A stretch of 64,000 nt of DNA from an uncultured Candidatus Saccharibacteria bacterium (GCA_946404545.1 CAMJDZ010000004.1:1-64000), one strand, 5' to 3'. Numbered from the stretch's first letter, positions 1 to 64,000 are shown. Made by a program: numbers and translations. Notes: generated from the letters alone by a model not told the origin.

Positions 1-10
1 CTATCCTTTC

Positions 11-688
11 CTAAAATAACGTTGCCTGCTTCTCTACTTTTTTCTTCGGTTTAGGTTTAGGCTTATCTGGCAGTTTGAGTGGCGGATGAAGTAATCCGTT
101 CGCCACCTTCGGCAAATCCTCTATACTCGTCTGTTTTACGCCTTCACGCAGCTTTTCTATATCTGCAAAATTCCACTTCTCTAGTTCAAACCCGCCATTT
201 CCGTCAGGAATCCAATTAATGAGATTTATTTTCTTGCGCCCAGTCAGCATATTTCCGTAGCAAATATTCGCTTTCAAAATCGCATCCATCGCCATCAAAA
301 AGCTCGCCGGCGTTTCTTCGCCAGTCAAAAAATCCAACACAATATTCTTCATGCGCACGCGCGCTTCTTCTAGATTGTCTTGAGCGATATCTACGCCGTA
401 AATATTACTCAACGCAATCAGAATCTTATATTTATTCTTCTTTGTCTTTTGCAATTTTCTATCCAGTATTTCCACTAGGAAGTTGCCATTCCCACAGGCT
501 GGCTCAAGTACTTTTTTATCAATCTCAGAAATCGTAGGCTCGCACAAATCGCACATCGCTTTTACTTCGCGTGGCTGCGTAAAAACTTCACCTGCATCAC
601 GTACGCGCTCACGAGACTTAATGCCCTTCTCGAGGGTTTGTCGTGCTTGTGCTTTCTCTTTTTCTTGACCTTTGGTATCTTTTGGCAT
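11..688 (-). CDS. DNA N6-adenine methylase-like protein, truncated catalytic region
   Basis: This 225-residue protein has the N-terminal half of an adenine DNA methyltransferase of the type found in type I, IIG and phage systems. It shows the lead-in GEVFTQP (about residues 33-39) and the SAM-binding motif I LEPACGNGNF (about 61-70), followed by an acidic GVDI strand. The catalytic [DN]PP[YF] motif IV expected after this is absent; the protein instead ends in a Pro/Lys-rich tail (KPKPKPKKK). It may be a SAM-binding remnant, a regulatory subunit, or one half of a split enzyme whose partner lies outside the window. The ATG at 688 has no clear Shine-Dalgarno, and the sequence around it is complementary to the structured RNA just upstream. 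The family assignment is fairly sure; activity is doubtful. Confidence 0.7.
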   Translation of the reverse strand: MPKDTKGQEKEKAQARQTLEKGIKSRERVRDAGEVFTQPREVKAMCDLCEPTISEIDKKVLEPACGNGNFLVEILDRKLQKTKKNKYKILIALSNIYGVDIAQDNLEEARVRMKNIVLDFLTGEETPASFLMAMDAILKANICYGNMLTGRKKINLINWIPDGNGGFELEKWNFADIEKLREGVKQTSIEDLPKVANGLLHPPLKLPDKPKPKPKKKVEKQATLF

Positions 689-717
689 AGCGACTTCATG
701 AATCGCTTTTGCCTCAA

Positions 718-870
718 AACAAAAAGCGACCCAGTCGAGTCGCTACAACTTTAACAATCCGAGTCTCTCCAAATAAAAGAAAAACCAAGACTGCGGCTGG
801 GCCGCTTTCCGCCTTCTATTTGGAGAGCCTACGTAACTGTTAGACTCTTTATTGATTGTAATGTTGTAGC
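718..870 (-). ncRNA. Structured RNA with its own promoter and terminator (6S-like or cis-regulatory)
   Basis: On the minus strand a TATAAT at 882-877 has an 18-nt-spaced TTGGTT at 906-901, which predicts a start near 870. The transcript would fold into a long rod: closing stem 863-870 with 742-749 (8 bp), then 11 bp between 817-827 and 765-775, with a small GC-rich hairpin at the tip. It ends in a terminator hairpin (725-730 with 739-744) followed by a U-run. The closing stem and terminator stem share 742-744, so they are mutually exclusive there. Bases 738-745 are also perfectly complementary to 688-695, which touches the methylase start codon. A rod with internal bubbles recalls 6S RNA; the competing stems recall a riboswitch or attenuator. 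The structure is seen; the identity is not known. Confidence 0.55.
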
Positions 871-907
871 ATTTTTATTATATCATCACTCTCTCTGTAA
901 AACCAAA

Positions 908-1282
908 ATGAATAATAATTTTGTAGATAATAACGTAAAGTTAAAGCCTGCCGAAAAGTCAGCCGCTCTTTTTCTGGCCTCTAATGGTTTTCGAGTTGAA
1001 GTAATCATCCCTTCGAATACCCCACATAATAAAAATCCTGATTTCCTAATTAATGGAAAAATCTGGGAACTAAAATGCCCGACCAAAAACCGACGAGAAA
1101 CATTAGAACGCTGTTTCAAGAAAGCAGCTAAGCAATCCGAAAATCTATTGCTAGATCTTCGCAACATAAAAGGTGTCAATAATGCCACGCTCGGTATCAT
1201 CACGAACCGTTTTCACTATTCAAAAAGCATCAAGCGACTAATAATTATTCTTCACGGCAAACTATTGCACTATAAAAAATAA
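908..1282 (+). CDS. Orphan CdiA-CT-like nuclease (PD-(D/E)XK fold)
   Basis: This 124-residue protein resembles the C-terminal tRNase module of contact-dependent inhibition CdiA proteins. The core NPDFLINGKIWELKCP (residues 43-58) places D45, E54 and K56 in a PD-(D/E)XK-type spacing, with a hydrophobic LLLDL strand and an NATLGII segment further on, as in that family. It has no signal peptide, no delivery domains and no adjacent immunity gene: the next gene is ppa on the other strand. Stand-alone copies of this fold are known in mobile elements, so it may be a cytoplasmic nuclease or a leftover toxin tip. Its promoter region overlaps the divergent promoter of the structured RNA. No Shine-Dalgarno is evident before the ATG. 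The fold call is moderately confident and the target is unknown. Confidence 0.6.
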   Translation: MNNNFVDNNVKLKPAEKSAALFLASNGFRVEVIIPSNTPHNKNPDFLINGKIWELKCPTKNRRETLERCFKKAAKQSENLLLDLRNIKGVNNATLGIITNRFHYSKSIKRLIIILHGKLLHYKK

Positions 1283-1350
1283 TTACCTATAATAATTATC
1301 GAAGGGCGACTAATTGCCATTAGGTAGTTAGCCAAGCTCTTCTTTTTTTA
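1280..1350 (+). terminator. Terminator after the CdiA-CT-like gene
   Basis: Bases 1280-1289 pair with 1321-1330 (one G-U wobble), with an inner CTAAT/ATTAG hairpin; a T-rich run follows at 1341-1349. The stem begins in the stop codon. It is an AT-rich and therefore weak terminator. Confidence 0.45.
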
Positions 1351-1382
1351 TTGCCGCAAAAATCCGCCCTCGCGAGCGGATT
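1351..1382 (-). terminator. Terminator of ppa
   Basis: AATCCGC at 1361-1367 pairs with GCGGATT at 1376-1382. On the minus strand the hairpin is followed by a short T-run. Confidence 0.7.
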
Positions 1383-1399
1383 CCTAGTCAAAAGCCAAA

Positions 1400-1933
1400 T
1401 TAGCTCTTCTTGTTCCAGCGCTCAATCGAGTCTGCGATTACCTTCTGTGCATCCTCGAGGCCAAAGAAGCCCTTTACATGAGTCGTGCCAGGTTTCTTGA
1501 GATCCTTGTAGTGGTTGAAGTGGAACTCAACCTGCTCAAACCAGCGCTTTGGCAAATCTTCGAGCGTCTTGTAGACGTCGCCATTATTGCGATCGTCATC
1601 GACAACCGCGATAATCTTGTCGTCAACTTCCCCGTCGTCTTCAAACTTCATCACGCCAAGAACGCGTGCAGTGAGATAAATGCCAGTCGTAAGCGGTTGG
1701 TCGGTCACAACGAGCACGTCGAGCTCATCGCCATCCTCATCAATCGTCTGCGGAATGAAACCGTAGTTGCAAGGCTTTGCAAACGCAATTGGTTCGATAC
1801 GATCGAGCTTGAAGCAAGCGCGCTTGCGGTCCCACTCAATCTTGTGATTGCTACCGGTTGGGATCTCGATAACAACGTTAATCGTACCTTCTTTATAATT
1901 TCCTGGGTCAAGAACCTGATTAAAATCAGCCAT
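1400..1933 (-). CDS. ppa: Inorganic pyrophosphatase
   Basis: This is a soluble family I pyrophosphatase that hydrolyses PPi to two phosphates and so pulls biosynthetic reactions forward. The 177-residue product has the signature DGDELDV with its metal-binding aspartates, preceded by NYGFIPQT, and the usual family length. The ATG at 1933 is preferred over the longer in-frame ATG at 1984 because AAAGGA lies 6 nt upstream and the family begins close to this point. A TATAAT on the minus strand (1974-1969) gives a leader of roughly 25-30 nt; this promoter sits almost back to back with that of gap. The gene ends in a hairpin terminator at 1361-1382 and is monocistronic. Confidence 0.95.
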   Translation of the reverse strand: MADFNQVLDPGNYKEGTINVVIEIPTGSNHKIEWDRKRACFKLDRIEPIAFAKPCNYGFIPQTIDEDGDELDVLVVTDQPLTTGIYLTARVLGVMKFEDDGEVDDKIIAVVDDDRNNGDVYKTLEDLPKRWFEQVEFHFNHYKDLKKPGTTHVKGFFGLEDAQKVIADSIERWNKKS

Positions 1934-2035
1934 TCGATTCCTTTCTTTTACTCCATTTGTTTTCCCTATTATACCACGCGCCATATGATATAATAAGCAT
2001 AAGAAAAATAGCTATTTATAGGAGAGTTAACAAAA

Positions 2036-3043
2036 ATGGTCAAACTAGCAATAAATGGGTTTGGGCGTATTGGCCGCAACGCTTTCAAAATCGCTTTTGA
2101 TCGCAACGATACCGAAATCGTCGCTATCAACGATTTGACTGACGCAAAGACACTCGCTCACCTCTTAAAATACGATTCCAGCTATGGCATTTATGCCTGC
2201 GATGTCGATTTTGACGACGAAAATATTATCGTAGACGGTCAGAAAATCCGCGTCTACAGCGAAACCGAACCGAAAAATCTTCCTTGGGAAGAGCTCGGCA
2301 TTGATGTCGTTATCGAATCCACTGGTCTCTTTACTGATCCAGCCAAGGCCCGCGCTCATATCGAAGCCGGCGCCAAAAAAGTCGTCATCTCTGCCCCGGC
2401 CAAGGGCGAAGGCGCCAAAACTATCGTTCTCGGCGTCAATGAAGACGAAGTTACCGTCGACGACGAAATTCTCTCCAACGCATCTTGTACTACCAACTGT
2501 ATCGCACCAGTCATGAAGGTGCTTGAAGATAACATCGGCATCGAAAAAGCCATGATGACCACCGTTCATAGTTACACTGCCAGCCAGAAACTCCAGGATG
2601 CTCCTGCCAAGGATATCCGCGAAGCTCGCGCCGCCGCAGAAAACATTGTTCCAACAACTACCGGCGCAAGTAAAGCTGCTGCCAAAACCATCCCAAGCCT
2701 CCAAGGCAAATTCAACGGTCTTTCCGTTCGCGTCCCGACTCCAGTCGTTTCCCTCGCAGACATTACTGCTGTCACTAAGCGTCCAACCACCATCGAAGAA
2801 ATCAACGAAATCTTCAAGAAGGCTGCCAGCGAAGATTACTACAAGGGTATCCTCGCTGCCACCGAAGAAGAACTCGTTTCTATCGATTTCCGCGGTAACA
2901 GCAACTCTGCAATCGTCGACCTACCTTTAACTGACGTCGTCGACAGCAACCTTATCAAGGTTGTTGCCTGGTATGACAATGAGTGGGGCTATAGTAACCG
3001 CCTCGTCGAACTTAGCGTCGACTTTGGCAAAATGGGAAAGTAA
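2036..3043 (+). CDS. gap: Glyceraldehyde-3-phosphate dehydrogenase
   Basis: This glycolytic enzyme oxidises glyceraldehyde-3-phosphate to 1,3-bisphosphoglycerate with NAD(P). The 335-residue product begins with the Rossmann motif INGFGRIGR and carries the active-site segment SNASCTTNC (residues 147-155, catalytic Cys151). The conserved WYDNEWGYS is near the C-terminus. AGGAG lies upstream of the ATG, and a TATAAT at 1989-1994 provides a -10 facing away from ppa. It is the first gene of a five-gene operon: rpiB follows after 5 nt, then an rpe-like epimerase, a pfkB-family kinase and a LOG protein, with gaps of a few bases or overlapping stop/start codons. This links lower glycolysis to pentose phosphate interconversion. 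Confidence 0.97.
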   Translation: MVKLAINGFGRIGRNAFKIAFDRNDTEIVAINDLTDAKTLAHLLKYDSSYGIYACDVDFDDENIIVDGQKIRVYSETEPKNLPWEELGIDVVIESTGLFTDPAKARAHIEAGAKKVVISAPAKGEGAKTIVLGVNEDEVTVDDEILSNASCTTNCIAPVMKVLEDNIGIEKAMMTTVHSYTASQKLQDAPAKDIREARAAAENIVPTTTGASKAAAKTIPSLQGKFNGLSVRVPTPVVSLADITAVTKRPTTIEEINEIFKKAASEDYYKGILAATEEELVSIDFRGNSNSAIVDLPLTDVVDSNLIKVVAWYDNEWGYSNRLVELSVDFGKMGK

Positions 3044-3048
3044 AACAT

Positions 3049-3489
3049 ATGCACGTATATCTTGGTGCCGACCATCGCGGCTATCAACTCAAAGGTCAAA
3101 TCATCAACTGGCTCTCTAGCCTTCAAATTCCGTTCACGGATTTTGGCGCAAACGAATACGACGCCGAAGATGATTACAACGACTATGCCCGCAAGGTCGC
3201 CGAAGCCGTTCTCCGCAACCCAGGCGATGACTCGTTTGGTGTCCTCGTTTGCGGTTCCGGCCAAGGTATGTGCATGCAAGCCAACCGCTACAAAGGCATT
3301 CGCGCTGCTATCTGCCACGACACAACCGAAGCCGTTGAAACTCGTGGCCACAATAACGCCAATATTATCTGTATTTCCGCCGACACCGTCAGCGATCAAT
3401 ATGCCGACATTCTCGAAGCATTCTTCAATACAAAACAACTGCCAGATGAGCGTTATTCGCGCCGCTGCAAGAAACTAGACGAGGCATAA
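3049..3489 (+). CDS. rpiB: Ribose-5-phosphate isomerase B
   Basis: This RpiB/LacAB-family isomerase interconverts ribose-5-phosphate and ribulose-5-phosphate. The 146-residue length is normal for the family. Visible hallmarks are the N-terminal GADHRG (residues 6-11), the active-site VCGSGQG with catalytic Cys68, and HNNAN starting at His101, which matches the usual H-N-x-A-N stretch. It starts 5 nt after the gap stop and is followed after one base by the rpe-like gene, so the isomerase and epimerase steps of the pentose phosphate pathway are co-transcribed. Confidence 0.93.
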   Translation: MHVYLGADHRGYQLKGQIINWLSSLQIPFTDFGANEYDAEDDYNDYARKVAEAVLRNPGDDSFGVLVCGSGQGMCMQANRYKGIRAAICHDTTEAVETRGHNNANIICISADTVSDQYADILEAFFNTKQLPDERYSRRCKKLDEA

Positions 3490-3490
3490 A

Positions 3491-4147
3491 ATGGCAATTG
3501 CAACAATCGCACCAACTATCCTCTCCAACAACCCTACCGAGTACAAGGAAATCGTTAAGCGCTATTACCCTTTCGTAAAGCGCGCCCATATCGATATTTC
3601 TGACGGTACGCTCGCGCCAGAATCTGGCGTCACCATTAATGAAACTGCTGTTTGGTGGCCAAAGGGCTGGAACGTCGACATTCACATGATGACCGCCGAG
3701 CCGTCCAAGCATCTCGACAATCTCATCAAACTTCATCCGAACATGGTCATTTTCCATGCTGAAGCAAAGGACGACCTGCTCCCTATCTTTGATACTATCA
3801 AGCAAAACGGCATGAAGGTCGGCGTCGCAATCGTCAAAGGCATCTATCCGCCATCCATCAAGACTATTCTCGAACAAGCTGACCATGCCATGATTTTCTC
3901 TGGCGACCTCGGCAAATACGGCGGCGAAGCAGATTTGCTTTTGCTCGAGAAAGTTCCACTCATCAAGGAAATTCACACCAATATCGAAATCGGCTGGGAC
4001 GGTGGTGCCAATATGGAAACTACCCGCCAAATCGTCCACGGCGGCGTTACTTGTGTTAACGTCGGCAGCGCCATCAGCAAAGCCGAAGACCCGAAAGCCG
4101 CTTATGACGCCCTCATGAAAGAAACTGAAGAGGAGGATCCAATTTAA
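3491..4147 (+). CDS. Ribulose-phosphate 3-epimerase-like protein
   Basis: This 218-residue TIM-barrel protein of the ribulose-phosphate 3-epimerase family probably interconverts ribulose-5-phosphate and xylulose-5-phosphate. Family features include the start IAPTILS, HIDISDG (Met in the usual HIDVMDG replaced by Ser), DIHMM in place of DVHLM, and the late WDGGAN phosphate loop. The usual central GxxGQxF loop is replaced by SGDLGKYGG, so this is a divergent member and another phosphosugar substrate is possible. Its stop overlaps the ATG of the following kinase (TAATG), which indicates translational coupling. The family is confident; the exact substrate is less so. Confidence 0.8.
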   Translation: MAIATIAPTILSNNPTEYKEIVKRYYPFVKRAHIDISDGTLAPESGVTINETAVWWPKGWNVDIHMMTAEPSKHLDNLIKLHPNMVIFHAEAKDDLLPIFDTIKQNGMKVGVAIVKGIYPPSIKTILEQADHAMIFSGDLGKYGGEADLLLLEKVPLIKEIHTNIEIGWDGGANMETTRQIVHGGVTCVNVGSAISKAEDPKAAYDALMKETEEEDPI

Positions 4148-5100
4148 TGGCTCGTATCGTTAGCGTCGGCTCTGCCCTACAAGACGTTTATCTAATTGAC
4201 CACGATGACTTTGGCACCAACAGTCACGGCTTTTTTAATCAATTAAAGCTCAGCGCCAAGGTCGACATCGACAAAATCAAATTCAGCACTGGCGGCGGCG
4301 CTACTAACGCAGCCACTACTTTTGCACGCAGCGGCCACGAATCCATTTTCATGGGCTGCATCTCTGAAGACCCAGCCGGCCAGGCTATTCTCAATTCCCT
4401 CGACGATGAAGGTATTGATTCTAGCTACATCACTTACGCCAAAAACACTCCGACTGGCTACTCTGTAATTATGCTCACCCCAGGCGGCGAACGCACTATC
4501 CTCACCTGCCGCGGCGCCAGCACCCGCTTTGACGCCATCGACCCGAAAGACCTCGAGACCATCTACCCAGATTGGCTCTACGTCACCACCTTCCACGGCG
4601 ACATGGACAGTCTCGACCAGCTCTTCACCAAGGCAAAATCCCTTGGCGCGAAGATTATGTTCAACCCAGGCAAATTCGAGCTTGAACACAGTCGCAAACT
4701 TCTCGGCCTACTCTCGGACGTCGACGTGCTCCTCGTCAACAAATACGAGGCCCAAAAGATCGTCTCCGGTACTCTGCTTACCGAGCTCATCGCAAAGCTC
4801 AAGAACTACGTGCCGAATGTCATTATCACTGACGGCCATCAAGGCGCTATCGCCACTGACGGCAAAGAAGTCTACCGCATCGGCATCTATGAAGACGTCA
4901 AAATCAAAGACGCTACCGGCGCTGGCGACGCCTTCGGCTCCGGCTTCCTCGCCGCTTATGCCGCCGGCAAATCCTTCACCGATTCCCTCACCTTCGCAAG
5001 CGCCAACTCGACTTCCGTCATCCAGCACATCGGCAGCAAAGACGGAATCCTATCGCAAAAAACAAAACTTCACCCAATGCCAATTCAGGAGATACGCTAA
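4147..5100 (+). CDS. PfkB-family carbohydrate kinase
   Basis: This 317-residue ribokinase-fold enzyme phosphorylates a sugar or nucleoside with ATP. The N-terminal substrate-binding GGGATNAA and the C-terminal catalytic DATGAGDAFGSGF (about residues 255-267, with the GAGD anion hole and catalytic Asp) are both clear. Length is typical. It sits between pentose phosphate genes, so ribose or another pentose/hexose is a reasonable substrate, but the sequence alone does not decide between ribokinase, fructokinase and adenosine kinase-type activity. It shares a base with the stop of the rpe-like gene and its own stop overlaps the next start, in a tightly coupled operon. Confidence 0.88.
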   Translation: MARIVSVGSALQDVYLIDHDDFGTNSHGFFNQLKLSAKVDIDKIKFSTGGGATNAATTFARSGHESIFMGCISEDPAGQAILNSLDDEGIDSSYITYAKNTPTGYSVIMLTPGGERTILTCRGASTRFDAIDPKDLETIYPDWLYVTTFHGDMDSLDQLFTKAKSLGAKIMFNPGKFELEHSRKLLGLLSDVDVLLVNKYEAQKIVSGTLLTELIAKLKNYVPNVIITDGHQGAIATDGKEVYRIGIYEDVKIKDATGAGDAFGSGFLAAYAAGKSFTDSLTFASANSTSVIQHIGSKDGILSQKTKLHPMPIQEIR

Positions 5101-5822
5101 TGGACACTATTGTTACTAACTGGCTCGATGCTATCGCCAATCAAAAACTCGACAACGAAGACGTCGAACGCTCTTTGCGCTACGCCAAGGATCTCGAACA
5201 AGGCCTCGCCAAAATCCGCACCTTCGCACAAGGCGTCGCAATTTTTGGTTCTGCCCGTCTCGACGAGGATGGCAAATGGAGCAAACTCGCCGAAAAGCTC
5301 GGCTTCATGCTCGCTCAGAATGGCCACGCCGTTATCTCTGGTGGCGGCCCAAGCATTATGCAAGCCGCCAACAAAGGTTGTTATGAAGCCGGCGGCCGCA
5401 GCATCGGCCTCAACATCCAGCTTCCGCACGAACAGCACATCAATCCATACGTCACTGATTCCGTTGAATTCCGTTACTTCTTTGCCCGCAAGGTGATGCT
5501 CACTTTCTCGAGTAAAGTCTACGTCTTCTTCCCTGGCGGCTTCGGCACGCTCGACGAATTTTCCGAGATCCTCATTCTCATGCAGGAAGGCAAGATGCCA
5601 AAGATGCCAATGTTCCTCATCGGCAAAAGCTTCTGGAAGCCGCTCGACAAGTTCTTCGAGACCAAAATGCAAAAGATGGGCACTATCAAAGCTAGCGATC
5701 GCAAAATCTACACGATTACCGACGATATTAACGAAGTCGTCAAAGCCGCTAACAAAATCGGCCACCCAAGCATTCACGACAATATCTACAACAACTATTC
5801 GTCACAGAACGCACACATCTAA
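5100..5822 (+). CDS. LOG-family protein (nucleotide phosphoribohydrolase type)
   Basis: This 240-residue member of the LOG/YvdD (TIGR00730) family has relatives that cleave the N-glycosidic bond of nucleoside 5'-monophosphates, giving ribose-5-phosphate and free base. It has the Rossmann GGGPSIM loop near residue 81 and the family signature PGGFGTLDE near residue 145. The N-terminal 40-50 residues are helical and lie outside the core. Placed last in an operon with rpiB and a sugar kinase, a role in feeding ribose-5-phosphate from scavenged nucleotides is plausible (inference). It overlaps the kinase stop by one base and is followed at once by a strong terminator. Confidence 0.85.
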   Translation: MDTIVTNWLDAIANQKLDNEDVERSLRYAKDLEQGLAKIRTFAQGVAIFGSARLDEDGKWSKLAEKLGFMLAQNGHAVISGGGPSIMQAANKGCYEAGGRSIGLNIQLPHEQHINPYVTDSVEFRYFFARKVMLTFSSKVYVFFPGGFGTLDEFSEILILMQEGKMPKMPMFLIGKSFWKPLDKFFETKMQKMGTIKASDRKIYTITDDINEVVKAANKIGHPSIHDNIYNNYSSQNAHI

Positions 5823-5850
5823 AAATATCCCCCTTGGGGGATATTTTTTA
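5823..5850. terminator. Bidirectional terminator between LOG gene and dnaE
   Basis: A near-perfect hairpin AAATATCCCCC / GGGGGATATTT with T-runs on both sides serves the two convergent genes. The last bases overlap the dnaE stop region. Confidence 0.85.
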
Positions 5851-8800
5851 TTTCGCGATAATGTTTTCGTCGCCGAATACTTCTTTTAATCCGGCAAGGA
5901 CATCTTCCACTTCTACCCTGAATGGCATTCGCATGGCTTTTTTGTCTGGACCAATCACGAGAATTACTTCAGACAAACCAGGATACGTACCGCAAATCTT
6001 CTTCAAATCCATCAATGCTTTTGTATCGTCCGGATTCTCAATACGCACATAGAGTTTCTTCTGCTTTAACGGCTTCGCCTCAATCTCACTCTCCGAAGTC
6101 TTGAAATGGGTAGCCGGCTTCTCTGCACTCCTGCGGTAGCCACCGCCACCACCGACTTTCGTCGCCGCCACTTTGCCGCGCGGTTTCTGCGCCACACCCT
6201 TTGTTGGCGTCTTCAGCGTTGCGCCGGTCGATTCATAATTGTCCAACTCTTCGTCTGTAACAACCGAAATCTCTTCCGCATTAATCTTTGCCTCATCCGT
6301 CATAAAGCCGTCGCGATCGCGTGCGTTCACCTTACCAGCGATCTTCACGACCGTATCGACAAGTAGCTTGCCGCCAACCTCTTCGAAGGTCCTCGGGAAC
6401 ACCGTAACTTCAATCTCGCCAACCTTGTCCTCAATCTTCACGAAAGCCATCTTCGAACCGGACTTCGTAATGAGCGTGCGGACGTTTGTAATGAGACCAC
6501 CAACAATCACCGAAGCGCCATCGAGCGCCGGCTTAATCTCGTTCGTCGGCATCGTCTGTTCCTGGAAATAAGTATCATATTTATCGAGCGGGTGAGCAGA
6601 AATATAGAGACCCATCAAATCACGCTCCCACATCAGCTGCTCTTTTTCGGTATACTTCGTTGGCGCCGGCGTAATTTCTACTTCTGGCACCTCTGCGGCC
6701 GCGCCCATCGCGCCAAACAAGTCCGTCTGACCTGACGCCGCATCCTTCTGCATCTTGTTACCGTAAGCCTGAATCTTATCAAGGTTGAATAACAAATCTG
6801 AGCGGTCGCCAAAACTATCAAACACACCAGTCTTAATCGCCGATTCCCAAGATTTCTTGTTGAACTTAGTCGCGTTTACGCGCTTCGCAAAATCGCAAAT
6901 CGACTTAAACGGACCATTCTTATCACGCTCATCAATAACTTCCTCAGCGAGCGCCTTGCCCATACCCTTAATCGCAGCGAGACCAAAGCGAATCTTCTTC
7001 TCTTTACCGACTGTAGCGAAGTCTGCATAAGACTCGTTAATGTCTGGGCCAAGCACCGGAATACCCATGCGCTTGCACTCAGTCATCTCAATCGCGAGAC
7101 GATCCGTCCAACGCATATCCGCGGTCATAAGTGCCGCCATAAAGGCGTCAGGATAATAAGTCTTAAGATATGCCGTCCAGTAGGCAACCAGAGCGTAACA
7201 CGCAGCGTGGGACTTGTTAAAACAGTAGTTTGCGAAGTCGAGCAACTGGCTCCAGAAAGTCTCGGCAATCTCTTCCGTTGCCCCACCGACTTTCACCGCG
7301 CCTTCGATAAAGAGCGGTTTCATTTTGTTCATGAGGTCAACTTTCTTCTTACCCACGGCCTTACGCAAAGTATCTGCCTGACCGCCGGTAAAGCCACACC
7401 ATTCCTTAGATGCCTGCATGAACTGCTCCTGATAAATCAAAATACCATAGGTATTCTTGAGCGAGTTCTCGAGTCCTGGATGCAAATAAGTAATCGGCTC
7501 TTCCCCATGTTTACGCTTGATAAAGCTCTCAATGAACTGCATTGGGCCCGGACGATAAAGCGCGTTCATAGCGATGAGATCATCAAATGCCGTCGGCTGA
7601 AGCTCACGCAAATAACGCTTCATGCCCGCAGATTCAAACTGGAACACGCCAGTCGTATCGCCGCGACGGAACAACGCATACACGTTATCGTCATCAAGCG
7701 GAATCTTGTTCATATCAATCGTCTTGCCGTGCACCTTCTTGATAATGCGCAAGGTTTGCTGAATCACCGATAGGTTCGATAGACCCAAAAAGTCCATCTT
7801 GAGAAGACCCAATTCCTCAACCTGTGGACCAGGATATTGTGTTGCAAGCGGCCCCTTGGCCGAAACTTCCAGCGGCATGAACTTCACGAGGTCGTCCGGC
7901 GCAATCACCACGCCACAAGCGTGCACGCCGTGGCTACGAATCGTGCCCTCGAGCCTCATCGCGAGGTCAATCACCTCTTTTGCGGTTGGGTTCGTTTCAT
8001 ATTCTTTCTTCAAATCCGGCTCGTTAACAATCGCGTCTTTCAACTTCACATGATGGCCCATCACTGGATCCGGCACGAGCTTTGCGATTCTATCTGCCTC
8101 AGCGTAAGGCACATCAAGCACGCGCGCCACATCGCGCACGGCGTTCTTCGCCATCATCTTACCAAAGGTCACGATGTTACTCACGCGGCCCTTGCCATAC
8201 TTCTGTGTACAGTATTCAATCACCTCATCGCGACGGTTATCCTGGATATCGGTATCGATATCTGGCATCGAGATACGGTCTGGGTTCAAGAAGCGCTCAA
8301 AGAGAAGATCGTACTTCAACGGGTCCAAATCGGTAATATGAATTGCGTACGCAAGGAGCGAACCTGCCGCCGAACCACGGCCTGGACCATAAATAATACC
8401 TTGGTTTTTACCCCAGTTAATGAAGTCCTGCACAATCAAGAAGTAACCGTTGTAGCCCATGTTATCGACGGTCTTAAGCTCAAAGTCGATGCGCTCGAGA
8501 ATTTCCTTCGAAAGCACCTTACGAATCTCTGGAATCGTTGCCTTCTCTGCTTCTTCCTTCGTCATATAGCCATAACGCTCAGCAAGACCTCTAAAAACCA
8601 ATTTATCGAGATATTCCTTCTCTGTTTCTCCCGTATCAATTGGGAATTTCGGAATCAAAATACGGCCAAGATCAATCGTCACATTGCAACTCTCAGCAAT
8701 CTTCTTCGTGTTGAGAATCGCCTCTGGGCAAGTTTTCTGCCAACGCGGGATCAACTCATCTGGCGTAATCACGTGCAACTGGAAATCTTTAAGCGTCATG

Positions 8801-9549
8801 CGCTTTTCATCTTGAATGCGCGAACCCGTACCAATACATAGGAGCACCTCATGCGCATCCTGGTCTTCGTGCTTGATGTAGTGCGCATCGCAAGTTACCA
8901 CGAGTGGCAAATCGAACTCTTTCGAGAACTCCATCAACTGATTATTAATCTTGTTCTGCTCACTCCAATGCGTTGGCGAATCCGGATGGCCATGGTCCTG
9001 CATCTCAAGATAGAAGCGACCCTCAAAAGTCTTTGCATACCACTTAATCAATTCTCTAGCGCGATCCAAATCGTCGTTACGAATCGCCATTGAAATCTCA
9101 GAACCAGCACAACCCGAAAGACAAATAATACCTTCGTTATACTCTTCCATCACGCGGTGGTCGATACGCGGCTTGTAGTATTTACCGTCCGTCTCTGCAA
9201 TCGTCATCAAGCGACAAAGATTCTCAAAACCCTGATTCGTCTGCGCAAGCAAAGTAATGTGGAAGCGCTCCTTGTCGTAAGCCGGATCGCGATCCTCGAG
9301 TTTACGCGCCGCCACGTAGGCTTCAAGACCCAAAATTGGCTTTATGCCAGCGTCATTTGCCGTCTTGTATAGCTCAATCAAGCCCGACATCGTGCCGTGG
9401 TCCGTTACGGCCACCGCTTCCATGCCGGTTTCCTTCACGAGGTTAATCAGCTCATCAACCTTCGTCAAACCATCCAAAAGCGAATAGTGCGTGTGATTAT
9501 GCAAGTGCACAAAATCACTCGGTTTTAGCTGTATCTCCTCTTTTGCCAT
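5848..9549 (-). CDS. dnaE: DNA polymerase III alpha subunit
   Basis: This is the replicative C-family DNA polymerase, 1233 residues. The N-terminal PHP domain starts at about residue 13 (HLHNHTHYS, residues 15-23). The polymerase core has GPGRGSAAGS near residue 388 and the catalytic acid motif PDIDTDI (429-435). A C-terminal OB-fold (VGGLITNVRT onwards) and a short Gly-rich linker complete the DnaE1 layout. There is no exonuclease insertion, so this is not PolC. Upstream, TAAAAT lies only 6 nt from the ATG and there is no Shine-Dalgarno, so the mRNA is probably leaderless. It lies 31 nt downstream of the vWA surface-protein gene with no terminator seen between, so read-through from the pilus locus is possible. 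Confidence 0.97.
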   Translation of the reverse strand: MAKEEIQLKPSDFVHLHNHTHYSLLDGLTKVDELINLVKETGMEAVAVTDHGTMSGLIELYKTANDAGIKPILGLEAYVAARKLEDRDPAYDKERFHITLLAQTNQGFENLCRLMTIAETDGKYYKPRIDHRVMEEYNEGIICLSGCAGSEISMAIRNDDLDRARELIKWYAKTFEGRFYLEMQDHGHPDSPTHWSEQNKINNQLMEFSKEFDLPLVVTCDAHYIKHEDQDAHEVLLCIGTGSRIQDEKRMTLKDFQLHVITPDELIPRWQKTCPEAILNTKKIAESCNVTIDLGRILIPKFPIDTGETEKEYLDKLVFRGLAERYGYMTKEEAEKATIPEIRKVLSKEILERIDFELKTVDNMGYNGYFLIVQDFINWGKNQGIIYGPGRGSAAGSLLAYAIHITDLDPLKYDLLFERFLNPDRISMPDIDTDIQDNRRDEVIEYCTQKYGKGRVSNIVTFGKMMAKNAVRDVARVLDVPYAEADRIAKLVPDPVMGHHVKLKDAIVNEPDLKKEYETNPTAKEVIDLAMRLEGTIRSHGVHACGVVIAPDDLVKFMPLEVSAKGPLATQYPGPQVEELGLLKMDFLGLSNLSVIQQTLRIIKKVHGKTIDMNKIPLDDDNVYALFRRGDTTGVFQFESAGMKRYLRELQPTAFDDLIAMNALYRPGPMQFIESFIKRKHGEEPITYLHPGLENSLKNTYGILIYQEQFMQASKEWCGFTGGQADTLRKAVGKKKVDLMNKMKPLFIEGAVKVGGATEEIAETFWSQLLDFANYCFNKSHAACYALVAYWTAYLKTYYPDAFMAALMTADMRWTDRLAIEMTECKRMGIPVLGPDINESYADFATVGKEKKIRFGLAAIKGMGKALAEEVIDERDKNGPFKSICDFAKRVNATKFNKKSWESAIKTGVFDSFGDRSDLLFNLDKIQAYGNKMQKDAASGQTDLFGAMGAAAEVPEVEITPAPTKYTEKEQLMWERDLMGLYISAHPLDKYDTYFQEQTMPTNEIKPALDGASVIVGGLITNVRTLITKSGSKMAFVKIEDKVGEIEVTVFPRTFEEVGGKLLVDTVVKIAGKVNARDRDGFMTDEAKINAEEISVVTDEELDNYESTGATLKTPTKGVAQKPRGKVAATKVGGGGGYRRSAEKPATHFKTSESEIEAKPLKQKKLYVRIENPDDTKALMDLKKICGTYPGLSEVILVIGPDKKAMRMPFRVEVEDVLAGLKEVFGDENIIAK

Positions 9550-9580
9550 ACAATTATTTTATCACGAAAGAGAGAACGTA

Positions 9581-12500
9581 CTAGTTGCTTGGCGCAATTG
9601 TCGGACGAACTACGCTATCCGGAATACCATCAAACGTTTGCGAAACGCTTGGCGTCGTAGTCAATGTCGCATTCCAGTTCTCAAGCACTGCCAAGTCTTC
9701 GGTCGTCAACTTAGCATCGCTTCTAAACATACGATACATGTCACTTATTACTGTCGGTTGCCACGTGCCGAGTGCGTCAATGTCTTCCAAATTCGTAGCA
9801 TTATGGAACATCTCGCGCACATTCTTGGTATTATTCATCTTCCAGCCACCAATACCGTTTAGGCTCACCAAGGCAGTCGCCCCTCTGAACATTGCCTCAT
9901 AAGTTGCCACAGTAGTTCTTGACTCATTCCAGTACGGCCCATTCAAACCCGTCAAATCAGTAAGGCTCTTAGCATTCTCAAAGGCCTGATTGAAAGTCGT
10001 CACGCTTCGTACATCCCAATCCTCAAGACCATGCGTTGACGTTATTCCCGATTCATAGAACATACCTTGAAGATTAGTTGGCTTAATACATACACTATCG
10101 TCGGCCTTCTTTGCCCAACCGGACAACTGACTTATGCTGGTCAATTGCCTTGCGGTTCTGAACGTCTCTCTTAAGCCTGTCACCGAACATGGCTTCCAAT
10201 CCTGCAAACCGTCAATAGTAGATAACGACGTATATGCAAACGTACCGGTCAGGTCCGTCACCTTTCCAACATTCCATCCACGAATTGGCGTCAAATCAAG
10301 GACTCCCGATCTATAGAACATATTGGACATAACTAGGACGTTCTTCGTATCCCAGTTTTGTATTGGAGTTAAATCTCTGAGTGCGGTGGTGCCCGCAAAC
10401 AACGACTGCATAGTAGTAATTGCTCCGACATCAAGTTTTCTCAGCCCTTTAATATCCGACAAACTCGTACAGTCGCTAAAAATACTTGCCAATGATCTGA
10501 CTTTTGGTATATTCCAATCAAGCATTGCATCAACATTCTGAAGGCTTTCTTGCGAATGGAACATGCTTTCCATATACTCCACATTTGACAAGTCCCAAGC
10601 GTAATATGGCTCTTTGCCCTCTTCTTCGACGAGCTTATATTCTAGACCCGTCAAATCGGTAAACTTACCGTTTATATAGGCGCCGGCAAACATTTCCGTC
10701 ATCGTTTTGACCTTTGATGTGTCCCACTTCGACAAACCAGCAAGAGAGGTTAAACCATTTGCGCCACTGAACATCTGCGTCATCGAAGTTACATTCGAGG
10801 TGTCCCAGTTCGCAAGACCGTCCGTATTAATCAATGAGGTACCATAGAATACGCGATAAAAGTTTTCAGCAGACGACGTATCCCACTCCGACAGAACCGT
10901 CGAGTCAGAAAACTTAGTGCCGCAAAATAATGAATCAAATTGAGTTACATTCGAAACATCCCAAGTCTTATATGTCGTGCCGTCATCTCTCGTAATCGTT
11001 CTTCGCCTCAATGCCGAAAAATCAGCAAGCTTACCGTCACTATAGAACATGCCTGTCAGCCTAGTAACACTAGACGTATCCCATTTTTCGAGAGCACTAA
11101 TATCGACTAGATTATCCATTAGCTGGAAGGTGTTATAAAGCGTAGTCACATGAGACATATCCCAATCCTGGAGACCATCAAGTGATGTGACCTTCTTGCT
11201 CCAGGTCAGGAACTGAGCAAACGACTCAAGTTTAGTCACATTCCAGTTTCTAACTCCAGATATACTAACCAGGTTGGCCATTTTATAGAACATGCCCGTA
11301 GCGTCTTTGAGACTGTCAAATCTCCACCCAGCTAGACCGTCAACATTGACCATACCGGAGTTTTCGCTAAACAAGTTTCTCGCCGATTCAACATTCGAGA
11401 CATCCCAACCACCAATGGCCGAGAAATCCGCGATACCGCTGTGCGAGAAGGCACCGCCAATGTTCGTTACATTCGAGACATCCCAGTTCGCGAACGGTGC
11501 AAGATTGGCCGAACCAGAAGCATAAGCCATGAAAGCCTCCAGGGTCTGTACGCCCGACATATCCCAATCCGCTACGCCAGAATAATCAGTAATTGTCCTC
11601 AACCGTCTAGAATCTGAGCCCGAAAAGAGGCTAGTCGAATTCGAATTTCCCTTAATCGTATCAGCGTCAGAATAGATATATATCGATTGGTCGCTCGTAT
11701 TATACCAGGCGTAGATATTCACCGGCGACGATGCTGCAGAAATCTTATTATTAGCATTAACAATCCTATCTTCGAGCAATTCGTCGGCTTTTTTGATCGC
11801 CAAAACATTATCTGTAGCCAAAGTTCTCAACTTTCTGTTAACGTTGGAGCCGGTATCGAGCAACGCGTAGCTCTCCTGCCATGGCGTTCCTTCCGTCGAC
11901 TTCGTAATTGCCGGCCTACCCCACGTGCCTTCAATATAAATGTCTTCATTCCCCATAATAAAGTAATCTTTATTAAGGCGTTCTGCCGTTGCAGTTCTAA
12001 TCTGCCAACCCTTAAAGGTCCAGTCGCCACAAGAAATCTGGTCATTAGCCATCCTCACCGTACTGAATACTACTTCTTCTTTCGATTGTGGAAGTGCTCC
12101 CTCAATCGTACAACCAGACGGCGCATTTGCTTCATAGTGCACCCAATACTTTAGCTTCAGTATTGGAGAAAGCGTCGAAGTCGTGTCCTCGCTAATGACT
12201 CCTTCCCCGCTCTTAACGCTGCTAATGCCCCGTGTCTTCTTACTAGTCGGGAAAAGGCCATCCTCGTCGTTTAGGTATTCGTCCTTGAGTTTGAGCCCCA
12301 CCGATATTTTTCTCGGTGCAACACCATTGAAATAAGTGTGCGAAAGATCCCAAATCACCATTGGTGTGCCATCATCCGCCGAAGTCACCGTCCACAAGCC
12401 ATCACCTGAAATCTTACCGGTAAGCTCAAAGTACTTATCATTGACATAATCCGTGATAATCATCGGATTAAACGCTTCGTATATACCAGTCAAACGAATC

Positions 12501-13246
12501 ATCGTGTCCAAGAATGTCGCCTCATTGCTGCTCTCCAGCTTATCAGTAACATCCCTCATATAGTTGGCACCGCTGCCATATTGAATGCCATAGACAAATG
12601 AGTCCGGATAATTCTCTTTCAAGAACTTGTATTCCGCTATCTCTTCTGGATGGTGGTTGTTCGGAAAACCGTCCGAAACAAGCATCACGCACAAATCATT
12701 GCCTTCAACCGGATCGTAATTACTAAGTAATTGATTAACCCTTTGGTAGCCATAGTAATAATCCGTCATGCCGTCGGCGGATAGTCCTCTAATGGCACTC
12801 GTAATACTATCGCTATCATTCGTAAAGTCGGACAACAGACGGCTATATGTAGCAAAACCAACCAGAGCTACCCTACTCTGACCATCCGATAGAATTGCTT
12901 TAGCAAAATTAGCCATATCGTCCTTCGCCTCGTTGATATGATCGCCAAACATCGAACCGGATTCATCAATCAAAAGCACCAAGTCATAATGCTTATTAGA
13001 ACGAGTAGGCGGATTCGCGGTAAGCTCAATATTCATATTAGCGAGCCCCTTCTTCGTCCAATACGCCTCTTTCTCGATATGCCAAGCGCCCGCATCGCCA
13101 TCTTCGTAGTTAGCTGTAGCGGAACCAAAACCAACATAACGCACCGGCCCATCTGCAGCAAATGCGACGAAAATCGGCAAGACAATCGCGGCACTCAGAA
13201 CGAGAATTCCGGCCAAGATTCCAAGGATTTTTCTCCTATTTTTCAT
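9581..13246 (-). CDS. Secreted vWA-domain protein with many BspA-type (DUF285) repeats; candidate pilus tip adhesin
   Basis: This 1221-residue exported protein begins at the ATG at 13246, chosen because AGGAGG lies 6 nt before it; the longer reading starts within the upstream gene. Residues 1-31 form a signal peptide (KNRR, then a long hydrophobic core ending AFA). A von Willebrand A domain follows with a MIDAS DESGSM, then VSDGFPNN. The C-terminal two-thirds is a long array of repeats of about 25-40 residues around WDVSNVT or WDTSxVT with MF or LF positions, the BspA/DUF285 type. No sorting motif or C-terminal membrane segment is present. vWA proteins cap sortase pili in streptococci, and this one closes a sortase locus, so a tip adhesin is likely by context. 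It overlaps the preceding gene by 11 nt. Confidence 0.82.
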   Translation of the reverse strand: MKNRRKILGILAGILVLSAAIVLPIFVAFAADGPVRYVGFGSATANYEDGDAGAWHIEKEAYWTKKGLANMNIELTANPPTRSNKHYDLVLLIDESGSMFGDHINEAKDDMANFAKAILSDGQSRVALVGFATYSRLLSDFTNDSDSITSAIRGLSADGMTDYYYGYQRVNQLLSNYDPVEGNDLCVMLVSDGFPNNHHPEEIAEYKFLKENYPDSFVYGIQYGSGANYMRDVTDKLESSNEATFLDTMIRLTGIYEAFNPMIITDYVNDKYFELTGKISGDGLWTVTSADDGTPMVIWDLSHTYFNGVAPRKISVGLKLKDEYLNDEDGLFPTSKKTRGISSVKSGEGVISEDTTSTLSPILKLKYWVHYEANAPSGCTIEGALPQSKEEVVFSTVRMANDQISCGDWTFKGWQIRTATAERLNKDYFIMGNEDIYIEGTWGRPAITKSTEGTPWQESYALLDTGSNVNRKLRTLATDNVLAIKKADELLEDRIVNANNKISAASSPVNIYAWYNTSDQSIYIYSDADTIKGNSNSTSLFSGSDSRRLRTITDYSGVADWDMSGVQTLEAFMAYASGSANLAPFANWDVSNVTNIGGAFSHSGIADFSAIGGWDVSNVESARNLFSENSGMVNVDGLAGWRFDSLKDATGMFYKMANLVSISGVRNWNVTKLESFAQFLTWSKKVTSLDGLQDWDMSHVTTLYNTFQLMDNLVDISALEKWDTSSVTRLTGMFYSDGKLADFSALRRRTITRDDGTTYKTWDVSNVTQFDSLFCGTKFSDSTVLSEWDTSSAENFYRVFYGTSLINTDGLANWDTSNVTSMTQMFSGANGLTSLAGLSKWDTSKVKTMTEMFAGAYINGKFTDLTGLEYKLVEEEGKEPYYAWDLSNVEYMESMFHSQESLQNVDAMLDWNIPKVRSLASIFSDCTSLSDIKGLRKLDVGAITTMQSLFAGTTALRDLTPIQNWDTKNVLVMSNMFYRSGVLDLTPIRGWNVGKVTDLTGTFAYTSLSTIDGLQDWKPCSVTGLRETFRTARQLTSISQLSGWAKKADDSVCIKPTNLQGMFYESGITSTHGLEDWDVRSVTTFNQAFENAKSLTDLTGLNGPYWNESRTTVATYEAMFRGATALVSLNGIGGWKMNNTKNVREMFHNATNLEDIDALGTWQPTVISDMYRMFRSDAKLTTEDLAVLENWNATLTTTPSVSQTFDGIPDSVVRPTIAPSN

Positions 13247-15170
13247 TGCCCACCTCCTTTCTGTGTGCTTTGACAATTGCAACAGCAGCCCCCAAGCCCA
13301 ATCCGCATCCTAAGAATATAGCGAGATAGCAAACAATATCATCGTATGTTTTTGGAGTTTCTGGTGTTTTCGGCGTCGGTTTTGGTTTTGGCACCGGCGT
13401 ATCGCCAGAATCAGGTGTCGGATCTGGCGCATCCTCGCTTTTTACTCCAGTGTCAAATTCCGTCACTGTACGATATGCCGCCTTCGCTGTCGCGCTACTA
13501 TTCATCACGTGATTATCTGCCGTCGCGCTCAATAGCTCGACCGGGTTTTCTATCGTCGTTTCATAATCCTCATGGACGTCATAACTTGCATTGAGAACGC
13601 GCGATTCACCAGGCGCTATATTATCGATTTGTGCCAAGTGCGCAGAGCGCAGGCTAGCACCCTCGCCCGGTTCTTCGAACGTCGTGCCCTTTTGATCAAC
13701 GAACACATTCACATTTTTTAGCGTATAGCTTGCCGTATTCTTCACAGTAATCTTGAAGTTTACTTCGTCATCGGCATAGTATTTGTTCTGCGGATTTGTA
13801 ATTACCTGCGTAATTACAGGCTGAAACACGCCTTGGCCTAATGACATCCACTTACCCTGAACCGTCACATTTTCTTCTGGCATTTCGAAGCCATCTTCGC
13901 TCATCCAGCCCATAAACATATATTCATCCGCACTCGGTTCAGCTGCTAGCTGAACCTTATCACCAGGATAATATGTCTGGGAAGCCGGCACTAAGCTTTG
14001 CCAATTACTCGGCATGACTTCGCCGGTAAATTCATAGTTTACCCTGTAACTAACCTTTTCAAAACTACCATGAATCGTGACGTCTGCTTCCGGCATCGTA
14101 AAGCCGCCGTTCTCGACAACCATGCGATCAAAAGTCCACCCCATGAAACGATAGCCTCTGAACTCCCAACCAGCCTGGGTCGTATCAAGCTCAACAAATT
14201 CGCCAGGCGCATAGCTACGTTCAGCTGGCGGCAAATAGCCCTCCGGCGCCTCAGTTTCAATCTGATACTTCACATTGTATTTAACCGCCTCGGTAAACGA
14301 ACCAACCAAAGTCACATCGCCTTCCGGCATCGTGAACTTCCCATTCTCAATTGTCGCGTCTGAAGTGGTCCAGCCAGAGAAGGTATAACCACGAACAACC
14401 GGATTCATCGCTACGCTTACGGTTGAACCTCCAATATACTGTTGCTCAGCAGGAAGTTTTGCGTTTGCTGGCGCCGTACCAGTAAAGCTATAGCGCACAG
14501 TGTATTTCGTAGATTCATCGTCCTTACCAATCCAGTGATGCGTCAAGTTCGAGTCGACAGTCGCAAGATTGTCCATCTCTGTTGCATAATTGTAAAAGTC
14601 GCGGCGCTTCTCACCTTCGCGCAATCTTGGCGTCTTCGTACGAATGCCAACCGTAACTTCGCAGCCCGCCATCACGTTTTTAACGCGAAGCGAAACTGTT
14701 TCGCTAGCTTTATCATAATGCAGACCGTGCCAGACATACTCTGTTCCACCGGCATTCCAGCCAGTTGTATCGCCAGTATCATCGATTACAAGACCAGCAC
14801 AGCCGCCCATTCCAGAAACAGGATGTGCGGCAATAATACCATTATCAGTTTCAACAAAACCTTGGAACGTTAGACCATCCGGAATTCTATCAGTCACCGT
14901 CATCACGCCACTGCGAACTTCTACGCGCGTGTTATCGCTAGAATGTGTGCCGGTGCGATCGATGCCGTCATACTTGATATGCAAATAATAGTCTAAATCG
15001 GAATTTTCATTTACACGAATGCCGTTTGCAATCTGCTCAGCCTGACTGACTCTATATACAATAATTGCACTCACGATGCCGATGCTGCCAAGCATCAAAA
15101 TACCAACAAACACAAAAATCCGGAATCGATTCGCTGCTAGCTTAATCCCCCGCCCACGAGAAATAATCAT
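13236..15170 (-). CDS. Surface protein with three InlB/SHIRT-like repeats and C-terminal anchor
   Basis: This wall or membrane-anchored surface protein has 644 residues from the ATG at 15170. That start is preferred over the GTG at 15209 because the paralog at 17691-19544 begins at the same point (MIISRGRG versus MILFSRERG). It has an N-terminal hydrophobic segment, a DUF11-like domain (DRIPDGL), then three repeats of roughly 70 residues with GYTFSGW and FTMPEG signatures, and a further beta domain. A Pro/Thr-rich spacer precedes TPKTYDD, a hydrophobic segment and the basic tail KAHRK. This is a sorting-signal layout without a canonical LPXTG. A strong promoter and a leader shared with the paralog precede it. 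It probably displays a stalk on the surface. Confidence 0.8.
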   Translation of the reverse strand: MIISRGRGIKLAANRFRIFVFVGILMLGSIGIVSAIIVYRVSQAEQIANGIRVNENSDLDYYLHIKYDGIDRTGTHSSDNTRVEVRSGVMTVTDRIPDGLTFQGFVETDNGIIAAHPVSGMGGCAGLVIDDTGDTTGWNAGGTEYVWHGLHYDKASETVSLRVKNVMAGCEVTVGIRTKTPRLREGEKRRDFYNYATEMDNLATVDSNLTHHWIGKDDESTKYTVRYSFTGTAPANAKLPAEQQYIGGSTVSVAMNPVVRGYTFSGWTTSDATIENGKFTMPEGDVTLVGSFTEAVKYNVKYQIETEAPEGYLPPAERSYAPGEFVELDTTQAGWEFRGYRFMGWTFDRMVVENGGFTMPEADVTIHGSFEKVSYRVNYEFTGEVMPSNWQSLVPASQTYYPGDKVQLAAEPSADEYMFMGWMSEDGFEMPEENVTVQGKWMSLGQGVFQPVITQVITNPQNKYYADDEVNFKITVKNTASYTLKNVNVFVDQKGTTFEEPGEGASLRSAHLAQIDNIAPGESRVLNASYDVHEDYETTIENPVELLSATADNHVMNSSATAKAAYRTVTEFDTGVKSEDAPDPTPDSGDTPVPKPKPTPKTPETPKTYDDIVCYLAIFLGCGLGLGAAVAIVKAHRKEVGNEK

Positions 15171-15220
15171 TAAAAATCCCAAACTTCGCAGTTTTTGTTT
15201 TAATAACACCTCTCACACTT
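15171..15220 (-). promoter_or_regulatory. Conserved 5' leader shared with the paralogous surface gene
   Basis: Reading the minus strand, the predicted transcript begins close to GTAAGTGTGAGAG and continues through an A-rich stretch to ACTGCGAA before the ATG. The same 13-mer and 8-mer occur in the same order in the leader of the gene at 17691-19544. Confidence 0.6.
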
Positions 15221-15226
15221 ACTTTT

Positions 15227-15255
15227 ATTCTAATACCATTTAACGCTTATGTCAA
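15227..15255 (-). promoter_or_regulatory. Promoter of second surface-protein gene
   Basis: A consensus TTGACA (15255-15250) is separated by exactly 17 nt from TAGAAT (15232-15227) on the minus strand. It would drive the surface protein, the vWA protein and possibly dnaE. Confidence 0.8.
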
Positions 15256-15257
15256 AG

Positions 15258-16013
15258 TTATTTCGTCAGTTTTACGAGCAAAACGTCTCGCTTGTGACGC
15301 GAATCTTTATCGCAGGTAGACAAAAGCACTAACTTCGCGCCAGACGCCTTATTTTCCGCATCTGCGCTCAGATACATTGCGCTCTTCTTGAAGGTATTCC
15401 AAGCCGCCGATGCGTTCCCCTTGTAGGTGTTGATATTATAAATATCCGTCTCGCCAAGATTGAGCACCGCAAAACCTAGCACTTCCATCTTGTATTTGCC
15501 CTGCTCCGTGTAAAGCGTGCCGCTCATATGGTGATCAAAGTATGCCTTATCCGCAAAACGCGTAATATCCGAGAACATAATGCTATCTTTCATCCTGTGG
15601 CCGTATATGACCGTAAATGAATCTGTTATTTTATTGTTTCTATAGTCAACGAAAGGCGTCCCAGCCGTCGCAAAGTCCCCTTTATAGTCGCGCGCGAGAT
15701 ATTTCTCGTTATTCTTTGCCTGCACTACTGGATAATCAATCGCCGTACCGTCCAATTTCAGCCATCCGACAATCTCCGAATTCAGCTTCTTTAGTTCGTC
15801 GAGCGAAAAATCGTCACTTTCAGATGTGATACCAGCCTTCGTTGCTACCTCTATAATCTTGTCGTCCAACTTACCACTATCGTTCACATTCTGCGCATCA
15901 TAAAAAGCATATATACCGACAAAAAGTAGCCACAAAAACAGCGCCATCGTTGAAAGTTCGATGAATTTTTCCAAAAAGCCACGTACGGCCGAACCAATTT
16001 TTATGTTTTTCAT
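15258..16013 (-). CDS. Class B sortase
   Basis: This is a membrane-anchored cysteine transpeptidase that cleaves sorting motifs and links pilins to each other or to peptidoglycan. The 251-residue protein has one N-terminal transmembrane helix (about residues 21-38) followed by an extracytoplasmic catalytic domain. The triad is visible as His139 in VIYGHRM, Cys234 in LSTC, and Arg242 eight residues after it. The N-terminal helical extension and overall pattern fit class B rather than class A or C, and class B sortases build the T3-type pili of Streptococcus pyogenes. It sits 13 nt after the signal peptidase-like gene and downstream of the pilin with the SPKTG motif, its probable substrate. Confidence 0.92.
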   Translation of the reverse strand: MKNIKIGSAVRGFLEKFIELSTMALFLWLLFVGIYAFYDAQNVNDSGKLDDKIIEVATKAGITSESDDFSLDELKKLNSEIVGWLKLDGTAIDYPVVQAKNNEKYLARDYKGDFATAGTPFVDYRNNKITDSFTVIYGHRMKDSIMFSDITRFADKAYFDHHMSGTLYTEQGKYKMEVLGFAVLNLGETDIYNINTYKGNASAAWNTFKKSAMYLSADAENKASGAKLVLLSTCDKDSRHKRDVLLVKLTK

Positions 16014-16026
16014 TGATATATCAGTT

Positions 16027-16557
16027 TTAAATGTTGCGAACCTTGAGGGTGCTTATCGCCTTACCCTTCAAGTCCTTCTCTTCAATTGCGCCAAATTTGC
16101 GCGAGTCGTCATCGCAGTCATAGTTATCGTTGAGCAAGAAGTAGCGCCCAGACGGCACGCGATACGGAAAGCTACTCTTCACCTGCAAATATGCCTCTTC
16201 GTCGCTAACATCGACAATTGCACGTTCGCTCTCGATCACGCCATTAACCATTAAATAGCCGTCCTCATTCAGGTCGACTACCTGGTCTGGCAAAGCCAAG
16301 ATGCGAGAGAATTCCGTCTTTCCGTCCTTTTCGAACAAAACGACGTCTTCGTTAGTATAGCTATTCCAAAGTCTCGAGAAAAGCACGAGCTCTCCATCCT
16401 TTAGGTTCGGGTTCATCGCGACGCCCACATTGCGCCCAACGCCAAACACGACAAAGAACAGAATAAATATAGCAAAAAGCAGGAATGCAAACTTTCCAAG
16501 CAGCTTCAGCCACGGCTGGAACTTCTCTGGTATTTGCACTCCTGCTAACTTTTTCAT
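16027..16557 (-). CDS. Signal peptidase I-like pseudoenzyme (SipA/LepA-type pilus factor)
   Basis: This 176-residue protein has the fold and conserved boxes of type I signal peptidase, with one transmembrane segment (about 22-40), box B-like GVAMNPNLKDGE and box E-like DSRKFGAI (residues 152-158). Both catalytic residues are missing: the serine expected before Met is Ala47 (codon GCG), and the lysine expected before RILALP is Ser84. In S. pyogenes pilus islands an equally inactive SipA/LepA is needed for pilus assembly, and the gene order here is similar. It therefore probably acts as a pilin chaperone or scaffold for the class B sortase rather than as a protease (inference from the family and locus). 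It lies 23 nt after the pilin stop. Confidence 0.85.
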   Translation of the reverse strand: MKKLAGVQIPEKFQPWLKLLGKFAFLLFAIFILFFVVFGVGRNVGVAMNPNLKDGELVLFSRLWNSYTNEDVVLFEKDGKTEFSRILALPDQVVDLNEDGYLMVNGVIESERAIVDVSDEEAYLQVKSSFPYRVPSGRYFLLNDNYDCDDDSRKFGAIEEKDLKGKAISTLKVRNI

Positions 16558-16580
16558 TTTTGTTTTGCTACTAATTCGAT

Positions 16581-17651
16581 TTAAGCGTTTTTCTTCGCTT
16601 TGCTAGAGACATAGATTGCACCAGCGCCAGCGAGAGCGGCGAGGATGATGAATGGGAAGACGCTGACGAGGACACCAGTCTTTGGCGAGATATTCTTCTC
16701 GATACTGATTGGGGTCTTGTTTGCAGCGTTAAAATTGCTATCGGTCAAAGCAACTGTCGTCTTGGTTGGCGTGCTAAGCGAAGATTGCTGAACACCGTTG
16801 AAGACTGGGTTTTCGTAATCGTCTTTGCTAGTCAAAGCGATCGTATAATCAAGGCCGATTGGCATTTCATCAACTGCACCATTCAAACCGACAGTAATCG
16901 TATCGCCATGCTTCAAGTAGAAGTAATTAGTGCCACCAACCGTTGCTGTAGCAGTGTTACCAGTACAGGTCGAAGATGTCGAAACCGTATAAGTATCGCC
17001 AGCGAGCGCGAGCGAGCCCATTGCTGGGATGCTCAACTGATACTTAAAACACTTATTAACATCAGCGCTATTACCCTTCACTTCCTGGCTTGCCTCGATG
17101 TGTGTGCGGCTAGAACCGGTCGTAATTTCTGCATTCTGCTTTGCGTCACTACTATTCAGGACCTGCGCTGCAACCGTCGCAACTAGATCGCCAGTTGGGA
17201 CATTGTTGCCATCAACAGCGTAACGAACAGAAACAATCGCCTTATAAGTAGCATCAGTCTTAGGATAGGTACCAGCATTCGAAGAGCTAGACTCAGCAAT
17301 CGTGTAATAATAATCACCAACCTGCGTATAGTTCGTGGAGCTGAAATCCAAGGTCGAAGTTGCCGTCGCGACGTTGCTCACTGGAGCGACGCTGCTAAAA
17401 GTAATCGTGCTCGTAGATGGAAAGCCAGTCGCTGCAGCTGGGTTATCAGAATCGGCCGTAATCGTATAGCTATAAACATTGGAGACTGGATTTGAAACGC
17501 CAGAAACCTTGCGAGTAATCTGGAGCTTACCGGAATCGTCAACGTTCCCGCCGTTATAAGTTGTCGCTGCACTAGCGCTACCGCCAGCAAAAGCTGCGAC
17601 CGCCGCTACGGAGAGGATGCTCGCAACTGTAATTTTCTTAATATTTTTCAT
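16581..17651 (-). CDS. Major pilin-like protein with SPKTG sorting signal
   Basis: This 356-residue exported protein begins with a signal peptide (cleavage likely after SASA near residue 28). Two beta-rich domains follow, of the type that carry spontaneous Lys-Asn isopeptide bonds in streptococcal pilins of the Spy0128/FctA group. The KLQITRKVSG strand and the YYYTIAESS strand fit the Lys-bearing and Glu-bearing strands of that domain. The C-terminus is a sorting signal: SPKTG (residues 322-326), a hydrophobic stretch and the basic tail SSKAKK. A single Cys pair lies in the second domain. GAAAGG precedes the ATG. With the sortase and SipA-like genes directly downstream, it is the likely polymerised shaft subunit. 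The pilin role is inferred from domains and context. Confidence 0.82.
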   Translation of the reverse strand: MKNIKKITVASILSVAAVAAFAGGSASAATTYNGGNVDDSGKLQITRKVSGVSNPVSNVYSYTITADSDNPAAATGFPSTSTITFSSVAPVSNVATATSTLDFSSTNYTQVGDYYYTIAESSSSNAGTYPKTDATYKAIVSVRYAVDGNNVPTGDLVATVAAQVLNSSDAKQNAEITTGSSRTHIEASQEVKGNSADVNKCFKYQLSIPAMGSLALAGDTYTVSTSSTCTGNTATATVGGTNYFYLKHGDTITVGLNGAVDEMPIGLDYTIALTSKDDYENPVFNGVQQSSLSTPTKTTVALTDSNFNAANKTPISIEKNISPKTGVLVSVFPFIILAALAGAGAIYVSSKAKKNA

Positions 17652-17690
17652 TTTGACCTTTCTTTTGCCCTTTTCTGTTTACTTTTTAAA

Positions 17691-19544
17691 TTATTTCTTC
17701 GCTTTACGTCGTAGCACCACTATCGCCCCTCCTATTGCCCCGAGTGCTATTAATGCTACGAATGGAATCAGATATCCTTGGTTGACGCCCAGTAGCGGCG
17801 GATCCTGCTCGAACCTTGCCGAGCGGAACGTCACCGTTGAACTGTATGTATCAGTATTGTCTGTATCAAGTCTGTAATTGTTCTCAGCAATCGCGCTAAT
17901 CAACTCAGCCGTGTTCTGGTAATCGACATCTTCGTTACTTGGAATTGTGAACTCAGCCCAGAGAGTTGCCGTCTCGCCGGCGCCGATTTCGTTAATCTGC
18001 GCCAAAGTGTCACTACGAATCACGAAGGAACGTGTTGCGGTAAAATGTGCACCCTCGAGATCTTTGAGCTGGACGTTCACCATGCTAATCGGATAATCAG
18101 CCGTGTTCTTCACCGTAATCGTGAACTTCACCGTCTCAGTATTATAATAAGGATCTTTGCAGTCATCGATTGTTTGCGTGAGAATTGGCGCAAATACACC
18201 CGCGTTAACGCTCCACTCACCGTAAATCGTTATGTCTTCATCCGGCATTACGAAGCTTGCCGACTTGTACCAACCGGAGAATTTGTAGCCTTCCGCCGTC
18301 GGATTAGCTGCCGTCGTAACCGTCGCGCCAACTGCATATTCTTCCTGACCAGGAATCAAACTTGGTGCATTCGGCGGCAAGACATCACCCTCAAAGGCAT
18401 AGGTCACCGTGTGCTTAATCTGCTCGAAGCTACCATGGAAAACCACGGCACTTGCTGGCATTGCGAAATTGCCCTCGCTAGAAACCGTTGCGTCAGTTGT
18501 TGTCCAGCCGGAAAATCTGTAGCCATCAATTACGGCGTTCGCAGCCAAGGAATCAACCTCGACCATATCGTTTTCACCGTATTCCTTTGCGTTCGGTGCA
18601 TGATATGCCGCTGGCACTGCTTCGCCGTCAATCACGTAAGATACCTGATATTTTGGCTTTGCCGTGAAGCTACCCACGATATGCACTTCGCTTGCTGGCA
18701 TCGTAAACTGATCATTCGTAATAGTCACATCGCTTGAAGTCCAACCGGAGAAAGTATAGCCGTCAAGACGAGCATCCGTCGCGACGTAGACTTCCATATC
18801 TTCTGGATAAGCCATGTTCTCTGGCAAGCCAGGCGCATTGGCCGGGACATCACCAGTATATTCGTAAATCACATTGTAGACCGCAATATCGCGACCAATC
18901 CAAGTGTGAACCGTATTCGAAGAATTACTGAGTGGGCCTTCGGAAACACCAGCCATATTATAGAAGTCCATGCGCTTTACGCCTTCCGGCAAAGTCGGCG
19001 TGCGCGTCACGATACCAACCGTCAATTCGCAGCCACCCTTCAAGTTCTTGACCTGGAAGTTGACCGTGTTCGATGCCTTATCAAAGTGAAGACCATGGTA
19101 AACAAACTCGGTGTTACCAGCATTCCAGCCAGTCGTATCGCCAGTATCGTCAATCACCTTACCGGCGCACGGCGTCACGCCATCTTTGCGCTCTACTGCG
19201 CCGAAGCTGCCAGACTCCGATTCGACGAAGCTCTGGAAAATCAAACCATTCGGAATCCTATCCGAAACCGAAATCGCGTCGCTACGTACTTCAGAGGTCG
19301 TATTATCATTAGACTCGACACCCTGACGATCGACGCCATCATATTTAACTTTCAAATAATAAGTGAGCTCGGAATCTTCTTGTACGCGAATACCGTTTTC
19401 AATCGTATCCGCATTGCCGCGAACCAAACCAGTAATTGCCATAATTGCCGCAAAACCGCCGACAACGACAGCAAGACCGAGCACACCAATGCCGGCCTTT
19501 CTAATCAAACCCTTAAATCCGCGCTCGCGCGAAAACAAAATCAT
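17691..19544 (-). CDS. Surface protein with three InlB/SHIRT-like repeats; first gene of pilus locus
   Basis: This 617-residue surface protein is paralogous along its whole length to the protein at 13236-15170. It has a membrane or signal segment near residues 17-40 and a DUF11-like domain with SVSDRIPNGL. The matching segment DDTGDTTGWNAG is identical in the paralog. Three repeats of about 70 residues follow with GYTFSGWT and FTMPAS signatures, then a second beta domain and a C-terminal anchor: PPLLGVNQG, a hydrophobic helix and RRKAKK. The proline-glycine anchor lacks the Thr of LPXTG, so it may be held by the helix alone or recognised by a variant sortase specificity. It leads the pilin-sipA-sortase unit from a strong promoter and may be a minor or basal pilin. 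Confidence 0.8.
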   Translation of the reverse strand: MILFSRERGFKGLIRKAGIGVLGLAVVVGGFAAIMAITGLVRGNADTIENGIRVQEDSELTYYLKVKYDGVDRQGVESNDNTTSEVRSDAISVSDRIPNGLIFQSFVESESGSFGAVERKDGVTPCAGKVIDDTGDTTGWNAGNTEFVYHGLHFDKASNTVNFQVKNLKGGCELTVGIVTRTPTLPEGVKRMDFYNMAGVSEGPLSNSSNTVHTWIGRDIAVYNVIYEYTGDVPANAPGLPENMAYPEDMEVYVATDARLDGYTFSGWTSSDVTITNDQFTMPASEVHIVGSFTAKPKYQVSYVIDGEAVPAAYHAPNAKEYGENDMVEVDSLAANAVIDGYRFSGWTTTDATVSSEGNFAMPASAVVFHGSFEQIKHTVTYAFEGDVLPPNAPSLIPGQEEYAVGATVTTAANPTAEGYKFSGWYKSASFVMPDEDITIYGEWSVNAGVFAPILTQTIDDCKDPYYNTETVKFTITVKNTADYPISMVNVQLKDLEGAHFTATRSFVIRSDTLAQINEIGAGETATLWAEFTIPSNEDVDYQNTAELISAIAENNYRLDTDNTDTYSSTVTFRSARFEQDPPLLGVNQGYLIPFVALIALGAIGGAIVVLRRKAKK

Positions 19545-19610
19545 TCCAAATTTTCCTCTTGATATTTGTGTTTTCGCAGTTGTTTTTGTTAGTCTCTCAC
19601 ACTTACCTTT
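19545..19610 (-). promoter_or_regulatory. 5' leader with the conserved GTAAGTGTGAGAG element
   Basis: The leader of the first surface gene carries GTAAGTGTGAGAG followed by AACAAAAACAACTGCGAA, closely matching the leader at 15171-15220. AGAGGA near the ATG is the likely ribosome site. Confidence 0.6.
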
Positions 19611-19639
19611 AGCATAATGAAAAATCTCAAAATAGTCAA
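19611..19639 (-). promoter_or_regulatory. Promoter of the pilus locus
   Basis: TTGACT (19639-19634), a 17-nt spacer and TATGCT (19616-19611) on the minus strand. It lies next to the divergent thyA promoter. Confidence 0.75.
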
Positions 19640-19650
19640 CGCGTTTATGC

Positions 19651-19680
19651 TTGAATTCTATTTTCGCAAACCTATATAAT
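19651..19680 (+). promoter_or_regulatory. Promoter of thyA-dfrA
   Basis: TTGAAT (19651-19656), an 18-nt spacer and TATAAT (19675-19680). The transcript leader then contains an 8-bp hairpin (about 19696-19723) before the Shine-Dalgarno. Confidence 0.7.
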
Positions 19681-19739
19681 ACATATGGAAGTCGCGTAGG
19701 CTTCGCAGATTAAAAGTCTACGTCAAATAAAGGAGGTAA

Positions 19740-20588
19740 ATGAGTAAAGCAGATAAGCTATTCGTCTCAATGTGTCGTGACATTTTGGACAATGGTACCG
19801 ATACCCAAGGCGAAAAGGTCCGCCCACACTGGCCAGACGGCAAACCAGCATACACGATTAAGAAATTCGGCGTGGTGAACCGTTATAATTTGCAGGAAGA
19901 ATTCCCTGCAATGACCTTGCGCAAGACGGCTATCAAAACTGCAATCAAAGAGATCTTGTGGATTTGGCAGCAAAAGTCAAACAATATCCACGATCTCGAC
20001 GCACACATTTGGGACGAGTGGGCCGACCCAGATGGTAGCATTGGTAAGGCCTATGGTTATCAGCTTGGTGTCAAGCATCAGTATAAAGAAGGCGAATTCG
20101 ACCAGGTCGACCGCTTGCTTTATGATCTGAAGCATTCACCATTCAGCCGCCGCATGCTTACAAATATTTATAATCATGCCGACTTGCATGAGATGAACTT
20201 GTACCCATGCGCATTCCAAACTATCTGGAATGTCACTCAGAAAAAAGGTGACGACAAGCTTACCCTGAACATGGTTCTCGTTCAGCGCTCGCAGGATGTC
20301 CTCGCGGCCAACAACTGGAACGTCGTTCAGTACGCTGCTCTACTCATGATGGTCGCTCAAGTCAGCGACATGAAAGCCGGCGAATTAATGCACGTCATCG
20401 CCGACGCCCACATCTACGACCGCCATGTCCCGCTCGTCGAGGAACTCATTTCTCGCAAGCAGTTCAAGGCACCAAAGGTAACGCTCGACCCTACGGTCAA
20501 AGATTTCTACAAGTTCACCGCCGATAGCTTCAAGGTTGAAGATTATCAGACTGGCGAGCAAATCAAAGACATCCCAATCGCAATCTAA
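19740..20588 (+). CDS. thyA: Thymidylate synthase
   Basis: This enzyme methylates dUMP to dTMP using methylene-tetrahydrofolate. The 282-residue product shows the catalytic cysteine in LYPCAFQ (Cys157), the QRSQDVLAANNWN dUMP-binding segment and HVIADAHIYDRH near the end. The residue after the catalytic Cys is Ala rather than the usual His (PCA instead of PCH), a variant I recall from the Bacillus ThyA/phage phi3T branch; that placement is from memory. AAAGGAGG sits directly before the ATG. dfrA follows after 13 nt, so the enzyme that makes dihydrofolate and the one that recycles it are co-expressed. A hairpin in the 5' leader could modulate expression. Confidence 0.95.
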   Translation: MSKADKLFVSMCRDILDNGTDTQGEKVRPHWPDGKPAYTIKKFGVVNRYNLQEEFPAMTLRKTAIKTAIKEILWIWQQKSNNIHDLDAHIWDEWADPDGSIGKAYGYQLGVKHQYKEGEFDQVDRLLYDLKHSPFSRRMLTNIYNHADLHEMNLYPCAFQTIWNVTQKKGDDKLTLNMVLVQRSQDVLAANNWNVVQYAALLMMVAQVSDMKAGELMHVIADAHIYDRHVPLVEELISRKQFKAPKVTLDPTVKDFYKFTADSFKVEDYQTGEQIKDIPIAI

Positions 20589-20601
20589 GGAGGTGAAAAA
20601 C

Positions 20602-21165
20602 ATGTTCGCGCACATGCTAATCTTAATGTGCCTAATTGTCGCAGTCGACAAAAACTGGGCCATCGGGAAAGGCGGCCAGTTACTCATCAAAAACAAGTAC
20701 GACTTGGAGCACTTCAAGAGCTTGACCATCGGCAATATTATCGTCTACGGCCGCAAAACTCTTGAGACTTTCCCCGGCAAAAAGCCATTACCAGGCCGCA
20801 CTAATATCGTCCTGACTCGCGACCAGCATTACGCCGTCGAAGGCGCAATCGTAGTCCACAGCCTCGAGGAATTGGATGCCACGTTGACTGAAATCCAAGC
20901 AAAGCAGCAAAAGAAAATCAAAGTTTTTGTCTGCGGCGGCGCGAGCATTTATGAGCAGCTCCTGCCATATTGCGAGATCGCCTATGTCACGCATTTCGAC
21001 GCGACAGCAAAAGGAGCAGACGCTTTCTTCCCTAACCTCGACGAAATGCCAAACTGGCACATGGTCACAGGCAAAAACGAGCCGCTCAAAGTTTCGTACA
21101 AAAACGACGACGGCAGCTCTATGAGCATGGCCTTTGCTACATGGCTCAACGACAACGTAGACTAA
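20602..21165 (+). CDS. folA: Dihydrofolate reductase
   Basis: This enzyme reduces dihydrofolate to tetrahydrofolate with NADPH, replacing the cofactor spent by thymidylate synthase. The 187-residue product shows the N-terminal CLIVAVDKNWAIGKGGQLL, the NIIVYGRKTLETFPG cofactor region, LPGRTNIVLTR, and CGGASIYEQLLPY late in the protein, all standard. The ATG at 20602 is chosen because AAGGAGGTG lies 6-7 nt upstream; a longer in-frame ATG at 20536 falls inside thyA. The first residues (FAHMLIL) extend slightly beyond most homologs. A terminator follows directly. Confidence 0.94.
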   Translation: MFAHMLILMCLIVAVDKNWAIGKGGQLLIKNKYDLEHFKSLTIGNIIVYGRKTLETFPGKKPLPGRTNIVLTRDQHYAVEGAIVVHSLEELDATLTEIQAKQQKKIKVFVCGGASIYEQLLPYCEIAYVTHFDATAKGADAFFPNLDEMPNWHMVTGKNEPLKVSYKNDDGSSMSMAFATWLNDNVD

Positions 21166-21194
21166 AGCTCCCTATTTATAGGGGGCTTTTTCTT
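21166..21194 (+). terminator. Terminator of thyA-dfrA
   Basis: AGCTCCC pairs with GGGGGCT across an 8-nt loop, followed by TTTTTCTT. Confidence 0.8.
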
Positions 21195-21200
21195 GTCCTC

Positions 21201-21229
21201 TTGACAAAACATAAGAAGTTTGATATAAT
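21201..21229 (+). promoter_or_regulatory. Consensus promoter of a 40-residue orphan gene
   Basis: TTGACA (21201-21206), 17 nt, TATAAT (21224-21229), then TATTGGGTATCT in the leader. The promoter and leader closely resemble those of the small gene at 36366. Confidence 0.85.
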
Positions 21230-21286
21230 AGTCTTATTGGGTATCTTCTTATACAAAAACAAACATTGGAGAAAAAGTAGAGTAAC

Positions 21287-21409
21287 ATGGATAACACTGG
21301 CGAAATCTTACACAACAGCCCCGAGACCAAATTAGAGACCGAGGCCCGCAAAAATGATTGGGAAGATATCGAAAAAGATATCGAAGATTCAGAAGAATCC
21401 GAACCATAA
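21287..21409 (+). CDS. 40-residue acidic orphan protein
   Basis: This short, very acidic protein (40 residues) is rich in Glu and Asp, with a repeated DIEKDIED-type run at its end and no membrane segment or Cys. No family is recognised. It is supported as real by a consensus promoter, GGAG upstream of the ATG, and a strong terminator right after the stop. It also shares its promoter and leader (TTGACA-17-TATAAT and TATTGGGTATCT) with another small gene at 36366-36605, which encodes an equally acidic protein. The product could be a small modulator that binds a basic partner. That is speculation from composition only. Confidence 0.7.
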   Translation: MDNTGEILHNSPETKLETEARKNDWEDIEKDIEDSEESEP

Positions 21410-21423
21410 TCAAAAGAACAAAT

Positions 21424-21458
21424 AATCTGCCCGTTAAAAATCCCGGGCAGATTTTTTA
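21424..21458. terminator. Bidirectional terminator
   Basis: AATCTGCCCG (21424-21433) pairs perfectly with CGGGCAGATT (21444-21453) and is followed by a T-run on the plus strand. It separates the small gene from the convergent methylase gene. Confidence 0.8.
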
Positions 21459-22016
21459 TCTCGTCAATTTCAGATAATAGAATCGCTCAACGTTCCCGAA
21501 GCGCCCCGCCACTTCGTTGTCACGCTTCCCTTCCATCACGAAGCCATTGCGCTTCAACCACGCTTCGAACTCAACAATAATCTCGCGGCGCATCTTGTTA
21601 TTCTTGATGACGCCATTTTTTAATTGCCACGGCTTCGCCTCAAACTGCGGCTTGAGCATCACGAAAAATTCCGTGCCAGGAGCCGCCAAAAACTTCCTCG
21701 CATAAGCAAGAACCTCGCGCAAACTAATGAAGCTCACGTCCGCAAGCACGAGATCTACGGGCTCATCCGGTACAAAATCAAAAATATCGGTCTTCTCATG
21801 CAGCTCGACTTCTGGCGCAAAACGAAGCGGCGCCTTCATCTGATTTGTACCCTTCTCTACGGCAATCACCTTCTCTGCGCCACTGCGCAAAGCGAACTCC
21901 GTAAAGCCACCCGTGGACGATCCGATGTCGAGCACAACCTTGCCACGAAAATCCACGCCGAGCGCCTTCGCCGCATCGGCAATTTTGTACTCTGCCCGTC
22001 CAACCACGTCTTTCAT
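21456..22016 (-). CDS. TlyA/FtsJ-like rRNA 2'-O-methyltransferase without S4 domain
   Basis: This 186-residue SAM-dependent methyltransferase of the FtsJ/TlyA group has family members that methylate ribose 2'-OH groups in rRNA. Motif I is VLDIGSSTGGFTEF, followed by the acidic VEKGTNQ, the LVLADVSFISL region and a MLKPQFEA segment, as in TlyA. Normal TlyA proteins carry an N-terminal S4 RNA-binding domain of about 60 residues; it is missing here. The start at 22016 is preferred because TATAAT lies 6 nt before it and the longer reading overlaps the preceding gene. No Shine-Dalgarno is present, so it is probably leaderless or coupled to the lipid kinase gene 16 nt upstream. Confidence 0.82.
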   Translation of the reverse strand: MKDVVGRAEYKIADAAKALGVDFRGKVVLDIGSSTGGFTEFALRSGAEKVIAVEKGTNQMKAPLRFAPEVELHEKTDIFDFVPDEPVDLVLADVSFISLREVLAYARKFLAAPGTEFFVMLKPQFEAKPWQLKNGVIKNNKMRREIIVEFEAWLKRNGFVMEGKRDNEVAGRFGNVERFYYLKLTR

Positions 22017-22032
22017 ACTATTATTATAATAG

Positions 22033-22950
22033 CTATTTCGAAACAACCAACAGCGGTTTCTCGGTCTTCGCAATCTCGACCGTGCGCACGCCAGCAAACT
22101 TCTTGTATTCTCCCTCGGCCTGAATCATAATCTCACTCGCCTCTGGGAAAACCAAACAATCATACTCGCTCTCCGTCCCCGGAATCTTCTTCAAAACCGA
22201 GCGCATCATCATCGGCGTCAACTTGCGCAATTTCGTCATCTGGCCGGTCATGCTCAAAAAGCTCTTCGGCTGCGTGCAAGTGTTCGAACCTTTCATAATC
22301 TTCGCGACCGTGCGACCATTCACTGCCATGTAATCAGAAAGTTTCTTGCACTCAATAAACTCTTCACCTTCCCCGCCAAGCGCAAACTTCTCTGGCAAAA
22401 ACTCGCGACGGCGGTTCTTCATCCACCAACGCATCAAAGTCAAAAGGCTGTAAATCGTCTTGCGACCGCCCTTGCGCAAAGTCTTGCGCGTCTTCGGCGC
22501 ATCAAACACGGCGCAAGCTTCCGCAAACATGCCAATCGTAAAGTAGCACATGCCGTAACGCCAGTGCTTGCCATTAATCTTGCACTCGAGTGGATAAACC
22601 TTTTTCACCGAGCCCTTCAAGATATCATCAAGCTTCAGGCTACCAAAAGTTCGAGCCACGTCATTGAAATTGCCGTAGCCAATCACGCCGAGCTTCACGT
22701 TCTGCGCACGCGACAGCATCACACCATTAATCGCAATGTTCGCTGTGCCATCACCGCCGGCTGCAATCACGAGATCGCCATTCGTCAAAATTCGAGCGAG
22801 GCGTCGCGCGTTATCATCAACATCCGTATCGGCCACTTCAAATTTGCCAATCATTACTCCACCCAACTTATTCAAACGGTCTAAAATGTCGCGCTTCACA
22901 GACGAATAATGTGAGCTGCGTGGGTTATAGACGACAAACAATCTTTTCAT
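22033..22950 (-). CDS. Diacylglycerol/lipid kinase family protein
   Basis: This 305-residue member of the DagK/YegS lipid kinase family transfers phosphate from ATP to a lipid such as diacylglycerol. The nucleotide-binding GGDGT motif is at residues 65-69 after an N-terminal YNPRSS, and the substrate-side motif YGNFNDVART follows, where most relatives read GTxNDFAR. A Lys/Arg-rich stretch with a hydrophobic face lies in the middle and may contact the membrane. The start ATG is at the family's normal position. It is transcribed with the TlyA-like gene downstream. The lipid substrate cannot be told from sequence. Confidence 0.85.
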   Translation of the reverse strand: MKRLFVVYNPRSSHYSSVKRDILDRLNKLGGVMIGKFEVADTDVDDNARRLARILTNGDLVIAAGGDGTANIAINGVMLSRAQNVKLGVIGYGNFNDVARTFGSLKLDDILKGSVKKVYPLECKINGKHWRYGMCYFTIGMFAEACAVFDAPKTRKTLRKGGRKTIYSLLTLMRWWMKNRRREFLPEKFALGGEGEEFIECKKLSDYMAVNGRTVAKIMKGSNTCTQPKSFLSMTGQMTKLRKLTPMMMRSVLKKIPGTESEYDCLVFPEASEIMIQAEGEYKKFAGVRTVEIAKTEKPLLVVSK

Positions 22951-23007
22951 TACTATTTCATTTTCGCATAAAACTACGCAATGTCATCTCTTGACATTAC
23001 GAGAATA

Positions 23008-23712
23008 TTACTCTGCGAGTTGTGGGCATTTAATTAATGGCGTCAGCGCATCTTTCTCTTCATCAGAAGAATTCTTGCACGGATTCACCTCATCGGCGGC
23101 GTTGTAATTCGCAGCCTTCCAAACCCCGTCTGCGACCTTGGAATAGAGATAAACCTTGGTCTTGCCGGCCGCATTCGACATCTGGATGCCAGCGACGCGA
23201 TAGGTCTTATTCGCCTTCACGACATTAAACTTGTCGGCACTATAATCAATCGAGGAAACCGTGCCAAACTTCTGTGTAAGCAATGCCTTAATCTGATTCA
23301 AATCACTGCCGTTCAAATACTCATCGCGCGAAATCGCTTTAAGCGCTGCGCCCTGGTCTTCAACGCCAAGCGCCGCGTAGATATCATTCAACTGGTTCTG
23401 GTTGTGATTGCGTTCAGCGCTCGACTTCGTTTCTGCCACGCTCAAGGAGTTCACGAAGAAAAGCATCGCAACGATCGCAATTAGCAAACCGCCACCAATC
23501 ACCATTGCGCAAATCGCGACACGCTGCCAAATATAATCAACGACTTTGCGACCGCTCACAATACCGTTCGCGTTCACCGCGTTTACTACATTCATCTGCA
23601 CATTACCGGAGCGCGTGCTCGTTACATCGAGCTGATCCGGACTCGCATTTCCGACCGCCGAGAGAAAGTCATTCGTCGGCTTTACATTCGGAGATTGTTC
23701 CTGTGGATTCAT
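23008..23712 (-). CDS. Single-pass membrane protein of unknown function
   Basis: This 234-residue protein has a polar, Asn/Ser-rich cytoplasmic N-terminus (about 65 residues), one strong transmembrane helix (around residues 66-90) and an extracytoplasmic domain of about 140 residues. That domain holds an ordered alpha/beta-looking segment (YRVAGIQMSN, KVYLYSKVADGVWKAA) and two cysteines near the end that could pair. The layout (tail, helix, small domain ending in a Cys-containing segment) is repeated in the protein at 48692-49345, though identity is low. No family is recognised. It lies alone on the minus strand between the lipid kinase and the HD protein. Confidence 0.65.
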   Translation of the reverse strand: MNPQEQSPNVKPTNDFLSAVGNASPDQLDVTSTRSGNVQMNVVNAVNANGIVSGRKVVDYIWQRVAICAMVIGGGLLIAIVAMLFFVNSLSVAETKSSAERNHNQNQLNDIYAALGVEDQGAALKAISRDEYLNGSDLNQIKALLTQKFGTVSSIDYSADKFNVVKANKTYRVAGIQMSNAAGKTKVYLYSKVADGVWKAANYNAADEVNPCKNSSDEEKDALTPLIKCPQLAE

Positions 23713-23812
23713 AATACCTCACCCAAAATTCTTATGCTTTTATTTTAGCATAAAAATACTATAATAATTCCCTAATAGGTGGAACCTAAGCACATTTAGA
23801 GGAGGTGATAAT

Positions 23813-24529
23813 ATGCCCAATAAAAATGTCGACAACATGATCAGGCATCTCAGAGGATACTTCAATGGCGCCAGAATGACCGAAAGTCTCCGCGCTCTTA
23901 GCTACATGAAGTCAAAACACGGCGACCAAAAGAGAAAAGGCGGCGACGTTCCCTACATTGTCCATCCGCTTGGCATGGCTTGCTTCGCAGTCGCTCTCGG
24001 TATTCGCGACGACAACATGATAGCAACTTTTTTGCTTCACGACGTCTGTGAAGATTGCGGCGTTTATGTAGATGATTTACCCTTCAACAGCGCTATTAAG
24101 CATGGTGTTAAATTGATGACCATCAGGGCCTTCCCAAACGAAGACAAGTACGTCACCAAGACACGTTACTACAATGAGCTCCTAGACGACCAAATTGCAA
24201 TTCTCTGCAAAGCATCCGACCGTTATTCCAACCTTACTTCGATGGTCGGAGTATTATCAGACACAGCAATCGTCAAGAACGTCGTCGAGACTCACTGCCT
24301 ATTGCTTCCAATGCTAAAGGAAGCAAAAGAGCGCTGGCCGGAAATTGCAGACTATCTGCACGTTTATCGCACGATAATTGCCGACCAGATTAGTACCATC
24401 GCTTACTTTTATGGCATCGAGCTGAACGATGACAACACGGCATCGCCGAGCATCGAAGAAGTCTTGTCGCCCGATTTCAATTGGGCGCGCGGCGTCACGC
24501 AAAACACTTCCACCGACGCTGGGTCTTGA
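23813..24529 (+). CDS. HD-domain protein resembling the (p)ppGpp hydrolase domain of RelA/SpoT
   Basis: This 238-residue single-domain protein matches the N-terminal HD hydrolase of RelA/SpoT proteins. It has HGDQ (His36), PYIVHP (His51), the HD pair in FLLHDVCED (His76-Asp77, with the following Glu80-Asp81), and KASDRYSN, which corresponds to KLADRLHN (Asp136). These are the Mn-binding and guanine-site positions. There is no synthetase, TGS or ACT domain, so it looks like a small alarmone hydrolase (Mesh1/SAH type) rather than a full stringent factor. AGGAGGTGATAAT precedes the ATG. The terminator stem begins inside the last codons. Family likely; substrate inferred. Confidence 0.78.
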   Translation: MPNKNVDNMIRHLRGYFNGARMTESLRALSYMKSKHGDQKRKGGDVPYIVHPLGMACFAVALGIRDDNMIATFLLHDVCEDCGVYVDDLPFNSAIKHGVKLMTIRAFPNEDKYVTKTRYYNELLDDQIAILCKASDRYSNLTSMVGVLSDTAIVKNVVETHCLLLPMLKEAKERWPEIADYLHVYRTIIADQISTIAYFYGIELNDDNTASPSIEEVLSPDFNWARGVTQNTSTDAGS

Positions 24530-24546
24530 GAAAGACCCAGTTTTTT
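24519..24546 (+). terminator. Terminator of the HD-protein gene
   Basis: CTGGGTCT pairs with AGACCCAG around the stop codon, followed by six T residues. Confidence 0.85.
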
Positions 24547-24551
24547 ATGCA

Positions 24552-24577
24552 AAAAACAAAAAACGACCTTGCGGTCG
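24552..24577 (-). terminator. Terminator of tRNA-Ser(GGA)
   Basis: CGACC/GGTCG hairpin followed on the minus strand by a T-rich tract. Confidence 0.7.
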
Positions 24578-24585
24578 AATTATTG

Positions 24586-24675
24586 TGGCGGAGAGAACAG
24601 GATTCGAACCTGCGAGAGCCTTGCGACCCTACACGCTTTCCAAGCGTGCTCCTTCAACCACTCGGACACCTCTCC
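24586..24675 (-). tRNA. tRNA-Ser (anticodon GGA)
   Basis: The minus strand starts GGAGAGG and ends in an encoded CCA. The anticodon loop TTGGAAA lies on a 5-bp stem, and the long variable arm is typical of class II serine tRNAs. The T-loop reads GGTTCGAATCC. A TAGAAT at 24691-24686 is the likely -10. Confidence 0.95.
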
Positions 24676-24815
24676 AGCTCCCCCGATTCTACCACATTTT
24701 CTCGCTTTTTGCCAGCCCGGCAAATTCTTGCCATTAGCAGTTTTAAAATGCCAAAAAACAGCGTATAATTAAGGGCAATCGTTTAATATTAAATGTAATT
24801 ATTTTTTGGGGTAAA

Positions 24816-25757
24816 ATGTCGGACCAAAATAACGATGTCATCATCGAGCTAAAATCGGTATCAAAGCGCTACGGTTTTGGCGATGCGGAATCTTATGCGC
24901 TACGCAACTTCGACCTCACCGTCAAACGCGGCGAGTTCATCATGATCATGGGCCCATCGGGCTGTGGTAAAACCACTTTGCTAAACATCATCGGCTTGCT
25001 CGACAAGGCTAGCTCCGGTGAATACATCCTCGCCGGCAAGGATGTTTCCCGTGTTTCCGCTGGCAAAAAGGCCCGCTTCCGCGCTAAAGAAATTGGTTTC
25101 ATTTTCCAAAACTTCAACCTCGTTCCGACTCTCCCAATTATCGAGAACGTGAGCCTTCCACTCATTTATTCCGGCTATCGCAAAGCCCGCCGCCTCCGCA
25201 TGGCGGACAATATCCTCGAGCATTTCCATCTCCGCGAACGCGAATACTACATGCCATACCAGCTCTCTGGTGGTCAGCAACAGCGCGTCGCCATCGCACG
25301 TAGCCTCATTTCGAACCCAAGCATTATTCTTGCTGATGAGCCAACCGGCAACCTCGATAGCCGCAACAGCCACATCATCATGGAAGAGCTCCAGGACATC
25401 CACGCAATGGGCAACACCATTATCATGGTCACTCACAACCCTGCCCTCACGACTTATGCAACCCGCGTGATTAACATGCTCGATGGCGAAATCGACACCG
25501 ATATCAAGACCGTCGACGATCGCGACTTGCCAAAAGGCAGCAAAAACGAAAAGGTCTCCGTCAAGGTTCTCCCAAATCGCGACAATGTCGAAATGGAAAT
25601 CATTTCCGATACCGAAGTTACCGTTTCTGGCGAAAACGTCAGCATCAAAGAAGAGCCAGAAGAAAAAGCCGAAAAACCAGCTGAAAAGAAAACTTCGACC
25701 AAGAAATCTACGAGCAAGAAGAAAAAGTCCAGCACCAAGAAAGGAGGCAAAAAATGA
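24816..25757 (+). CDS. ABC transporter ATP-binding protein (MacB/LolD type) with Lys-rich tail
   Basis: This is the ATPase subunit of an FtsX/MacB-family exporter, 313 residues. The nucleotide-binding domain is complete: Walker [11 protein letters not shown]-loop [11 protein letters not shown], signature LSGGQQQR, Walker B with [12 protein letters not shown], and H-loop VTHN. After about residue 225 an unusual extension of some 85 residues is added, acidic at first and then a low-complexity Lys/Ser/Thr tail ([16 protein letters not shown]). Such a tail is not part of the family and may bind nucleic acid, the membrane or a regulator. The permease gene begins within its stop codon (4-nt overlap). 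The substrate is unknown; lipoproteins, peptides or toxic compounds are typical for relatives. Confidence 0.92.
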
Positions 25758-26983
25758 AACTTCTCCTAAACACGCATTTCCACCTCGCCGTGGATAGCCT
25801 CCGCCAAAACCGCGGTCGCACTTTCTTGTCCGCGCTCGGCATTGCCATTGGTGTCGCCAGCATCGTCCTCATCATGTCTTTGACCGGCGGCATTAATCGC
25901 CTCGTCAGCACGAGCAGCGACAAAAACAACGCCAACCTCATCTTGGTCCGCCCAAGTAACGGCAAAGAAGTTTCTGACAGCATCATCGACGAGTTGACTC
26001 ATACTAGCCAGTATTCCAAGTCCAACCTCACCCTCGAAGACGTCGAAACCATCAAAAAGGTCGAAGACGTTGAAAGCGTCGCGCCTATCGCTATCAGCAA
26101 TTCCGCTATCACGGTCGGCGAGAAAGTTTACCAGTCGAACACTATCGTTGCGACTAGCAACGACCTCCAAAACATCCTCGACTTGAAGCTCAAGAATGGC
26201 CAGTTCCTCGACTACAGCCTCCGCGAAAACGTCGCGGTCGTCGGCTACGATTTTGCTATGTCGCTCTTTGGCACCACCGAAGCTATCACCAAGACCTTTA
26301 GCTACAACGGCCAAAAGTTCATGATTGTCGGCGTGCTCGAAGATCTCAACGATCCAATCAATTACAACAACGTCGATTTCGACAATGCTATCTTGATCAA
26401 CATCAAGTACGCCAGCACCTTCGAATCTTCAATTCAGATTCAGCAAATCGACGTCCGCACCAAGACTACCGACGCCGTCGACAATACCAAAGATATCATC
26501 CGCGAACGCCTCGCCGAAGCAAAGAATGGCGACAATAATTTCACTCTTATCTCCGGCAACGAAGATCTTCACCCGGCCGGCTCGATGGTTTCGATCATCT
26601 CCAGCATGCTCACGCTCGTCGCTAGCATCTCGCTCGTCGTTGGCGGCGTCGGCATCATGAACATTATGCTTGTCTCCGTCTCTGAGCGCACCCGCGAAAT
26701 CGGCATCCGCAAAGCCGTCGGCGCCAGCTCCAGCCACATCATGCTCCAGTTCCTCTTCGAATCCCTCATCTTGAGCGTCATCGGCGGCCTCATGGGCTTC
26801 ATCCTAGGCTACATCTTCGCCTTCTTCATTTCCCTTGTCACCCCATTCGCCCCACATATTTCCTGGCAAATCCTTGGCATTACCGGCGGCACGAGCCTCC
26901 TCGTCGGCGTCGTCTTTGGCGTCTACCCAGCAATCAAGGCTGCACGCAAAGATCCAATCGCCAGCTTGAAATTCTATCGCTAA
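25754..26983 (+). CDS. ABC transporter permease (MacB/FtsX family)
   Basis: This 409-residue membrane subunit pairs with the preceding ATPase. The layout is the MacB type: an N-terminal transmembrane helix (ALGIAIGVASIVLIMSLTGG), a periplasm-like MacB_PCD domain of about 230 residues, then three C-terminal helices. The family motif SERTREIGIRKAVGA lies before the last helices. The protein ends with AARKDPIASLKFYR, similar to the canonical ARxxPxxALRxE end. These transporters work by mechanotransmission and extract or expel substrates at the outer face of the membrane. Its ATG overlaps the ATPase stop, and a terminator follows. Confidence 0.93.
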   Translation: MKLLLNTHFHLAVDSLRQNRGRTFLSALGIAIGVASIVLIMSLTGGINRLVSTSSDKNNANLILVRPSNGKEVSDSIIDELTHTSQYSKSNLTLEDVETIKKVEDVESVAPIAISNSAITVGEKVYQSNTIVATSNDLQNILDLKLKNGQFLDYSLRENVAVVGYDFAMSLFGTTEAITKTFSYNGQKFMIVGVLEDLNDPINYNNVDFDNAILINIKYASTFESSIQIQQIDVRTKTTDAVDNTKDIIRERLAEAKNGDNNFTLISGNEDLHPAGSMVSIISSMLTLVASISLVVGGVGIMNIMLVSVSERTREIGIRKAVGASSSHIMLQFLFESLILSVIGGLMGFILGYIFAFFISLVTPFAPHISWQILGITGGTSLLVGVVFGVYPAIKAARKDPIASLKFYR

Positions 26984-26989
26984 ACAAAA

Positions 26990-27019
26990 AAGGAGACCCC
27001 GAGGGGGTCTCCTTTTTAG
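26990..27019. terminator. Terminator after the ABC exporter
   Basis: AAGGAGACCCC pairs with GGGGTCTCCTT, followed by TTTTT. It lies between convergent genes and could serve both. Confidence 0.85.
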
Positions 27020-27030
27020 GGAGAATTGAA

Positions 27031-27645
27031 TCAGGACTTCTTCTTAGCAGAAGCTTTCTTTGAAGTGGACTCCTTCTTTGAAGTAGCCTTTTTCTTCTTC
27101 GGCCTGTCACACGTTTCGCAACAATGCGAACATTCCTCAACTCTGACGGCTACTACCGAAGAGCAAAGGTCGTTAGTTTCCGGAACCGCCTGCTTGTCGC
27201 AACACTGGTTTTCGCTAAGAGACGCCTCTAACATGCTAAAGATTGTTTCGATCTCCGAACCAAACTCGACATCTTTTCCTATCAAAGGAAAGCTGCTTCC
27301 CATGAGACAGCCAACCTCTTCGATAGAATAAGAGCCTGAGCCCAAACGATTAAGTGCAATCGCTGTGCCTCTAATCGTATGCGAACGATAAGACATGAGG
27401 CCAAAATACTCCTCTATAGCCAAAGCCTGTGAATCCGAAAGGCGTGACTCGATCGCATGATCGATTACATAATCGAAATCCTGCCCTTCTGTGTAACTCA
27501 AACTGGCAATTTCGCGCAGCTCATCATAATGCAGAGCAAACACTGACTTATCCATCGTTGACCTCAAATATGCGAGGACAAAACCCAGATAACCTGACTC
27601 CTTAATCTCTTCCCAAAAAGGACTATCATTTCTTTCTTTGTTCAT
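27031..27645 (-). CDS. Orphan protein with sigma-region-4-like segment, Cys cluster and Lys-rich tail
   Basis: This 204-residue protein starts at the ATG at 27645 (CGGAGG upstream; the longer reading lacks a ribosome site). A middle segment, LSDSQALAIEEYFGL followed 20-25 residues later by YSIEEVGCLMG, has the rhythm of sigma-factor region 4, suggesting a helix-turn-helix. The C-terminus carries a Cys cluster (CSHCCETC) that could bind a metal, then a Lys/Ser/Thr tail like that of the neighbouring ABC ATPase. A consensus TTGACA-17-TATAAT lies at 27726-27698. It may be a regulator, but I see no close family and hold this loosely. Confidence 0.6.
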   Translation of the reverse strand: MNKERNDSPFWEEIKESGYLGFVLAYLRSTMDKSVFALHYDELREIASLSYTEGQDFDYVIDHAIESRLSDSQALAIEEYFGLMSYRSHTIRGTAIALNRLGSGSYSIEEVGCLMGSSFPLIGKDVEFGSEIETIFSMLEASLSENQCCDKQAVPETNDLCSSVVAVRVEECSHCCETCDRPKKKKATSKKESTSKKASAKKKS

Positions 27646-27769
27646 AAATGAACCTCCGAGTGTATATTTAACTGCCATGATTAGCAATTATCTTACTATT
27701 ATAGCACAAGCTCTTTAATTTGTCAATATATAGTAGCGCTATTTACAGAGATGAAGTATAATTACACCT

Positions 27770-28810
27770 ATGAAAATTCTTGGTATCGAATCGTCGTGCG
27801 ACGAAACCGCCGCAGCCGTAATTGAGGACGGACAGAAAGTCTTGTCCAATGTTGTCGTGTCCCAGATCGACATTCATGCCGAGTACGGTGGCGTGATTCC
27901 AGAAATTGCCGCCCGCAGCCACATCGAAGCCGTCAATCCGGTCATCGAAAAAGCCCTCAAAGACGCTGGCGAAACACTCGATTCCATCGATGCCATCGCC
28001 GTCACCCACACCCCAGGTCTCGTTGGCAGCCTCATGGTCGGCACCCTTGCCGCCCGTACCCTCGCCATCACCCACAACAAGCCTTTTTACCCTACCCACC
28101 ACTTGAAATCTCACATCTATGCCAACTGGCTCAGCGGTTACAATCCCGAATTCCCTCTTCTCGCCGCCGTCGTTAGCGGTGGCCACACCCAGATTATCTA
28201 CATGAAAAGCCACGATCATTTCGATATTATCGGCAGCACTCGCGATGACGCCATCGGCGAATGTTTTGATAAGGTCGCCAAAATCCTCGGCCTTCCTTAC
28301 CCTGGCGGCCCAAATATCGCAAAACTTGCCGAAAATGGCGACCCAAACCGTTACAAACTGCCTATCCCGCAGGTCGACGGCCTAGATTTCTCGTTTAGCG
28401 GCCTTAAAACGGCCGTCCTGCGCGCTGTTCAACACGAAGTGGGAAAAGACATTAAAACGCCAAGCTCCGAGCTTAAAACGCTTCTCACGAGCCAGCAGAA
28501 GGCCGATTTTGCAGCCAGCTTCCAGAAAACCGCCGTCCAGTTCTTGATTAAAAAGCTCCAAAAAGCCCTCGACGAGCACCCAGAAGTAAAATCCATTCTT
28601 CTCGCCGGTGGCGTTTCCGCCAACCAGCTTCTCCGCGAAGAGCTCCACAAAGCCTTCGACAACCAGTGCCAGGTATTCGTCCCAGAATTCAAATACAGCA
28701 CCGACAACGGCGCCATGGTCGCATCCGCCGCTTACTACTCAATTCAGGCCGGCGAAAAACCGAGCGATCCATACGCGCTCGATATTTCCCCTCGCTCAAT
28801 TATTTGCTAA
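27770..28810 (+). CDS. tsaD: tRNA N6-adenosine threonylcarbamoyltransferase
   Basis: This universal enzyme transfers the threonylcarbamoyl group to A37 of ANN-decoding tRNAs, working with TsaB/TsaE. The 346-residue product opens with LGIESSCDET and contains the metal-binding RSHIEAVNP and HHLKSHIYANW regions, VSGGHTQI, YPGGPNIAKLA and late GGVSANQLLRE, all family hallmarks. TATAAT ends 7 nt before the ATG and there is no Shine-Dalgarno, so the mRNA is likely leaderless. Its 3' end overlaps the convergent FemAB-like gene by 11 bases, with no terminator between them. Confidence 0.96.
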   Translation: MKILGIESSCDETAAAVIEDGQKVLSNVVVSQIDIHAEYGGVIPEIAARSHIEAVNPVIEKALKDAGETLDSIDAIAVTHTPGLVGSLMVGTLAARTLAITHNKPFYPTHHLKSHIYANWLSGYNPEFPLLAAVVSGGHTQIIYMKSHDHFDIIGSTRDDAIGECFDKVAKILGLPYPGGPNIAKLAENGDPNRYKLPIPQVDGLDFSFSGLKTAVLRAVQHEVGKDIKTPSSELKTLLTSQQKADFAASFQKTAVQFLIKKLQKALDEHPEVKSILLAGGVSANQLLREELHKAFDNQCQVFVPEFKYSTDNGAMVASAAYYSIQAGEKPSDPYALDISPRSIIC

Positions 28811-29930
28811 TTTCAACTTTGCGCACAACTTTCGTCTGACGCTTGCGGATCTTTTTCGCGCCATCACGTACAAAATTGCGCACACTGCGGAGCGCATTTA
28901 GCCCCGCTTTTTTCGTCTGATTCAAACGGTATTTTCCTGGCTGCAAAATCAAGCGGAAACCGCCAACATATTCCTCGATGTCCACGCCAAAGCCGCTCTT
29001 AAATTCAAGCAGCTTGTTATTCTCCGTAAAGTCGCCGTCGATACCGTAAAAGTTCGCGCGTTTCACGCCACGCTCCAAACAATCCTCGAGCAACCAATCC
29101 TGCAAATAAGTCATGCCATTTAGCTTCTTGTAGCGCTGCGTCGTGCCAGAAATAAAGCTCACGACTTCGTTCGGATGATAAATCAAAATACGACCGGCCA
29201 CCACCGCTTTATCTTCTTTGCGGCGCGCCACGATAAAGCGCGTATTGTCGCCCCATGCGTCCCACATCCACTCGTAATAAGAGAGGTAGCGGCTCACCAC
29301 GCCATTCTTGTGATTACTCTGATCTACCGACTCGGCCAGCATCGGAATTTCCGACTTATCAGTCAATTCATAAACTTCGAGTTCTGGGCTAATCTTGCGT
29401 AATTTATTACGCACGTTCTTTTTGTAGCTCGCGCGGACTTCATCAATCGTCTTAAATCCACGCAAATTTTTCACTGCCATCCAACGGTTTGCCTTATTCT
29501 CGAGCTCGACCGTTCGGCCATAATAACTAAAGCCAGCATCCGCAAAAATCTTTTCCAGCTTTGCGCCATCGAGACTCTTCACGACCTCGCCCTTGCAATC
29601 GCGAATCGCAAGCAAGGCTGGCGGAAATACTTCTAGTGATATAAAACCGTGGTTCTTTGCAAAATCAACGACACCCTTGATCCAAAACTTCACCAACTTC
29701 GTGTCGGAATAATCCATAATTGGCCCGAGCTGCACGAGTGCCTCTTTGCCACGCTCCATCAGCAAACAGCCAGCGACTACCTTTTTCTCATCTTTCACGC
29801 CCAACAAAAAGACATTCCAGCCCATTTTGCGGCGGAGTTCTGCCCTTTCGGCCGATTGGAAAAAGTTGCCACAAGCCTGCTTGCGCTCAAATTTCCTGAA
29901 TTCGTCGTCTGTTAATTCCACAAAATTCAT
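28800..29930 (-). CDS. FemAB/FemX-like aminoacyltransferase
   Basis: This GNAT-fold transferase of the FemABX group uses aminoacyl-tRNA to add residues to the peptide stem of peptidoglycan precursors, building the interpeptide bridge. The 376-residue protein shows paired GNAT domains: the N-terminal FFQSAERAELRRKMGW region, SYKKNVRNKLRK in the second half, and the DWLLEDCLERGVKRANFYGIDG motif near the end. A basic C-terminal tail follows. The start at 29930 is preferred because TATAAT ends 6 nt upstream. The divergent aminotransferase gene has the same arrangement, so both look leaderless. A second FemAB-like protein is encoded nearby (31173-32111). Confidence 0.87.
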   Translation of the reverse strand: MNFVELTDDEFRKFERKQACGNFFQSAERAELRRKMGWNVFLLGVKDEKKVVAGCLLMERGKEALVQLGPIMDYSDTKLVKFWIKGVVDFAKNHGFISLEVFPPALLAIRDCKGEVVKSLDGAKLEKIFADAGFSYYGRTVELENKANRWMAVKNLRGFKTIDEVRASYKKNVRNKLRKISPELEVYELTDKSEIPMLAESVDQSNHKNGVVSRYLSYYEWMWDAWGDNTRFIVARRKEDKAVVAGRILIYHPNEVVSFISGTTQRYKKLNGMTYLQDWLLEDCLERGVKRANFYGIDGDFTENNKLLEFKSGFGVDIEEYVGGFRLILQPGKYRLNQTKKAGLNALRSVRNFVRDGAKKIRKRQTKVVRKVEISK

Positions 29931-29973
29931 AGGTCTATTATACCCCAACGAGCACATGCGGTATAATCTACTT

Positions 29974-31152
29974 ATGAATTATGAGGAGTCGTGTGAAGCG
30001 ATTCGCAAGAAGCTTGCGACGCTTTCTGATACTAACGCTGAAGATTGGCATCTCTGTCTCAAGGCCCGTTTTGGCATGGCCTTGGTTTTCGAAGCTATCC
30101 GCGACGTCCTCGGCGACGGCGAAGTTATCACCACGCCGTACACTTGTATTACCTCAATCAACCCTATTCTCGTCGCAGGTCTCACCCCTGTTTATCATGA
30201 TATCGACAAGACAATTCTTAGTACCGGCAAACCGGACGACAAGCTCTGCAAAGGTAAGGCGAAAGCCATTGTTATGCAACACACGCTCGGCATTATTGGC
30301 GATAAAACCAGTCTTCGCAAATACGCCGACAAGCACAAATTAATCCTCGTCGAAGATTCCGCTCACTGTGTTACCCGTTTTGCACGCGATAAGGACAATA
30401 AAATCCTCGCCGACATTTCCGTCCACTCGTTTGGCGTCGAAAAAGTCCTCACCGGATCGAAGTTCGGTGGTGCCATTTATATCAATCCTGAACTCAAAAA
30501 GAAGAATCCCGACCTCTATATCCGTATTGTCGAAAAGTTTGACCGCCTCAAGCAGCCAGACCATTTCATGGCCTTCCGCGTCCGTACCTACCGTCTCAAT
30601 AATGCCATTATTCAACGACTCCATGGTCGTCTTCGCCGCGGCTTCCGCAACTTCGAAATCAAGGCCGGTTTACTCGAACCACCAATCTATCCATTCGAAC
30701 AAGACGGCCAACAGGACGAGCCACAAGCAACGAATAAATATATCAACGAGCGCATACTCCAGCAGCTTGGCAATCTCAAGCCAAACTATATCCGCCGCAG
30801 CGCCAATGTTGATCTATATCGCAATAAACTTCAATCCAAACACTTCACGAAAGTTACCAAGATTCACGAGCCGCTCCTCGCTTACCCTATCCTCTTTAAT
30901 GATGCAAATAAAGCCAACGAGGCCTACGATATGCTCTCTTCACAGGGATATTTCATCCGCCGCTGGTACACGCCACTTCTCTATCCCGGTCCAAACTCGC
31001 TTAAAATCTATCGTTATGACCCAAAAAAAGTCCCAGTTGCCGAGGACATTAGCACACGCGTACTTTGTCTCCCTACCGATTTGCCAGTAATTGAAACGAC
31101 GAAAATCATCCGCGCCCTCACCGATCCAGTTTCCAAAGAAAAGAAAAAGTAA
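29974..31152 (+). CDS. DegT/DnrJ/EryC1/StrS-type PLP aminotransferase
   Basis: This PLP-dependent enzyme of the sugar aminotransferase family has 392 residues from the ATG at 29974. TATAAT at 29962-29967 lies 6 nt before it; longer readings run through the FemX gene. PLP-site features are VEDSAHC (the Asp that contacts the pyridine N) and HSFGVEKVLTGSKFGG with the Schiff-base lysine. The ITTPYTCITSINPIL segment also fits the fold. Relatives aminate keto sugars for cell-surface glycans. It lies between two FemAB-like peptidoglycan enzymes and is followed after 20 nt by one of them, so an envelope role is likely, possibly a modified amino sugar. The exact substrate is not determined. Confidence 0.85.
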   Translation: MNYEESCEAIRKKLATLSDTNAEDWHLCLKARFGMALVFEAIRDVLGDGEVITTPYTCITSINPILVAGLTPVYHDIDKTILSTGKPDDKLCKGKAKAIVMQHTLGIIGDKTSLRKYADKHKLILVEDSAHCVTRFARDKDNKILADISVHSFGVEKVLTGSKFGGAIYINPELKKKNPDLYIRIVEKFDRLKQPDHFMAFRVRTYRLNNAIIQRLHGRLRRGFRNFEIKAGLLEPPIYPFEQDGQQDEPQATNKYINERILQQLGNLKPNYIRRSANVDLYRNKLQSKHFTKVTKIHEPLLAYPILFNDANKANEAYDMLSSQGYFIRRWYTPLLYPGPNSLKIYRYDPKKVPVAEDISTRVLCLPTDLPVIETTKIIRALTDPVSKEKKK

Positions 31153-31172
31153 TATATCACCACGCGCATAAA

Positions 31173-32111
31173 ATGAAGCCACATTTTTTACAGTCTAGAG
31201 AATGGGAAGCATTTCAAAAAGCCGAAGGCTTCGAAATTTTTCGCGAGAAAGGCGAAAATTACGAATTTATGGCCATTTTGAAGCCAACCAGCCTCGGAAA
31301 CTACCTTTTTCTCCCTTATGGACCGACTTTAAAGGACAAAAAAGCCCTAAAATCCTCAATTTCCGCAATCAAAAAACTCGCAATCGCCAAAAATTGCATT
31401 TTTGCACGCATTGAACCAACAATCCCCTTCTCCGCGGCCGAAATGAAAAAATTTGGCGCCAAAAAATCGCACCATATCGACCCGGAACACACCTGGATCC
31501 TCGATTTGCCAAAAACCGACGCCGAAATTTACGAAATAATCGGCAAAAATAAAGCTCGCGCCCATAAAAACCGCGCCCAAAAAGGCATATCCGTGCGCAC
31601 CAGTAAAAATCCGGCAGAAATGGAAATTTTCTTCAAATTTTACGAAGAAGTCGCGAAAAAAGACAATTTTCAGACAAACGAGCGCAATTACCTAAAAAAT
31701 CAGCTAAAATACGACTTCGCGACCCTTTATATCGCGGAATTTACAGATGAAAACGACAAAAAAATCCCAATTGCGGCAACCATCATGTATACCGGCAAAG
31801 ACGCCTGCTACTATGCCTACGCCGGCGCCGATTACGAATTTCGCAAAAAAGAAGGCGGCGCCATTTTGCTCACTCAAATGCTCATGGACGCCCGCGCGGC
31901 CGGAAAGAAATTTTTCGATTTTTGGGGCATAACCACCTCAGAAAACCCAAAAGACCCCTGGTACGGCTTCACAAAATTCAAAAAATCCTTCGGCGGCCGC
32001 CAAATCGACTATGCCGGCACCTATGACATCCCAATAAATCGCAAAAAATACGCGCTTTATTCCCTGCTCCGCCCAATCAACAAATTAAAACGCAAAATCA
32101 CAAGAAAATAG
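31173..32111 (+). CDS. FemAB-like peptidoglycan bridge aminoacyltransferase
   Basis: This is a second FemABX-family transferase, 312 residues. It opens with HFLQSREWEAFQKAEG, a common FemAB start, has YLFLPYGP as the first GNAT strand and loop, NKARAHKNRAQKGI as the segment before domain two, and FDFWGITTSENPKDPWYGFTKFK near the end, very like lipid II:glycine glycyltransferases. The gene is richer in A-ending Lys codons (AAA) and T-ending Phe codons than its neighbours, which may reflect a different expression level or origin. It follows the aminotransferase after 20 nt on the same strand and is closed by a terminator. Confidence 0.88.
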   Translation: MKPHFLQSREWEAFQKAEGFEIFREKGENYEFMAILKPTSLGNYLFLPYGPTLKDKKALKSSISAIKKLAIAKNCIFARIEPTIPFSAAEMKKFGAKKSHHIDPEHTWILDLPKTDAEIYEIIGKNKARAHKNRAQKGISVRTSKNPAEMEIFFKFYEEVAKKDNFQTNERNYLKNQLKYDFATLYIAEFTDENDKKIPIAATIMYTGKDACYYAYAGADYEFRKKEGGAILLTQMLMDARAAGKKFFDFWGITTSENPKDPWYGFTKFKKSFGGRQIDYAGTYDIPINRKKYALYSLLRPINKLKRKITRK

Positions 32112-32134
32112 CCCGGAAAACGGGTTATTTTTTC
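32107..32134 (+). terminator. Terminator after FemAB-like gene
   Basis: AATAGCCCG pairs with CGGGTTATT across GAAAA, followed by six T residues. It overlaps the end of the convergent small gene. Confidence 0.85.
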
Positions 32135-32349
32135 GTCTTAGGCAACTCGCGATTAAAATCGTCCAGATCGAAAAGCGAGCGCTTCCCTTCATCAATAATT
32201 TTCTGCGCCTTTTTCAGCAATTTTTCGAGGCCGACCTCAGAATTTGCCGAGCCAATATGCTCCGTCCTCACGACTTCCCCTCCCTGTTTCCAGCAAACCT
32301 GCACGCCAGTCGCGCCGCTTCCAGTCTTGAACTTCCTAATAAAAGCCAT
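32125..32349 (-). CDS. Stand-alone N-terminal fragment of an IS1634-like transposase
   Basis: This 74-residue protein begins MAFIRKFKTGSGATGVQVCW, with EHIGSANSEVGLEKLL further on. These match, from memory, the N-terminal segment of IS1634/IS4-group transposases (IRKVKTxSGATAVQ and EHIGSAH). The catalytic DDE part, which would extend for several hundred residues, is missing; the reading frame ends in FNRELPKTKK. There are no inverted repeats or remaining transposase pieces next to it. It could be a decaying IS remnant, or the N-terminal domain kept as a small DNA-binding protein. The start at 32349 is where the family homology begins. Confidence 0.6.
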   Translation of the reverse strand: MAFIRKFKTGSGATGVQVCWKQGGEVVRTEHIGSANSEVGLEKLLKKAQKIIDEGKRSLFDLDDFNRELPKTKK

Positions 32350-32438
32350 ATTTACACAGATTTTAACATTTAAACACAAGTTTTTGCACCATTTTGCCCT
32401 ATTTTAACCATAAACATCATCATATCCTTAACAACCTC
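32350..32438. other. Intergenic AT-rich region without recognised gene
   Basis: Start of a 365-bp gene-free stretch between the transposase fragment and valS. This part is AT-rich and holds nothing I can identify; the rest contains the small RNA described separately and the valS promoter (TATAAT at 32702-32707). Confidence 0.5.
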
Positions 32439-32467
32439 TTGCATTAGCATCCCGCTTATGCTACAAT
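32439..32467 (+). promoter_or_regulatory. Promoter of a small RNA gene
   Basis: TTGCAT (32439-32444), a 17-nt spacer and TACAAT (32462-32467). Confidence 0.65.
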
Positions 32468-32473
32468 GAAACT

Positions 32474-32597
32474 ATCAAACGAGTTGGATCGTTTGGTAGG
32501 TTAGACACGGAACGTATGGGTATACATTACGCAACATCTTTCTGATTGTGTCAAATTTCACGTGAAACTGAAAGGCCACATTTTGTGGTCATTTTTC
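32474..32597 (+). ncRNA. Candidate small RNA of about 120 nt
   Basis: Downstream of a TTGCAT-17-TACAAT promoter the sequence can fold into three hairpins. The first is CAAACGA/TCGTTTG, the second CGTATG/CATTACG with a bulge. The third is a terminator hairpin GGCCACA/TGTGGTC (32574-32580 with 32584-32590) followed by ATTTTTC. The terminator is flanked by TTTCACGTGAAA and TTTCATGTGAA, which can extend the stem. No reading frame of note runs through it. It ends about 120 nt before valS, which has its own promoter, so it is probably an independent RNA rather than a leader. No known RNA family is recognised. Confidence 0.55.
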
Positions 32598-32714
32598 ATG
32601 TGAAAACTGCACACTAACAGGGGTGGGGCAGGGAATTAGGCAAATAAATACCTATAACAAATACGCCAAAATATAGCCTACCTTTACAGATAAGAATATG
32701 GTATAATATCACCT

Positions 32715-35273
32715 ATGAAATTCAGCAAAGCTTATGAACCAAACCAATTTGAACCAGATATCTACGCTCTCTGGGAAAAATCCGGTGCATTTGCACCTAC
32801 AAACAAAAAAGACGCTAGAAGCTACACAATCGTCATGCCGCCACCAAATGCAAACGGCAACTTGCACATTGGTCATGGCCTTACAATCGCGCTAGAAGAT
32901 ATTCTTACGCGCTATCATCGCCTCAAGGGCGATAACACCTGGTATATTCCAGGCGCCGATCATGCTGGATTTGAAACTTGGGTGGTTTACGAGCGTAGAC
33001 TAGAGGCAGAAGGGAAGACTCGTTTTGATTATTCCCGAGACGACCTTTACGAACAGGTTTGGAACTTCGTTCACGAACAACGTGGCAACATGGAGCTTCA
33101 GCTGAGAGCTCTCGGCGCATCTTGTGACTGGGACAGTCTTACTTTTACGCTCGACCAAAAAGTCGTCGACACCGTCTATAATACCTTCGAAAAGCTTTGG
33201 AAACAGGGTCTCATCTATCGCGGCGTCAAGCTCGTCAACTTCTGTACGAAACACCAGACCGCCTTTGCCGATATCGAAGTTACTCATAAGGACGAAAAGG
33301 GCAAACTTTGGGAAATCGCCTATCCACTCGTCAAGCCAAAGGACGGCATCGAAGAAATCATCGTTTCTACGACTCGCCCAGAAACTCTTCTCGGCGATAC
33401 CGCTGTCGCTGTTAACCCAGAGGATAACCGCTACAAGAACATAATTGGCGAGAAAGTCAAACTACCACTTACTGACCGCGAAATTGAAATCATCGCCGAC
33501 GAACACGCTGATCCAGAATACGGCACGGGTGTTGTAAAAATTACACCAGCCCACGATCCAAACGACTATGAAGTCGGCCAGCGTCATAATCTCGAAATGA
33601 TTACCGTCATCGGTTTCGACGGCAAAATGACCGCAGAAGCCGGTGCTAACTATGAAGGTCTCAGCACCACCGATGCCCGCCAAAAAGTCCTTGGCGACCT
33701 CGAAGATCAGGGCTTACTCCGCGGCGAACAGGACCTCGTCCACTCCGTTGGCCACTGCTACAAATGCGACGCCATCATCGAACCGCTCCTCAGGGAACAA
33801 TGGTTCATCGATGTTAAGCCACTCGCTGAACGCGCTATCAAGACGCTCGAGGCAAACAAGATTAAGTTTCACCCGGCAAACAAGAAGCGCGCCCTCATCA
33901 ACTATCTAAAGAACCTCAAAGACTGGAATATTTCACGTCAGATTCCATGGGGCATCCCAATTCCAGCATTCCAGAACGTCGACGACCCAACCGACTGGAT
34001 CTTCGACAAGCGCGTCGACCAGCAAGAAATCACCAAGAACGGCAAGACTTACCGCCGCGACGAAGATACCTTTGATACATGGTTCAGCTCCGGCCAGTGG
34101 CCAGTGATTACCACTAGCGACCGCCCACAGCACTATCCAACCAGCGTCATGGAAACCGGCGCCGACCTTCTATTCCCATGGGTCAGCCGCATGATTATGC
34201 TCGGCCTCTACAACACCGACGAAATCCCATTCGAAGACGTCTATATGCACGGCATGGTGCTCGATGAAAAGGGCCAAAAGATGTCCAAATCCAAGGGCAA
34301 CGTGATTAACCCAATCGAAATCGTCACCCAGTACGGCTCAGACGCATTGCGCCTTGGCCTCATCGCAAGCCGCAGCGCCGGCGTCAACCAAGCCTTCAGT
34401 AGCAGCAAGGTTATCGCTAGCCGCAACCTCTGCAACAAGCTCTGGAACGTTGCTCGCTTCATCCAAGACATGGTCGACAACGGTGCCGAGCAGGGCAACA
34501 AAGCCGCTGATAACTACGGCGAAGACTGGATCTGCCGCGAAATCAACAAGACCAACAAGGAAATCCAGAAGCTCATCAGCAATTACCGCTTCGCCGAAGC
34601 CGGTGACGCAATCTACGATCTCATCTGGAATAAATATGCTGACTGGTTCCTCGAAGGCGAGAAACTCTGGAAGAACACCGAGCTTCTCAAGACTACCCTC
34701 GAGCAGATTCTTATCATGCTCCATCCATTCGCACCATTCGTAACTGAAACGATTTGGCAGGCACTTAGCTGGACTGAAGGTATGGTCATGACGCAAACAT
34801 GGCCTGAGACGCTCAAATTCGACGCTAAACGCGCCGCAAAGTTCGAAGAGCTAATCTCTATCATCACGAACATCAGAAGCCACTTCCAGAGCCTCCCAGG
34901 CGCTGGTAGCTATCCAATCGCTTTCTACGACGATAAGCTCGTCTATGATAACCAGCTCTTGCTCCAGCACTTCACCAAGGCGCCAGGCGTCCCAGAAATC
35001 AAGCCAGAAGACGCCAAGGGTCTCCACCTTGCAATTGCCGGTCACCCAAATATCTACCTCGAGATTCCAGAGGGTATCCACGCCAAGTACAAGGCTAACC
35101 TCGAGGATCGCATCTTGAAGCTCGGCCAGGAAATCAACACGCTCGAGGCTCGCCTCCGTAATCCAAACTACGTCAAGAAGGCACCAAAGGAGCTCGTCGA
35201 CGAAACCAAGTCTCAGCTCGAGACCAAGTCAAAGCTTCTCGAAGACATGAAAGCAGAATTCGCTCTCGTCTAG
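32715..35273 (+). CDS. valS: Valyl-tRNA synthetase
   Basis: This class I synthetase charges tRNA-Val. The 852-residue protein has the signature PPNANGNLHIGHG (HIGH at 51-54), an editing domain in the middle (TTRPETLLGDTAVAVNP and PAHDPNDYEVG), and GQKMSKSKGN (KMSKS about 522-526). It ends in the coiled-coil tail typical of ValRS (ILKLGQEINTLEARLRN and TKSQLETKSKLLED). The family length is normal. The start is set by TATAAT (32702-32707) ending 7 nt before the ATG, with no Shine-Dalgarno, so the message is probably leaderless. A terminator follows at 35287-35311. Confidence 0.97.
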   Translation: MKFSKAYEPNQFEPDIYALWEKSGAFAPTNKKDARSYTIVMPPPNANGNLHIGHGLTIALEDILTRYHRLKGDNTWYIPGADHAGFETWVVYERRLEAEGKTRFDYSRDDLYEQVWNFVHEQRGNMELQLRALGASCDWDSLTFTLDQKVVDTVYNTFEKLWKQGLIYRGVKLVNFCTKHQTAFADIEVTHKDEKGKLWEIAYPLVKPKDGIEEIIVSTTRPETLLGDTAVAVNPEDNRYKNIIGEKVKLPLTDREIEIIADEHADPEYGTGVVKITPAHDPNDYEVGQRHNLEMITVIGFDGKMTAEAGANYEGLSTTDARQKVLGDLEDQGLLRGEQDLVHSVGHCYKCDAIIEPLLREQWFIDVKPLAERAIKTLEANKIKFHPANKKRALINYLKNLKDWNISRQIPWGIPIPAFQNVDDPTDWIFDKRVDQQEITKNGKTYRRDEDTFDTWFSSGQWPVITTSDRPQHYPTSVMETGADLLFPWVSRMIMLGLYNTDEIPFEDVYMHGMVLDEKGQKMSKSKGNVINPIEIVTQYGSDALRLGLIASRSAGVNQAFSSSKVIASRNLCNKLWNVARFIQDMVDNGAEQGNKAADNYGEDWICREINKTNKEIQKLISNYRFAEAGDAIYDLIWNKYADWFLEGEKLWKNTELLKTTLEQILIMLHPFAPFVTETIWQALSWTEGMVMTQTWPETLKFDAKRAAKFEELISIITNIRSHFQSLPGAGSYPIAFYDDKLVYDNQLLLQHFTKAPGVPEIKPEDAKGLHLAIAGHPNIYLEIPEGIHAKYKANLEDRILKLGQEINTLEARLRNPNYVKKAPKELVDETKSQLETKSKLLEDMKAEFALV

Positions 35274-35283
35274 CAAACAACAA

Positions 35284-35311
35284 AAGAGCAGGCCAAAAAC
35301 CCTGCTTTTTT
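35284..35311 (+). terminator. Terminator of valS
   Basis: AGCAGG pairs with CCTGCT, followed by a T-run. Confidence 0.8.
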
Positions 35312-35410
35312 GCTGCGCCTCTTGACTTTTTATCGCGTTTGTGCCATAATCGAAGAACCATTTGAGGCGTACTTTAATGAGTTCAGGGTTTCCAGTCAGG
35401 GGGTGATAAC

Positions 35411-35722
35411 ATGAGGGAAATTTTGAATAACGCAGGAAGAACAGTAATCAAGGCATCGGTCAGCGAAGAGACCGGAACCGTAAAAGTATTTTTTGACTAC
35501 CGACTCTATAAGAGAACAGCCAAAGAAGAAGCCGTGAAGCAGAAAATTGTTAATAGGCTCCGCGGCATTATGGCTTCTGGTCTGATTTCGGAATTTAGCC
35601 TTGAGAGATTGAGCGATGGAGAAATCGATATCTTCTACAATCCACTCTGTCACAAGATTGACGAGCTCGAGCCACCGCTCAATAAGCTCATCCTGTTTAT
35701 CGACGAGAGTGCGGAATCCTAA
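35411..35722 (+). CDS. Small orphan protein (103 residues)
   Basis: This 103-residue soluble protein has no recognised family. The sequence alternates hydrophobic strands (VKVFFDYRLY, EIDIFYNPL, LNKLILFIDE) with a charged helix (KEEAVKQKIVNRLRGIM), as in a small alpha/beta domain. It is supported by TTGACT-17-CATAAT upstream, GGGGGTGAT before the ATG, and a terminator that overlaps its stop. It is one of a run of three small genes after valS, each with its own promoter and terminator. Confidence 0.65.
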   Translation: MREILNNAGRTVIKASVSEETGTVKVFFDYRLYKRTAKEEAVKQKIVNRLRGIMASGLISEFSLERLSDGEIDIFYNPLCHKIDELEPPLNKLILFIDESAES

Positions 35723-35739
35723 GGTTCCGCACCTTTTTT
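35711..35739 (+). terminator. Terminator overlapping the stop of the 103-residue gene
   Basis: GCGGAA pairs with TTCCGC around the stop codon, then ACCTTTTTT. Confidence 0.75.
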
Positions 35740-35822
35740 AGGCACTAGCATCTTGACATTTTGCGATATTTATGCTAAAATAGAGGCAATATCTTTCACT
35801 CAATGAACAAGGAGGTGGTGTT

Positions 35823-36236
35823 ATGGGTGAAATTTATCGCATCATACCAGTAAATGACAGGCCATATGAGTGGGCGCTCAAGCAGCTGAAGCGTTATTTT
35901 CCGAAGCCGACAGCTTTCAAGCTTGACAACCTCGATAAATTCGACGGCGATCCGGATGCTACGATCTCAATCTTCCACAAGGAAAACCATGGAAAGAACG
36001 AGCCGGACATCATTCGCGTCGTCTGGAACGCAAACGGCAGCTTCAAGTACAGCGTCCTCGTAAACTACGACGAAATCAAGGCGAAATACCCGGGAATCGT
36101 CAAGCTTTACGAACAGAATGGCCTGCAGGCATACAACGCAGCTCTGCGTCATCATGAGCAAAACGAAAAAGCAGGCTATACTTGCCTCAACGATGACTTA
36201 GAGAAATACGTTCGCCAAGAAAGGGCTACTGGATGA
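35823..36236 (+). CDS. Small orphan protein (137 residues)
   Basis: This 137-residue soluble protein of unknown family is rich in aromatic residues, Asn and Lys, with segments IYRIIPVNDRPYEWALKQL, ATISIFHKENH and FKYSVLVNYDEIKAKYP suggesting a mixed alpha/beta fold. There is no signal peptide or membrane helix. Expression signals are strong: TTGACA-17-TAAAAT near 35755, AAGGAGGTGGTG before the ATG, and a strong terminator after the TGA stop. This TGA is one of several clear UGA stops in the window and shows that UGA is not generally reassigned here. Confidence 0.65.
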   Translation: MGEIYRIIPVNDRPYEWALKQLKRYFPKPTAFKLDNLDKFDGDPDATISIFHKENHGKNEPDIIRVVWNANGSFKYSVLVNYDEIKAKYPGIVKLYEQNGLQAYNAALRHHEQNEKAGYTCLNDDLEKYVRQERATG

Positions 36237-36241
36237 TTTTT

Positions 36242-36276
36242 AGCGCTCCCCAATATAACGGGGGGCGCTTTCATTT
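36242..36276 (+). terminator. Terminator of the 137-residue gene
   Basis: AGCGCTCCCC pairs with GGGGGGCGCT, followed by TTTCATTTT. Confidence 0.8.
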
Positions 36277-36281
36277 TACTC

Positions 36282-36310
36282 TTGACAAAATACTTAAGGT
36301 TTGCTATAGT
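36282..36310 (+). promoter_or_regulatory. Consensus promoter of a 79-residue gene
   Basis: TTGACA (36282-36287), 17 nt, TATAGT (36305-36310), then TATTGGGTATCT. It closely resembles the promoter and leader at 21201-21251. Confidence 0.85.
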
Positions 36311-36365
36311 AGCGGTATTGGGTATCTAAAATAAAAACAACAAAACAAAAAATGGAGACATCCAC

Positions 36366-36605
36366 ATGCCAGAAGCAGAACCAAAAGTAAACAATGAAGA
36401 AAACCCAAATACCGGTTGGGACAATATGGTAGAAGGCTCCCAGTCCGCCCTTACTAACGAACAAGAAGCCGCTCAGGCTAAGTTCACCCGCGAAGTTTTC
36501 ACCCGCGATGGCTTCAAAGAGACGATCACTGCTGACTCGCAGGAAGAGCTTAACGACAAGCTCGAATCCTTCCACGAGGCCGAAAACGACCGCTGGGCAC
36601 AATAA
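36366..36605 (+). CDS. Small acidic orphan protein (79 residues)
   Basis: This acidic 79-residue protein has a disordered Glu/Asn-rich N-terminus and a C-terminal part with FTREVFTRDGFKETITADSQ followed by a helical EELNDKLESFHEAE. No family is recognised. GGAG lies 9 nt before the ATG; an upstream ATG at 36352 is out of frame. Its promoter, leader element TATTGGGTATCT and even the preceding terminator sequence resemble those of the 40-residue gene at 21287, although the proteins share only acidity. A strong terminator follows. It is probably expressed at high level. Confidence 0.7.
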   Translation: MPEAEPKVNNEENPNTGWDNMVEGSQSALTNEQEAAQAKFTREVFTRDGFKETITADSQEELNDKLESFHEAENDRWAQ

Positions 36606-36624
36606 TCTAGCTATTCAAAAAATA

Positions 36625-36652
36625 AAGGAGCAGCTTGACTGCTCCTTTTTGA
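36625..36652. terminator. Terminator between the 79-residue gene and the HIT gene
   Basis: AAGGAGCAG pairs with CTGCTCCTT across a 5-nt loop, followed by TTT; convergent genes on both sides. Confidence 0.8.
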
Positions 36653-37027
36653 TTAGAACGCTAACTTCGCCTGAATCTCTTTAAACTCGTCTTCGGTCAA
36701 CTTTAGCGTGCGACCGTATTCCCAAGTCTCATCATAAGGCATCAGATGCACGTGAGCGTGCGGCACGTCCGTGCCGATCACCTTCATCAAAGTCCGGCGG
36801 CCGGAAACCTCTTCGAGGCGCGCTGCGACTTTTTTGACGCTCGCCCAAAGCGCATGATAATCCTCGTCCGAAAGCTCATAAATCTTATCGACCTCAACCT
36901 TCGGAATCACCAAAGTGTGGCCCTTGCTTTCCGGATTAATATCCAAGAACGCGAGAGTCTTATCGTCTTCATAAACCTTATAGCAGGGAATTTCACCCGC
37001 GACAATCTTCGAAAAAATGCTTGCCAT
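36653..37027 (-). CDS. HIT-family nucleotide-binding protein
   Basis: This 124-residue histidine-triad protein belongs to a family that hydrolyses or transfers adenylyl groups from substrates such as AMP-lysine or dinucleotides. The active-site motif HAHVHLMP places His90, His92 and His94, and the N-terminal FSKIVAGEIPCYKVYEDD is the standard family start. The length is typical for a one-domain HINT-type protein. AGGAG precedes the ATG. It lies downstream of the GtrA fusion gene, 23 nt away on the same strand. The physiological substrate cannot be told. Confidence 0.93.
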   Translation of the reverse strand: MASIFSKIVAGEIPCYKVYEDDKTLAFLDINPESKGHTLVIPKVEVDKIYELSDEDYHALWASVKKVAARLEEVSGRRTLMKVIGTDVPHAHVHLMPYDETWEYGRTLKLTEDEFKEIQAKLAF

Positions 37028-37050
37028 AAATACTCCTTTCCTCTATTTTA

Positions 37051-39027
37051 TTATTTTTTGCAAATCTTGCTCGCAATTCGCTCGAGCACTATGGTTGCCG
37101 TCAACACGAAAATCGGCACAAACACAATCAGATAGCGCGCCCGCGCCTCGAAGAGCATGTTAAACAGAATAATGCCAATCAAGGAAATCACCAAAACTGT
37201 CATATGGCGATCTTTTTTGAGGAACAAACATAGACCGCAAAGGAGCAACACTACTAGCCATACCGCCTGCTGCACTGCTGCAAGCACTGGATACTTGTTG
37301 CCAGTCTCATAAAATACGTCGCGCAAGAATGGCCCCATCTTCACATTGCGAATGTCATACATCACCGAGCCGTACGTACCCTCCGTCGCCCACGCAAATG
37401 TGCCATCATTAAACACTGTCAGCGCTTTCTTCTTGCTATGCTCGAGCAAACCAGAAACGCCAAACTCCTTCAAACGTCGCTTAATTTCCTCTTTTTGGCC
37501 CGCCGTACGCGCCGCCTTGTCCGTACCAAAGCTATCCGTGAAAATCACGTCTCTCAGAGCGTACACACCATTCGTGTCTTTATTCAGGCCCATCATCACT
37601 AGATGAAGCGGCCCCACGTCAAAGTCCTTCGTCACCTCAATCTTTGTCAGGCTAAACAACGCCGGGAAAGCGAGCATCGAAATCAACATACTGAGAACCA
37701 GCGCCGCGCCACCCTTCGCCATCTCTTTCAGACGAATCGTCTCTTTCTTCATGATACCGAAAATCACTTCGCCACCAAGAATCGCAATCGTCATAATCGC
37801 CGCGCTCGGCTTCGTCTTGTAGCCCCAATACGTCAACAAACCGATCAACGCCCACCACAGCCAGCGATGCTTCTCGGAGTCGTCCTTCTTGAGATATACG
37901 AAGTAGATAATCACAGGGAAGCAAATCGCCAACATGTCCGTATAAGGCACGTTAATCCAGCCCGACAGAGCGAGCAAAACGACAAACATTCCCCAGCCGA
38001 GATACGAAAATGCCTTCGATTTCGTCTTCCGGTAAATAATCCTAAACAGCAAATTGCCCGTAATAACAAGCAGCAAGACCTGCAAGCCAACGAGCACCAT
38101 GATGCCTTGCTCGCCACTCACGATGCCGAAAATCCGGTTCACCTTGAGCAAGAACGCCTCGAGCAGTAGTAAGAACTGCTGATTCGGCCAGCTCGAGAAA
38201 TACGAACTCTGAAATGCGCTCTCGCCCGGTTCAAACATTTCGTACGAAACGCGCTGCGCACTATCGAACACCGTGCCAACATCCCAACCTGGGTGGAAGC
38301 AGGTATTGAGCGTGACGTAAATTAACCCAATAAACAGCACTACCGACAAGATATTAATGCCTTTGTAACCCTTCTTTTTAAAAATCTTCAGCTTGTTCTT
38401 TTTTGCCAAAAACGCCAAGCCGCCAATCAATGCCCCCGCAATCAAAAGCAATACAATATTTGGCAACAAAAACTCTACTCTACGGTTATACTCGCAACCG
38501 CAAACGAACAAATTCAAAATCATGATCATGCCAATCATAAATGTCAGCAGACCATAAACCGCCCACTTCATCGCCGTGCCAATTCGCTCATTCAGCGTAA
38601 TACTTCTACGCGATGCCTTGAAAATCACAAGCTTACTCGCGACGTAGTTCAACACAATCACCACGATATTCGCGATAATCTTAATCAAAATATCGTTCAT
38701 GTGCAGACCGTCAACGAAGATAATCATAATCAGCCAGTCCAGCACACCCGTCGCAAGTCGACAGCCAAAGAACGACACTACTTCACGCGTAATTTCCTTG
38801 CGCGTCCGCGCGCGGCTCTTAAACACCCAGCGGCGATTCGTTAGATATGCGAACAACACCGCCAAGAACCAAGCGATAATCACGTACGGCACAGTACCAA
38901 GCTTGAAGACGCGCGAAAGCAGAGCATACGAAACGACATTGACCGCCGTCGTCAAAACGCCGAACACTAAGTACGGCACAACGTCTTTATGCTTCTTGTA
39001 GAGTCCTAAAATTTTATCTTTCATCAC
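37051..39027 (-). CDS. GtrA domain fused to a multi-spanning GT-C-like glycosyltransferase
   Basis: This 658-residue integral membrane protein has an N-terminal part (about residues 15-140, four helices) of the GtrA type: LVFGVLTTAVNVVSYALL, then a TNRRWVFKS loop and YVASKLVIFK. GtrA proteins are thought to flip lipid-linked sugars. The remaining 500 residues hold about ten more helices with a large extracytoplasmic loop, and end with FEARARYLIVFVPIF, as in GT-C-type or Dol-P-sugar-using transferases. It overlaps the GT2 gene upstream by 14 nt, which would supply the lipid-linked sugar. Together they resemble a compact GtrA-GtrB-GtrC glycan decoration system for wall polymers or surface proteins (inference). 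Confidence 0.8.
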   Translation of the reverse strand: MMKDKILGLYKKHKDVVPYLVFGVLTTAVNVVSYALLSRVFKLGTVPYVIIAWFLAVLFAYLTNRRWVFKSRARTRKEITREVVSFFGCRLATGVLDWLIMIIFVDGLHMNDILIKIIANIVVIVLNYVASKLVIFKASRRSITLNERIGTAMKWAVYGLLTFMIGMIMILNLFVCGCEYNRRVEFLLPNIVLLLIAGALIGGLAFLAKKNKLKIFKKKGYKGINILSVVLFIGLIYVTLNTCFHPGWDVGTVFDSAQRVSYEMFEPGESAFQSSYFSSWPNQQFLLLLEAFLLKVNRIFGIVSGEQGIMVLVGLQVLLLVITGNLLFRIIYRKTKSKAFSYLGWGMFVVLLALSGWINVPYTDMLAICFPVIIYFVYLKKDDSEKHRWLWWALIGLLTYWGYKTKPSAAIMTIAILGGEVIFGIMKKETIRLKEMAKGGAALVLSMLISMLAFPALFSLTKIEVTKDFDVGPLHLVMMGLNKDTNGVYALRDVIFTDSFGTDKAARTAGQKEEIKRRLKEFGVSGLLEHSKKKALTVFNDGTFAWATEGTYGSVMYDIRNVKMGPFLRDVFYETGNKYPVLAAVQQAVWLVVLLLCGLCLFLKKDRHMTVLVISLIGIILFNMLFEARARYLIVFVPIFVLTATIVLERIASKICKK

Positions 39028-39730
39028 GCTTCATATCTTTTTTAAACTTGCGGAATCCGCCTAACGCGTTCCAGCCAATCTTCACAATCTTGCGAATATT
39101 GATTGAATTTTTACCACCGTTTCGCGGCTTGAAACTAATCTCTTTAAACTCAATCTTCTCTTTGTAATAGGCGAAAAAAGTCGTAAACATGATGTTTGGC
39201 AAATCGTAATCATCGTCCAAACGATCGATGTATTTCGCGACCAATTCGGTCTTCATTAGTCTAAACGGCGCGTTTGCATCTGGCACCTTCACGCCAAAAT
39301 AATGCTTCAACAATCGGCAAACTACGCGCTCTACGAACGCCCGATCTTTGCCGTCTCCGCGCTCCGTGCGCTTACCGAGGATTGCATCATACTTCGTGCG
39401 CGCTTCCCAAAACGCCTTAAACTCAGCCGGGTCTGTCTGGCCATCTGAATCAGTCTGAAAAATCCAATCTGCTTTTTTACGAATCGCATATTTATAGAGC
39501 GCAATCACCTTTGGGCCATGGTATTTGCCCGTCTTTGAAAGAATTTCAATCTTTGGATATTTCTTTTTCAGCGCCAAAAGAATCTTGTGGGTTCCATCCG
39601 TACTGCCACTATCGGCCACCACGAGTCGGCTCGCCGCGTTTTTTGCGACAATCGGATACCAAGCCTTTACGGTTTCCTCAATATTCGCTTCCTCGTTGTA
39701 TGCCGGCATCACGACAAATACGGAACTCAT
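39014..39730 (-). CDS. GT2-family glycosyltransferase (GtrB/DPM1-like)
   Basis: This 238-residue family 2 glycosyltransferase probably makes a polyprenyl-phosphate sugar. The start VVMPAYNEE, the nucleotide-binding ADSGSTDGT (about 39-47) and the metal site QTDSDGQTDP (about 92-101) are clear. The C-terminal membrane helices of many GtrB proteins are absent, so it is a soluble or peripheral DPM1-like form. It is co-transcribed with the GtrA/GT-C fusion gene, which starts before its stop. The sugar is unknown. GGAG lies about 14 nt before the ATG. Confidence 0.88.
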   Translation of the reverse strand: MSSVFVVMPAYNEEANIEETVKAWYPIVAKNAASRLVVADSGSTDGTHKILLALKKKYPKIEILSKTGKYHGPKVIALYKYAIRKKADWIFQTDSDGQTDPAEFKAFWEARTKYDAILGKRTERGDGKDRAFVERVVCRLLKHYFGVKVPDANAPFRLMKTELVAKYIDRLDDDYDLPNIMFTTFFAYYKEKIEFKEISFKPRNGGKNSINIRKIVKIGWNALGGFRKFKKDMKRDER

Positions 39731-39874
39731 TCAGCAAAAACTCCACTTAATAACACTATTATCTTACCACGGAAACAAAAGGGCTCGCAAACGCGAAGTC
39801 TACCCGTTGACGATTTACAATCTCCGAAAATTCTGTTATGATATGCAAATCAAACACAGAAGGAGGTGATATAT

Positions 39875-40369
39875 GTGTTTGACGTTACAATTCCACAATT
39901 AACAGATGAACAGTTGCTCGAAAAGTATCGGGCAATCAAGCCGTTGGTTCGAGACGAAGAAGACGGAAAACTTTACTGGATCGAAGGCAAGGAAAATATC
40001 GAATACCTACGCGGCGTAGCCTATGATTGGACGCCAAAGAAGATTAGGACAGTCGAACCAGGCGAACTCCACGTAGTCGACGCCTACACTTTCGCTTGTC
40101 TCCATACTCTCGCCGGCAACTTTAGGGCAACCATTGCGGAAGTCCTTTCGCAAATTAACTACCCTTTGGCCGAGCAAAAAGTCCACCTCGGCGGAACTAA
40201 TGTTGTCATGGAGCTGGTTGGATTTGAGATTGTTGATTGGCCGAAAAGCTCAGACGATCTTTATAAGGACTATCTGACCGCCCACTTTACCGATCTCGGC
40301 TACCACGTATCGACCGTTAAGCTCCATTATTCAGGACCTAATTTCCACGGTTTCCCGGAAGGAGTATAA
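39875..40369 (+). CDS. Small orphan protein (164 residues), GTG start
   Basis: This 164-residue soluble protein has no recognised family. The start is taken as the GTG at 39875: AGGAGGTG ends about 7 nt upstream, whereas the longest reading would begin inside that ribosome site and the nearby ATG at 39873 is in another frame with an early stop. The protein opens FDVTIPQLTDEQLLEKYR. It has strand-rich central segments and a His/Gly-rich end. TTTACA-17-TATGAT provides a promoter, and a strong terminator follows. It belongs with the small orphan genes that carry full-length Shine-Dalgarno sequences. Confidence 0.65.
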   Translation: MFDVTIPQLTDEQLLEKYRAIKPLVRDEEDGKLYWIEGKENIEYLRGVAYDWTPKKIRTVEPGELHVVDAYTFACLHTLAGNFRATIAEVLSQINYPLAEQKVHLGGTNVVMELVGFEIVDWPKSSDDLYKDYLTAHFTDLGYHVSTVKLHYSGPNFHGFPEGV

Positions 40370-40383
40370 TCATCTGTCCATCT

Positions 40384-40412
40384 AAAAACCCGCTCATGTT
40401 GAGCGGGTTTTC
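40384..40412. terminator. Bidirectional terminator
   Basis: AAAACCCGCTC pairs perfectly with GAGCGGGTTTT; T-runs on both strands serve the convergent orphan and lipoprotein genes. Confidence 0.85.
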
Positions 40413-40415
40413 CTA

Positions 40416-40736
40416 TTAATTGGGTTCAATCATTTCCAGCTGACGAGTCATAATATTGTAGCGATAGGGCAAGCCGTTCTCGGCATACCAAACCGTCATA
40501 TAGCTCGTCGTATAATCGTCACCAATTACATTAAACGTATACGAACCGCCAATCCAATAAACAATCTTCGTCGTTTTTGCGTAGTATAAATTCTCATAAC
40601 CGGGAACTCTATCGAAGTCCGACTGAATCTTATAGTTTTCGGCTGCCGTATCGTCGCCGCCAGATGCTGCAACACAACCGGTGAAGCACAAAATCGAAAT
40701 AATCAAAACCAACAGTATTACAAGGAGCTTTTTCAT
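40416..40736 (-). CDS. Small lipoprotein
   Basis: This 106-residue exported lipoprotein has a classic type II signal: MKKLLVILLVLIISILCFTGC, shown here up to the lipobox Cys21, which would be diacylated. The mature part is a small beta-rich domain (YENLYYAKTTKIVYWIGG, then YMTVWYAENGLPYRYN), similar in feel to short lipoproteins of Gram-positive bacteria that read a ligand or salt form (DUF6440-like at best). GGGAGGG precedes the ATG. The function is unknown. Confidence 0.75.
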   Translation of the reverse strand: MKKLLVILLVLIISILCFTGCVAASGGDDTAAENYKIQSDFDRVPGYENLYYAKTTKIVYWIGGSYTFNVIGDDYTTSYMTVWYAENGLPYRYNIMTRQLEMIEPN

Positions 40737-40813
40737 TTTTTGCCCTCCCTCAAAAATCTAGAATAGAAATTATTATAATACAATTCACACAATCAGTCAA
40801 TCGTCAGCCCCCC

Positions 40814-40842
40814 AAGAAAAACCGGCTATAAAAGCCGGTTTT
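40814..40842 (-). terminator. Terminator of the 74-residue gene
   Basis: AAAACCGGCT pairs with AGCCGGTTTT; on the minus strand a TTTTTCTT run follows. Confidence 0.8.
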
Positions 40843-40853
40843 GAGATGATAAG

Positions 40854-41078
40854 CTATTCCCTAAAACTTAAAAGAGAATCAGCCATAATCTGTCGTGATG
40901 CATCGGTGATGGTTACTTCGCAAGGCGGCGGGCCCGCATTAATCATGCCGTATATCGGCTTAGGCCGAATTCCTTGCTTCTCGTCTTCCTCGGCCTGCTT
41001 AAGATCCGCCTCGATTTGCTGCATAACATCCTCGAGATTTTCATCATCAAAGCTATAATGAATATCCTTCTTGTCCAT
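40854..41078 (-). CDS. Small orphan protein (74 residues) with NxGxP...VxIT motif
   Basis: This 74-residue protein has an acidic helical N-terminus (DENLEDVMQQIEADLKQAEE) and a C-terminal segment INAGPPPCEVTITDASRQIM. That segment resembles LNEGGPSKVEITKESREEI in the 57-residue protein encoded at 41609, so the two are probably related. TAGGAGGTGACAGC precedes the ATG, a near-complete complement of the 16S rRNA tail. No known family. Confidence 0.65.
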   Translation of the reverse strand: MDKKDIHYSFDDENLEDVMQQIEADLKQAEEDEKQGIRPKPIYGMINAGPPPCEVTITDASRQIMADSLLSFRE

Positions 41079-41127
41079 GCTGTCACCTCCTAAGGTGCTA
41101 ACTTACCAAATAAGTCCCAATAAGTAA

Positions 41128-41472
41128 TCAGGATTCCCTTTTGACGCGAGTAAACTCGAAGTACGGCTCATAGCTTTCGTTATAAGCCGGACCATCATAA
41201 CGAACTTTCCAGCCTTTCTTCTTGTAATAGGGCTCAAAATCCAGCCAGCCCTTGTCGAAGAAATCGCTGTTTTTAAACTTCTTGCCTGCCTCCTTCAGTA
41301 ACTTCTTTGCACGAGCAATGATATCCTTCTGCAATATCTTTATCGTGCCCTTACAGCATTTTTCAGACAATAAGTCGTTGACGGCTTGAAACACTTCCTT
41401 CGGAATTACTTGCTCGAGATGCCTTTTTTCCGCTTCTTTCGGGGTAATTGCTAAGTTTTCTTCATTTCCCAT
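41128..41472 (-). CDS. Small orphan protein (114 residues), phage-like
   Basis: This 114-residue protein starts at the ATG at 41472, where AAAAGGAGGTGAT lies just upstream; the longer frame is not supported. The first half is helical (PKEVFQAVNDLLSEKC, KDIIARAKKLLKEAGKKF). The second half has WLDFEPYYKKKGWKVRYDGP followed by YNESYEPYFEF, which recalls short uncharacterised proteins found in phages; that resemblance is from memory and unproven. TTGACT-17-CATGAT is a plausible promoter. It sits between the related 74- and 57-residue genes. Confidence 0.62.
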   Translation of the reverse strand: MGNEENLAITPKEAEKRHLEQVIPKEVFQAVNDLLSEKCCKGTIKILQKDIIARAKKLLKEAGKKFKNSDFFDKGWLDFEPYYKKKGWKVRYDGPAYNESYEPYFEFTRVKRES

Positions 41473-41608
41473 CTGATCACCTCCTTTTGTGGGGAATGAT
41501 GAATTTATCATGACATGGAACGCAAATCTAGTCAAGAGAGGGCCGGCACCCCAGCAATAATCTGTGCTACAATACTCATAACCCATCGCTCTTTAAGGAG
41601 GTGATCGA

Positions 41609-41782
41609 ATGTCGCACGACAATTTCAACCGCAAAAATATCGAAGCCGCTCGCGAAGCATGCAAATTATTTAGAGGCCAAACTACGGTCATGCGCTTGAA
41701 CGAAGGCGGCCCTAGCAAAGTCGAAATTACCAAGGAGTCTCGTGAAGAGATTTCAAAAAACGTCACAAGCGTGGAGCCCTAA
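41609..41782 (+). CDS. Small orphan protein (57 residues), relative of the 74-residue protein
   Basis: This 57-residue basic/acidic mixed protein carries LNEGGPSKVEITKESREEI, which parallels the C-terminal part of the 74-residue protein at 40854-41078. AAGGAGGTGAT precedes the ATG, and TGTGCTACAAT upstream gives an extended -10. A strong terminator follows. The two related small genes flank the 114-residue gene and could be remnants of one small mobile or regulatory module. Confidence 0.65.
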   Translation: MSHDNFNRKNIEAAREACKLFRGQTTVMRLNEGGPSKVEITKESREEISKNVTSVEP

Positions 41783-41794
41783 CATTCGAATCTC

Positions 41795-41823
41795 AAAAAG
41801 CCAGCGCATCGCGCTGGTTTTTC
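41795..41823 (+). terminator. Terminator of the 57-residue gene
   Basis: AAAAAGCCAGCGC pairs with GCGCTGGTTTTT. Confidence 0.85.
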
Positions 41824-41835
41824 ATATCATCTGAT

Positions 41836-41853
41836 TGGCGGAAGCGAGAGGAT
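41836..41853. repeat. Direct repeat of the tRNA-Ser(CGA) 3' end
   Basis: TGGCGGAAGCGAGAGGAT is identical to 41958-41975, the 3' terminal 18 bp of the tRNA gene including CCA. The copies are 122 bp apart in the same orientation, as expected of an attachment-site duplication. Confidence 0.6.
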
Positions 41854-41921
41854 ATAAACAATGCGCCGTCGCCGCAAGCGGCCGGGCATTGACGAACCTG
41901 GGCTCGACTCCTCTCGAGCAG

Positions 41922-41958
41922 AATAAAAATACAACCCAGAGGGTTGTCTTTTTATTCT
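41922..41958. terminator. Terminator of tRNA-Ser(CGA), long palindrome
   Basis: ACAACCC (41931-41937) pairs with GGGTTGT (41941-41947). The stem extends outward through the A/T runs to CAGAATAAAAA / TTTTTATTCTG with one mismatch, giving T-runs on both strands. Confidence 0.75.
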
Positions 41959-42045
41959 GGCGGAAGCGAGAGGATTCGAACCTCCGAGACATTGCTGCCC
42001 ACACGATTTCGAGTCGTGCGCCTTCAACCACTCGGCCACGCTTCC
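41958..42045 (-). tRNA. tRNA-Ser (anticodon CGA)
   Basis: Begins GGAAGCG and ends with encoded CCA on the minus strand. The anticodon stem CACGA/TCGTG holds the loop CTCGAAA. A long variable arm and the T-loop GGTTCGAATCC are present. Confidence 0.95.
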
Positions 42046-42069
42046 GCTTCTTATCTTATCACAAAAGCG

Positions 42070-43707
42070 CTAAGCCGTCTCTATTGAGTTGCAAAAACGT
42101 TGAATCAACGGAACCTTTGACAAATAGTTCGCCCACATCCCGACGTAACTACTATCTTCAGATGGCTTGTCAGACTCATCGCCATAACCACCGTCCTGCG
42201 TACCGTATTCGTATGGCGGAGTACAAAAGTCGCCGGCTGCCGCCCATTCACTACGTACGCCACCAGAATTAACCGGCGCATTCGTCTCTACGCCACCGAT
42301 CCAAACATGACCCTTCGTGTCCATACAGAACGTATAAGTTAATGACTTGTCCGCCGACTTATAACATCGCATATACATCTCACCATAAACGCTGCTCTCC
42401 GTTGTCCACTCGTCCACAAGCGCATTAAAGTTTGGCTCCTGCGCCCCGTGCAACTCGAGCGATTCTGGCGGCTGCTTCACGTCAGAATACGCGCCATTAC
42501 CGCTCAAATCGACCGACGCTTTGCCATTAATTTCCGAGTAAAAACCGCCGCGCAATGAATCGCTCTCGAATGCTGGGCGAAAATCCCTTTCAAGTGAATC
42601 GTAGCGCTTCGCCGTTCCGTAAAACGCCTCTTCTTCCTTATTCTCATCAACAGAACGCCTCTCATATGCGGCAATACCACACAGAGCCTTTTGCATCTTT
42701 CTCGGCAAAACCAAAGCCTCCTCAGAAAAACCCTTACCAATCCAAGGTTTGCCATTATCTTTATAGGCATATTCTGGCATCAAATGCCACGTCCCCTGCG
42801 AGCCACTCTTATAGAAGCTGCGTTGCATCACTTTTCCGTCGCTCTTCACATAGCCAATTACAGCATCATGACCGGCCGCCTCGAACACTCTCGACACAGC
42901 AATCTCGGCGTTATCCACCTCAATCTTAAACATCGGAATCAGAAAAGCGTCATCGAGTTGTTCCTTCGTTAATGGGCGCTCAGATCCATTCGCATATTTC
43001 AACGGATCGCCATCGCACTGGCTCTCATGGAATATCTCCGCGCTTTCTTCGACCGGTAGTAACTCGAACGGGCGCTCCTTACTGCGCTCCGTCTCATACG
43101 CACGCTTCTCGAGACCCTTGAACGTATCGTAGTATTCCTGGCGCTTGCCGTACATTGCCGCCTTTAGATTCTCGCTCGCCTGCTTAAACTGCTCCGCCAC
43201 ATCCGGGTCGCTATTTGCTTCAACCCCATTCACATAATCTTCGGCATACGATTCAAAATCGGCCGGAGAAGGGAACTTCTCCAAAAAACTTGCAATATCG
43301 CCCGCCGAACAATCTGCATAATTCTCATGTCCAACAAAATTTGCGAGCATCATTAGCTCCGCATCATGACCTGCAAGCATATTCGCAAATACCGCCTTCG
43401 AACCTTGCTCGTGCGACGGAGTATCCAGCGAAGTTAGAATCTTATTAATGTCATCGCGCGTGAAATCATCACTCGCGATCTTTTCTAGCGCCGCTTCTTC
43501 GCTTTCTGCCGATATTTCCACGTTACTCTCGGCCATCGCGTTACTTTCCGGCATCAGAATCTGCGCCATCAACTGACGTTCCTGGTTTTCGCGTTTTTGT
43601 TGTTCCGCCGCCTCTTTCCCAAACTCGACGTTCGTCGAAAGGTCGCCCCACTCCGAGCCATTATCTGACTGCTCGCCCTCGAAGTTACCTCTCTCTTTTG
43701 ACTTCAT
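42070..43707 (-). CDS. Large acidic orphan protein (545 residues)
   Basis: This 545-residue protein has no signal peptide, membrane helix or recognised domain. The first 120 residues are strongly acidic and low complexity (EESAEI-like and SAESEEAALEK stretches). The middle contains a possible globular part with FLIPMFKIEVDNAEIAVSRV, AVIGYVKSDGKVMQRSFYKS and GTWHLMPEYAYKDNG. The end holds aromatic and Gly-rich segments (VWIGGVETNAPVNSGGV). The SYVGMWANYLSKV stretch looks amphipathic. TATAAT lies 10 nt before the ATG, without a Shine-Dalgarno. It stands between two tRNA genes, a common place for accessory genes. A secreted or injected effector is possible but unsupported. Confidence 0.6.
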   Translation of the reverse strand: MKSKERGNFEGEQSDNGSEWGDLSTNVEFGKEAAEQQKRENQERQLMAQILMPESNAMAESNVEISAESEEAALEKIASDDFTRDDINKILTSLDTPSHEQGSKAVFANMLAGHDAELMMLANFVGHENYADCSAGDIASFLEKFPSPADFESYAEDYVNGVEANSDPDVAEQFKQASENLKAAMYGKRQEYYDTFKGLEKRAYETERSKERPFELLPVEESAEIFHESQCDGDPLKYANGSERPLTKEQLDDAFLIPMFKIEVDNAEIAVSRVFEAAGHDAVIGYVKSDGKVMQRSFYKSGSQGTWHLMPEYAYKDNGKPWIGKGFSEEALVLPRKMQKALCGIAAYERRSVDENKEEEAFYGTAKRYDSLERDFRPAFESDSLRGGFYSEINGKASVDLSGNGAYSDVKQPPESLELHGAQEPNFNALVDEWTTESSVYGEMYMRCYKSADKSLTYTFCMDTKGHVWIGGVETNAPVNSGGVRSEWAAAGDFCTPPYEYGTQDGGYGDESDKPSEDSSYVGMWANYLSKVPLIQRFCNSIETA

Positions 43708-43831
43708 ATTACTTATGATTATACCAAACTCAATAAAACAGTTAATTGCAAGAAAAAATCACCTAAATTTGAGAGGAAGAGCGCCAGATTGGCGTTTTCT
43801 TTGCGCGAAGCGCGATTATTGATCGAGCGAG

Positions 43832-43857
43832 CACAAAAAAACGCCGATATGGCGTTC
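43832..43857 (-). terminator. Terminator of tRNA-Arg
   Basis: AACGCC/GGCGTT hairpin followed by seven T residues on the minus strand. Confidence 0.8.
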
Positions 43858-43872
43858 TTTCGACTCAAATTA

Positions 43873-43949
43873 TGGTACACCCGATACGATTCGAACGTAC
43901 GACCTTTGGCTCCGCAAGCCAACGCTCTATCCAACTGAGCTACGGGTGC
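43873..43949 (-). tRNA. tRNA-Arg (anticodon GCG)
   Basis: Acceptor GCACCCG pairs with CGGGTGT (one G-U), with encoded CCA. The D arm is GCTCAGTTGGATAGAGC. The anticodon stem TTGGC/GCCAA holds the loop TTGCGGA, so positions 34-36 read GCG, which decodes CGC. Bacteria normally use ACG (deaminated to ICG) for this box. Confidence 0.93.
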
Positions 43950-44083
43950 AAGTGTGGATTAATTCGTCCATAAGGACGAAATTACTCCACCGTTCAAAGA
44001 TTAAACGAACGTCGCGCTCGCAAAAAACAAACGTGATAGCAACTATTATAGCACATTTTTTCAAGAGATGGTATACTATTTTT

Positions 44084-44821
44084 ATGGCAGAGCAGAAGAA
44101 GAAATCCGGATTCAAACCAACACTTCAAAAAGCCAAGGCAAAATTTTTCAAAACTTACTACAGCAACCCTGCTAAAGATTTGAAAATCATCGCCGTAACT
44201 GGCACTTCTGGGCGGGACATTACTGCACATTTCTTGCAGGAAATTATCAAGTCAAAAGACAACCGCGTCGGCCTCATCATCGATCCAAAATCGACTTCCG
44301 ACCTCTATCGTCAGCTTTTCAAAATCTGGAAAACCGGCACCGATTACGCCGTTATCTCCGTCGAAAGTAGCGCCTTAGCAAACCATATTTGCTACGGCAT
44401 GCCACTTCATGTTGCCGTGATTACAGACAATATCTCCGCCGATGCTCATGACATTCTTTTCAACACTACGCCAGACTTTAGCATCGTTAATCGCGACGAT
44501 CCAAATTTCGGTCTATTTGCCGAATATCCAAGCAAAACCGCTACTTTGAGCTACGGTCGCGACTATAATTCCGACCTCAAAGTCAATCCAGGCAAGATTT
44601 ATAAGCATGGCGCCGAAGCCAACATCAATTTCAACGGTGAGCGCTTCGAAGTTGCCACTTATGTTACCGACGAAAAGGCCGCTCTCTATATGGCCGCTGC
44701 CGCTACGACTGCTTTTGCGCTCGGCTTTGATTCCGACCACATCATCGACGGCATCGCCGATTACGAACCAGCTCAGCCAAAAGAAACCAAAGAAGAAAAA
44801 GAAGAAAAACCTGTTCTATGA
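44084..44821 (+). CDS. Mur ligase-like protein with degenerate P-loop
   Basis: This 245-residue protein resembles the central ATPase domain of Mur ligases (MurE group). The P-loop position reads VTGTSGRDIT instead of GTNGKTT, so the Lys that binds ATP phosphates is Arg-Asp here and catalysis is doubtful. Other family features are kept: VESSALANHI at the position of MurE's ELTSHAL, ITDNISADAHD for the TNxxxDHLD region, and NRDDPNFGLF for NADD. The C-terminal ligase domain is absent. The start at 44084 follows TATACT by 6 nt, with no Shine-Dalgarno. It overlaps the next gene by 4 nt, which suggests the products work together. It may be a regulatory or binding protein for a Mur-type substrate. 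Confidence 0.78.
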   Translation: MAEQKKKSGFKPTLQKAKAKFFKTYYSNPAKDLKIIAVTGTSGRDITAHFLQEIIKSKDNRVGLIIDPKSTSDLYRQLFKIWKTGTDYAVISVESSALANHICYGMPLHVAVITDNISADAHDILFNTTPDFSIVNRDDPNFGLFAEYPSKTATLSYGRDYNSDLKVNPGKIYKHGAEANINFNGERFEVATYVTDEKAALYMAAAATTAFALGFDSDHIIDGIADYEPAQPKETKEEKEEKPVL

Positions 44822-45669
44822 TAAATCAAAAACTCCTCGTTTCGGGTGCAGAATTTTTTGCGGACGAATTCGAAATCAATCCATACTACAACAAAGATAA
44901 AATCGACGTAAAGAAGGCTTGCGCCGAGCACGCCGAAATTCTCGAGTGCTTCAAAAAAGCCGGCATCGAGCTCGTTAAAGTCGATGCACCAGTCAACTGC
45001 CAAGACGGCGTCTATACCGCCAACTGGGCGCTCGTCAAAGACGGCGTCGCCGTCATGTCGCGCCTTCCGGATGCTCGCAAGGAAGAGGAGCCATATGCAA
45101 AGGCTCAGCTCGAAGCCCTTGGCTACAAATGTTACGAAGTTCCAGATAATCATCTCTTCTCGGGGCAGGGCGATTCGCTTCGTTGCGGCAAATATCTCTT
45201 CGCTGGCAGCGGCTACCGTTCCGACCCAGTTGCGCAGGCTTTTGCCGCCAAAACCCTTGGTCTTACTTTGATTCAGCTTCACGCCAAGCCCCAGCTCAAC
45301 GAAGACGGCACCGAGCATATTAATCCGTTCACTAATCACGCCGATAGCTTCTGGTACGATCTCGACCTCGCACTCGCTGTAATTGACGACCGCACCATTG
45401 CTTACTGCCCAATGGCCCTCGATGAAGCTTCCAATAAACAGCTTGAGGCTCTTACGGACATCGACAAAATCATCGTCGATTTCAATGAGTGCACCGAGGG
45501 CTTCGCTTGCAACATGGTCAGCACCGGCAAATGCGCCATCATGTCCAACAAGGCGCCAAAACTCCAGGCCGAACTCGAAAAGCGCGGCATCGCCTGCTTC
45601 ACGCCAGACGTCACCGAGCTCAAAAAAGGTGGCGGCTATATCCGTTGCGTCAGTCTGTGGTTAAGCTAA
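44818..45669 (+). CDS. Amidinotransferase-fold hydrolase (DDAH/arginine deiminase-like)
   Basis: This 283-residue member of the guanidine-modifying superfamily includes dimethylarginine dimethylaminohydrolase, arginine deiminase and amidinotransferases. The family elements are QDGVYTANWAL, LFSGQGDSLRCG, the catalytic His region NHADSFWYDLDL, and a C-terminal GGGYIRCVSL with the catalytic cysteine. Substrate specificity is not clear; relatives act on arginine or methylarginines, releasing amines or ammonia. The gene begins inside the stop of the degenerate Mur ligase gene, so the two are one unit. That pairing suggests a link between arginine or guanidine chemistry and the cell wall, which I have not seen described. 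Confidence 0.85.
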   Translation: MINQKLLVSGAEFFADEFEINPYYNKDKIDVKKACAEHAEILECFKKAGIELVKVDAPVNCQDGVYTANWALVKDGVAVMSRLPDARKEEEPYAKAQLEALGYKCYEVPDNHLFSGQGDSLRCGKYLFAGSGYRSDPVAQAFAAKTLGLTLIQLHAKPQLNEDGTEHINPFTNHADSFWYDLDLALAVIDDRTIAYCPMALDEASNKQLEALTDIDKIIVDFNECTEGFACNMVSTGKCAIMSNKAPKLQAELEKRGIACFTPDVTELKKGGGYIRCVSLWLS

Positions 45670-45711
45670 TGCTTATTTGCTATAATCTACCTAACACTAT
45701 AGGAGCTTTTT

Positions 45712-46533
45712 ATGAACCCAGATATTAATAACCCTAACCCTTTTAACCCGGCCGAGCCTGTCGCTCCCACGACTAGCCAGCCCGGTTATCAACCGGCACC
45801 AACACCTACGCCTACACCAGCACCAGCTCCAACCCCTATGCCAATCACCCCAGCAGCGGCACCGAAAAAATTTCCTGGTCTAATTCTCATCATTATCGCT
45901 GCAGTCATATTACTCGGCGGCGGTATTACAGCAGCCGTTATTATTGCCAACGCTAATGGTGGCAAATCAGGCAAACCGGGCAGCGCAAAGCAAAACTCCG
46001 CCGCAAAACCATACGAAAACGACGACAACTACTATGTCATCATTCGCGGCAAAAAATACACCATCAACAACAAGTTGTCCGATCTTAGCGCCTCTGGCTA
46101 CGCTGTTAACGAGCGCTATGCGAATCGCACCGTCGAGCCAGGCGATTGGTCTATTCTCGGTAGCGCCTTCGCCAACCAAAAGCTCTCGTCTTCTATCTCC
46201 GCATTCGGCTACAATGATACCGATAAGGAACTTAACATTGCAGACTGCAAGCTCGGCAAAGTCGAAATCAACCACAGCATCTCTAAGAGAGCAGACGAAG
46301 AATACATGTCCATGGAATTCTATGGCGGCCTCCACCTCGATAGCAGTCGCGAAGACGTCATCAAAGTCTTTGGCGAACCTACTAGCGACAGCCACCAATC
46401 TACTTTCCGTAGCTCTGAAGGCACCGAAGTTTTGCGATACCAGGTTTCTACTCTAAAGTTCTTCCAATTCCAAATCGACGACGGTAAAGTCGCCGTCATC
46501 GGCTGGACCAATGTCGGCCCTCTCAGCAAATAA
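45712..46533 (+). CDS. Membrane-anchored protein, tandem paralog A
   Basis: This 273-residue protein has a Pro/Ala/Thr-rich cytoplasmic N-terminus (about 55 residues, APAPTPMPITPAAAP), one transmembrane helix (near 60-82) and an extracytoplasmic domain of about 180 residues. That domain starts with NDDNYYVIIRGKKYTIN, a short repeat-like strand pair, and contains EFYGGLHLDSSREDVIKVFG, a SmpA/BamE-like or DUF-type helix followed by a beta hairpin. The same domain is in the next gene. TATAAT and AGGAG precede the ATG. The function is unknown; these look like envelope proteins with a small ligand-binding domain. Confidence 0.75.
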   Translation: MNPDINNPNPFNPAEPVAPTTSQPGYQPAPTPTPTPAPAPTPMPITPAAAPKKFPGLILIIIAAVILLGGGITAAVIIANANGGKSGKPGSAKQNSAAKPYENDDNYYVIIRGKKYTINNKLSDLSASGYAVNERYANRTVEPGDWSILGSAFANQKLSSSISAFGYNDTDKELNIADCKLGKVEINHSISKRADEEYMSMEFYGGLHLDSSREDVIKVFGEPTSDSHQSTFRSSEGTEVLRYQVSTLKFFQFQIDDGKVAVIGWTNVGPLSK

Positions 46534-46628
46534 AAAGACGCTCTATTCCCGCATAAGTCTTTGGCTGGTTAGTCGTTTTAAGGTATAATAGATAGAATCA
46601 TAACAAATAATAAATAGGAGTGTTTTTC

Positions 46629-47354
46629 ATGACTGAAGGAACTCAGGCTTCAACACCTGCAAAGAAATCCAATGTCGGCATTATTATCGCAATCATCGCG
46701 GCCGTCTTGGTCATTGCTGGCGGTATCATCGCAGCAATCCTCATCATCAACGGCAATAACGGCGAAAAAGACGAGCCAAAGACTGCAGAAGAAAGCAAAG
46801 ACGAAAAAGACGAAAACGCCGGCAAGCCATACAAAAAGGATGGCGCCTACTTCATCAAAATTGACGGCAAAAAGTATACTTTCGAAAGTAAGCTCGAAGA
46901 TCTCGCAGAATCCGGTTACAAGGTCAACAGCCGCGTCGAGAACGAAACTGTCCCAGCCGGCAAGTATATGATCATGATTGGTGGTGGCTACCTCAACAAC
47001 AACGACAATGACACCAACATCAGCATCACCCCATACAACGACGGCAAAGATGACGTCACCTTCCCAGAAGCTAAGCTCGGTAAGGTTACCGTCAGCAGCG
47101 TCACCAACGTCAAGACTCAGCCAATCTACGAAAGCATGGAATTCTTCGGTGGTATCCATCTCGGTAGCACTCGCGAAGACCTCGTCAAGGCCTTTGGCGA
47201 ACCAACCGAAAGCAAAGAATACGACAACTACAAGGGTGGCAAGTACGAGAAAATCGAGTACGAAGCCCAGACTTGGAAGAAGTTCGAATTCAAGGTCGAA
47301 GAAGGTAAAGTTACCGAAATTTCATGGGTAAACTACGGCGGCCTCAACCGCTAA
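46629..47354 (+). CDS. Membrane-anchored protein, tandem paralog B
   Basis: This 241-residue paralog of the preceding gene product has a short polar start, a transmembrane helix (about 15-40), a Glu/Lys-rich linker and the same extracytoplasmic domain. Conserved positions are KDGAYFIKIDGKKYTF, LAESGYKVNSR, and FFGGIHLGSTREDLVKAFGE, which matches the paralog's FYGGLHLDSSREDVIKVFGE. The ATG at 46629 is used because TAGGAG is 9 nt upstream; the GTG at 46620 is too close. The genes are about 95 bp apart, and each has its own -10. They probably arose by tandem duplication and then diverged. Confidence 0.75.
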   Translation: MTEGTQASTPAKKSNVGIIIAIIAAVLVIAGGIIAAILIINGNNGEKDEPKTAEESKDEKDENAGKPYKKDGAYFIKIDGKKYTFESKLEDLAESGYKVNSRVENETVPAGKYMIMIGGGYLNNNDNDTNISITPYNDGKDDVTFPEAKLGKVTVSSVTNVKTQPIYESMEFFGGIHLGSTREDLVKAFGEPTESKEYDNYKGGKYEKIEYEAQTWKKFEFKVEEGKVTEISWVNYGGLNR

Positions 47355-47365
47355 TTAGTGCCAAC

Positions 47366-47396
47366 AAAAATATCTCCCCTACGGGAGATATTTTTT
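47366..47396. terminator. Bidirectional terminator
   Basis: AAATATCTCCC pairs with GGGAGATATTT, with T-runs on both sides, between paralog B and the MurE-like gene. Confidence 0.85.
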
Positions 47397-48639
47397 ACTT
47401 CAAGATTTTCTTCAGCGCTTTCTTAATCTCGTCTAGCTCGTAATAGGCATGCGCGCCATCTGCGCGCTCAATCGTTTTCTCATTGCCTTTACCGAGGAAG
47501 AGCACCGTATCGCCTGGCTTTGCCGTCTTGCAGGCGAGCAAAATTGCTTTTGGACGATTCTGTTCAATAAGCAATTCCGTCTTTGGCGTTTCGCGCACGC
47601 CTTCAGCAATCATCTCGATGATTTCCATACCTGGTGTATCGCGGTCATCCTCTTCGGTAAGCACCACGATATCTGCATATTTACCAGCTATCTGACCCTG
47701 CGGTTTACGCTTCGACGGATCACGACGACCGCCAGCCGAACCAAACATCACAATCAAACGTCCCTTGGTCGCCTTCTTCATATCTGGCAAGAGCTTCTCG
47801 AAGGCATCCGGCGTATGTGCGTAATCCATAATAGCCGTGAACTTCTGACCCATATCAATCTTCACCATACGGCCTTCCACTTCTTCGAGCGCATAAATGC
47901 CGTCGGCGATATCTTTGTCGGTCAAGCCCAAACGACGGCCTACCGCCACGCAGGCGAGGGAATTCGAAACATTAAACTTACCCGCAATTCGCGTCCTAAT
48001 CTTCAAACCATCATTCGTCACATATTCGACGCCATCCGGCATCAATTTCACCTTTTCCGCCTTCAAGCCGCCATACTCCACGCCGTAAGTGACGTACTTA
48101 TCGACGTCAGTTTCAAAGTAACCAGCCGAAGGATCGTCGGCATTAATCACGCCAAACTTCGCCTTCTTAAAGAGTTTACGCTTCGCATCGCGATAGCGCT
48201 CGAAGGTTTTATGGTAATCCAAATGCTCGTGCGTCACATTCGTCATCACGGCGATATCAATCGGGATACCGAGGTCACGATGTTGCGCCAAAGCATGGCT
48301 CGTCAATTCCAATACGAGGTATTCTGCGCCCGCATCAACAATCTTCTTAATACGCTCATTCAGGAGTTTTACATCGACTGTCGTCATGTGCTCCATCTGC
48401 TCATGAATTTCATCGACGCCCCAACCGACCGTCGTCATCACGCCAGCCTTGCGCCCAGCATTATTGAGCATCTTCCAGATCATAAACGAAGTGGTCGTCT
48501 TGCCGTTTGTGCCAGTCACGCCAATTACGGTAATCTTCTTACCAGGGAAACCCTTGAGCGTGCCAAATAGCGCCGCCTTCCCGATGTGGTAAGGAATTGT
48601 CATTGAATCATAAAAAGGAATTTTTTCTTTTATACCCAT
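47395..48639 (-). CDS. MurE-like Mur ligase lacking the N-terminal UDP-binding domain
   Basis: This Mur ligase joins an amino acid or peptide to a UDP-MurNAc-type substrate using ATP. The 414-residue protein has the intact P-loop GTNGKTTT (43-50), ELTSHAL, THEHLDYHKT, NADDPSAGYF, DYAHTPDAF and GSAGGRRDPSKR, and ends with a GKGNEKTI-type C-terminal domain. In typical MurE the P-loop lies near residue 110; here it is at 43, so the N-terminal UDP-MurNAc-binding domain is missing or very short. The amino-acid specificity site reads TEEDDRD rather than the DNPR of mDAP enzymes. TAAAAT ends 6 nt before the ATG, so the mRNA is probably leaderless. Confidence 0.88.
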   Translation of the reverse strand: MGIKEKIPFYDSMTIPYHIGKAALFGTLKGFPGKKITVIGVTGTNGKTTTSFMIWKMLNNAGRKAGVMTTVGWGVDEIHEQMEHMTTVDVKLLNERIKKIVDAGAEYLVLELTSHALAQHRDLGIPIDIAVMTNVTHEHLDYHKTFERYRDAKRKLFKKAKFGVINADDPSAGYFETDVDKYVTYGVEYGGLKAEKVKLMPDGVEYVTNDGLKIRTRIAGKFNVSNSLACVAVGRRLGLTDKDIADGIYALEEVEGRMVKIDMGQKFTAIMDYAHTPDAFEKLLPDMKKATKGRLIVMFGSAGGRRDPSKRKPQGQIAGKYADIVVLTEEDDRDTPGMEIIEMIAEGVRETPKTELLIEQNRPKAILLACKTAKPGDTVLFLGKGNEKTIERADGAHAYYELDEIKKALKKILK

Positions 48640-48660
48640 ATCTATATTTTACCACGCATC

Positions 48661-48692
48661 AAAAATCCCCCTGGGGAAGGGGGATTTTATTT
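48661..48692 (-). terminator. Terminator after the 217-residue membrane protein gene
   Basis: AAAATCCCCC pairs with GGGGGATTTT; a T-run follows on the minus strand. Confidence 0.8.
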
Positions 48693-49345
48693 TACTCAAC
48701 GCACTGGACGTATTTGCTATCAAGACCTGTATCAAAGGCCTTGTAAGTCTCGCCAAACTTCTTCTGTTCGGCAGTAGCATTCGCACAGCTAAACTGATGG
48801 CCTTCAAACTGAACCTTCCAGCCCGTATTCGCACCAACTTCCTTGTAATAGACACCAGCGTAACCGGTCTCTCCCTCGAAAATATTAGCAGCGACAATCA
48901 GATACTTGTCATCGCTCGTGAACTCAGCCTTGATCAAATCAAGCGACTTCGAAACGACTCCAGGATAATCTTTATTATCCTTATTAATCACTTTCATTAG
49001 ACCGGCAATATCAATCTTGAAATCGGAATATTTCTTCTGAGTTGCGGTGCCAGTACCTGGGTTAACCGTGCTGTTTTTGAGCGATGCGATCTCTGCTTCA
49101 TTTGCCGAAATCGTCGCTTCGAGCTCAGAGATTTTTGTATCTCTTTTACTAATCTCGGTCTCATTGTTCAGCATTTTATCGCCGTTCGTATTATTGCTAA
49201 TGGTCATGATCGTGGCGAACACGCCAGCACCAATCAATAGCACAAAAAGGATAATCGAGGTAACCATCCACCCTCTACCGCCTTTTTTCTCAGCGCGTGG
49301 CGGTTTGTAATCGCCATTCAAGCGCGCATCGAACGAATCTTCCAT
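48692..49345 (-). CDS. Single-pass membrane protein with coiled-coil
   Basis: This 217-residue protein has a short basic cytoplasmic part (about 25 residues, RAEKKGGRGW), a transmembrane helix (about 27-50) and a short coiled-coil (SKRDTKISELEATISANEAE). The extracytoplasmic domain that follows has strands (DKYLIVAANIFEG, YAGVYYKEVG, WKVQFEGHQF) and two cysteines near the end (SCAN and QCVE) that may pair. Its layout echoes the protein at 23008-23712. CGGAG lies upstream of the ATG and TATAAT further back. The function is unknown. Confidence 0.68.
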   Translation of the reverse strand: MEDSFDARLNGDYKPPRAEKKGGRGWMVTSIILFVLLIGAGVFATIMTISNNTNGDKMLNNETEISKRDTKISELEATISANEAEIASLKNSTVNPGTGTATQKKYSDFKIDIAGLMKVINKDNKDYPGVVSKSLDLIKAEFTSDDKYLIVAANIFEGETGYAGVYYKEVGANTGWKVQFEGHQFSCANATAEQKKFGETYKAFDTGLDSKYVQCVE

Positions 49346-49436
49346 TAATAATTACTCCGTTTATTGTTCTTTAAATTATACCATAAGCACTACTAAACAC
49401 GCAGTGTCCATGTTGCCTGTAGCGTTATGGGCGCCA

Positions 49437-49463
49437 TTAGCACTCCGCGCTTGACAGTGCTAA
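49437..49463 (+). promoter_or_regulatory. CIRCE operator (HrcA site)
   Basis: TTAGCACTC, 9 nt, CAGTGCTAA: one mismatch from the canonical CIRCE inverted repeat. It overlaps the -35 of the groE promoter (TTGACA 49451-49456, 17 nt, TATACT 49474-49479), so HrcA binding would block RNA polymerase. Confidence 0.92.
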
Positions 49464-49514
49464 TTCATCGCTCTATACTAGGGGTAGAAATAATTTTCAG
49501 GAGGAAATTACCAC

Positions 49515-49769
49515 ATGTCTATCAAGCCTCTCGCTGACCGCGTTGTCGCCAAAAAAGACGCCGCCACCAGCACGACCGCATCGGGCATTTTGCTTGGGTC
49601 GTCAAAAGAAAAATCCACCACTGCTACGATTGAATCCGTCGGCCCAGACGTAAAGACCGTCAAAAAGGGCGACCGCATCCTTTATCGCGAATACTCCGCC
49701 ACCGACATCAAGTACGACGGTACGGATTATCTCATTATCAAAGAAGAAGACATTTTAGCAACACTATAA
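49515..49769 (+). CDS. groES: Co-chaperonin GroES
   Basis: This is the lid of the GroEL folding chamber. The 84-residue product has the standard opening IKPLADRVVAKKDAA, the mobile-loop region TTASGILLG, GDRILYREYSATD and the ending YLIIKEEDILATL. It is somewhat shorter than the usual 95-100 residues. AGGAGGAAAT lies upstream of the ATG. The gene is transcribed from a sigma-70-type promoter overlapped by CIRCE, so it should be heat-inducible under HrcA control. groEL follows 9 nt downstream. Confidence 0.97.
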   Translation: MSIKPLADRVVAKKDAATSTTASGILLGSSKEKSTTATIESVGPDVKTVKKGDRILYREYSATDIKYDGTDYLIIKEEDILATL

Positions 49770-49778
49770 GGAGTATCT

Positions 49779-51401
49779 ATGGCAAAGAAAGTTTTCTATG
49801 ACGACGAAGCCCGCGAGAAAGTTCTCGGCGGCGCCAAGGCACTTTACGACGCAGTGAAGGTTACTTTCGGTCCAAAAGGCCGCAATGTTGTAATCGAAAA
49901 AAGCTACGGCGCACCAACCATCACCCATGATGGCGTCACTGTCGCTGAAGCTGTCGATCTCGGCAACGAAGACGATGAAACTCTCGGCTACCAGATGGGC
50001 GCTAAGCTCATTAAGTCTGCCGCGCAAAAGCTCAACAAGGTCGCCGGCGATGGTACTACCACCGTTACTGTTCTTACTTACAACATCCTCGCCGAAGCCA
50101 ACAAGCTCATTGCTGCCGGCCATAACCCAATGGACCTTCGCAAGGGCATCGAAGCTGCTGGCGCCGAAATCGTAAAGGGCATCAATAAAATCGCCGAGCA
50201 AATCGAGGGCGATGATTCCAAGGTTGCCGAAGTTGCCACCATTTCCGCTGGCGACGCCGAAATCGGCAAACTCATCGCAAACGTCATTTCCAAGATTGGC
50301 AAAGACGGCGTCGTTACCGTCGAGCAAGGTCAAGGTCTCGAAATGCAATCCGAGATTACCGAAGGTTACACCTACGACAAGGGCTACGCTTCGCCATTCT
50401 TCGTCACTGACACCCAGCGCCAAGAAGCCATCTTCGAGAAACCTTCCATTCTCATCACCGATAAAAAGATTTCTGCCGTCAACGATATTGTGCCGTTCCT
50501 CGAAAAAATGGCTCAGACCGGCCGCAAGGATCTCGTCATTATCGCCGAGGAAGTTGAAGGCGAGGCTCTCTCTGTGCTCGTTCTCAACAAGCTCAAGGGC
50601 GTCTTCAATACTCTTGTTTTGAAGGCCCCAGCCTTTGGCGACAATCGCAAGCAAATCATGGAAGATATCGCTGTTCTCACCGGCGCAACTGTTGTTTCGA
50701 GCGAAAAGGGCATGAGTCTCGAAGATTCCGGTCTCGAAGTTCTCGGCCAGGCTCGCAAGATTATTGCTACCAAAGATCAGACTACTATCGTTAATGGCGC
50801 CGGCGATGCCCGCGAGGTTAAAGCTCGCATCGCAGACATCGAAGCCCAGGCAAAGACCGCACTTTCAAACTACGAAACTGAGCAATTTGAAAAACGCGCT
50901 GCTGCTCTCGCTGGCCGCGTCGCCGTTATCAAGGTTGGCGGTGCTACCGAAACCGAAATCGATGAGAAGAAATATCGCGTCGATGACGCCGTTGCTGCCA
51001 CAAAGGCCGCTCTCGATGAGGGCATCGTTCCAGGTGGTGGCGTCACGCTTGTTAACCTCGCCAAGAACATCAAGGACAAGAGCGCCGGTGCTGAAATTTT
51101 GAAGGCCGCCCTCAAGGCTCCATTTACTCAGATTATGGAAAATGCTGGCCTCAACTCTCAGGCACTTCTCGCTCAGGTTGAAGCTGCCGCAGACGGGCAG
51201 GGCATTAACGTCATGGCGCCAGAAAAAGGCCTCGTCGACCTCAAGAAAGACGGCGTCGTCGACCCAGCTCGCGTCACTCGCGAAGCTGTCCAGAATGCTG
51301 TCAGCATTGCCGCAACGACGATTACGATGGGAGCCCTCATCGTCAATCTCCCAGAAAAAGACAACCCTGCCGCAGCCGGCATGGGTGGCGGAATGTATTA
51401 A
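49779..51401 (+). CDS. groEL: Chaperonin GroEL
   Basis: This ATP-dependent folding chamber has 540 residues. Hallmarks are VTFGPKGRNVVIEKSYGAP at the N-terminus, the nucleotide-binding segment DGTTTVTVL, the apical-domain FVTDTQRQEA, the signature AALDEGIVPGGG, and the flexible Gly/Met tail ending GMGGGMY. Length and order are canonical, and no insertion or loss is evident. It is co-transcribed with groES from the CIRCE-controlled promoter and followed by a strong terminator. Confidence 0.98.
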   Translation: MAKKVFYDDEAREKVLGGAKALYDAVKVTFGPKGRNVVIEKSYGAPTITHDGVTVAEAVDLGNEDDETLGYQMGAKLIKSAAQKLNKVAGDGTTTVTVLTYNILAEANKLIAAGHNPMDLRKGIEAAGAEIVKGINKIAEQIEGDDSKVAEVATISAGDAEIGKLIANVISKIGKDGVVTVEQGQGLEMQSEITEGYTYDKGYASPFFVTDTQRQEAIFEKPSILITDKKISAVNDIVPFLEKMAQTGRKDLVIIAEEVEGEALSVLVLNKLKGVFNTLVLKAPAFGDNRKQIMEDIAVLTGATVVSSEKGMSLEDSGLEVLGQARKIIATKDQTTIVNGAGDAREVKARIADIEAQAKTALSNYETEQFEKRAAALAGRVAVIKVGGATETEIDEKKYRVDDAVAATKAALDEGIVPGGGVTLVNLAKNIKDKSAGAEILKAALKAPFTQIMENAGLNSQALLAQVEAAADGQGINVMAPEKGLVDLKKDGVVDPARVTREAVQNAVSIAATTITMGALIVNLPEKDNPAAAGMGGGMY

Positions 51402-51414
51402 ACCGCATCAAACA

Positions 51415-51445
51415 AGAAAGAACCCGCCAAGCGGGTTCTTTTTAT
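51415..51445 (+). terminator. Terminator of groES-groEL
   Basis: AAAGAACCCGC pairs with GCGGGTTCTTT, followed by TT. Confidence 0.85.
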
Positions 51446-51466
51446 AGATAAGATTTAATTTTTAGC

Positions 51467-51937
51467 TTAAGCAGCTGGGGCTTGTTCTGCTGGAATGCCA
51501 AGCTTGTCGACGGCTTCGACGACGAAGAGAAGAGCCTCTGCCTTTTCTTTCTGATCTTCGATGCCCTTAGCGGCGTTGTAAGCGAGCTCGATGCAAGCTT
51601 TATCTTCGGTAAGATCGATGATTTCCTTGTAAATCTTGAACTTCTTACCAGCTTCAATCTCGACACTCTCGAGAATTGGGCGCAAATCAGACAAAGCCAT
51701 CGATTTGACCTTATCAAGGTCAGGGTCACCGTAAACAGCCTTGGCTGGAGCTGCTGCTTCTGCTGGAGCTGCATCCAAGCCTGGAACAGCTGGAGCCGGA
51801 GCGACGCCTAAATCTACTGGTGCGGCACCAGTTGCCTGTGCGACGGCGTTTTCAACTGCATTAGAATCTGCAGGGTTAGTAATATTGTTGATTGCTTGCT
51901 GCAACTCATCTGGAGTTGCGGTATTATTTTGGTCCAT
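51467..51937 (-). CDS. Helical orphan protein with Ala/Pro-rich linker
   Basis: This 156-residue protein has an N-terminal polar helix (PDELQQAINNITN) and an Ala/Pro-rich linker of about 40 residues. The C-terminal helical domain (about residues 75-150) contains LSDLRPILESVEIEAGKKFK, EIIDLTEDKACIELAYNAAK and EKAEALLFVVEAVDKLG, amphipathic and acidic. There is no membrane segment. It lies downstream of a membrane-protein gene and convergent to groEL. No family is recognised; the helical part could be a dimerisation or protein-binding domain. Confidence 0.68.
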   Translation of the reverse strand: MDQNNTATPDELQQAINNITNPADSNAVENAVAQATGAAPVDLGVAPAPAVPGLDAAPAEAAAPAKAVYGDPDLDKVKSMALSDLRPILESVEIEAGKKFKIYKEIIDLTEDKACIELAYNAAKGIEDQKEKAEALLFVVEAVDKLGIPAEQAPAA

Positions 51938-51987
51938 ACTTGCCCACCTTATCTATTTAATTACCTAATATCATATCACGCTTACGC

Positions 51988-52452
51988 CTAAATGCGCAAG
52001 AACTTGACCAGCTTGTCGAGCATGTCCTGCTTCACTGGCTCCATCGGTAGATGTGCACCAAAGACGTCGACGATCTGCTCGCCCTCAGTCTCCGGGAAAT
52101 ACACACGCACGCGTGTCGAGAAACGCTTTTTCGGCACGAGCATAATGCAGTAATGATTGTTTTCGTTCAACACGCCGAACGACTTAAAAGAATCAAAGGT
52201 ATAGAGGTTATTGCCTTCTGACAGACCTTTGTCGGAAAGGGAATAATGCAATAAGCGTGGTGGACGTGCCGTATAGGTCAGCAACGCAATTGCCGCCACG
52301 ATCACTAATGCCAAGAAAGTCCACTGCTGCCACCAGATAGCAATACCGCTCAAGATGAGCACCACCAATACTAGGCCGAAATACCACCCAGCATTCTTCT
52401 TATATTCGATATATTCGCGAGCTTCCCAGTTCACAATTGTCTTCTTAGCCAT
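51988..52452 (-). CDS. Two-helix membrane protein with a C-terminal PH-like domain
   Basis: This 154-residue protein has two adjacent transmembrane helices (about residues 24-43 and 46-62) and a cytoplasmic or surface domain of some 90 residues rich in beta strands (LLHYSLSDKGLSEGNNLYTF, HYCIMLVPKKRFSTRVRVYF), in the style of bacterial PH-like YdbT/DUF304 proteins. The start at 52452 is used because the longer reading has no support; TATAAT lies 9 nt before it. A short unrelated orphan gene follows. Function unknown. Confidence 0.7.
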   Translation of the reverse strand: MAKKTIVNWEAREYIEYKKNAGWYFGLVLVVLILSGIAIWWQQWTFLALVIVAAIALLTYTARPPRLLHYSLSDKGLSEGNNLYTFDSFKSFGVLNENNHYCIMLVPKKRFSTRVRVYFPETEGEQIVDVFGAHLPMEPVKQDMLDKLVKFLRI

Positions 52453-52527
52453 AGTACTTTTATTATAGCACAAGCGCAATAATCAATAAAAATCATCAAA
52501 AAATGCCCTGACTCGCAGCGCATCTTT

Positions 52528-52620
52528 TGGCGGAGGGTGAGAGATTCGAACTCTCGCACCAGCTTTCGCCAGTCTAACGATTTAGCAAACCGTCCCCTTC
52601 AGCCACTTGGGTAACCCTCC
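52528..52620 (-). tRNA. tRNA-Ser (anticodon GCU)
   Basis: Begins GGAGGGT and ends with encoded CCA on the minus strand. The anticodon stem ACGGT/ATCGT holds the loop TTGCTAA. A long variable arm and the T-loop AGTTCGAATCT are present. TTGGCT-18-TAAAAT upstream is a plausible promoter. Confidence 0.95.
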
Positions 52621-52664
52621 AACAGAGACTATTTTATCACAAAATCCCATTAATAGCCAATCCC

Positions 52665-52774
52665 TGCTAGCCTCATCTTCGGGAGCACAGCGTTCGCTCG
52701 GCCTGTCTTCACAGGCGAGCGCCGCTTCGTACTCGGCAGCAGCCTCCGTAAGTCTCCCTCAGACAAGGCTAGCA
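52665..52774. repeat. Large GC-rich palindromic structure A
   Basis: Part of a 363-bp gene-free stretch. TGCTAGCCT (52665-52673) pairs perfectly with AGGCTAGCA (52766-52774); inside it GGGAG pairs with CTCCC. Within that is a strong hairpin, CGCTCG-G-CCTGT with loop CTTC and ACAGG-CGAGCG (52695-52721). It is more GC-rich than its surroundings. There is no T-run and no reading frame of interest. It could be the scaffold of a structured RNA or a mobile palindrome. Confidence 0.6.
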
Positions 52775-52934
52775 ATCATTAGCCATCAGCGCCATTTTCC
52801 CGATTAGCTCTAGACGGAGACTCGCGGAGCCTACGGGCGAGCGCGAGACGGCTGCCGCCCGTAACGACGGGCCGGCAGAACGTCGTGCTCCGTATGGAGC
52901 TAATCGGGGAAATGGGGAATAATGGACAATGATT
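52774..52934. repeat. Large GC-rich palindromic structure B
   Basis: Directly adjoining structure A. A 19-bp inverted repeat (52792-52810 with 52897-52915, one G-T wobble) is flanked by AATCATT/AATGATT and encloses ACGGAG/CTCCGT. Two inner hairpins follow: CTCGCG/CGCGAG and CTGCCG-CCCGT/ACGGG-CCGGCAG. The right arm overlaps the -35 of the next gene's promoter (TGGACA 52923-52928, TATAAT 52947-52952). The fold is a multibranched structure of about 160 nt with no known family. Confidence 0.62.
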
Positions 52935-52983
52935 GCCATTATGTTGTATAATATAGTTATCTTAAAGGAATAGTTCGAACAAT

Positions 52984-53379
52984 ATGAAAAACATTCTCAA
53001 AAAAGCTGGGCAAATCATTACTGGTGCTGCCGCAGCTGCTACATTATTTGCTGGCCGCGTAATGGCCACCACAACTGCGAACCCTGCACAGGCCGGCGCT
53101 GAAGCTGCCCGTGGCAACGGTATGCCTTCTGAGCTAGTTGGCGCAGACGGCGTCTTCACCAAGATTACCAACACCGTTCTTTATGCCGTCGGTATCATCT
53201 CCGTCGTCATGCTTATCTTCGGTGGTCTCCGCTATGTTATCTCTGGCGGCGACAGCAAAAAGGTTACCGATGCAAAGAACACCATCATGTATGCTCTTAT
53301 CGGTCTCATCATCTCGATTCTCGCTTTCGCAATCGTCAACTTCGTGATCAACGCAGTCGGCGGCGAAGCTAGCGTCTAA
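52984..53379 (+). CDS. VirB2/TrbC-like pilin
   Basis: This 131-residue prepilin has an N-terminal signal segment (ILKKAGQIITGAAAAATLFAG) and a polar part. Two hydrophobic helices sit around the family motif GGLRYVISGGDSKKV, with NTIMYALIGLI in the second helix. This is the arrangement of VirB2/TrbC T4SS pilins, in which both helices pack in the filament. A promoter reaching into palindrome B precedes it, and AAAGGA lies about 13 nt before the ATG. The transcript ends in a hairpin (53404-53434) located inside the convergent comF gene. It is the first of seven such proteins within about 5 kb. Confidence 0.83.
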   Translation: MKNILKKAGQIITGAAAAATLFAGRVMATTTANPAQAGAEAARGNGMPSELVGADGVFTKITNTVLYAVGIISVVMLIFGGLRYVISGGDSKKVTDAKNTIMYALIGLIISILAFAIVNFVINAVGGEASV

Positions 53380-53394
53380 TCAACTATTCCAGTC

Positions 53395-54039
53395 TTATAC
53401 ACTTCTCGCAATCACACCGATTGCGAGATTTTTTACGCCCGCTTCGCGCATTAATCTGGCCGCCGCCATCATACTACTTCCGGTCGTCCAGACATCGTCA
53501 ATTAATATATAATTCTTATTCACATCCACACTTTTGAGCAAATACGCTGATTTTGCCTGCTCACGCCGTTGTTCGAGGCTTGCACCAACTTGCACTGTGT
53601 TCTTTTTGCGCGCAAGCGCATATTCAGTCGATAAGCCAGTCTTCCTGCAAATCAGACCAATATGATCAAACCCGCGTTCGCGGATATGCCGGTTGATCGT
53701 CGGCAGCGGCACGAGTGTATAGCTATCTCCAATTGCCTCCACTAGTGCCTCCGCCAATATCGGCGCCACCGAACGCACCGAGTGAAACTTATAAATCTCG
53801 ATTAATCTCCTCAAAACCCCAACTCGATTGCCAACATAAAATTGCCGCGAAAAAGGCAGGGAACAGCTCGGACAAATGCCATTTTTTAGTCAGCCGCCGC
53901 AGGCCAAACAAGCCCGTTTTTCGCCGCTTTTAATATATTTTTTACAACACTCGCACAGTATTCCACCTACTTTTCCACAAGAAATACAGTAATGCGGGCA
54001 GAGCAATTCGCTTATGCAATTGAATATTGTATTTTTCAC
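53395..54039 (-). pseudogene. comF: ComF-family phosphoribosyltransferase interrupted by one in-frame UGA
   Basis: Read through, this frame gives a full-length ComF protein of 214 residues with one internal stop. The N-terminal Zn-ribbon has Cys pairs at 14/18/21, 29/31/32, 44/47 and 56/59; the UGA is codon 50 (53892-53890), between the last two. The C-terminal PRPP-binding domain is complete, with ILIDDVWTTGSSM. ComF acts with the natural-competence machinery in DNA uptake. The start is the GTG at 54039, which follows AAGGAGG by 8 nt. The rest of the frame is intact, so this is either a very recent nonsense mutation or programmed read-through; the codon after the stop is CTA, giving the leaky UGA-C context. 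Other genes in the window use UGA as a normal stop. Confidence 0.75.
53404..53434 (+). terminator. Terminator of the first pilin gene, inside comF
   Basis: TCTCGCAATC (53404-53413) pairs perfectly with GATTGCGAGA (53419-53428), followed by six T residues. The hairpin lies in the 3' coding end of comF on the other strand. Confidence 0.85.
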
Positions 54040-54127
54040 AACAATTACCTCCTTTTTATTGATTTTAGCTATAAGACCCTCTATAATAAAGCTTAAGAGT
54101 GTAAATAGTGGAGGAATGTATATAACT

Positions 54128-54640
54128 ATGGCTCGCAAACAAGAAGATATGAGCTTAGACGATGAGCTCACTGCTGCCTTTCTTTCCGAAGATGGCAATG
54201 CTGGTCTAGCTGAAGAGGGATTGGTGGAATCCACAGAAAGCGCTCCAGCCGAAGAAGCAGTCTACGTAGAAGAAACCGCTACTGACGACAACTGGGAAGA
54301 CGAAACCGAAAACCTTCCAGGTCAGCTTGCTGTTGATGTCTATGAGACCCCAACCAAACTTATTATCAAAGCTCGCACCGCAGGTATCGAGCGCAAGGAT
54401 CTCGATGTTTCTATTTCCGATAACATCCTTACCATTTCTGGCGTTCTCAGCGGCGGCGAAGATGACAATGCTACGCAATGGCACATCCAGGAATGCTACT
54501 GGGGCGAATTCAGTCGCACCATCGCACTCCCAGTTCAGGTCATCGAAGACGGCGTCGAAGCTGTCCTCAAAGACGGTGTCCTTACTATTTCCTTCGAAAA
54601 GGAAAAGGTCGAAGAGCCAAAGCGCATCACTATTAACTAA
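54128..54640 (+). CDS. Hsp20/alpha-crystallin family small heat-shock protein
   Basis: This ATP-independent holdase keeps unfolding proteins soluble. The 170-residue protein has an acidic N-terminal arm (about 75 residues) and the alpha-crystallin domain. The domain starts near LAVDVYETPTKLIIKARTAG and runs through DLDVSISDNILTISG, CYWGEFSRTIALP and AVLKDGVLTISF, the core motif. It ends RITIN. The start at 54128 follows GGAGGA by 12-13 nt; the in-frame ATG at 54116 is too close to that site. A terminator follows. Confidence 0.93.
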   Translation: MARKQEDMSLDDELTAAFLSEDGNAGLAEEGLVESTESAPAEEAVYVEETATDDNWEDETENLPGQLAVDVYETPTKLIIKARTAGIERKDLDVSISDNILTISGVLSGGEDDNATQWHIQECYWGEFSRTIALPVQVIEDGVEAVLKDGVLTISFEKEKVEEPKRITIN

Positions 54641-54655
54641 TAGTTGTCTTGTTAA

Positions 54656-54687
54656 AATATTCCTGCTCCAGCAGGAATATTTTTTAT
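54656..54687 (+). terminator. Terminator of hsp20
   Basis: AATATTCCTGC pairs perfectly with GCAGGAATATT, then TTTTT. Confidence 0.9.
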
Positions 54688-54704
54688 CCCTAGTATTTGC
54701 ACCA

Positions 54705-54737
54705 ACAAAAATCCCCTCACCAATAGGCAAGGGGATT
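54705..54737 (-). terminator. Terminator of the pilin array
   Basis: AATCCCC (54710-54716) pairs with GGGGATT (54731-54737); the minus strand continues with TTTTTG. Confidence 0.75.
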
Positions 54738-54748
54738 GATTCGCTATT

Positions 54749-55072
54749 TTATCCAGCGAGCGCGCCGAGCACGAAGTTGACGATTGCGAAGGCGAGAAGC
54801 ACAATGATCAAGCCAATCACGCCGTAGAGAATCGTGTCACGAGCCTTCTTGGTCTTACCAGGATCACCCTGAGAAGTGGTGTAATTGATACCACCGAGGA
54901 TAATCATGATAACGGCTACGATACCGATAACGCCGATAATCGCATTAAGAATGACGCCAATCTGGCTTTCAAGACCAGTATCAGCACCAGCCGTACCAGC
55001 TACCTGATTAACCTTGTCGAGCGCATTCTGTGCGCCGGAAGTGCCACCATCACTTGCGATTAATACTTTCAT
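54749..55072 (-). CDS. VirB2-like pilin, no signal peptide
   Basis: This 107-residue protein has two hydrophobic helices around the loop motif GGINYTTSQGDPGKTKKARD and the second-helix motif TILYGVIGLII, the same module as its neighbours. Unlike them it has no clear signal peptide; the N-terminus is a 35-residue polar stretch (SDGGTSGAQNALDKV). It may rely on the first helix for insertion. AAAGGAG precedes the ATG. It is the last gene of the minus-strand pilin array. Confidence 0.8.
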   Translation of the reverse strand: MKVLIASDGGTSGAQNALDKVNQVAGTAGADTGLESQIGVILNAIIGVIGIVAVIMIILGGINYTTSQGDPGKTKKARDTILYGVIGLIIVLLAFAIVNFVLGALAG

Positions 55073-55087
55073 TCAATATCTCCTTTA

Positions 55088-55600
55088 TTACTTAGCGAGA
55101 GCGCCAAGGACGAAGTTGACGATAGCAAAGGCGAGAATTGCAATCACGAGACCGATGATACCGTAGAGAATCGTGTCTTTACCTTTCTTAACCTTGCCTG
55201 GGTCACCCTGGGAAGTAGCATAGCTGATACCACCGAGGATAATCATCACGACTGCAACCATACCAATGATGAAGATAACAGTGTTGATGATAGTGTTAAC
55301 AACATTGTTCAAATCGCTGCTCTGGCAGGAATCTGGGTCAGAAGCAATCGTACCGGCCTGAGCACAGTCAGCGCTAGACTTACCGTAAATCGTACCCCAG
55401 TTGTTGCCATCTTTGTAGCGCGTACACTTAACTGGATAGCCGTTTGGTGCGGTACCAGCAGTAGTGAAGGTCAAGTTAGAATACTTCTTGTTTGCGCCAA
55501 CACAGTCATTGATGCTTGCGGCAAACACAGAGCCGGTAACTACGACAGCCAAGAATGCTGCAATCGCGCCGCCTTTGATGATTTTGCTAATTTTGTTCAT
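55088..55600 (-). CDS. VirB2-like pilin with signal peptide and Cys-bearing ectodomain
   Basis: This 170-residue protein has a signal peptide (GGAIAAFLAVVVTGSVFA), then an exported domain of about 75 residues with four Cys that could form disulfides, then the pilin module (GGISYATSQGDPGKVKKGKD and TILYGIIGLVI). AAAGGAG precedes the ATG. The extra exported domain distinguishes it from the shorter neighbours and suggests a surface-exposed or minor pilin. Confidence 0.82.
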   Translation of the reverse strand: MNKISKIIKGGAIAAFLAVVVTGSVFAASINDCVGANKKYSNLTFTTAGTAPNGYPVKCTRYKDGNNWGTIYGKSSADCAQAGTIASDPDSCQSSDLNNVVNTIINTVIFIIGMVAVVMIILGGISYATSQGDPGKVKKGKDTILYGIIGLVIAILAFAIVNFVLGALAK

Positions 55601-55666
55601 TTTTTCTCCTTTTAGAAAATTCTTAATTATATTTTAACATATTTATTAATATTGCAAATCTATTCT

Positions 55667-55960
55667 CTACTTTATGCTCCCCAAGACAAAGTTAACAATA
55701 GCGAATGCCAGTAGGGTAACAATCAAACCAATCACGGCATAGAGAATCGTATCGCGAGCTTTCTTGGTCTTTCCAGGATCACCCTGAGAAGTCACATAAT
55801 TAATACCGCCAATGATAATAAAAATGACGGCCACAACGCCAATGATGCCAAAAACCGCATTCAAGATAACGCCAATACTGTCTTCGAGGCTTTTGCCATC
55901 ACTGACATCGCCAACCTGGCCGCCGATACCTTTTGCAACTACTTTCAAAAAATTATTCAT
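55667..55960 (-). CDS. VirB2-like pilin, short form
   Basis: This 97-residue protein has an N-terminal polar part, then two helices around GGINYVTSQGDPGKTKKARD and TILYAVIGLIVTLLAF. It is nearly identical in the loop to the protein at 54749-55072, so the two are recent duplicates. The ATG shares a base with the stop of the upstream pilin gene (TAATG), giving coupled translation. Confidence 0.82.
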   Translation of the reverse strand: MNNFLKVVAKGIGGQVGDVSDGKSLEDSIGVILNAVFGIIGVVAVIFIIIGGINYVTSQGDPGKTKKARDTILYAVIGLIVTLLAFAIVNFVLGSIK

Positions 55961-56322
55961 TATTTCATTGCTCCTAAGATAAAGTTAACGATAGCGAATG
56001 CTAACAGAGAAATAATCAAACCAATCACGGCATAGAGAATCGTGCTCTTTGCGCGTGTCACCTTTCCAGGATCACCCTGGGAAGTTACATAAAAGACGCC
56101 GCCAATCACAATCACGATTGCCGCCACGATACCGGTAATTCCAAACACTGCGTTGAGAACCGTACCGATTTTATTCTGCGCATCATCTTCAGTATGGCTG
56201 CCACAAATAATATCCTTATCTGGACCATTGTAGGTATTGCACATATCATCAGCATAGGCCGGCACCGCCATAAAACCTAATACTGCAATGACGCTAGCTA
56301 TTACTAATGCAATTTTCTTCAT
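55960..56322 (-). CDS. VirB2-like pilin with signal peptide
   Basis: This 120-residue protein has a signal peptide (MKKIALVIASVIAVLGFMAV, cleavage near AYA), a short Cys-containing linker (two Cys), and the pilin module GGVFYVTSQGDPGKVTRAKS with TILYAVIGLIISLLAF. It starts on the last base of the preceding stop codon and ends on the first base of the next gene, so three pilins are translationally coupled. Confidence 0.83.
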   Translation of the reverse strand: MKKIALVIASVIAVLGFMAVPAYADDMCNTYNGPDKDIICGSHTEDDAQNKIGTVLNAVFGITGIVAAIVIVIGGVFYVTSQGDPGKVTRAKSTILYAVIGLIISLLAFAIVNFILGAMK

Positions 56323-56996
56323 TATCCGATTGCTCCTACTACCGTATTAACGATTACTGCGGCCAAAATCACAATGATAAGACCGATTGACGAATACAAA
56401 ATCGTATCGCGTGCAGTTTTTGCGGCAGATGGATTGCCGACGCTTGTAACATACTGAATGCCACCCCACACAATCATAATCACCGCGATAATACCGCCCC
56501 AAACAAAGGCCGTATTAAAGATTTCCTTAATAAAGTCGCCGCCTTTAGACTTACTAATCACGTCTGCAATCGCGCCACTGATGAGGGAAGCGACCATCAC
56601 GAGCGCCATACCAATCACCGCATTCGTAACCGTCTTTTTGCCCTTAGCGAGTTTGCCTGGATCGCCACGTGCCAACATATACTGGTAGCCACCCCAAATC
56701 ACCATCGCAATTGCGAGGTAGCCAATCACGCCGAGTATCATACTGACGACGTTCATTACAACTGTCCAAATAAAACGACGCAAACTCGAGCCGTCCGAAT
56801 CACGTACTGGCGTGTTAATTCTACAGGTGCCGTCAGGCTTCGTGCTGACCAAGCCGTCATACCAAGCCCTGATACCCAAGAAGTGCGTTTGACAGTCTGC
56901 TTTCGGCTCTGCGGCAACATTTTTAGCCGGTAAAACTACAATCCCTGCAGCCGCAATTGCCAACACTGCGCAGATACTAATAATAAATTTTCTCAT
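56322..56996 (-). CDS. Double VirB2-like pilin (two modules in one chain)
   Basis: This 224-residue protein contains two pilin modules in tandem after a signal peptide (FIISICAVLAIAAAGIVVLP). The first has GGYQYMLARGDPGKLAKGKK and TVTNAVIGMALVM; the second has GGIQYVTSVGNPSAAKTARD and TILYSSIGLIIVIL. Together they give four transmembrane helices. The start at 56996 is preferred, 1 nt after the stop of the preceding gene, with AAGGAT before it. A covalent dimer could act as a starter, cap or base of the filament; this is inference. Confidence 0.78.
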   Translation of the reverse strand: MRKFIISICAVLAIAAAGIVVLPAKNVAAEPKADCQTHFLGIRAWYDGLVSTKPDGTCRINTPVRDSDGSSLRRFIWTVVMNVVSMILGVIGYLAIAMVIWGGYQYMLARGDPGKLAKGKKTVTNAVIGMALVMVASLISGAIADVISKSKGGDFIKEIFNTAFVWGGIIAVIMIVWGGIQYVTSVGNPSAAKTARDTILYSSIGLIIVILAAVIVNTVVGAIG

Positions 56997-56997
56997 G

Positions 56998-57969
56998 CTA
57001 GGCATCCTTCTTTCCGTTAATACTCGTTTCCGCACCCAGCATACCTTCCGTCGTATCTTCATTCTGAGGAATGAAGAAGTTTATCAATACCGCAATCAAA
57101 CCCCATGCAACAATACCAATAACAATTTCAAACAAACGACGCTTTGCCGTAGTTACCTGCGCCTCATTATCGCGCGCCGTCATCATCATAACGCCACAGA
57201 TAACAATACCAACCGTACCGGCCACTACAACTGCACCGGTCATCACGCCGATAATAAAACGAATGAGCTGCTTAATACCTTCGCCATTGCTGTCCGGATT
57301 ATCTTTATCGCAGAAAAGACCCGGAAGGATAGAAGTACATTCGCCAGTATCGGCTGGAGATTCTTCGCCAGTAGAGCTGCTACCACCATCATCGCCCGAA
57401 CCGTCTGATGGGCTAGTGCTACCACTAGGGCCAGGAACATATCCGCTCGAAGTTCCATTCGGATGATCCGTCATCCAGGTATCATAATCAACATAGTACA
57501 TCCACTGCTTGTTATTATCGAAGCAGGTATTCTTGCCATTTATATAATTTGAGTTGCTTGGATTTTCCTCAACCATTTGGATAACGGTCTTACATGGATT
57601 CCAGGTACTCTCGCCGCCGGCGATAATAGCGCCAATCGCTTTTTTGACCTCAGAAAATTCTTGATCGGCAGCATACGCATAGCTAGTCGTCGCCGAGAAA
57701 TTCATAGATTCGCCAATTTTGATTAAACAGTTCGTCGAATTACCCTGAGAACCGGATGCGCCACATGCATACATCATGTCGCTGTTATGATCGACCATCA
57801 TAATATTCGCACAGCGGCGTTTCTTTGCTAAGCCACGGTCGCCCGTATCTTCCTGCATCGAGAAAGAGCAATACTTCGCCGCACTCGCCGTTTCGCTCAG
57901 CAATCCGCTTGCCGCCAACCCAGTCATCGCTACAATTGCTGCAATTACTATTACTATTTTTCTTTTCAT
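56998..57969 (-). CDS. Exported Cys-rich protein with C-terminal pilin-like module
   Basis: This 323-residue protein is the first gene of the array. A signal peptide (MKRKIVIVIAAIVAMTGLAA) leads to an exported domain of about 150 residues with eight or more Cys and no known family. A Gly/Ser/Pro-rich linker (STSPSDGSGDDGGSSS) follows, then two C-terminal helices of the VirB2 type with VTTAKRRLFEIVIGIVAWG. The ectodomain makes it a candidate tip adhesin or specificity subunit for the T4SS filament (inference from layout). Its promoter is TTGACT-17-TATTAG at 58007-57979. Confidence 0.75.
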   Translation of the reverse strand: MKRKIVIVIAAIVAMTGLAASGLLSETASAAKYCSFSMQEDTGDRGLAKKRRCANIMMVDHNSDMMYACGASGSQGNSTNCLIKIGESMNFSATTSYAYAADQEFSEVKKAIGAIIAGGESTWNPCKTVIQMVEENPSNSNYINGKNTCFDNNKQWMYYVDYDTWMTDHPNGTSSGYVPGPSGSTSPSDGSGDDGGSSSTGEESPADTGECTSILPGLFCDKDNPDSNGEGIKQLIRFIIGVMTGAVVVAGTVGIVICGVMMMTARDNEAQVTTAKRRLFEIVIGIVAWGLIAVLINFFIPQNEDTTEGMLGAETSINGKKDA

Positions 57970-57978
57970 ATTTTTAGC

Positions 57979-58007
57979 CTAATAAAAACCTATTATTCTT
58001 AAGTCAA
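57979..58007 (-). promoter_or_regulatory. Promoter of the pilin array
   Basis: TTGACT (58007-58002), 17 nt, TATTAG (57984-57979) on the minus strand, ending 9 nt from the ATG. Confidence 0.7.
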
Positions 58008-58084
58008 TTATAACATAATAATTTTTGCAAAATCACCCCTTAAATTCCTGTGCAAAAAAAGGGCCTAAAATTGCTTATAAATAC

Positions 58085-58113
58085 TTGACTAAAATGCTTA
58101 TGTGTGCTATAAT
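58085..58113 (+). promoter_or_regulatory. Promoter of the T4SS membrane gene cluster
   Basis: TTGACT (58085-58090), 17 nt, TATAAT (58108-58113), 9 nt before the ATG; it is divergent from the pilin array promoter. Confidence 0.8.
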
Positions 58114-58122
58114 AGATACGTT

Positions 58123-61038
58123 ATGGGCAAGTGTATTAAAAACATAGTCCTATCTGTTATGGCCGCTGTATTTGGTGCATTAGCACTATCCGGTCCGGTT
58201 TTTGCTACCCCTGCCACGGCGACTGAGCCTACTGATACTCCAGAAACTACTGTCGTTACCCCTGTTGACACTCCAACTGATGCTCCAGTCGAAACTGCTC
58301 CAGAGACAACTGAGACTACCAAAACTACTGGGGAAGGCCAAACCTGTTACGATCAGGTTGGTAACCTTGGCTGGCTCGTCTGTCCTGGTACTGGCCTCTT
58401 GAGCCGCATTATTGACGGCGCTTACGGCCTCCTTACCCAGGTTATTCAAGTCAATCCGATTCCAACTGACCAGCAGTCACCATATTATATTGTCTGGGAA
58501 TACTTCAAGAACATCACGAACCTCATCTTTGTCGTCTTCTTCTTGATCGTCATTTTCTCCCAGTTAACTGGCGTCGGTATTAATAATTACGGCATCAAAA
58601 AAGTATTGCCGCGCATTATTATTACGGCAATCCTCGTGAACCTCAGCTACATCGTCTGTACGATCGCTGTCGATATTAGTAATATTCTCGGTAATTCGCT
58701 CCACGGATTCTTTATGCACGTCCAGGATGTCGCCATCCAAAATGGCACTATCCCAGCTGACGCGAAGTCTACTTCCGTTGCTGCTATTACTTACGCAATT
58801 CTCGGTATCGGTGCTGCCGGCGCCGCTGGCACTGCACTCGTTTTCGCTGGTAGCGTCGAAGGTCTCCTCTGGATGCTCGCACCAGTTCTTCTTTCTGGCG
58901 TTATCGCCGTTCTTTCTGCGCTTATTATTATGGCAGCCCGCCAGGCACTCATCTATCTCCTCGTCATGATTTCTCCACTTGCCTTCGTTGCTTACATGCT
59001 TCCAAACACCGAGCAGTGGTTCAGCAAATGGTACAAGCTCTTCGCTCGCATGATTTTGTTCTATCCAATGTTTAGCGTTCTTTATGGCGCTTCTCAGCTT
59101 GCTGGTCTCGTTATCATCGCATCAAGCGACAACCCATTCATGAAGGTTCTTGGTATCGCTGTCGAAATCGTCCCACTCTTTATGTCAATTCCACTCATGA
59201 AGATGTCTGGCACCGCGCTCAACAAGATTGACGGCATTTTCAACCGCATGGTTTCGCCGCTCACTGGCGCAGCCGCTGGTTTTGCCGCCAGCCAAAGCGC
59301 ACTCGCAAAGCAAAAGGCTCTTGCTAAGCAAAACCCAACCGCGCCACATACGCGCCTTGCTCAGTATCTCGAACGCCGCCGCGCGCGCCGCGAATATGAT
59401 ACTGCTGCCGCATCGGAGGCAATTAAAGAAGAGAACCGCAGGTACGCCGAAGATACCATGTACTCTGGTAAGGGCGATAACAAGCGCCTCAACCGCCGTG
59501 GTAGAACGGCTTATGATCGTGGTCTCCGCCACATCGAAAACGAAAACGCCCACAGAGAATGGATGGCTGATCTCGATGAAGGCTTCGGCGATAAGGACGA
59601 TAGCCGTATTCGCAAGCAAGATCGCGCTTGGGTCAAAAAGACTAATCGCGCCTACATCCATGCCGTTGACCGCGACGAGATGATTAGAGATCGCCAATCT
59701 AGTATTACACTCAAAAACGAGCGCGAACGCGCCGAACGTCTCCGTAACGCCCTTGGCGAACATGCCAATGATGGCTACGAGATAACCGAGGACGACGAAC
59801 GCATCCGCAAGCAGGTCAGCAGCGTCTTCCGTATGGACGATAGCAAATCCTTCTATAAGGCACTCGACAAAGAACGTCTCAGCTTTAAAGATAAGAGCAT
59901 TAAACTCACCGCTGCCGAAAGAGGCGTTCTTGATAAAAACAAGAACAGCCTCAACGCCGTTCTTGCGGGTTCTATTTCTGCTAAACGCAAAGCCGACGCT
60001 ACGGACAAGAGCACTTATCTCGAACTCTATGACGATTCTCCATCTGGCCCAAGCAACGAGCACAACCTTATCCATGCTATCGAAACCGATAACTATAACT
60101 CCATGGCTGCCGCCCTCGAAATTATGGCTAAGCGCGGCGACTACGGCGATATCGATAGAGTTCTCCGCGAGAACTCTCAGAAGCTTGTTGGTTCCGAGCA
60201 TCTTTACACCCAGAAGGTCCTTGGCGATACACTCATCAAGATGAAGGCGGACGATCCATATCTCTGGGCTTACGCAAAGAACAATATGATTCGCCGCAGT
60301 ATTAATACTTCGACGAATGGCCTCGAAGGCTTCATCGATTACGCAACCTTCTTGTCTAACCAGAAGCAGGCTGGCGATACTGTCGAAGACTTCGATAAGG
60401 TTTCTTTCTCGCATATTCTTGAAGGCCTCAAAGACGGCAAGATCTTTGCTTCGGCCGACCGTACCGCATTCAAGGGTGTCTTGAAATCCATCCAGGAAGG
60501 CACCGTTCCTTTGGACGACAAGGGTAAACCAAAGATTCTCGTCGAACCGGTCAAGTTCGCCCGCTCATCGCTCTGTTCTGGCGCAATGGACGGTGAGGCT
60601 CTCGATAGCTATGACAACCTCTTCACGCTTGGCTATAATGCTAAGAACAAAGAAGAGCACCTTGAATTCATGCAGAGACTAAACGATCCAGACGACAAGG
60701 TAGCTAAGACTTTTGTGAAGCACAAAAAACAAGTTGAGGCTAACCTCGAAGAGTTCTTCCGTGACATGGCTGTCTCTCAGCTCGCATCTACAAAAACCGC
60801 TACGCTCGTTCAGTTTAACAACGCTATGAACGCTATGGATAACTGGGAAGATGGCACTTATGACACGTTGACTATTGAAGGTAAGGAATACTATCTCAAC
60901 CATCGCGTCAAACAATTACTCGAAGACAAGGTCAAAGACCTCAACCGCCACAACATGGCAGGCACGCGCTCGAACATGAACCCAGTCGTGCGCAAGCTTC
61001 TTGATATCAACGGTCACGACGAAAACTACCAAAACTAA
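58123..61038 (+). CDS. VirB6/TrbL-like T4SS channel protein with long cytoplasmic tail
   Basis: This 971-residue inner-membrane T4SS component has a signal peptide (to about residue 29) and a Thr/Pro/Glu-rich exported linker (30-70). About six or seven transmembrane helices follow (roughly 125-370, e.g. IITAILVNLSYIVCTIAVD and LIYLLVMISPLAFVAYMLP), typical of VirB6/TrbL proteins that form the translocation pore. The last 570 residues are cytoplasmic, highly charged and helical (AKQKALAKQN, EYDTAAASEAIKEENRRYAE), far longer than in classical VirB6. The start at 58123 is preferred; the upstream ATG at 58102 lies before the predicted transcript start. With TATAAT 9 nt upstream, the leader is only 2-3 nt. 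Confidence 0.85.
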   Translation: MGKCIKNIVLSVMAAVFGALALSGPVFATPATATEPTDTPETTVVTPVDTPTDAPVETAPETTETTKTTGEGQTCYDQVGNLGWLVCPGTGLLSRIIDGAYGLLTQVIQVNPIPTDQQSPYYIVWEYFKNITNLIFVVFFLIVIFSQLTGVGINNYGIKKVLPRIIITAILVNLSYIVCTIAVDISNILGNSLHGFFMHVQDVAIQNGTIPADAKSTSVAAITYAILGIGAAGAAGTALVFAGSVEGLLWMLAPVLLSGVIAVLSALIIMAARQALIYLLVMISPLAFVAYMLPNTEQWFSKWYKLFARMILFYPMFSVLYGASQLAGLVIIASSDNPFMKVLGIAVEIVPLFMSIPLMKMSGTALNKIDGIFNRMVSPLTGAAAGFAASQSALAKQKALAKQNPTAPHTRLAQYLERRRARREYDTAAASEAIKEENRRYAEDTMYSGKGDNKRLNRRGRTAYDRGLRHIENENAHREWMADLDEGFGDKDDSRIRKQDRAWVKKTNRAYIHAVDRDEMIRDRQSSITLKNERERAERLRNALGEHANDGYEITEDDERIRKQVSSVFRMDDSKSFYKALDKERLSFKDKSIKLTAAERGVLDKNKNSLNAVLAGSISAKRKADATDKSTYLELYDDSPSGPSNEHNLIHAIETDNYNSMAAALEIMAKRGDYGDIDRVLRENSQKLVGSEHLYTQKVLGDTLIKMKADDPYLWAYAKNNMIRRSINTSTNGLEGFIDYATFLSNQKQAGDTVEDFDKVSFSHILEGLKDGKIFASADRTAFKGVLKSIQEGTVPLDDKGKPKILVEPVKFARSSLCSGAMDGEALDSYDNLFTLGYNAKNKEEHLEFMQRLNDPDDKVAKTFVKHKKQVEANLEEFFRDMAVSQLASTKTATLVQFNNAMNAMDNWEDGTYDTLTIEGKEYYLNHRVKQLLEDKVKDLNRHNMAGTRSNMNPVVRKLLDINGHDENYQN

Positions 61039-61065
61039 AAAGAGCCTCTCACCGGGCTCTTTTTT
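61037..61065 (+). terminator. Terminator of the VirB6-like gene
   Basis: AAAGAGCC pairs with GGGCTCTTT, followed by a T-run. Confidence 0.85.
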
Positions 61066-61091
61066 GATTGCGTTTATGCTAAAATAATAGT

Positions 61092-62174
61092 ATGGCCCAG
61101 TATAAGGTCCCGCAAGATGTGGAAGCCGACGATAAGCTTATCGGTCCTTTTAGCTTCCGCCAATTTGTCTACCTGATGATCGCGGGTGGTCTGGTTGCTG
61201 TTGCCTTCGTTTTGTTCCAAATTTTCCCAGTCCTAGTCATTGTTCCAATTCCATTTATTTTATTCCTCGGCATTCTCGCTTTGCCGCTCAAAAAAGACCA
61301 GCCAATGGAAACCTATCTTTCTGCTGTGGTTGATTTCTATCTCAAGCCGCAAAAACGCGTCTGGATGCCAGGGCAAACCGACGCCACGATTACGATTACC
61401 GCACCAAAGAAAGAAGAGGATAATCGTACCAAAAATCTTAGCCAGGAAGAAGCTTCACATCGTCTATCCTTCCTCGCCGATATCGTCGACACAGAAGGTC
61501 ATGCGATTAAGGAGACAAACCTCAATTCCGACTTTGTTGCAGAAGCCGCCAATACGCAAGACATCTTTGAGTCTGGCCAAAACTATGGCCTCGATCGTAG
61601 CCTCGAGCAAAGCACCGAAGCTCGCCATGAGCAACTCGTTCAGCAAATGCGCAATGCTATTAATAATAAGAGTATTGCCGATGCTGCTACGCCACCGACA
61701 ATTTCTCACCAAATCACTACACCAATTCCAGCACCGGCTCCTGTTATGCCGGCCGCACCAGTTCAGCCAGTTGCTCCGGCGCCACAAGTCGCCACTCCGC
61801 GCACCGTCGCTGTGCCAACTCCAGCCGTCACGCCGACCCCACCAGCAAGCGCTGCAGCCCCGGCAATTGCGCCACCAATTTTCGAGGACGTAAAAGAAGG
61901 TAGCAGCGCCGTAATTCGCCCAGACGCAGATGAAATTCATCAAGCCTACGAACAAATGCGCGCCGCCAAAAAGGCCGAAGAAGAGGCCGCCGAGCAAGAA
62001 GAGTTTAACGTTCCAATCGTGCCAGAACCAGAAGTAGCCGAAGCGCCAGAAGAACCACAAATTGAAGAACCAACCCCACCGGAACCAGCACCAGAGCCAG
62101 AACCGGAACCAGAACCGCAGGAAGAACCAAAACAAAACGAAGATAATCAAGAAGTTTATATATCATTACATTAA
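61092..62174 (+). CDS. PrgI/VirB3-like T4SS protein with long Pro/Glu-rich tail
   Basis: This 360-residue protein has an N-terminal PrgI-family domain (about residues 1-95). It opens AQYKVPQDVEADDKLIGPFS, followed by two hydrophobic helices (MIAGGLVAVAFVLFQIFP and VIVPIPFILFLGILALPL) and YLSAVVDFYLKPQKRVWMPG. PrgI/VirB3 proteins sit with the VirB4 ATPase at the membrane. The remaining 260 residues are a charged linker then a Pro/Ala- and Glu-rich low-complexity tail (PEPAPEPEPEPEPQEEP), absent from normal members. An extended -10 TGCTAAAAT ends 6 nt before the ATG, so it is probably leaderless. Confidence 0.87.
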   Translation: MAQYKVPQDVEADDKLIGPFSFRQFVYLMIAGGLVAVAFVLFQIFPVLVIVPIPFILFLGILALPLKKDQPMETYLSAVVDFYLKPQKRVWMPGQTDATITITAPKKEEDNRTKNLSQEEASHRLSFLADIVDTEGHAIKETNLNSDFVAEAANTQDIFESGQNYGLDRSLEQSTEARHEQLVQQMRNAINNKSIADAATPPTISHQITTPIPAPAPVMPAAPVQPVAPAPQVATPRTVAVPTPAVTPTPPASAAAPAIAPPIFEDVKEGSSAVIRPDADEIHQAYEQMRAAKKAEEEAAEQEEFNVPIVPEPEVAEAPEEPQIEEPTPPEPAPEPEPEPEPQEEPKQNEDNQEVYISLH

Positions 62175-62185
62175 GGAGTAAAGAC

Positions 62186-63073
62186 GTGCAACCACAACAA
62201 CCACAGCAGCCGCAAGCCAGACCAAACCCCTTCATGCAAGGGGCAGCACCTGCTATGCCGGCCGCACCACAACCAACCCAGGCGCCAGCTCAACCAAACA
62301 CAGCTCAGCCACAACTTCAACAAACCCCACAGCAGCAAGCTCGTATTGCCAGCGCCGCACGTCGCGACAATCCTAGCTCTTCGCAGCATTCGCTTTTAAT
62401 TTCTGAGCTTCGCGACTCGATGGTCATCATGAAAGACGGTTCTTTCCGCGCCGTCATCGCTTGTAAGTCCATCAACTTCGACCTCATGTCCGAATCCGAG
62501 CGCGAATCGGTTGAATACTCCTACCAAAACTTCTTGAACTCCTTGACTTTCACCACACAAATTCTCATCCGCTCTCAGCGCGTCGATATCGCTCCTTATA
62601 TCGATCGCCTCGTCGAGCTTCGCCGCCAGAACGACAATATGCTTCTCGGCGTCTTGATGGATGATTACATCAACTTCATTGACGTCCTTAGCCAAGAAGC
62701 GAACATTATGGACAAGTCTTTCTTCATCATCATTCCGTACTACACTAACAAAGATGTCGAAAAGGCTCTCGAGCAGTCCAAGAACTTCTTCAAGTCCTTC
62801 ACGAAAGACAAAACACCAGCCGTCACGCGCATCGATCGCGCTACTTATGACAAGGCCGTCACCGAAATCAACAACCGCGTCGAAACCGTCATTTCCGGTC
62901 TCTTCCAGATTGGCGTGCAATCCGTTCGCCTCAACACCAAAGAGCTCGGTCAGCTATATTACAACTTCAATAACCCAGACACAGCCGTCGCTGAACCACT
63001 TGGCGATTTCAATAAACTAGCCCACCTCTACGTGAAAAAGGGTGTTCCAGGAGAAGAGGAGAAGGAGGACTAA
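62186..63073 (+). CDS. TraC/VirB4 N-terminal-like T4SS protein
   Basis: This 295-residue protein starts at GTG 62186, where AGGAG lies 7-8 nt upstream. It has a Gln/Pro/Ala-rich N-terminal tail of about 65 residues, then a globular region (SMVIMKDGSFRAVIACKSI, FNLSLTF-like NSLTFTTQILIRSQRVD, DKSFFIIIPYY). This resembles the N-terminal, non-ATPase domain of VirB4/TraC proteins. There is no Walker motif. It lies 11 nt after the PrgI gene and just before the full VirB4-like ATPase, so it is probably a separate subunit of the same energising complex. The family call is moderately confident. Confidence 0.7.
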   Translation: MQPQQPQQPQARPNPFMQGAAPAMPAAPQPTQAPAQPNTAQPQLQQTPQQQARIASAARRDNPSSSQHSLLISELRDSMVIMKDGSFRAVIACKSINFDLMSESERESVEYSYQNFLNSLTFTTQILIRSQRVDIAPYIDRLVELRRQNDNMLLGVLMDDYINFIDVLSQEANIMDKSFFIIIPYYTNKDVEKALEQSKNFFKSFTKDKTPAVTRIDRATYDKAVTEINNRVETVISGLFQIGVQSVRLNTKELGQLYYNFNNPDTAVAEPLGDFNKLAHLYVKKGVPGEEEKED

Positions 63074-63075
63074 TT

Positions 63076-64000
63076 ATGGCAAAGAAACAGAAACAACTTA
63101 GCGCCGCCGACATCGCGGCCCAAGCACAGCTTCAAGAAGATCTCGAAATCCAGCGCGCATTTGAAGCCGGTATTACCACACTTCGCGACCTCATTTCGCC
63201 ATCTAGCCTCGAGTTTAAATCTGACCACTTCCGTCTCGGCACCAAATACGGCCGCACGCTCTATGTTTACGGCTATCCGCGCTCGCTTTACACTGGTTGG
63301 CTTAGTTCCATTATTAATATGGACGAGGTGCTCGACCTTTCGATGTATATTTACCCAGTCGATACTTCAACCGTTATGAAGAACCTCACCAAAAAGGTGA
63401 CCCAGCTCGAAGCATCGATGAATATCAATAGCGAACGCGGCAAGGTGCGCGATCCGCAGCTCGAAGCTGCTATCTCCGATGCTGAGGAACTCCGCGATCA
63501 GCTCCAGGTTGGCGCCGAGCGCTTCTTCCGCTACGGCCTTTACATAACGCTTTATGCCGACTCGCTCGACGAACTCCAATTTGTTCAGCGCAAGATTGAA
63601 AACATCTTCGGCCAGCAGCTCGTCTTTACGAAGGTTGCTAGCTCGCAGCAAGAGCAGGGCATGAATAGTACCATGCCACAGTGTACTGACCAACTTCAGA
63701 TTCGCCGCAACATGAACACCGGCGCAATTTCCACTAGCTTCCCATTCACTTCCGCCGACCTTACGCAGGAAAAGGGTATCCTTTATGGCGTCAACATGCA
63801 CAACAACGGTCTCGTCATTTTCGACCGCTACTCACTCGAAAACGCCAACATGGTTGTCTTCGCAAAGTCTGGTTCTGGTAAATCTTTCGCGGTGAAGCTT
63901 GAAGCTTTGCGCTCGATGATGATGGGCACCGAAATTCTCATTATCGACCCAGAAAACGAGTATCAAAAACTATGCGACGCCGTCGGTGGTTCTTATATCC
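63076..64000 (+). CDS. VirB4-like T4SS ATPase, partial (runs off the window)
   Basis: The ATPase that powers T4SS assembly and transfer; the first 308 residues are visible. The N-terminal CagE/VirB4 domain has RLGTKYGRTLYVYGYPRS, MYIYPVD, helical QLEASMN and SLDELQFVQRKIENIF segments. The Walker A motif is AKSGSGKS at about residues 263-270, followed by ILIIDPENEY, where the family has its next conserved acidic segment. The rest of the ATPase core lies beyond 64000. AAGGAGGAC precedes the ATG. It closes the visible VirB6-PrgI-TraC-VirB4 cluster. Confidence 0.92.
   Translation, partial: MAKKQKQLSAADIAAQAQLQEDLEIQRAFEAGITTLRDLISPSSLEFKSDHFRLGTKYGRTLYVYGYPRSLYTGWLSSIINMDEVLDLSMYIYPVDTSTVMKNLTKKVTQLEASMNINSERGKVRDPQLEAAISDAEELRDQLQVGAERFFRYGLYITLYADSLDELQFVQRKIENIFGQQLVFTKVASSQQEQGMNSTMPQCTDQLQIRRNMNTGAISTSFPFTSADLTQEKGILYGVNMHNNGLVIFDRYSLENANMVVFAKSGSGKSFAVKLEALRSMMMGTEILIIDPENEYQKLCDAVGGSYI

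What the first reader, a model, noticed from the sequence alone, without database searches (positions are those of the whole stretch)
9581..19640. A sortase-B pilus locus with FCT-3-like architecture in a probable CPR bacterium
Seen: on one strand, a repeat-bearing surface protein, an isopeptide-type pilin with SPKTG sorting signal, a SipA-like protein, a class B sortase, a second repeat protein and a vWA protein. Known: in S. pyogenes FCT-3/T3 islands the major pilin, SipA/LepA and class B sortase occur together, and vWA proteins cap other sortase pili. Inference: this window encodes a covalent pilus for attachment, distinct from type IV pili and from the T4SS pilins further on. The two anchored surface proteins would be accessory subunits.
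Basis: partly seen in the sequence, partly recalled or inferred. Interest (0 to 1): 0.78.

Follow-up and report, generated by a model that had tools for sequence, protein, structure and literature searches.

The report
Sortase-built pilus cassette in Saccharibacteria
A tiny gut bacterium of the Saccharibacteria, a group thought to live on other bacteria and known to attach with type IV pili, carries a streptococcus-like gene cassette for a second, covalently linked pilus; almost every relative in its genus has one, but it has lost the internal lysine-asparagine cross-links typical of such pili.

Summary
The six genes are real: on the minus strand (19544 to 9581) a repeat protein (Acc1), FctA-type pilin (SPKTG tail), SipA-like protein, class B sortase, second repeat protein (Acc2) and vWA protein. 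Pilin, SipA and sortase match S. pyogenes FctA, SipA and Spy0129 by profile, tree and (pilin) predicted fold (Z 19.6 to Spy0128). Catalytic His/Cys/Arg and the polymerising lysine are kept; SipA lacks the protease dyad, as in Streptococcus. Such pilins occur in 42 of 45 genomes of the genus and 2 of 370 others sampled in the class. Best explanation: a sortase-polymerised pilus, probably exchanged with low-GC gut bacteria and used for attachment (function inferred). Corrections: both Lys-Asn isopeptide sites are gone (Arg47/Thr178; Gln189/Ile317), and this pilin's clade has a cysteine pair in domain 2; the vWA protein has no sorting signal and has paralogues elsewhere; gene order and lack of a thioester adhesin exclude an FCT-3 island; Acc1's sorting Thr is Leu. 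New: SipA shrinks stepwise to nothing across the genus; the cassette, in a fixed dnaE/thyA slot, is about 50% identical between genomes whose flanks are mostly 70-97% identical. No report of sortase pili in Saccharibacteria was found. New variant of a known kind.

The parts
17691..19544 (-). Acc1: repeat-bearing surface protein (Listeria-Bacteroides/InlB-B repeats, DUF11), C-terminal TM tail with degenerate sorting-like PPLLGV; accessory subunit candidate
   Evidence: syntenic homologues have PPFTGI and PVFTGV
16581..17651 (-). FctA/Spy0128-type two-domain major pilin, 356 aa, signal peptide, SPKTG tail
17139..17141 (-). codon of Lys171, equivalent of the polymerising Lys161 of Spy0128 (7 residues before the Asn168 column in both)
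16674..16688 (-). SPKTG sorting signal of the pilin (Thr325)
   Evidence: T-G at the tail in 73 of 82 pilins
17049..17051 (-). Cys201 of pilin domain 2, candidate partner of Cys229 in a disulfide
16965..16967 (-). Cys229 of pilin domain 2
16027..16557 (-). SipA-like pseudo-signal peptidase, catalytic Ser and Lys replaced by Ala47 and Ser84
   Evidence: LepB with the dyad lies elsewhere (G000:C1:14498-15055)
15258..16013 (-). class B pilus sortase, His139-Cys234-Arg242, N-terminal TM
13236..15209 (-). Acc2: paralogue of Acc1 with proline-rich tail and TPKTYD sorting-like signal; candidate basal subunit
9581..13246 (-). secreted vWA (DxSxS present) + PARCEL/DUF285 repeat protein without sorting signal
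5848..9549 (-). dnaE, conserved flank of the cassette slot (93-97% identical in relatives)
19740..20588 (+). thyA, conserved divergent flank (73-89% identical in the two relatives that have it here)

Best explanation
The locus encodes a covalently polymerised surface pilus of the FctA/SipA/class-B-sortase kind. The pilin is exported by Sec (the genome has a separate signal peptidase with an intact dyad), held in the membrane by its C-terminal helix, and brought together with its sortase with the help of the catalytically dead SipA. The sortase (Cys234) cleaves SPK-T|G and joins Thr325 to Lys171 of the next pilin, building a shaft. Acc2, with a proline-rich tail and a different signal shared with two other wall-type proteins of the genome, is the likeliest base, anchored by another sortase of the cell; Acc1 is an accessory subunit or a membrane-bound partner; the vWA-PARCEL protein is co-encoded and secreted, and at most non-covalently associated. 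The shaft domains are not stabilised by Lys-Asn isopeptide bonds; domain 2 probably carries a Cys201-Cys229 disulfide. The likely use is attachment in the gut, most plausibly to a bacterial host, with the cassette exchanged between strains. Shown by sequence, tree or model: gene content, homology, catalytic residues, synteny, distribution, divergence. Inferred: polymerisation, disulfide, anchoring, attachment.
For: Pilin: FctA and DUF7601 domains; profile match to Spy0128 1.2e-18 and T18.1 4.7e-35; AlphaFold2 model pLDDT 86, Z 19.6 over 257 residues at 2.7 A to 3b2m. Polymerising Lys: a Lys lies 7 residues before the Asn168 column in 30 and 8 before it in 28 of 83 pilins, against 0-18 at other positions; in Spy0128 it is 7. 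Sorting: T-G before the C-terminal helix in 73 of 82. SipA: best PDB hit is S. pyogenes SipA, dyad lost; SipA is a non-peptidase needed for pilus polymerisation in Streptococcus (PMC4049620). Sortase: over the class B cut-off, invariant H/C/R, grouped with Spy0129 and pilus-linked Bacillota sortases (99/87), away from heme-type SrtB and the second Saccharibacteria SrtB. Linkage: of 76 pilins with 3 kb downstream, 70 have the sortase there and 53 also SipA. Distribution: 42 of 45 in the genus, 2 of 370 outside it in the class sample. DsbA-like CxxC proteins are present.
Against: No pilus has been seen and no expression data exist. Acc1 has Leu for the scissile Thr, and the vWA protein has no sorting signal, so tip and accessory roles are uncertain. 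No VKOR was found to recycle the DsbA-like proteins, so the disulfide is open; no coordinates were available to measure the Cys-Cys distance. A few relatives lack a clear sorting signal.
Confidence: 0.8

Rival explanations
1. The class B sortase only anchors single FctA-like proteins to the cell wall; there is no polymer. The pilin-like protein is a short wall-bound adhesin.
For: Many class B sortases anchor single proteins (own knowledge); the isopeptide bonds that toughen pilus shafts are missing in this pilin.
Against: The polymerising Lys position is kept across a family of about 33% mean column identity; SipA, which in Streptococcus serves polymerisation, is kept beside most; the sortase groups with pilus sortases.
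Confidence: 0.15
2. The vWA-PARCEL protein is the covalent tip adhesin of the pilus, as vWA proteins are in other sortase pili. (This concerns one part only and can be true together with the best explanation.)
For: vWA with intact DxSxS; in the cassette also in L235 and L236; adjacent in several other pilus loci; weak PDB match to the fimbrial subunit Mfa5, 4e-5.
Against: No C-terminal sorting signal here or in the relatives; three vWA-PARCEL paralogues elsewhere in the genome, none with a sorting signal.
Confidence: 0.12
3. The genes are a decaying, horizontally acquired remnant without function.
For: Loss of isopeptide residues; stepwise shrinkage and loss of SipA; some relatives carry a stop codon in pilin or sortase.
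Against: Intact reading frames of all six genes here, invariant catalytic residues, and presence in 42 of 45 genomes of a small-genome genus, often in several copies.
Confidence: 0.05

Closest known systems
Streptococcus pyogenes FCT-2/3/4 pili (FctA, SipA/LepA, class B sortase SrtC)
   Same: Homologous major pilin fold, dead SipA, class B sortase clade, LPXTG-like tail with T-G, linking Lys position; variable cassette between conserved flanks, as the FCT region is called a recombination hotspot (PMC7900414).
   Different: No Lys-Asn isopeptide residues; Cys pair in domain 2; SipA between pilin and sortase; no thioester Cpa found; vWA-PARCEL and InlB-repeat proteins instead; flanked by dnaE and thyA; carried by Patescibacteria.
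Streptococcus pneumoniae/oralis PI-2 pilus (PitB shaft pilin)
   Same: FctA-domain shaft pilin; PitB is a further structural match (Z 13-14).
   Different: Lower structural match; gene set not compared here.
Type IV pili of Saccharibacteria (T4P-1, T4P-2)
   Same: Surface filaments of the same bacterial group, used to hold hosts (PMC12206443).
   Different: Unrelated machinery: non-covalent, ATPase driven, no sortase.
Clostridioides difficile SrtB wall-anchoring system
   Same: Class B sortase; SPKTG-type signals (own knowledge, not tested here).
   Different: Anchors single proteins; no FctA pilin or SipA (own knowledge).

Membership tests
Class B sortase (TIGR03064) | Profile score above curated cut-off | tested here: met
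   164.6 against 153.75 bits
Class B sortase (TIGR03064) | Catalytic His, Cys (LSTC) and Arg | tested here: met
   H139, C234, R242 invariant in ten pilus sortases
Class B pilus sortase (Spy0129 kind) | Groups with Spy0129 and pilus-linked sortases, not with heme-type SrtB | tested here: met
   Set of Saccharibacteria pilus, Spy0129, 4y4q and Bacillota pilus sortases 99/87; heme-type and second Saccharibacteria SrtB apart
FctA/Spy0128 pilin family | FctA domain over Pfam cut-off and Spy0128 fold | tested here: met
   28.1 against 22.1 bits; Z 19.6, 257 residues, 2.7 A
FctA/Spy0128 pilin family | C-terminal sorting signal and Lys161 equivalent | tested here: met
   SPKTG; Lys171 at the same distance from the Asn168 column
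Isopeptide-bonded pilins | Lys, Glu and Asn/Asp of the intramolecular bond in each domain | tested here: not met
   Domain 1 R47/E120/T178; domain 2 Q189/L273/I317; no domain-1 Lys-Asn pair in any of 82 pilins
SipA (non-catalytic signal-peptidase-like pilus factor) | Peptidase S26 family without Ser-Lys dyad, beside pilin and sortase | tested here: met
   Best PDB hit SipA 4n31, 1e-16; Ala47 and Ser84 at the dyad; linkage
SipA (non-catalytic signal-peptidase-like pilus factor) | Needed for pilin polymerisation | not testable with these tools
   Needs a knock-out or reconstitution
FCT-3 island of S. pyogenes | Thioester adhesin Cpa | tested here: not met
   No thioester domain among Pfam hits of the six proteins
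FCT-3 island of S. pyogenes | Gene order cpa-sipA-fctA-srtC (own knowledge) | tested here: not met
   Order here Acc1-pilin-SipA-SrtB-Acc2-vWA
FCT-3 island of S. pyogenes | Nra/MsmR regulators in the island | tested here: not met
   Immediate neighbours are dnaE, thyA, DHFR, FtsJ and DAGK; none of the six cassette genes is a regulator
Sortase-dependent pilus | Covalent SDS-resistant polymer | not testable with these tools
   Needs cells or heterologous expression

The most novel reading that the evidence does not exclude
A genus of gut Saccharibacteria took a class-B-sortase pilus from low-GC gut bacteria and made it a defining attachment organelle: isopeptide cross-links were abandoned (in one clade alongside a gained disulfide), the dead-protease helper SipA was worn down and lost stepwise, and whole pilus cassettes are exchanged at a fixed chromosomal slot, giving strain-specific host recognition independent of type IV pili.
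Probability: 0.4. Interest if true: 0.82.

Novelty: new variant of a known kind. Interest (0 to 1): 0.68.

Why it matters
Host attachment of Saccharibacteria is explained so far mainly by type IV pili. A second, covalent pilus system nearly confined to one genus gives a concrete candidate for strain-specific host choice in the gut and can be tested by expressing three genes in a laboratory Gram-positive host. The graded loss of SipA gives a natural series for asking what this poorly understood factor does, and the pilins show how a shaft may do without isopeptide bonds.

Tried and rejected
The Acc1 model was poor (pLDDT 69) and its fold matches are not interpretable. The promoter and terminator scan gave no more sites than shuffles (16 against 17.6; 10 against 10.3). 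Rejected: sortase as housekeeping enzyme; SipA as active peptidase; strict FCT-3 island (order, no thioester domain). An isopeptide/disulfide 'swap' by repeated independent events was considered: Fisher's test gives p 0.0045, but the tree shows the Cys pair in essentially one clade plus one pair of paralogues, so this is lineage history and not independent covariation. L082 (80% sortase fragment on a Clostridia MAG contig, GC 46%) is probably misbinned. One search with coordinates out of frame failed.

Full report
What is there. On the minus strand between thyA (19740-20588, plus strand) and dnaE (5848-9549, minus strand; both named by Pfam) lie six tightly spaced genes: Acc1 17691-19544, pilin 16581-17651, SipA-like 16027-16557, class B sortase 15258-16013, Acc2 13236-15209 and a vWA-PARCEL protein 9581-13246 (start corrected). 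Families are well above chance. It has four sortases; one other is also class B and is conserved in the genus and in some other genera of the family.

The pilin. Pfam sees an FctA domain and DUF7601. A profile of 24 relatives matches Spy0128 (1.2e-18) and the T18.1 pilin (4.7e-35). The AlphaFold2 model (pLDDT 86) aligns over 257 residues with Spy0128 at Z 19.6, with other streptococcal T antigens next. Mapping through the alignment: the polymerising Lys161 corresponds to Lys171, 7 residues before the Asn168 column in both; a Lys stands 7 or 8 residues before that column in 58 of 83 pilins and somewhere 4-12 before it in 75. The tail is SPKTG; T-G occurs in 73 of 82 relatives, mostly with V or P two residues before the Thr and V or I after the Gly.

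Isopeptide bonds. In Spy0128 these are Lys36-Asn168 (Glu117) and Lys179-Asn303 (Glu258) (own knowledge; the PDB titles of the E117A and N168A mutants agree). In the window pilin the positions are Arg47-Thr178 (Glu120 kept) and Gln189-Ile317 (Leu273). None of 82 pilins has both Lys and Asn/Asp in domain 1, while the Glu is kept in 77; domain 2 is intact in 23. In 22 pilins, the window's included, domain 2 has a cysteine pair (Cys201 and Cys229 here); the tree puts 20 of them in one clade (SH-aLRT 96), of which only L102_6284 still has the Lys-Glu-Asn triad. A disulfide in place of the isopeptide bond is therefore a reasonable inference for this clade but was not measured, as no coordinates were available. 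The genome has three DsbA-like Thioredoxin_4 proteins with CxxC but no VKOR hit. MdbA-like oxidoreductases and sortases were noted as enriched in CPR in 2019, the former discussed with type IV pilins (PMC6744442).

SipA. The best PDB hits are S. pyogenes SipA and LepA. The catalytic Ser and Lys positions are Ala47 and Ser84; the Lys is missing in all aligned relatives long enough to show it, while the Ser varies. A LepB with Ser and Lys lies at G000:C1:14498-15055. In S. pyogenes SipA also lacks the dyad and is needed for polymerisation (PMC4049620). Across the genus the gene varies from about 160-200 residues, through 94-110 and 72-84, to no detectable gene with pilin and sortase abutting (L185, L202, L211-L214, L218). 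The small ones are hits of the full-length profile to short ORFs and could in part be misdelimited.

Sortase. Invariant H139, C234, R242. In a tree of 94 class B sortases the window sortase sits with 31 Saccharibacteria pilus sortases and five from low-GC (25-31%) Bacillota or Mycoplasmatota MAGs (99/91); Spy0129, 4y4q and Bacillota pilus sortases are the sister group (the whole 99/87); Bacillus heme-type SrtB and the second Saccharibacteria SrtB (one clade, 100/92) are elsewhere. This suggests exchange between Bacillota-like gut bacteria and Saccharibacteria; the direction into Saccharibacteria is favoured by the Bacillota sister group but not proven.

Distribution and linkage. Pilins of this profile occur in 42 of 45 genomes of the genus (21 of 23 of high quality), and in the class sample in 21 of 23 genus members and 2 of 370 other genomes, both of genus g2. 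Of 76 pilins with 3 kb of downstream sequence, 70 have the sortase there on the same strand, and 53 also SipA (some near-duplicates are counted).

Variable cassette. The slot between dnaE and thyA holds the same six genes in L235, five in L236 and a shorter set in L237, where thyA is missing. Identities to the window: dnaE 93-97%, thyA 73-89%, FtsJ and DAGK beyond folA 67-87%, folA 92.5% in L235 but 48% in L236; pilin 44-47%, sortase 50-53%, SipA 49-53%, Acc1 47-53% and vWA 27-53% in L235 and L236, but Acc2 78.5% in L235. That sortase and SipA are as divergent as the pilin, with Acc2 an exception, points to exchange of whole or part cassettes rather than antigenic drift alone. The FCT region of S. 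pyogenes is likewise called a recombination hotspot (PMC7900414).

Accessory proteins. Acc1 and Acc2 are paralogues (43% identical). Acc2 ends in a proline-rich stretch and TPKTYD before its helix; two other wall-type proteins of the genome end in TPKTND, and the DNA pattern has 3 matches against 0 for the reversed control. I infer that Acc2 is anchored by a different sortase and is the best candidate for the base. Acc1 ends in PPLLGV where relatives have PPFTGI or PVFTGV, so its Thr is lost here. The vWA protein has a signal peptide, DxSxS and PARCEL repeats and no sorting signal; three vWA-PARCEL paralogues lie elsewhere in the genome. It is syntenic, but its place in the pilus is unproven.

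Novelty. Searches of the open-access full-text library for Saccharibacteria, Patescibacteria or CPR with sortase or LPXTG and for Saccharibacteria with rumen and pilus showed no report of a sortase-assembled pilus in this group; subscription papers and preprints are not covered. Known attachment filaments of Saccharibacteria are type IV pili (PMC12206443). The machine is of a known kind in a new phylum, with changed cross-link residues, gene set and helper: a new variant of a known kind.

Noticed in passing
G000:C1 about 23.4-26.8, 39.5-41.5, 55.2-56.8 kb; C2 about 87-89, 117.5-119, 120.4 kb: Six further PARCEL/DUF285 proteins, three with an N-terminal vWA domain, none with a sorting signal: a secreted repeat-protein family in this small genome.
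   Followed up: partly
L239 (G000:C1:15237) and L240 (G000:C1:78721): Two similar surface proteins ending in a proline-rich stretch, TPKTND and a membrane helix; one is near lepB. They suggest a second sorting signal, probably for a non-pilus sortase.
   Followed up: partly
L185, L202, L211-L214, L218 (none); L055, L175, L176, L201 (about 72 aa); L053, L056, L194 (about 100 aa): SipA reduced to about 100 or 72 residues, or absent with pilin and sortase abutting: a natural deletion series of a factor that Streptococcus needs.
   Followed up: partly
L091, L096, L210, L226, L227: A different gene order, pilin-SipA-second pilin-sortase, shared by low-GC Bacillota MAG contigs and by Saccharibacteria contigs of higher GC, a possible trace of transfer.
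   Followed up: partly
L025, L030 and several pilins listed: Pilin or sortase copies with one in-frame TGA or TAA in some genomes, so extra copies may be decaying or switched off.
   Followed up: no
   Followed up: partly
L082: An 80% identical sortase fragment on a 4.6 kb contig assigned to Clostridia, GC 46%: probably a misbinned Saccharibacteria contig.
   Followed up: partly
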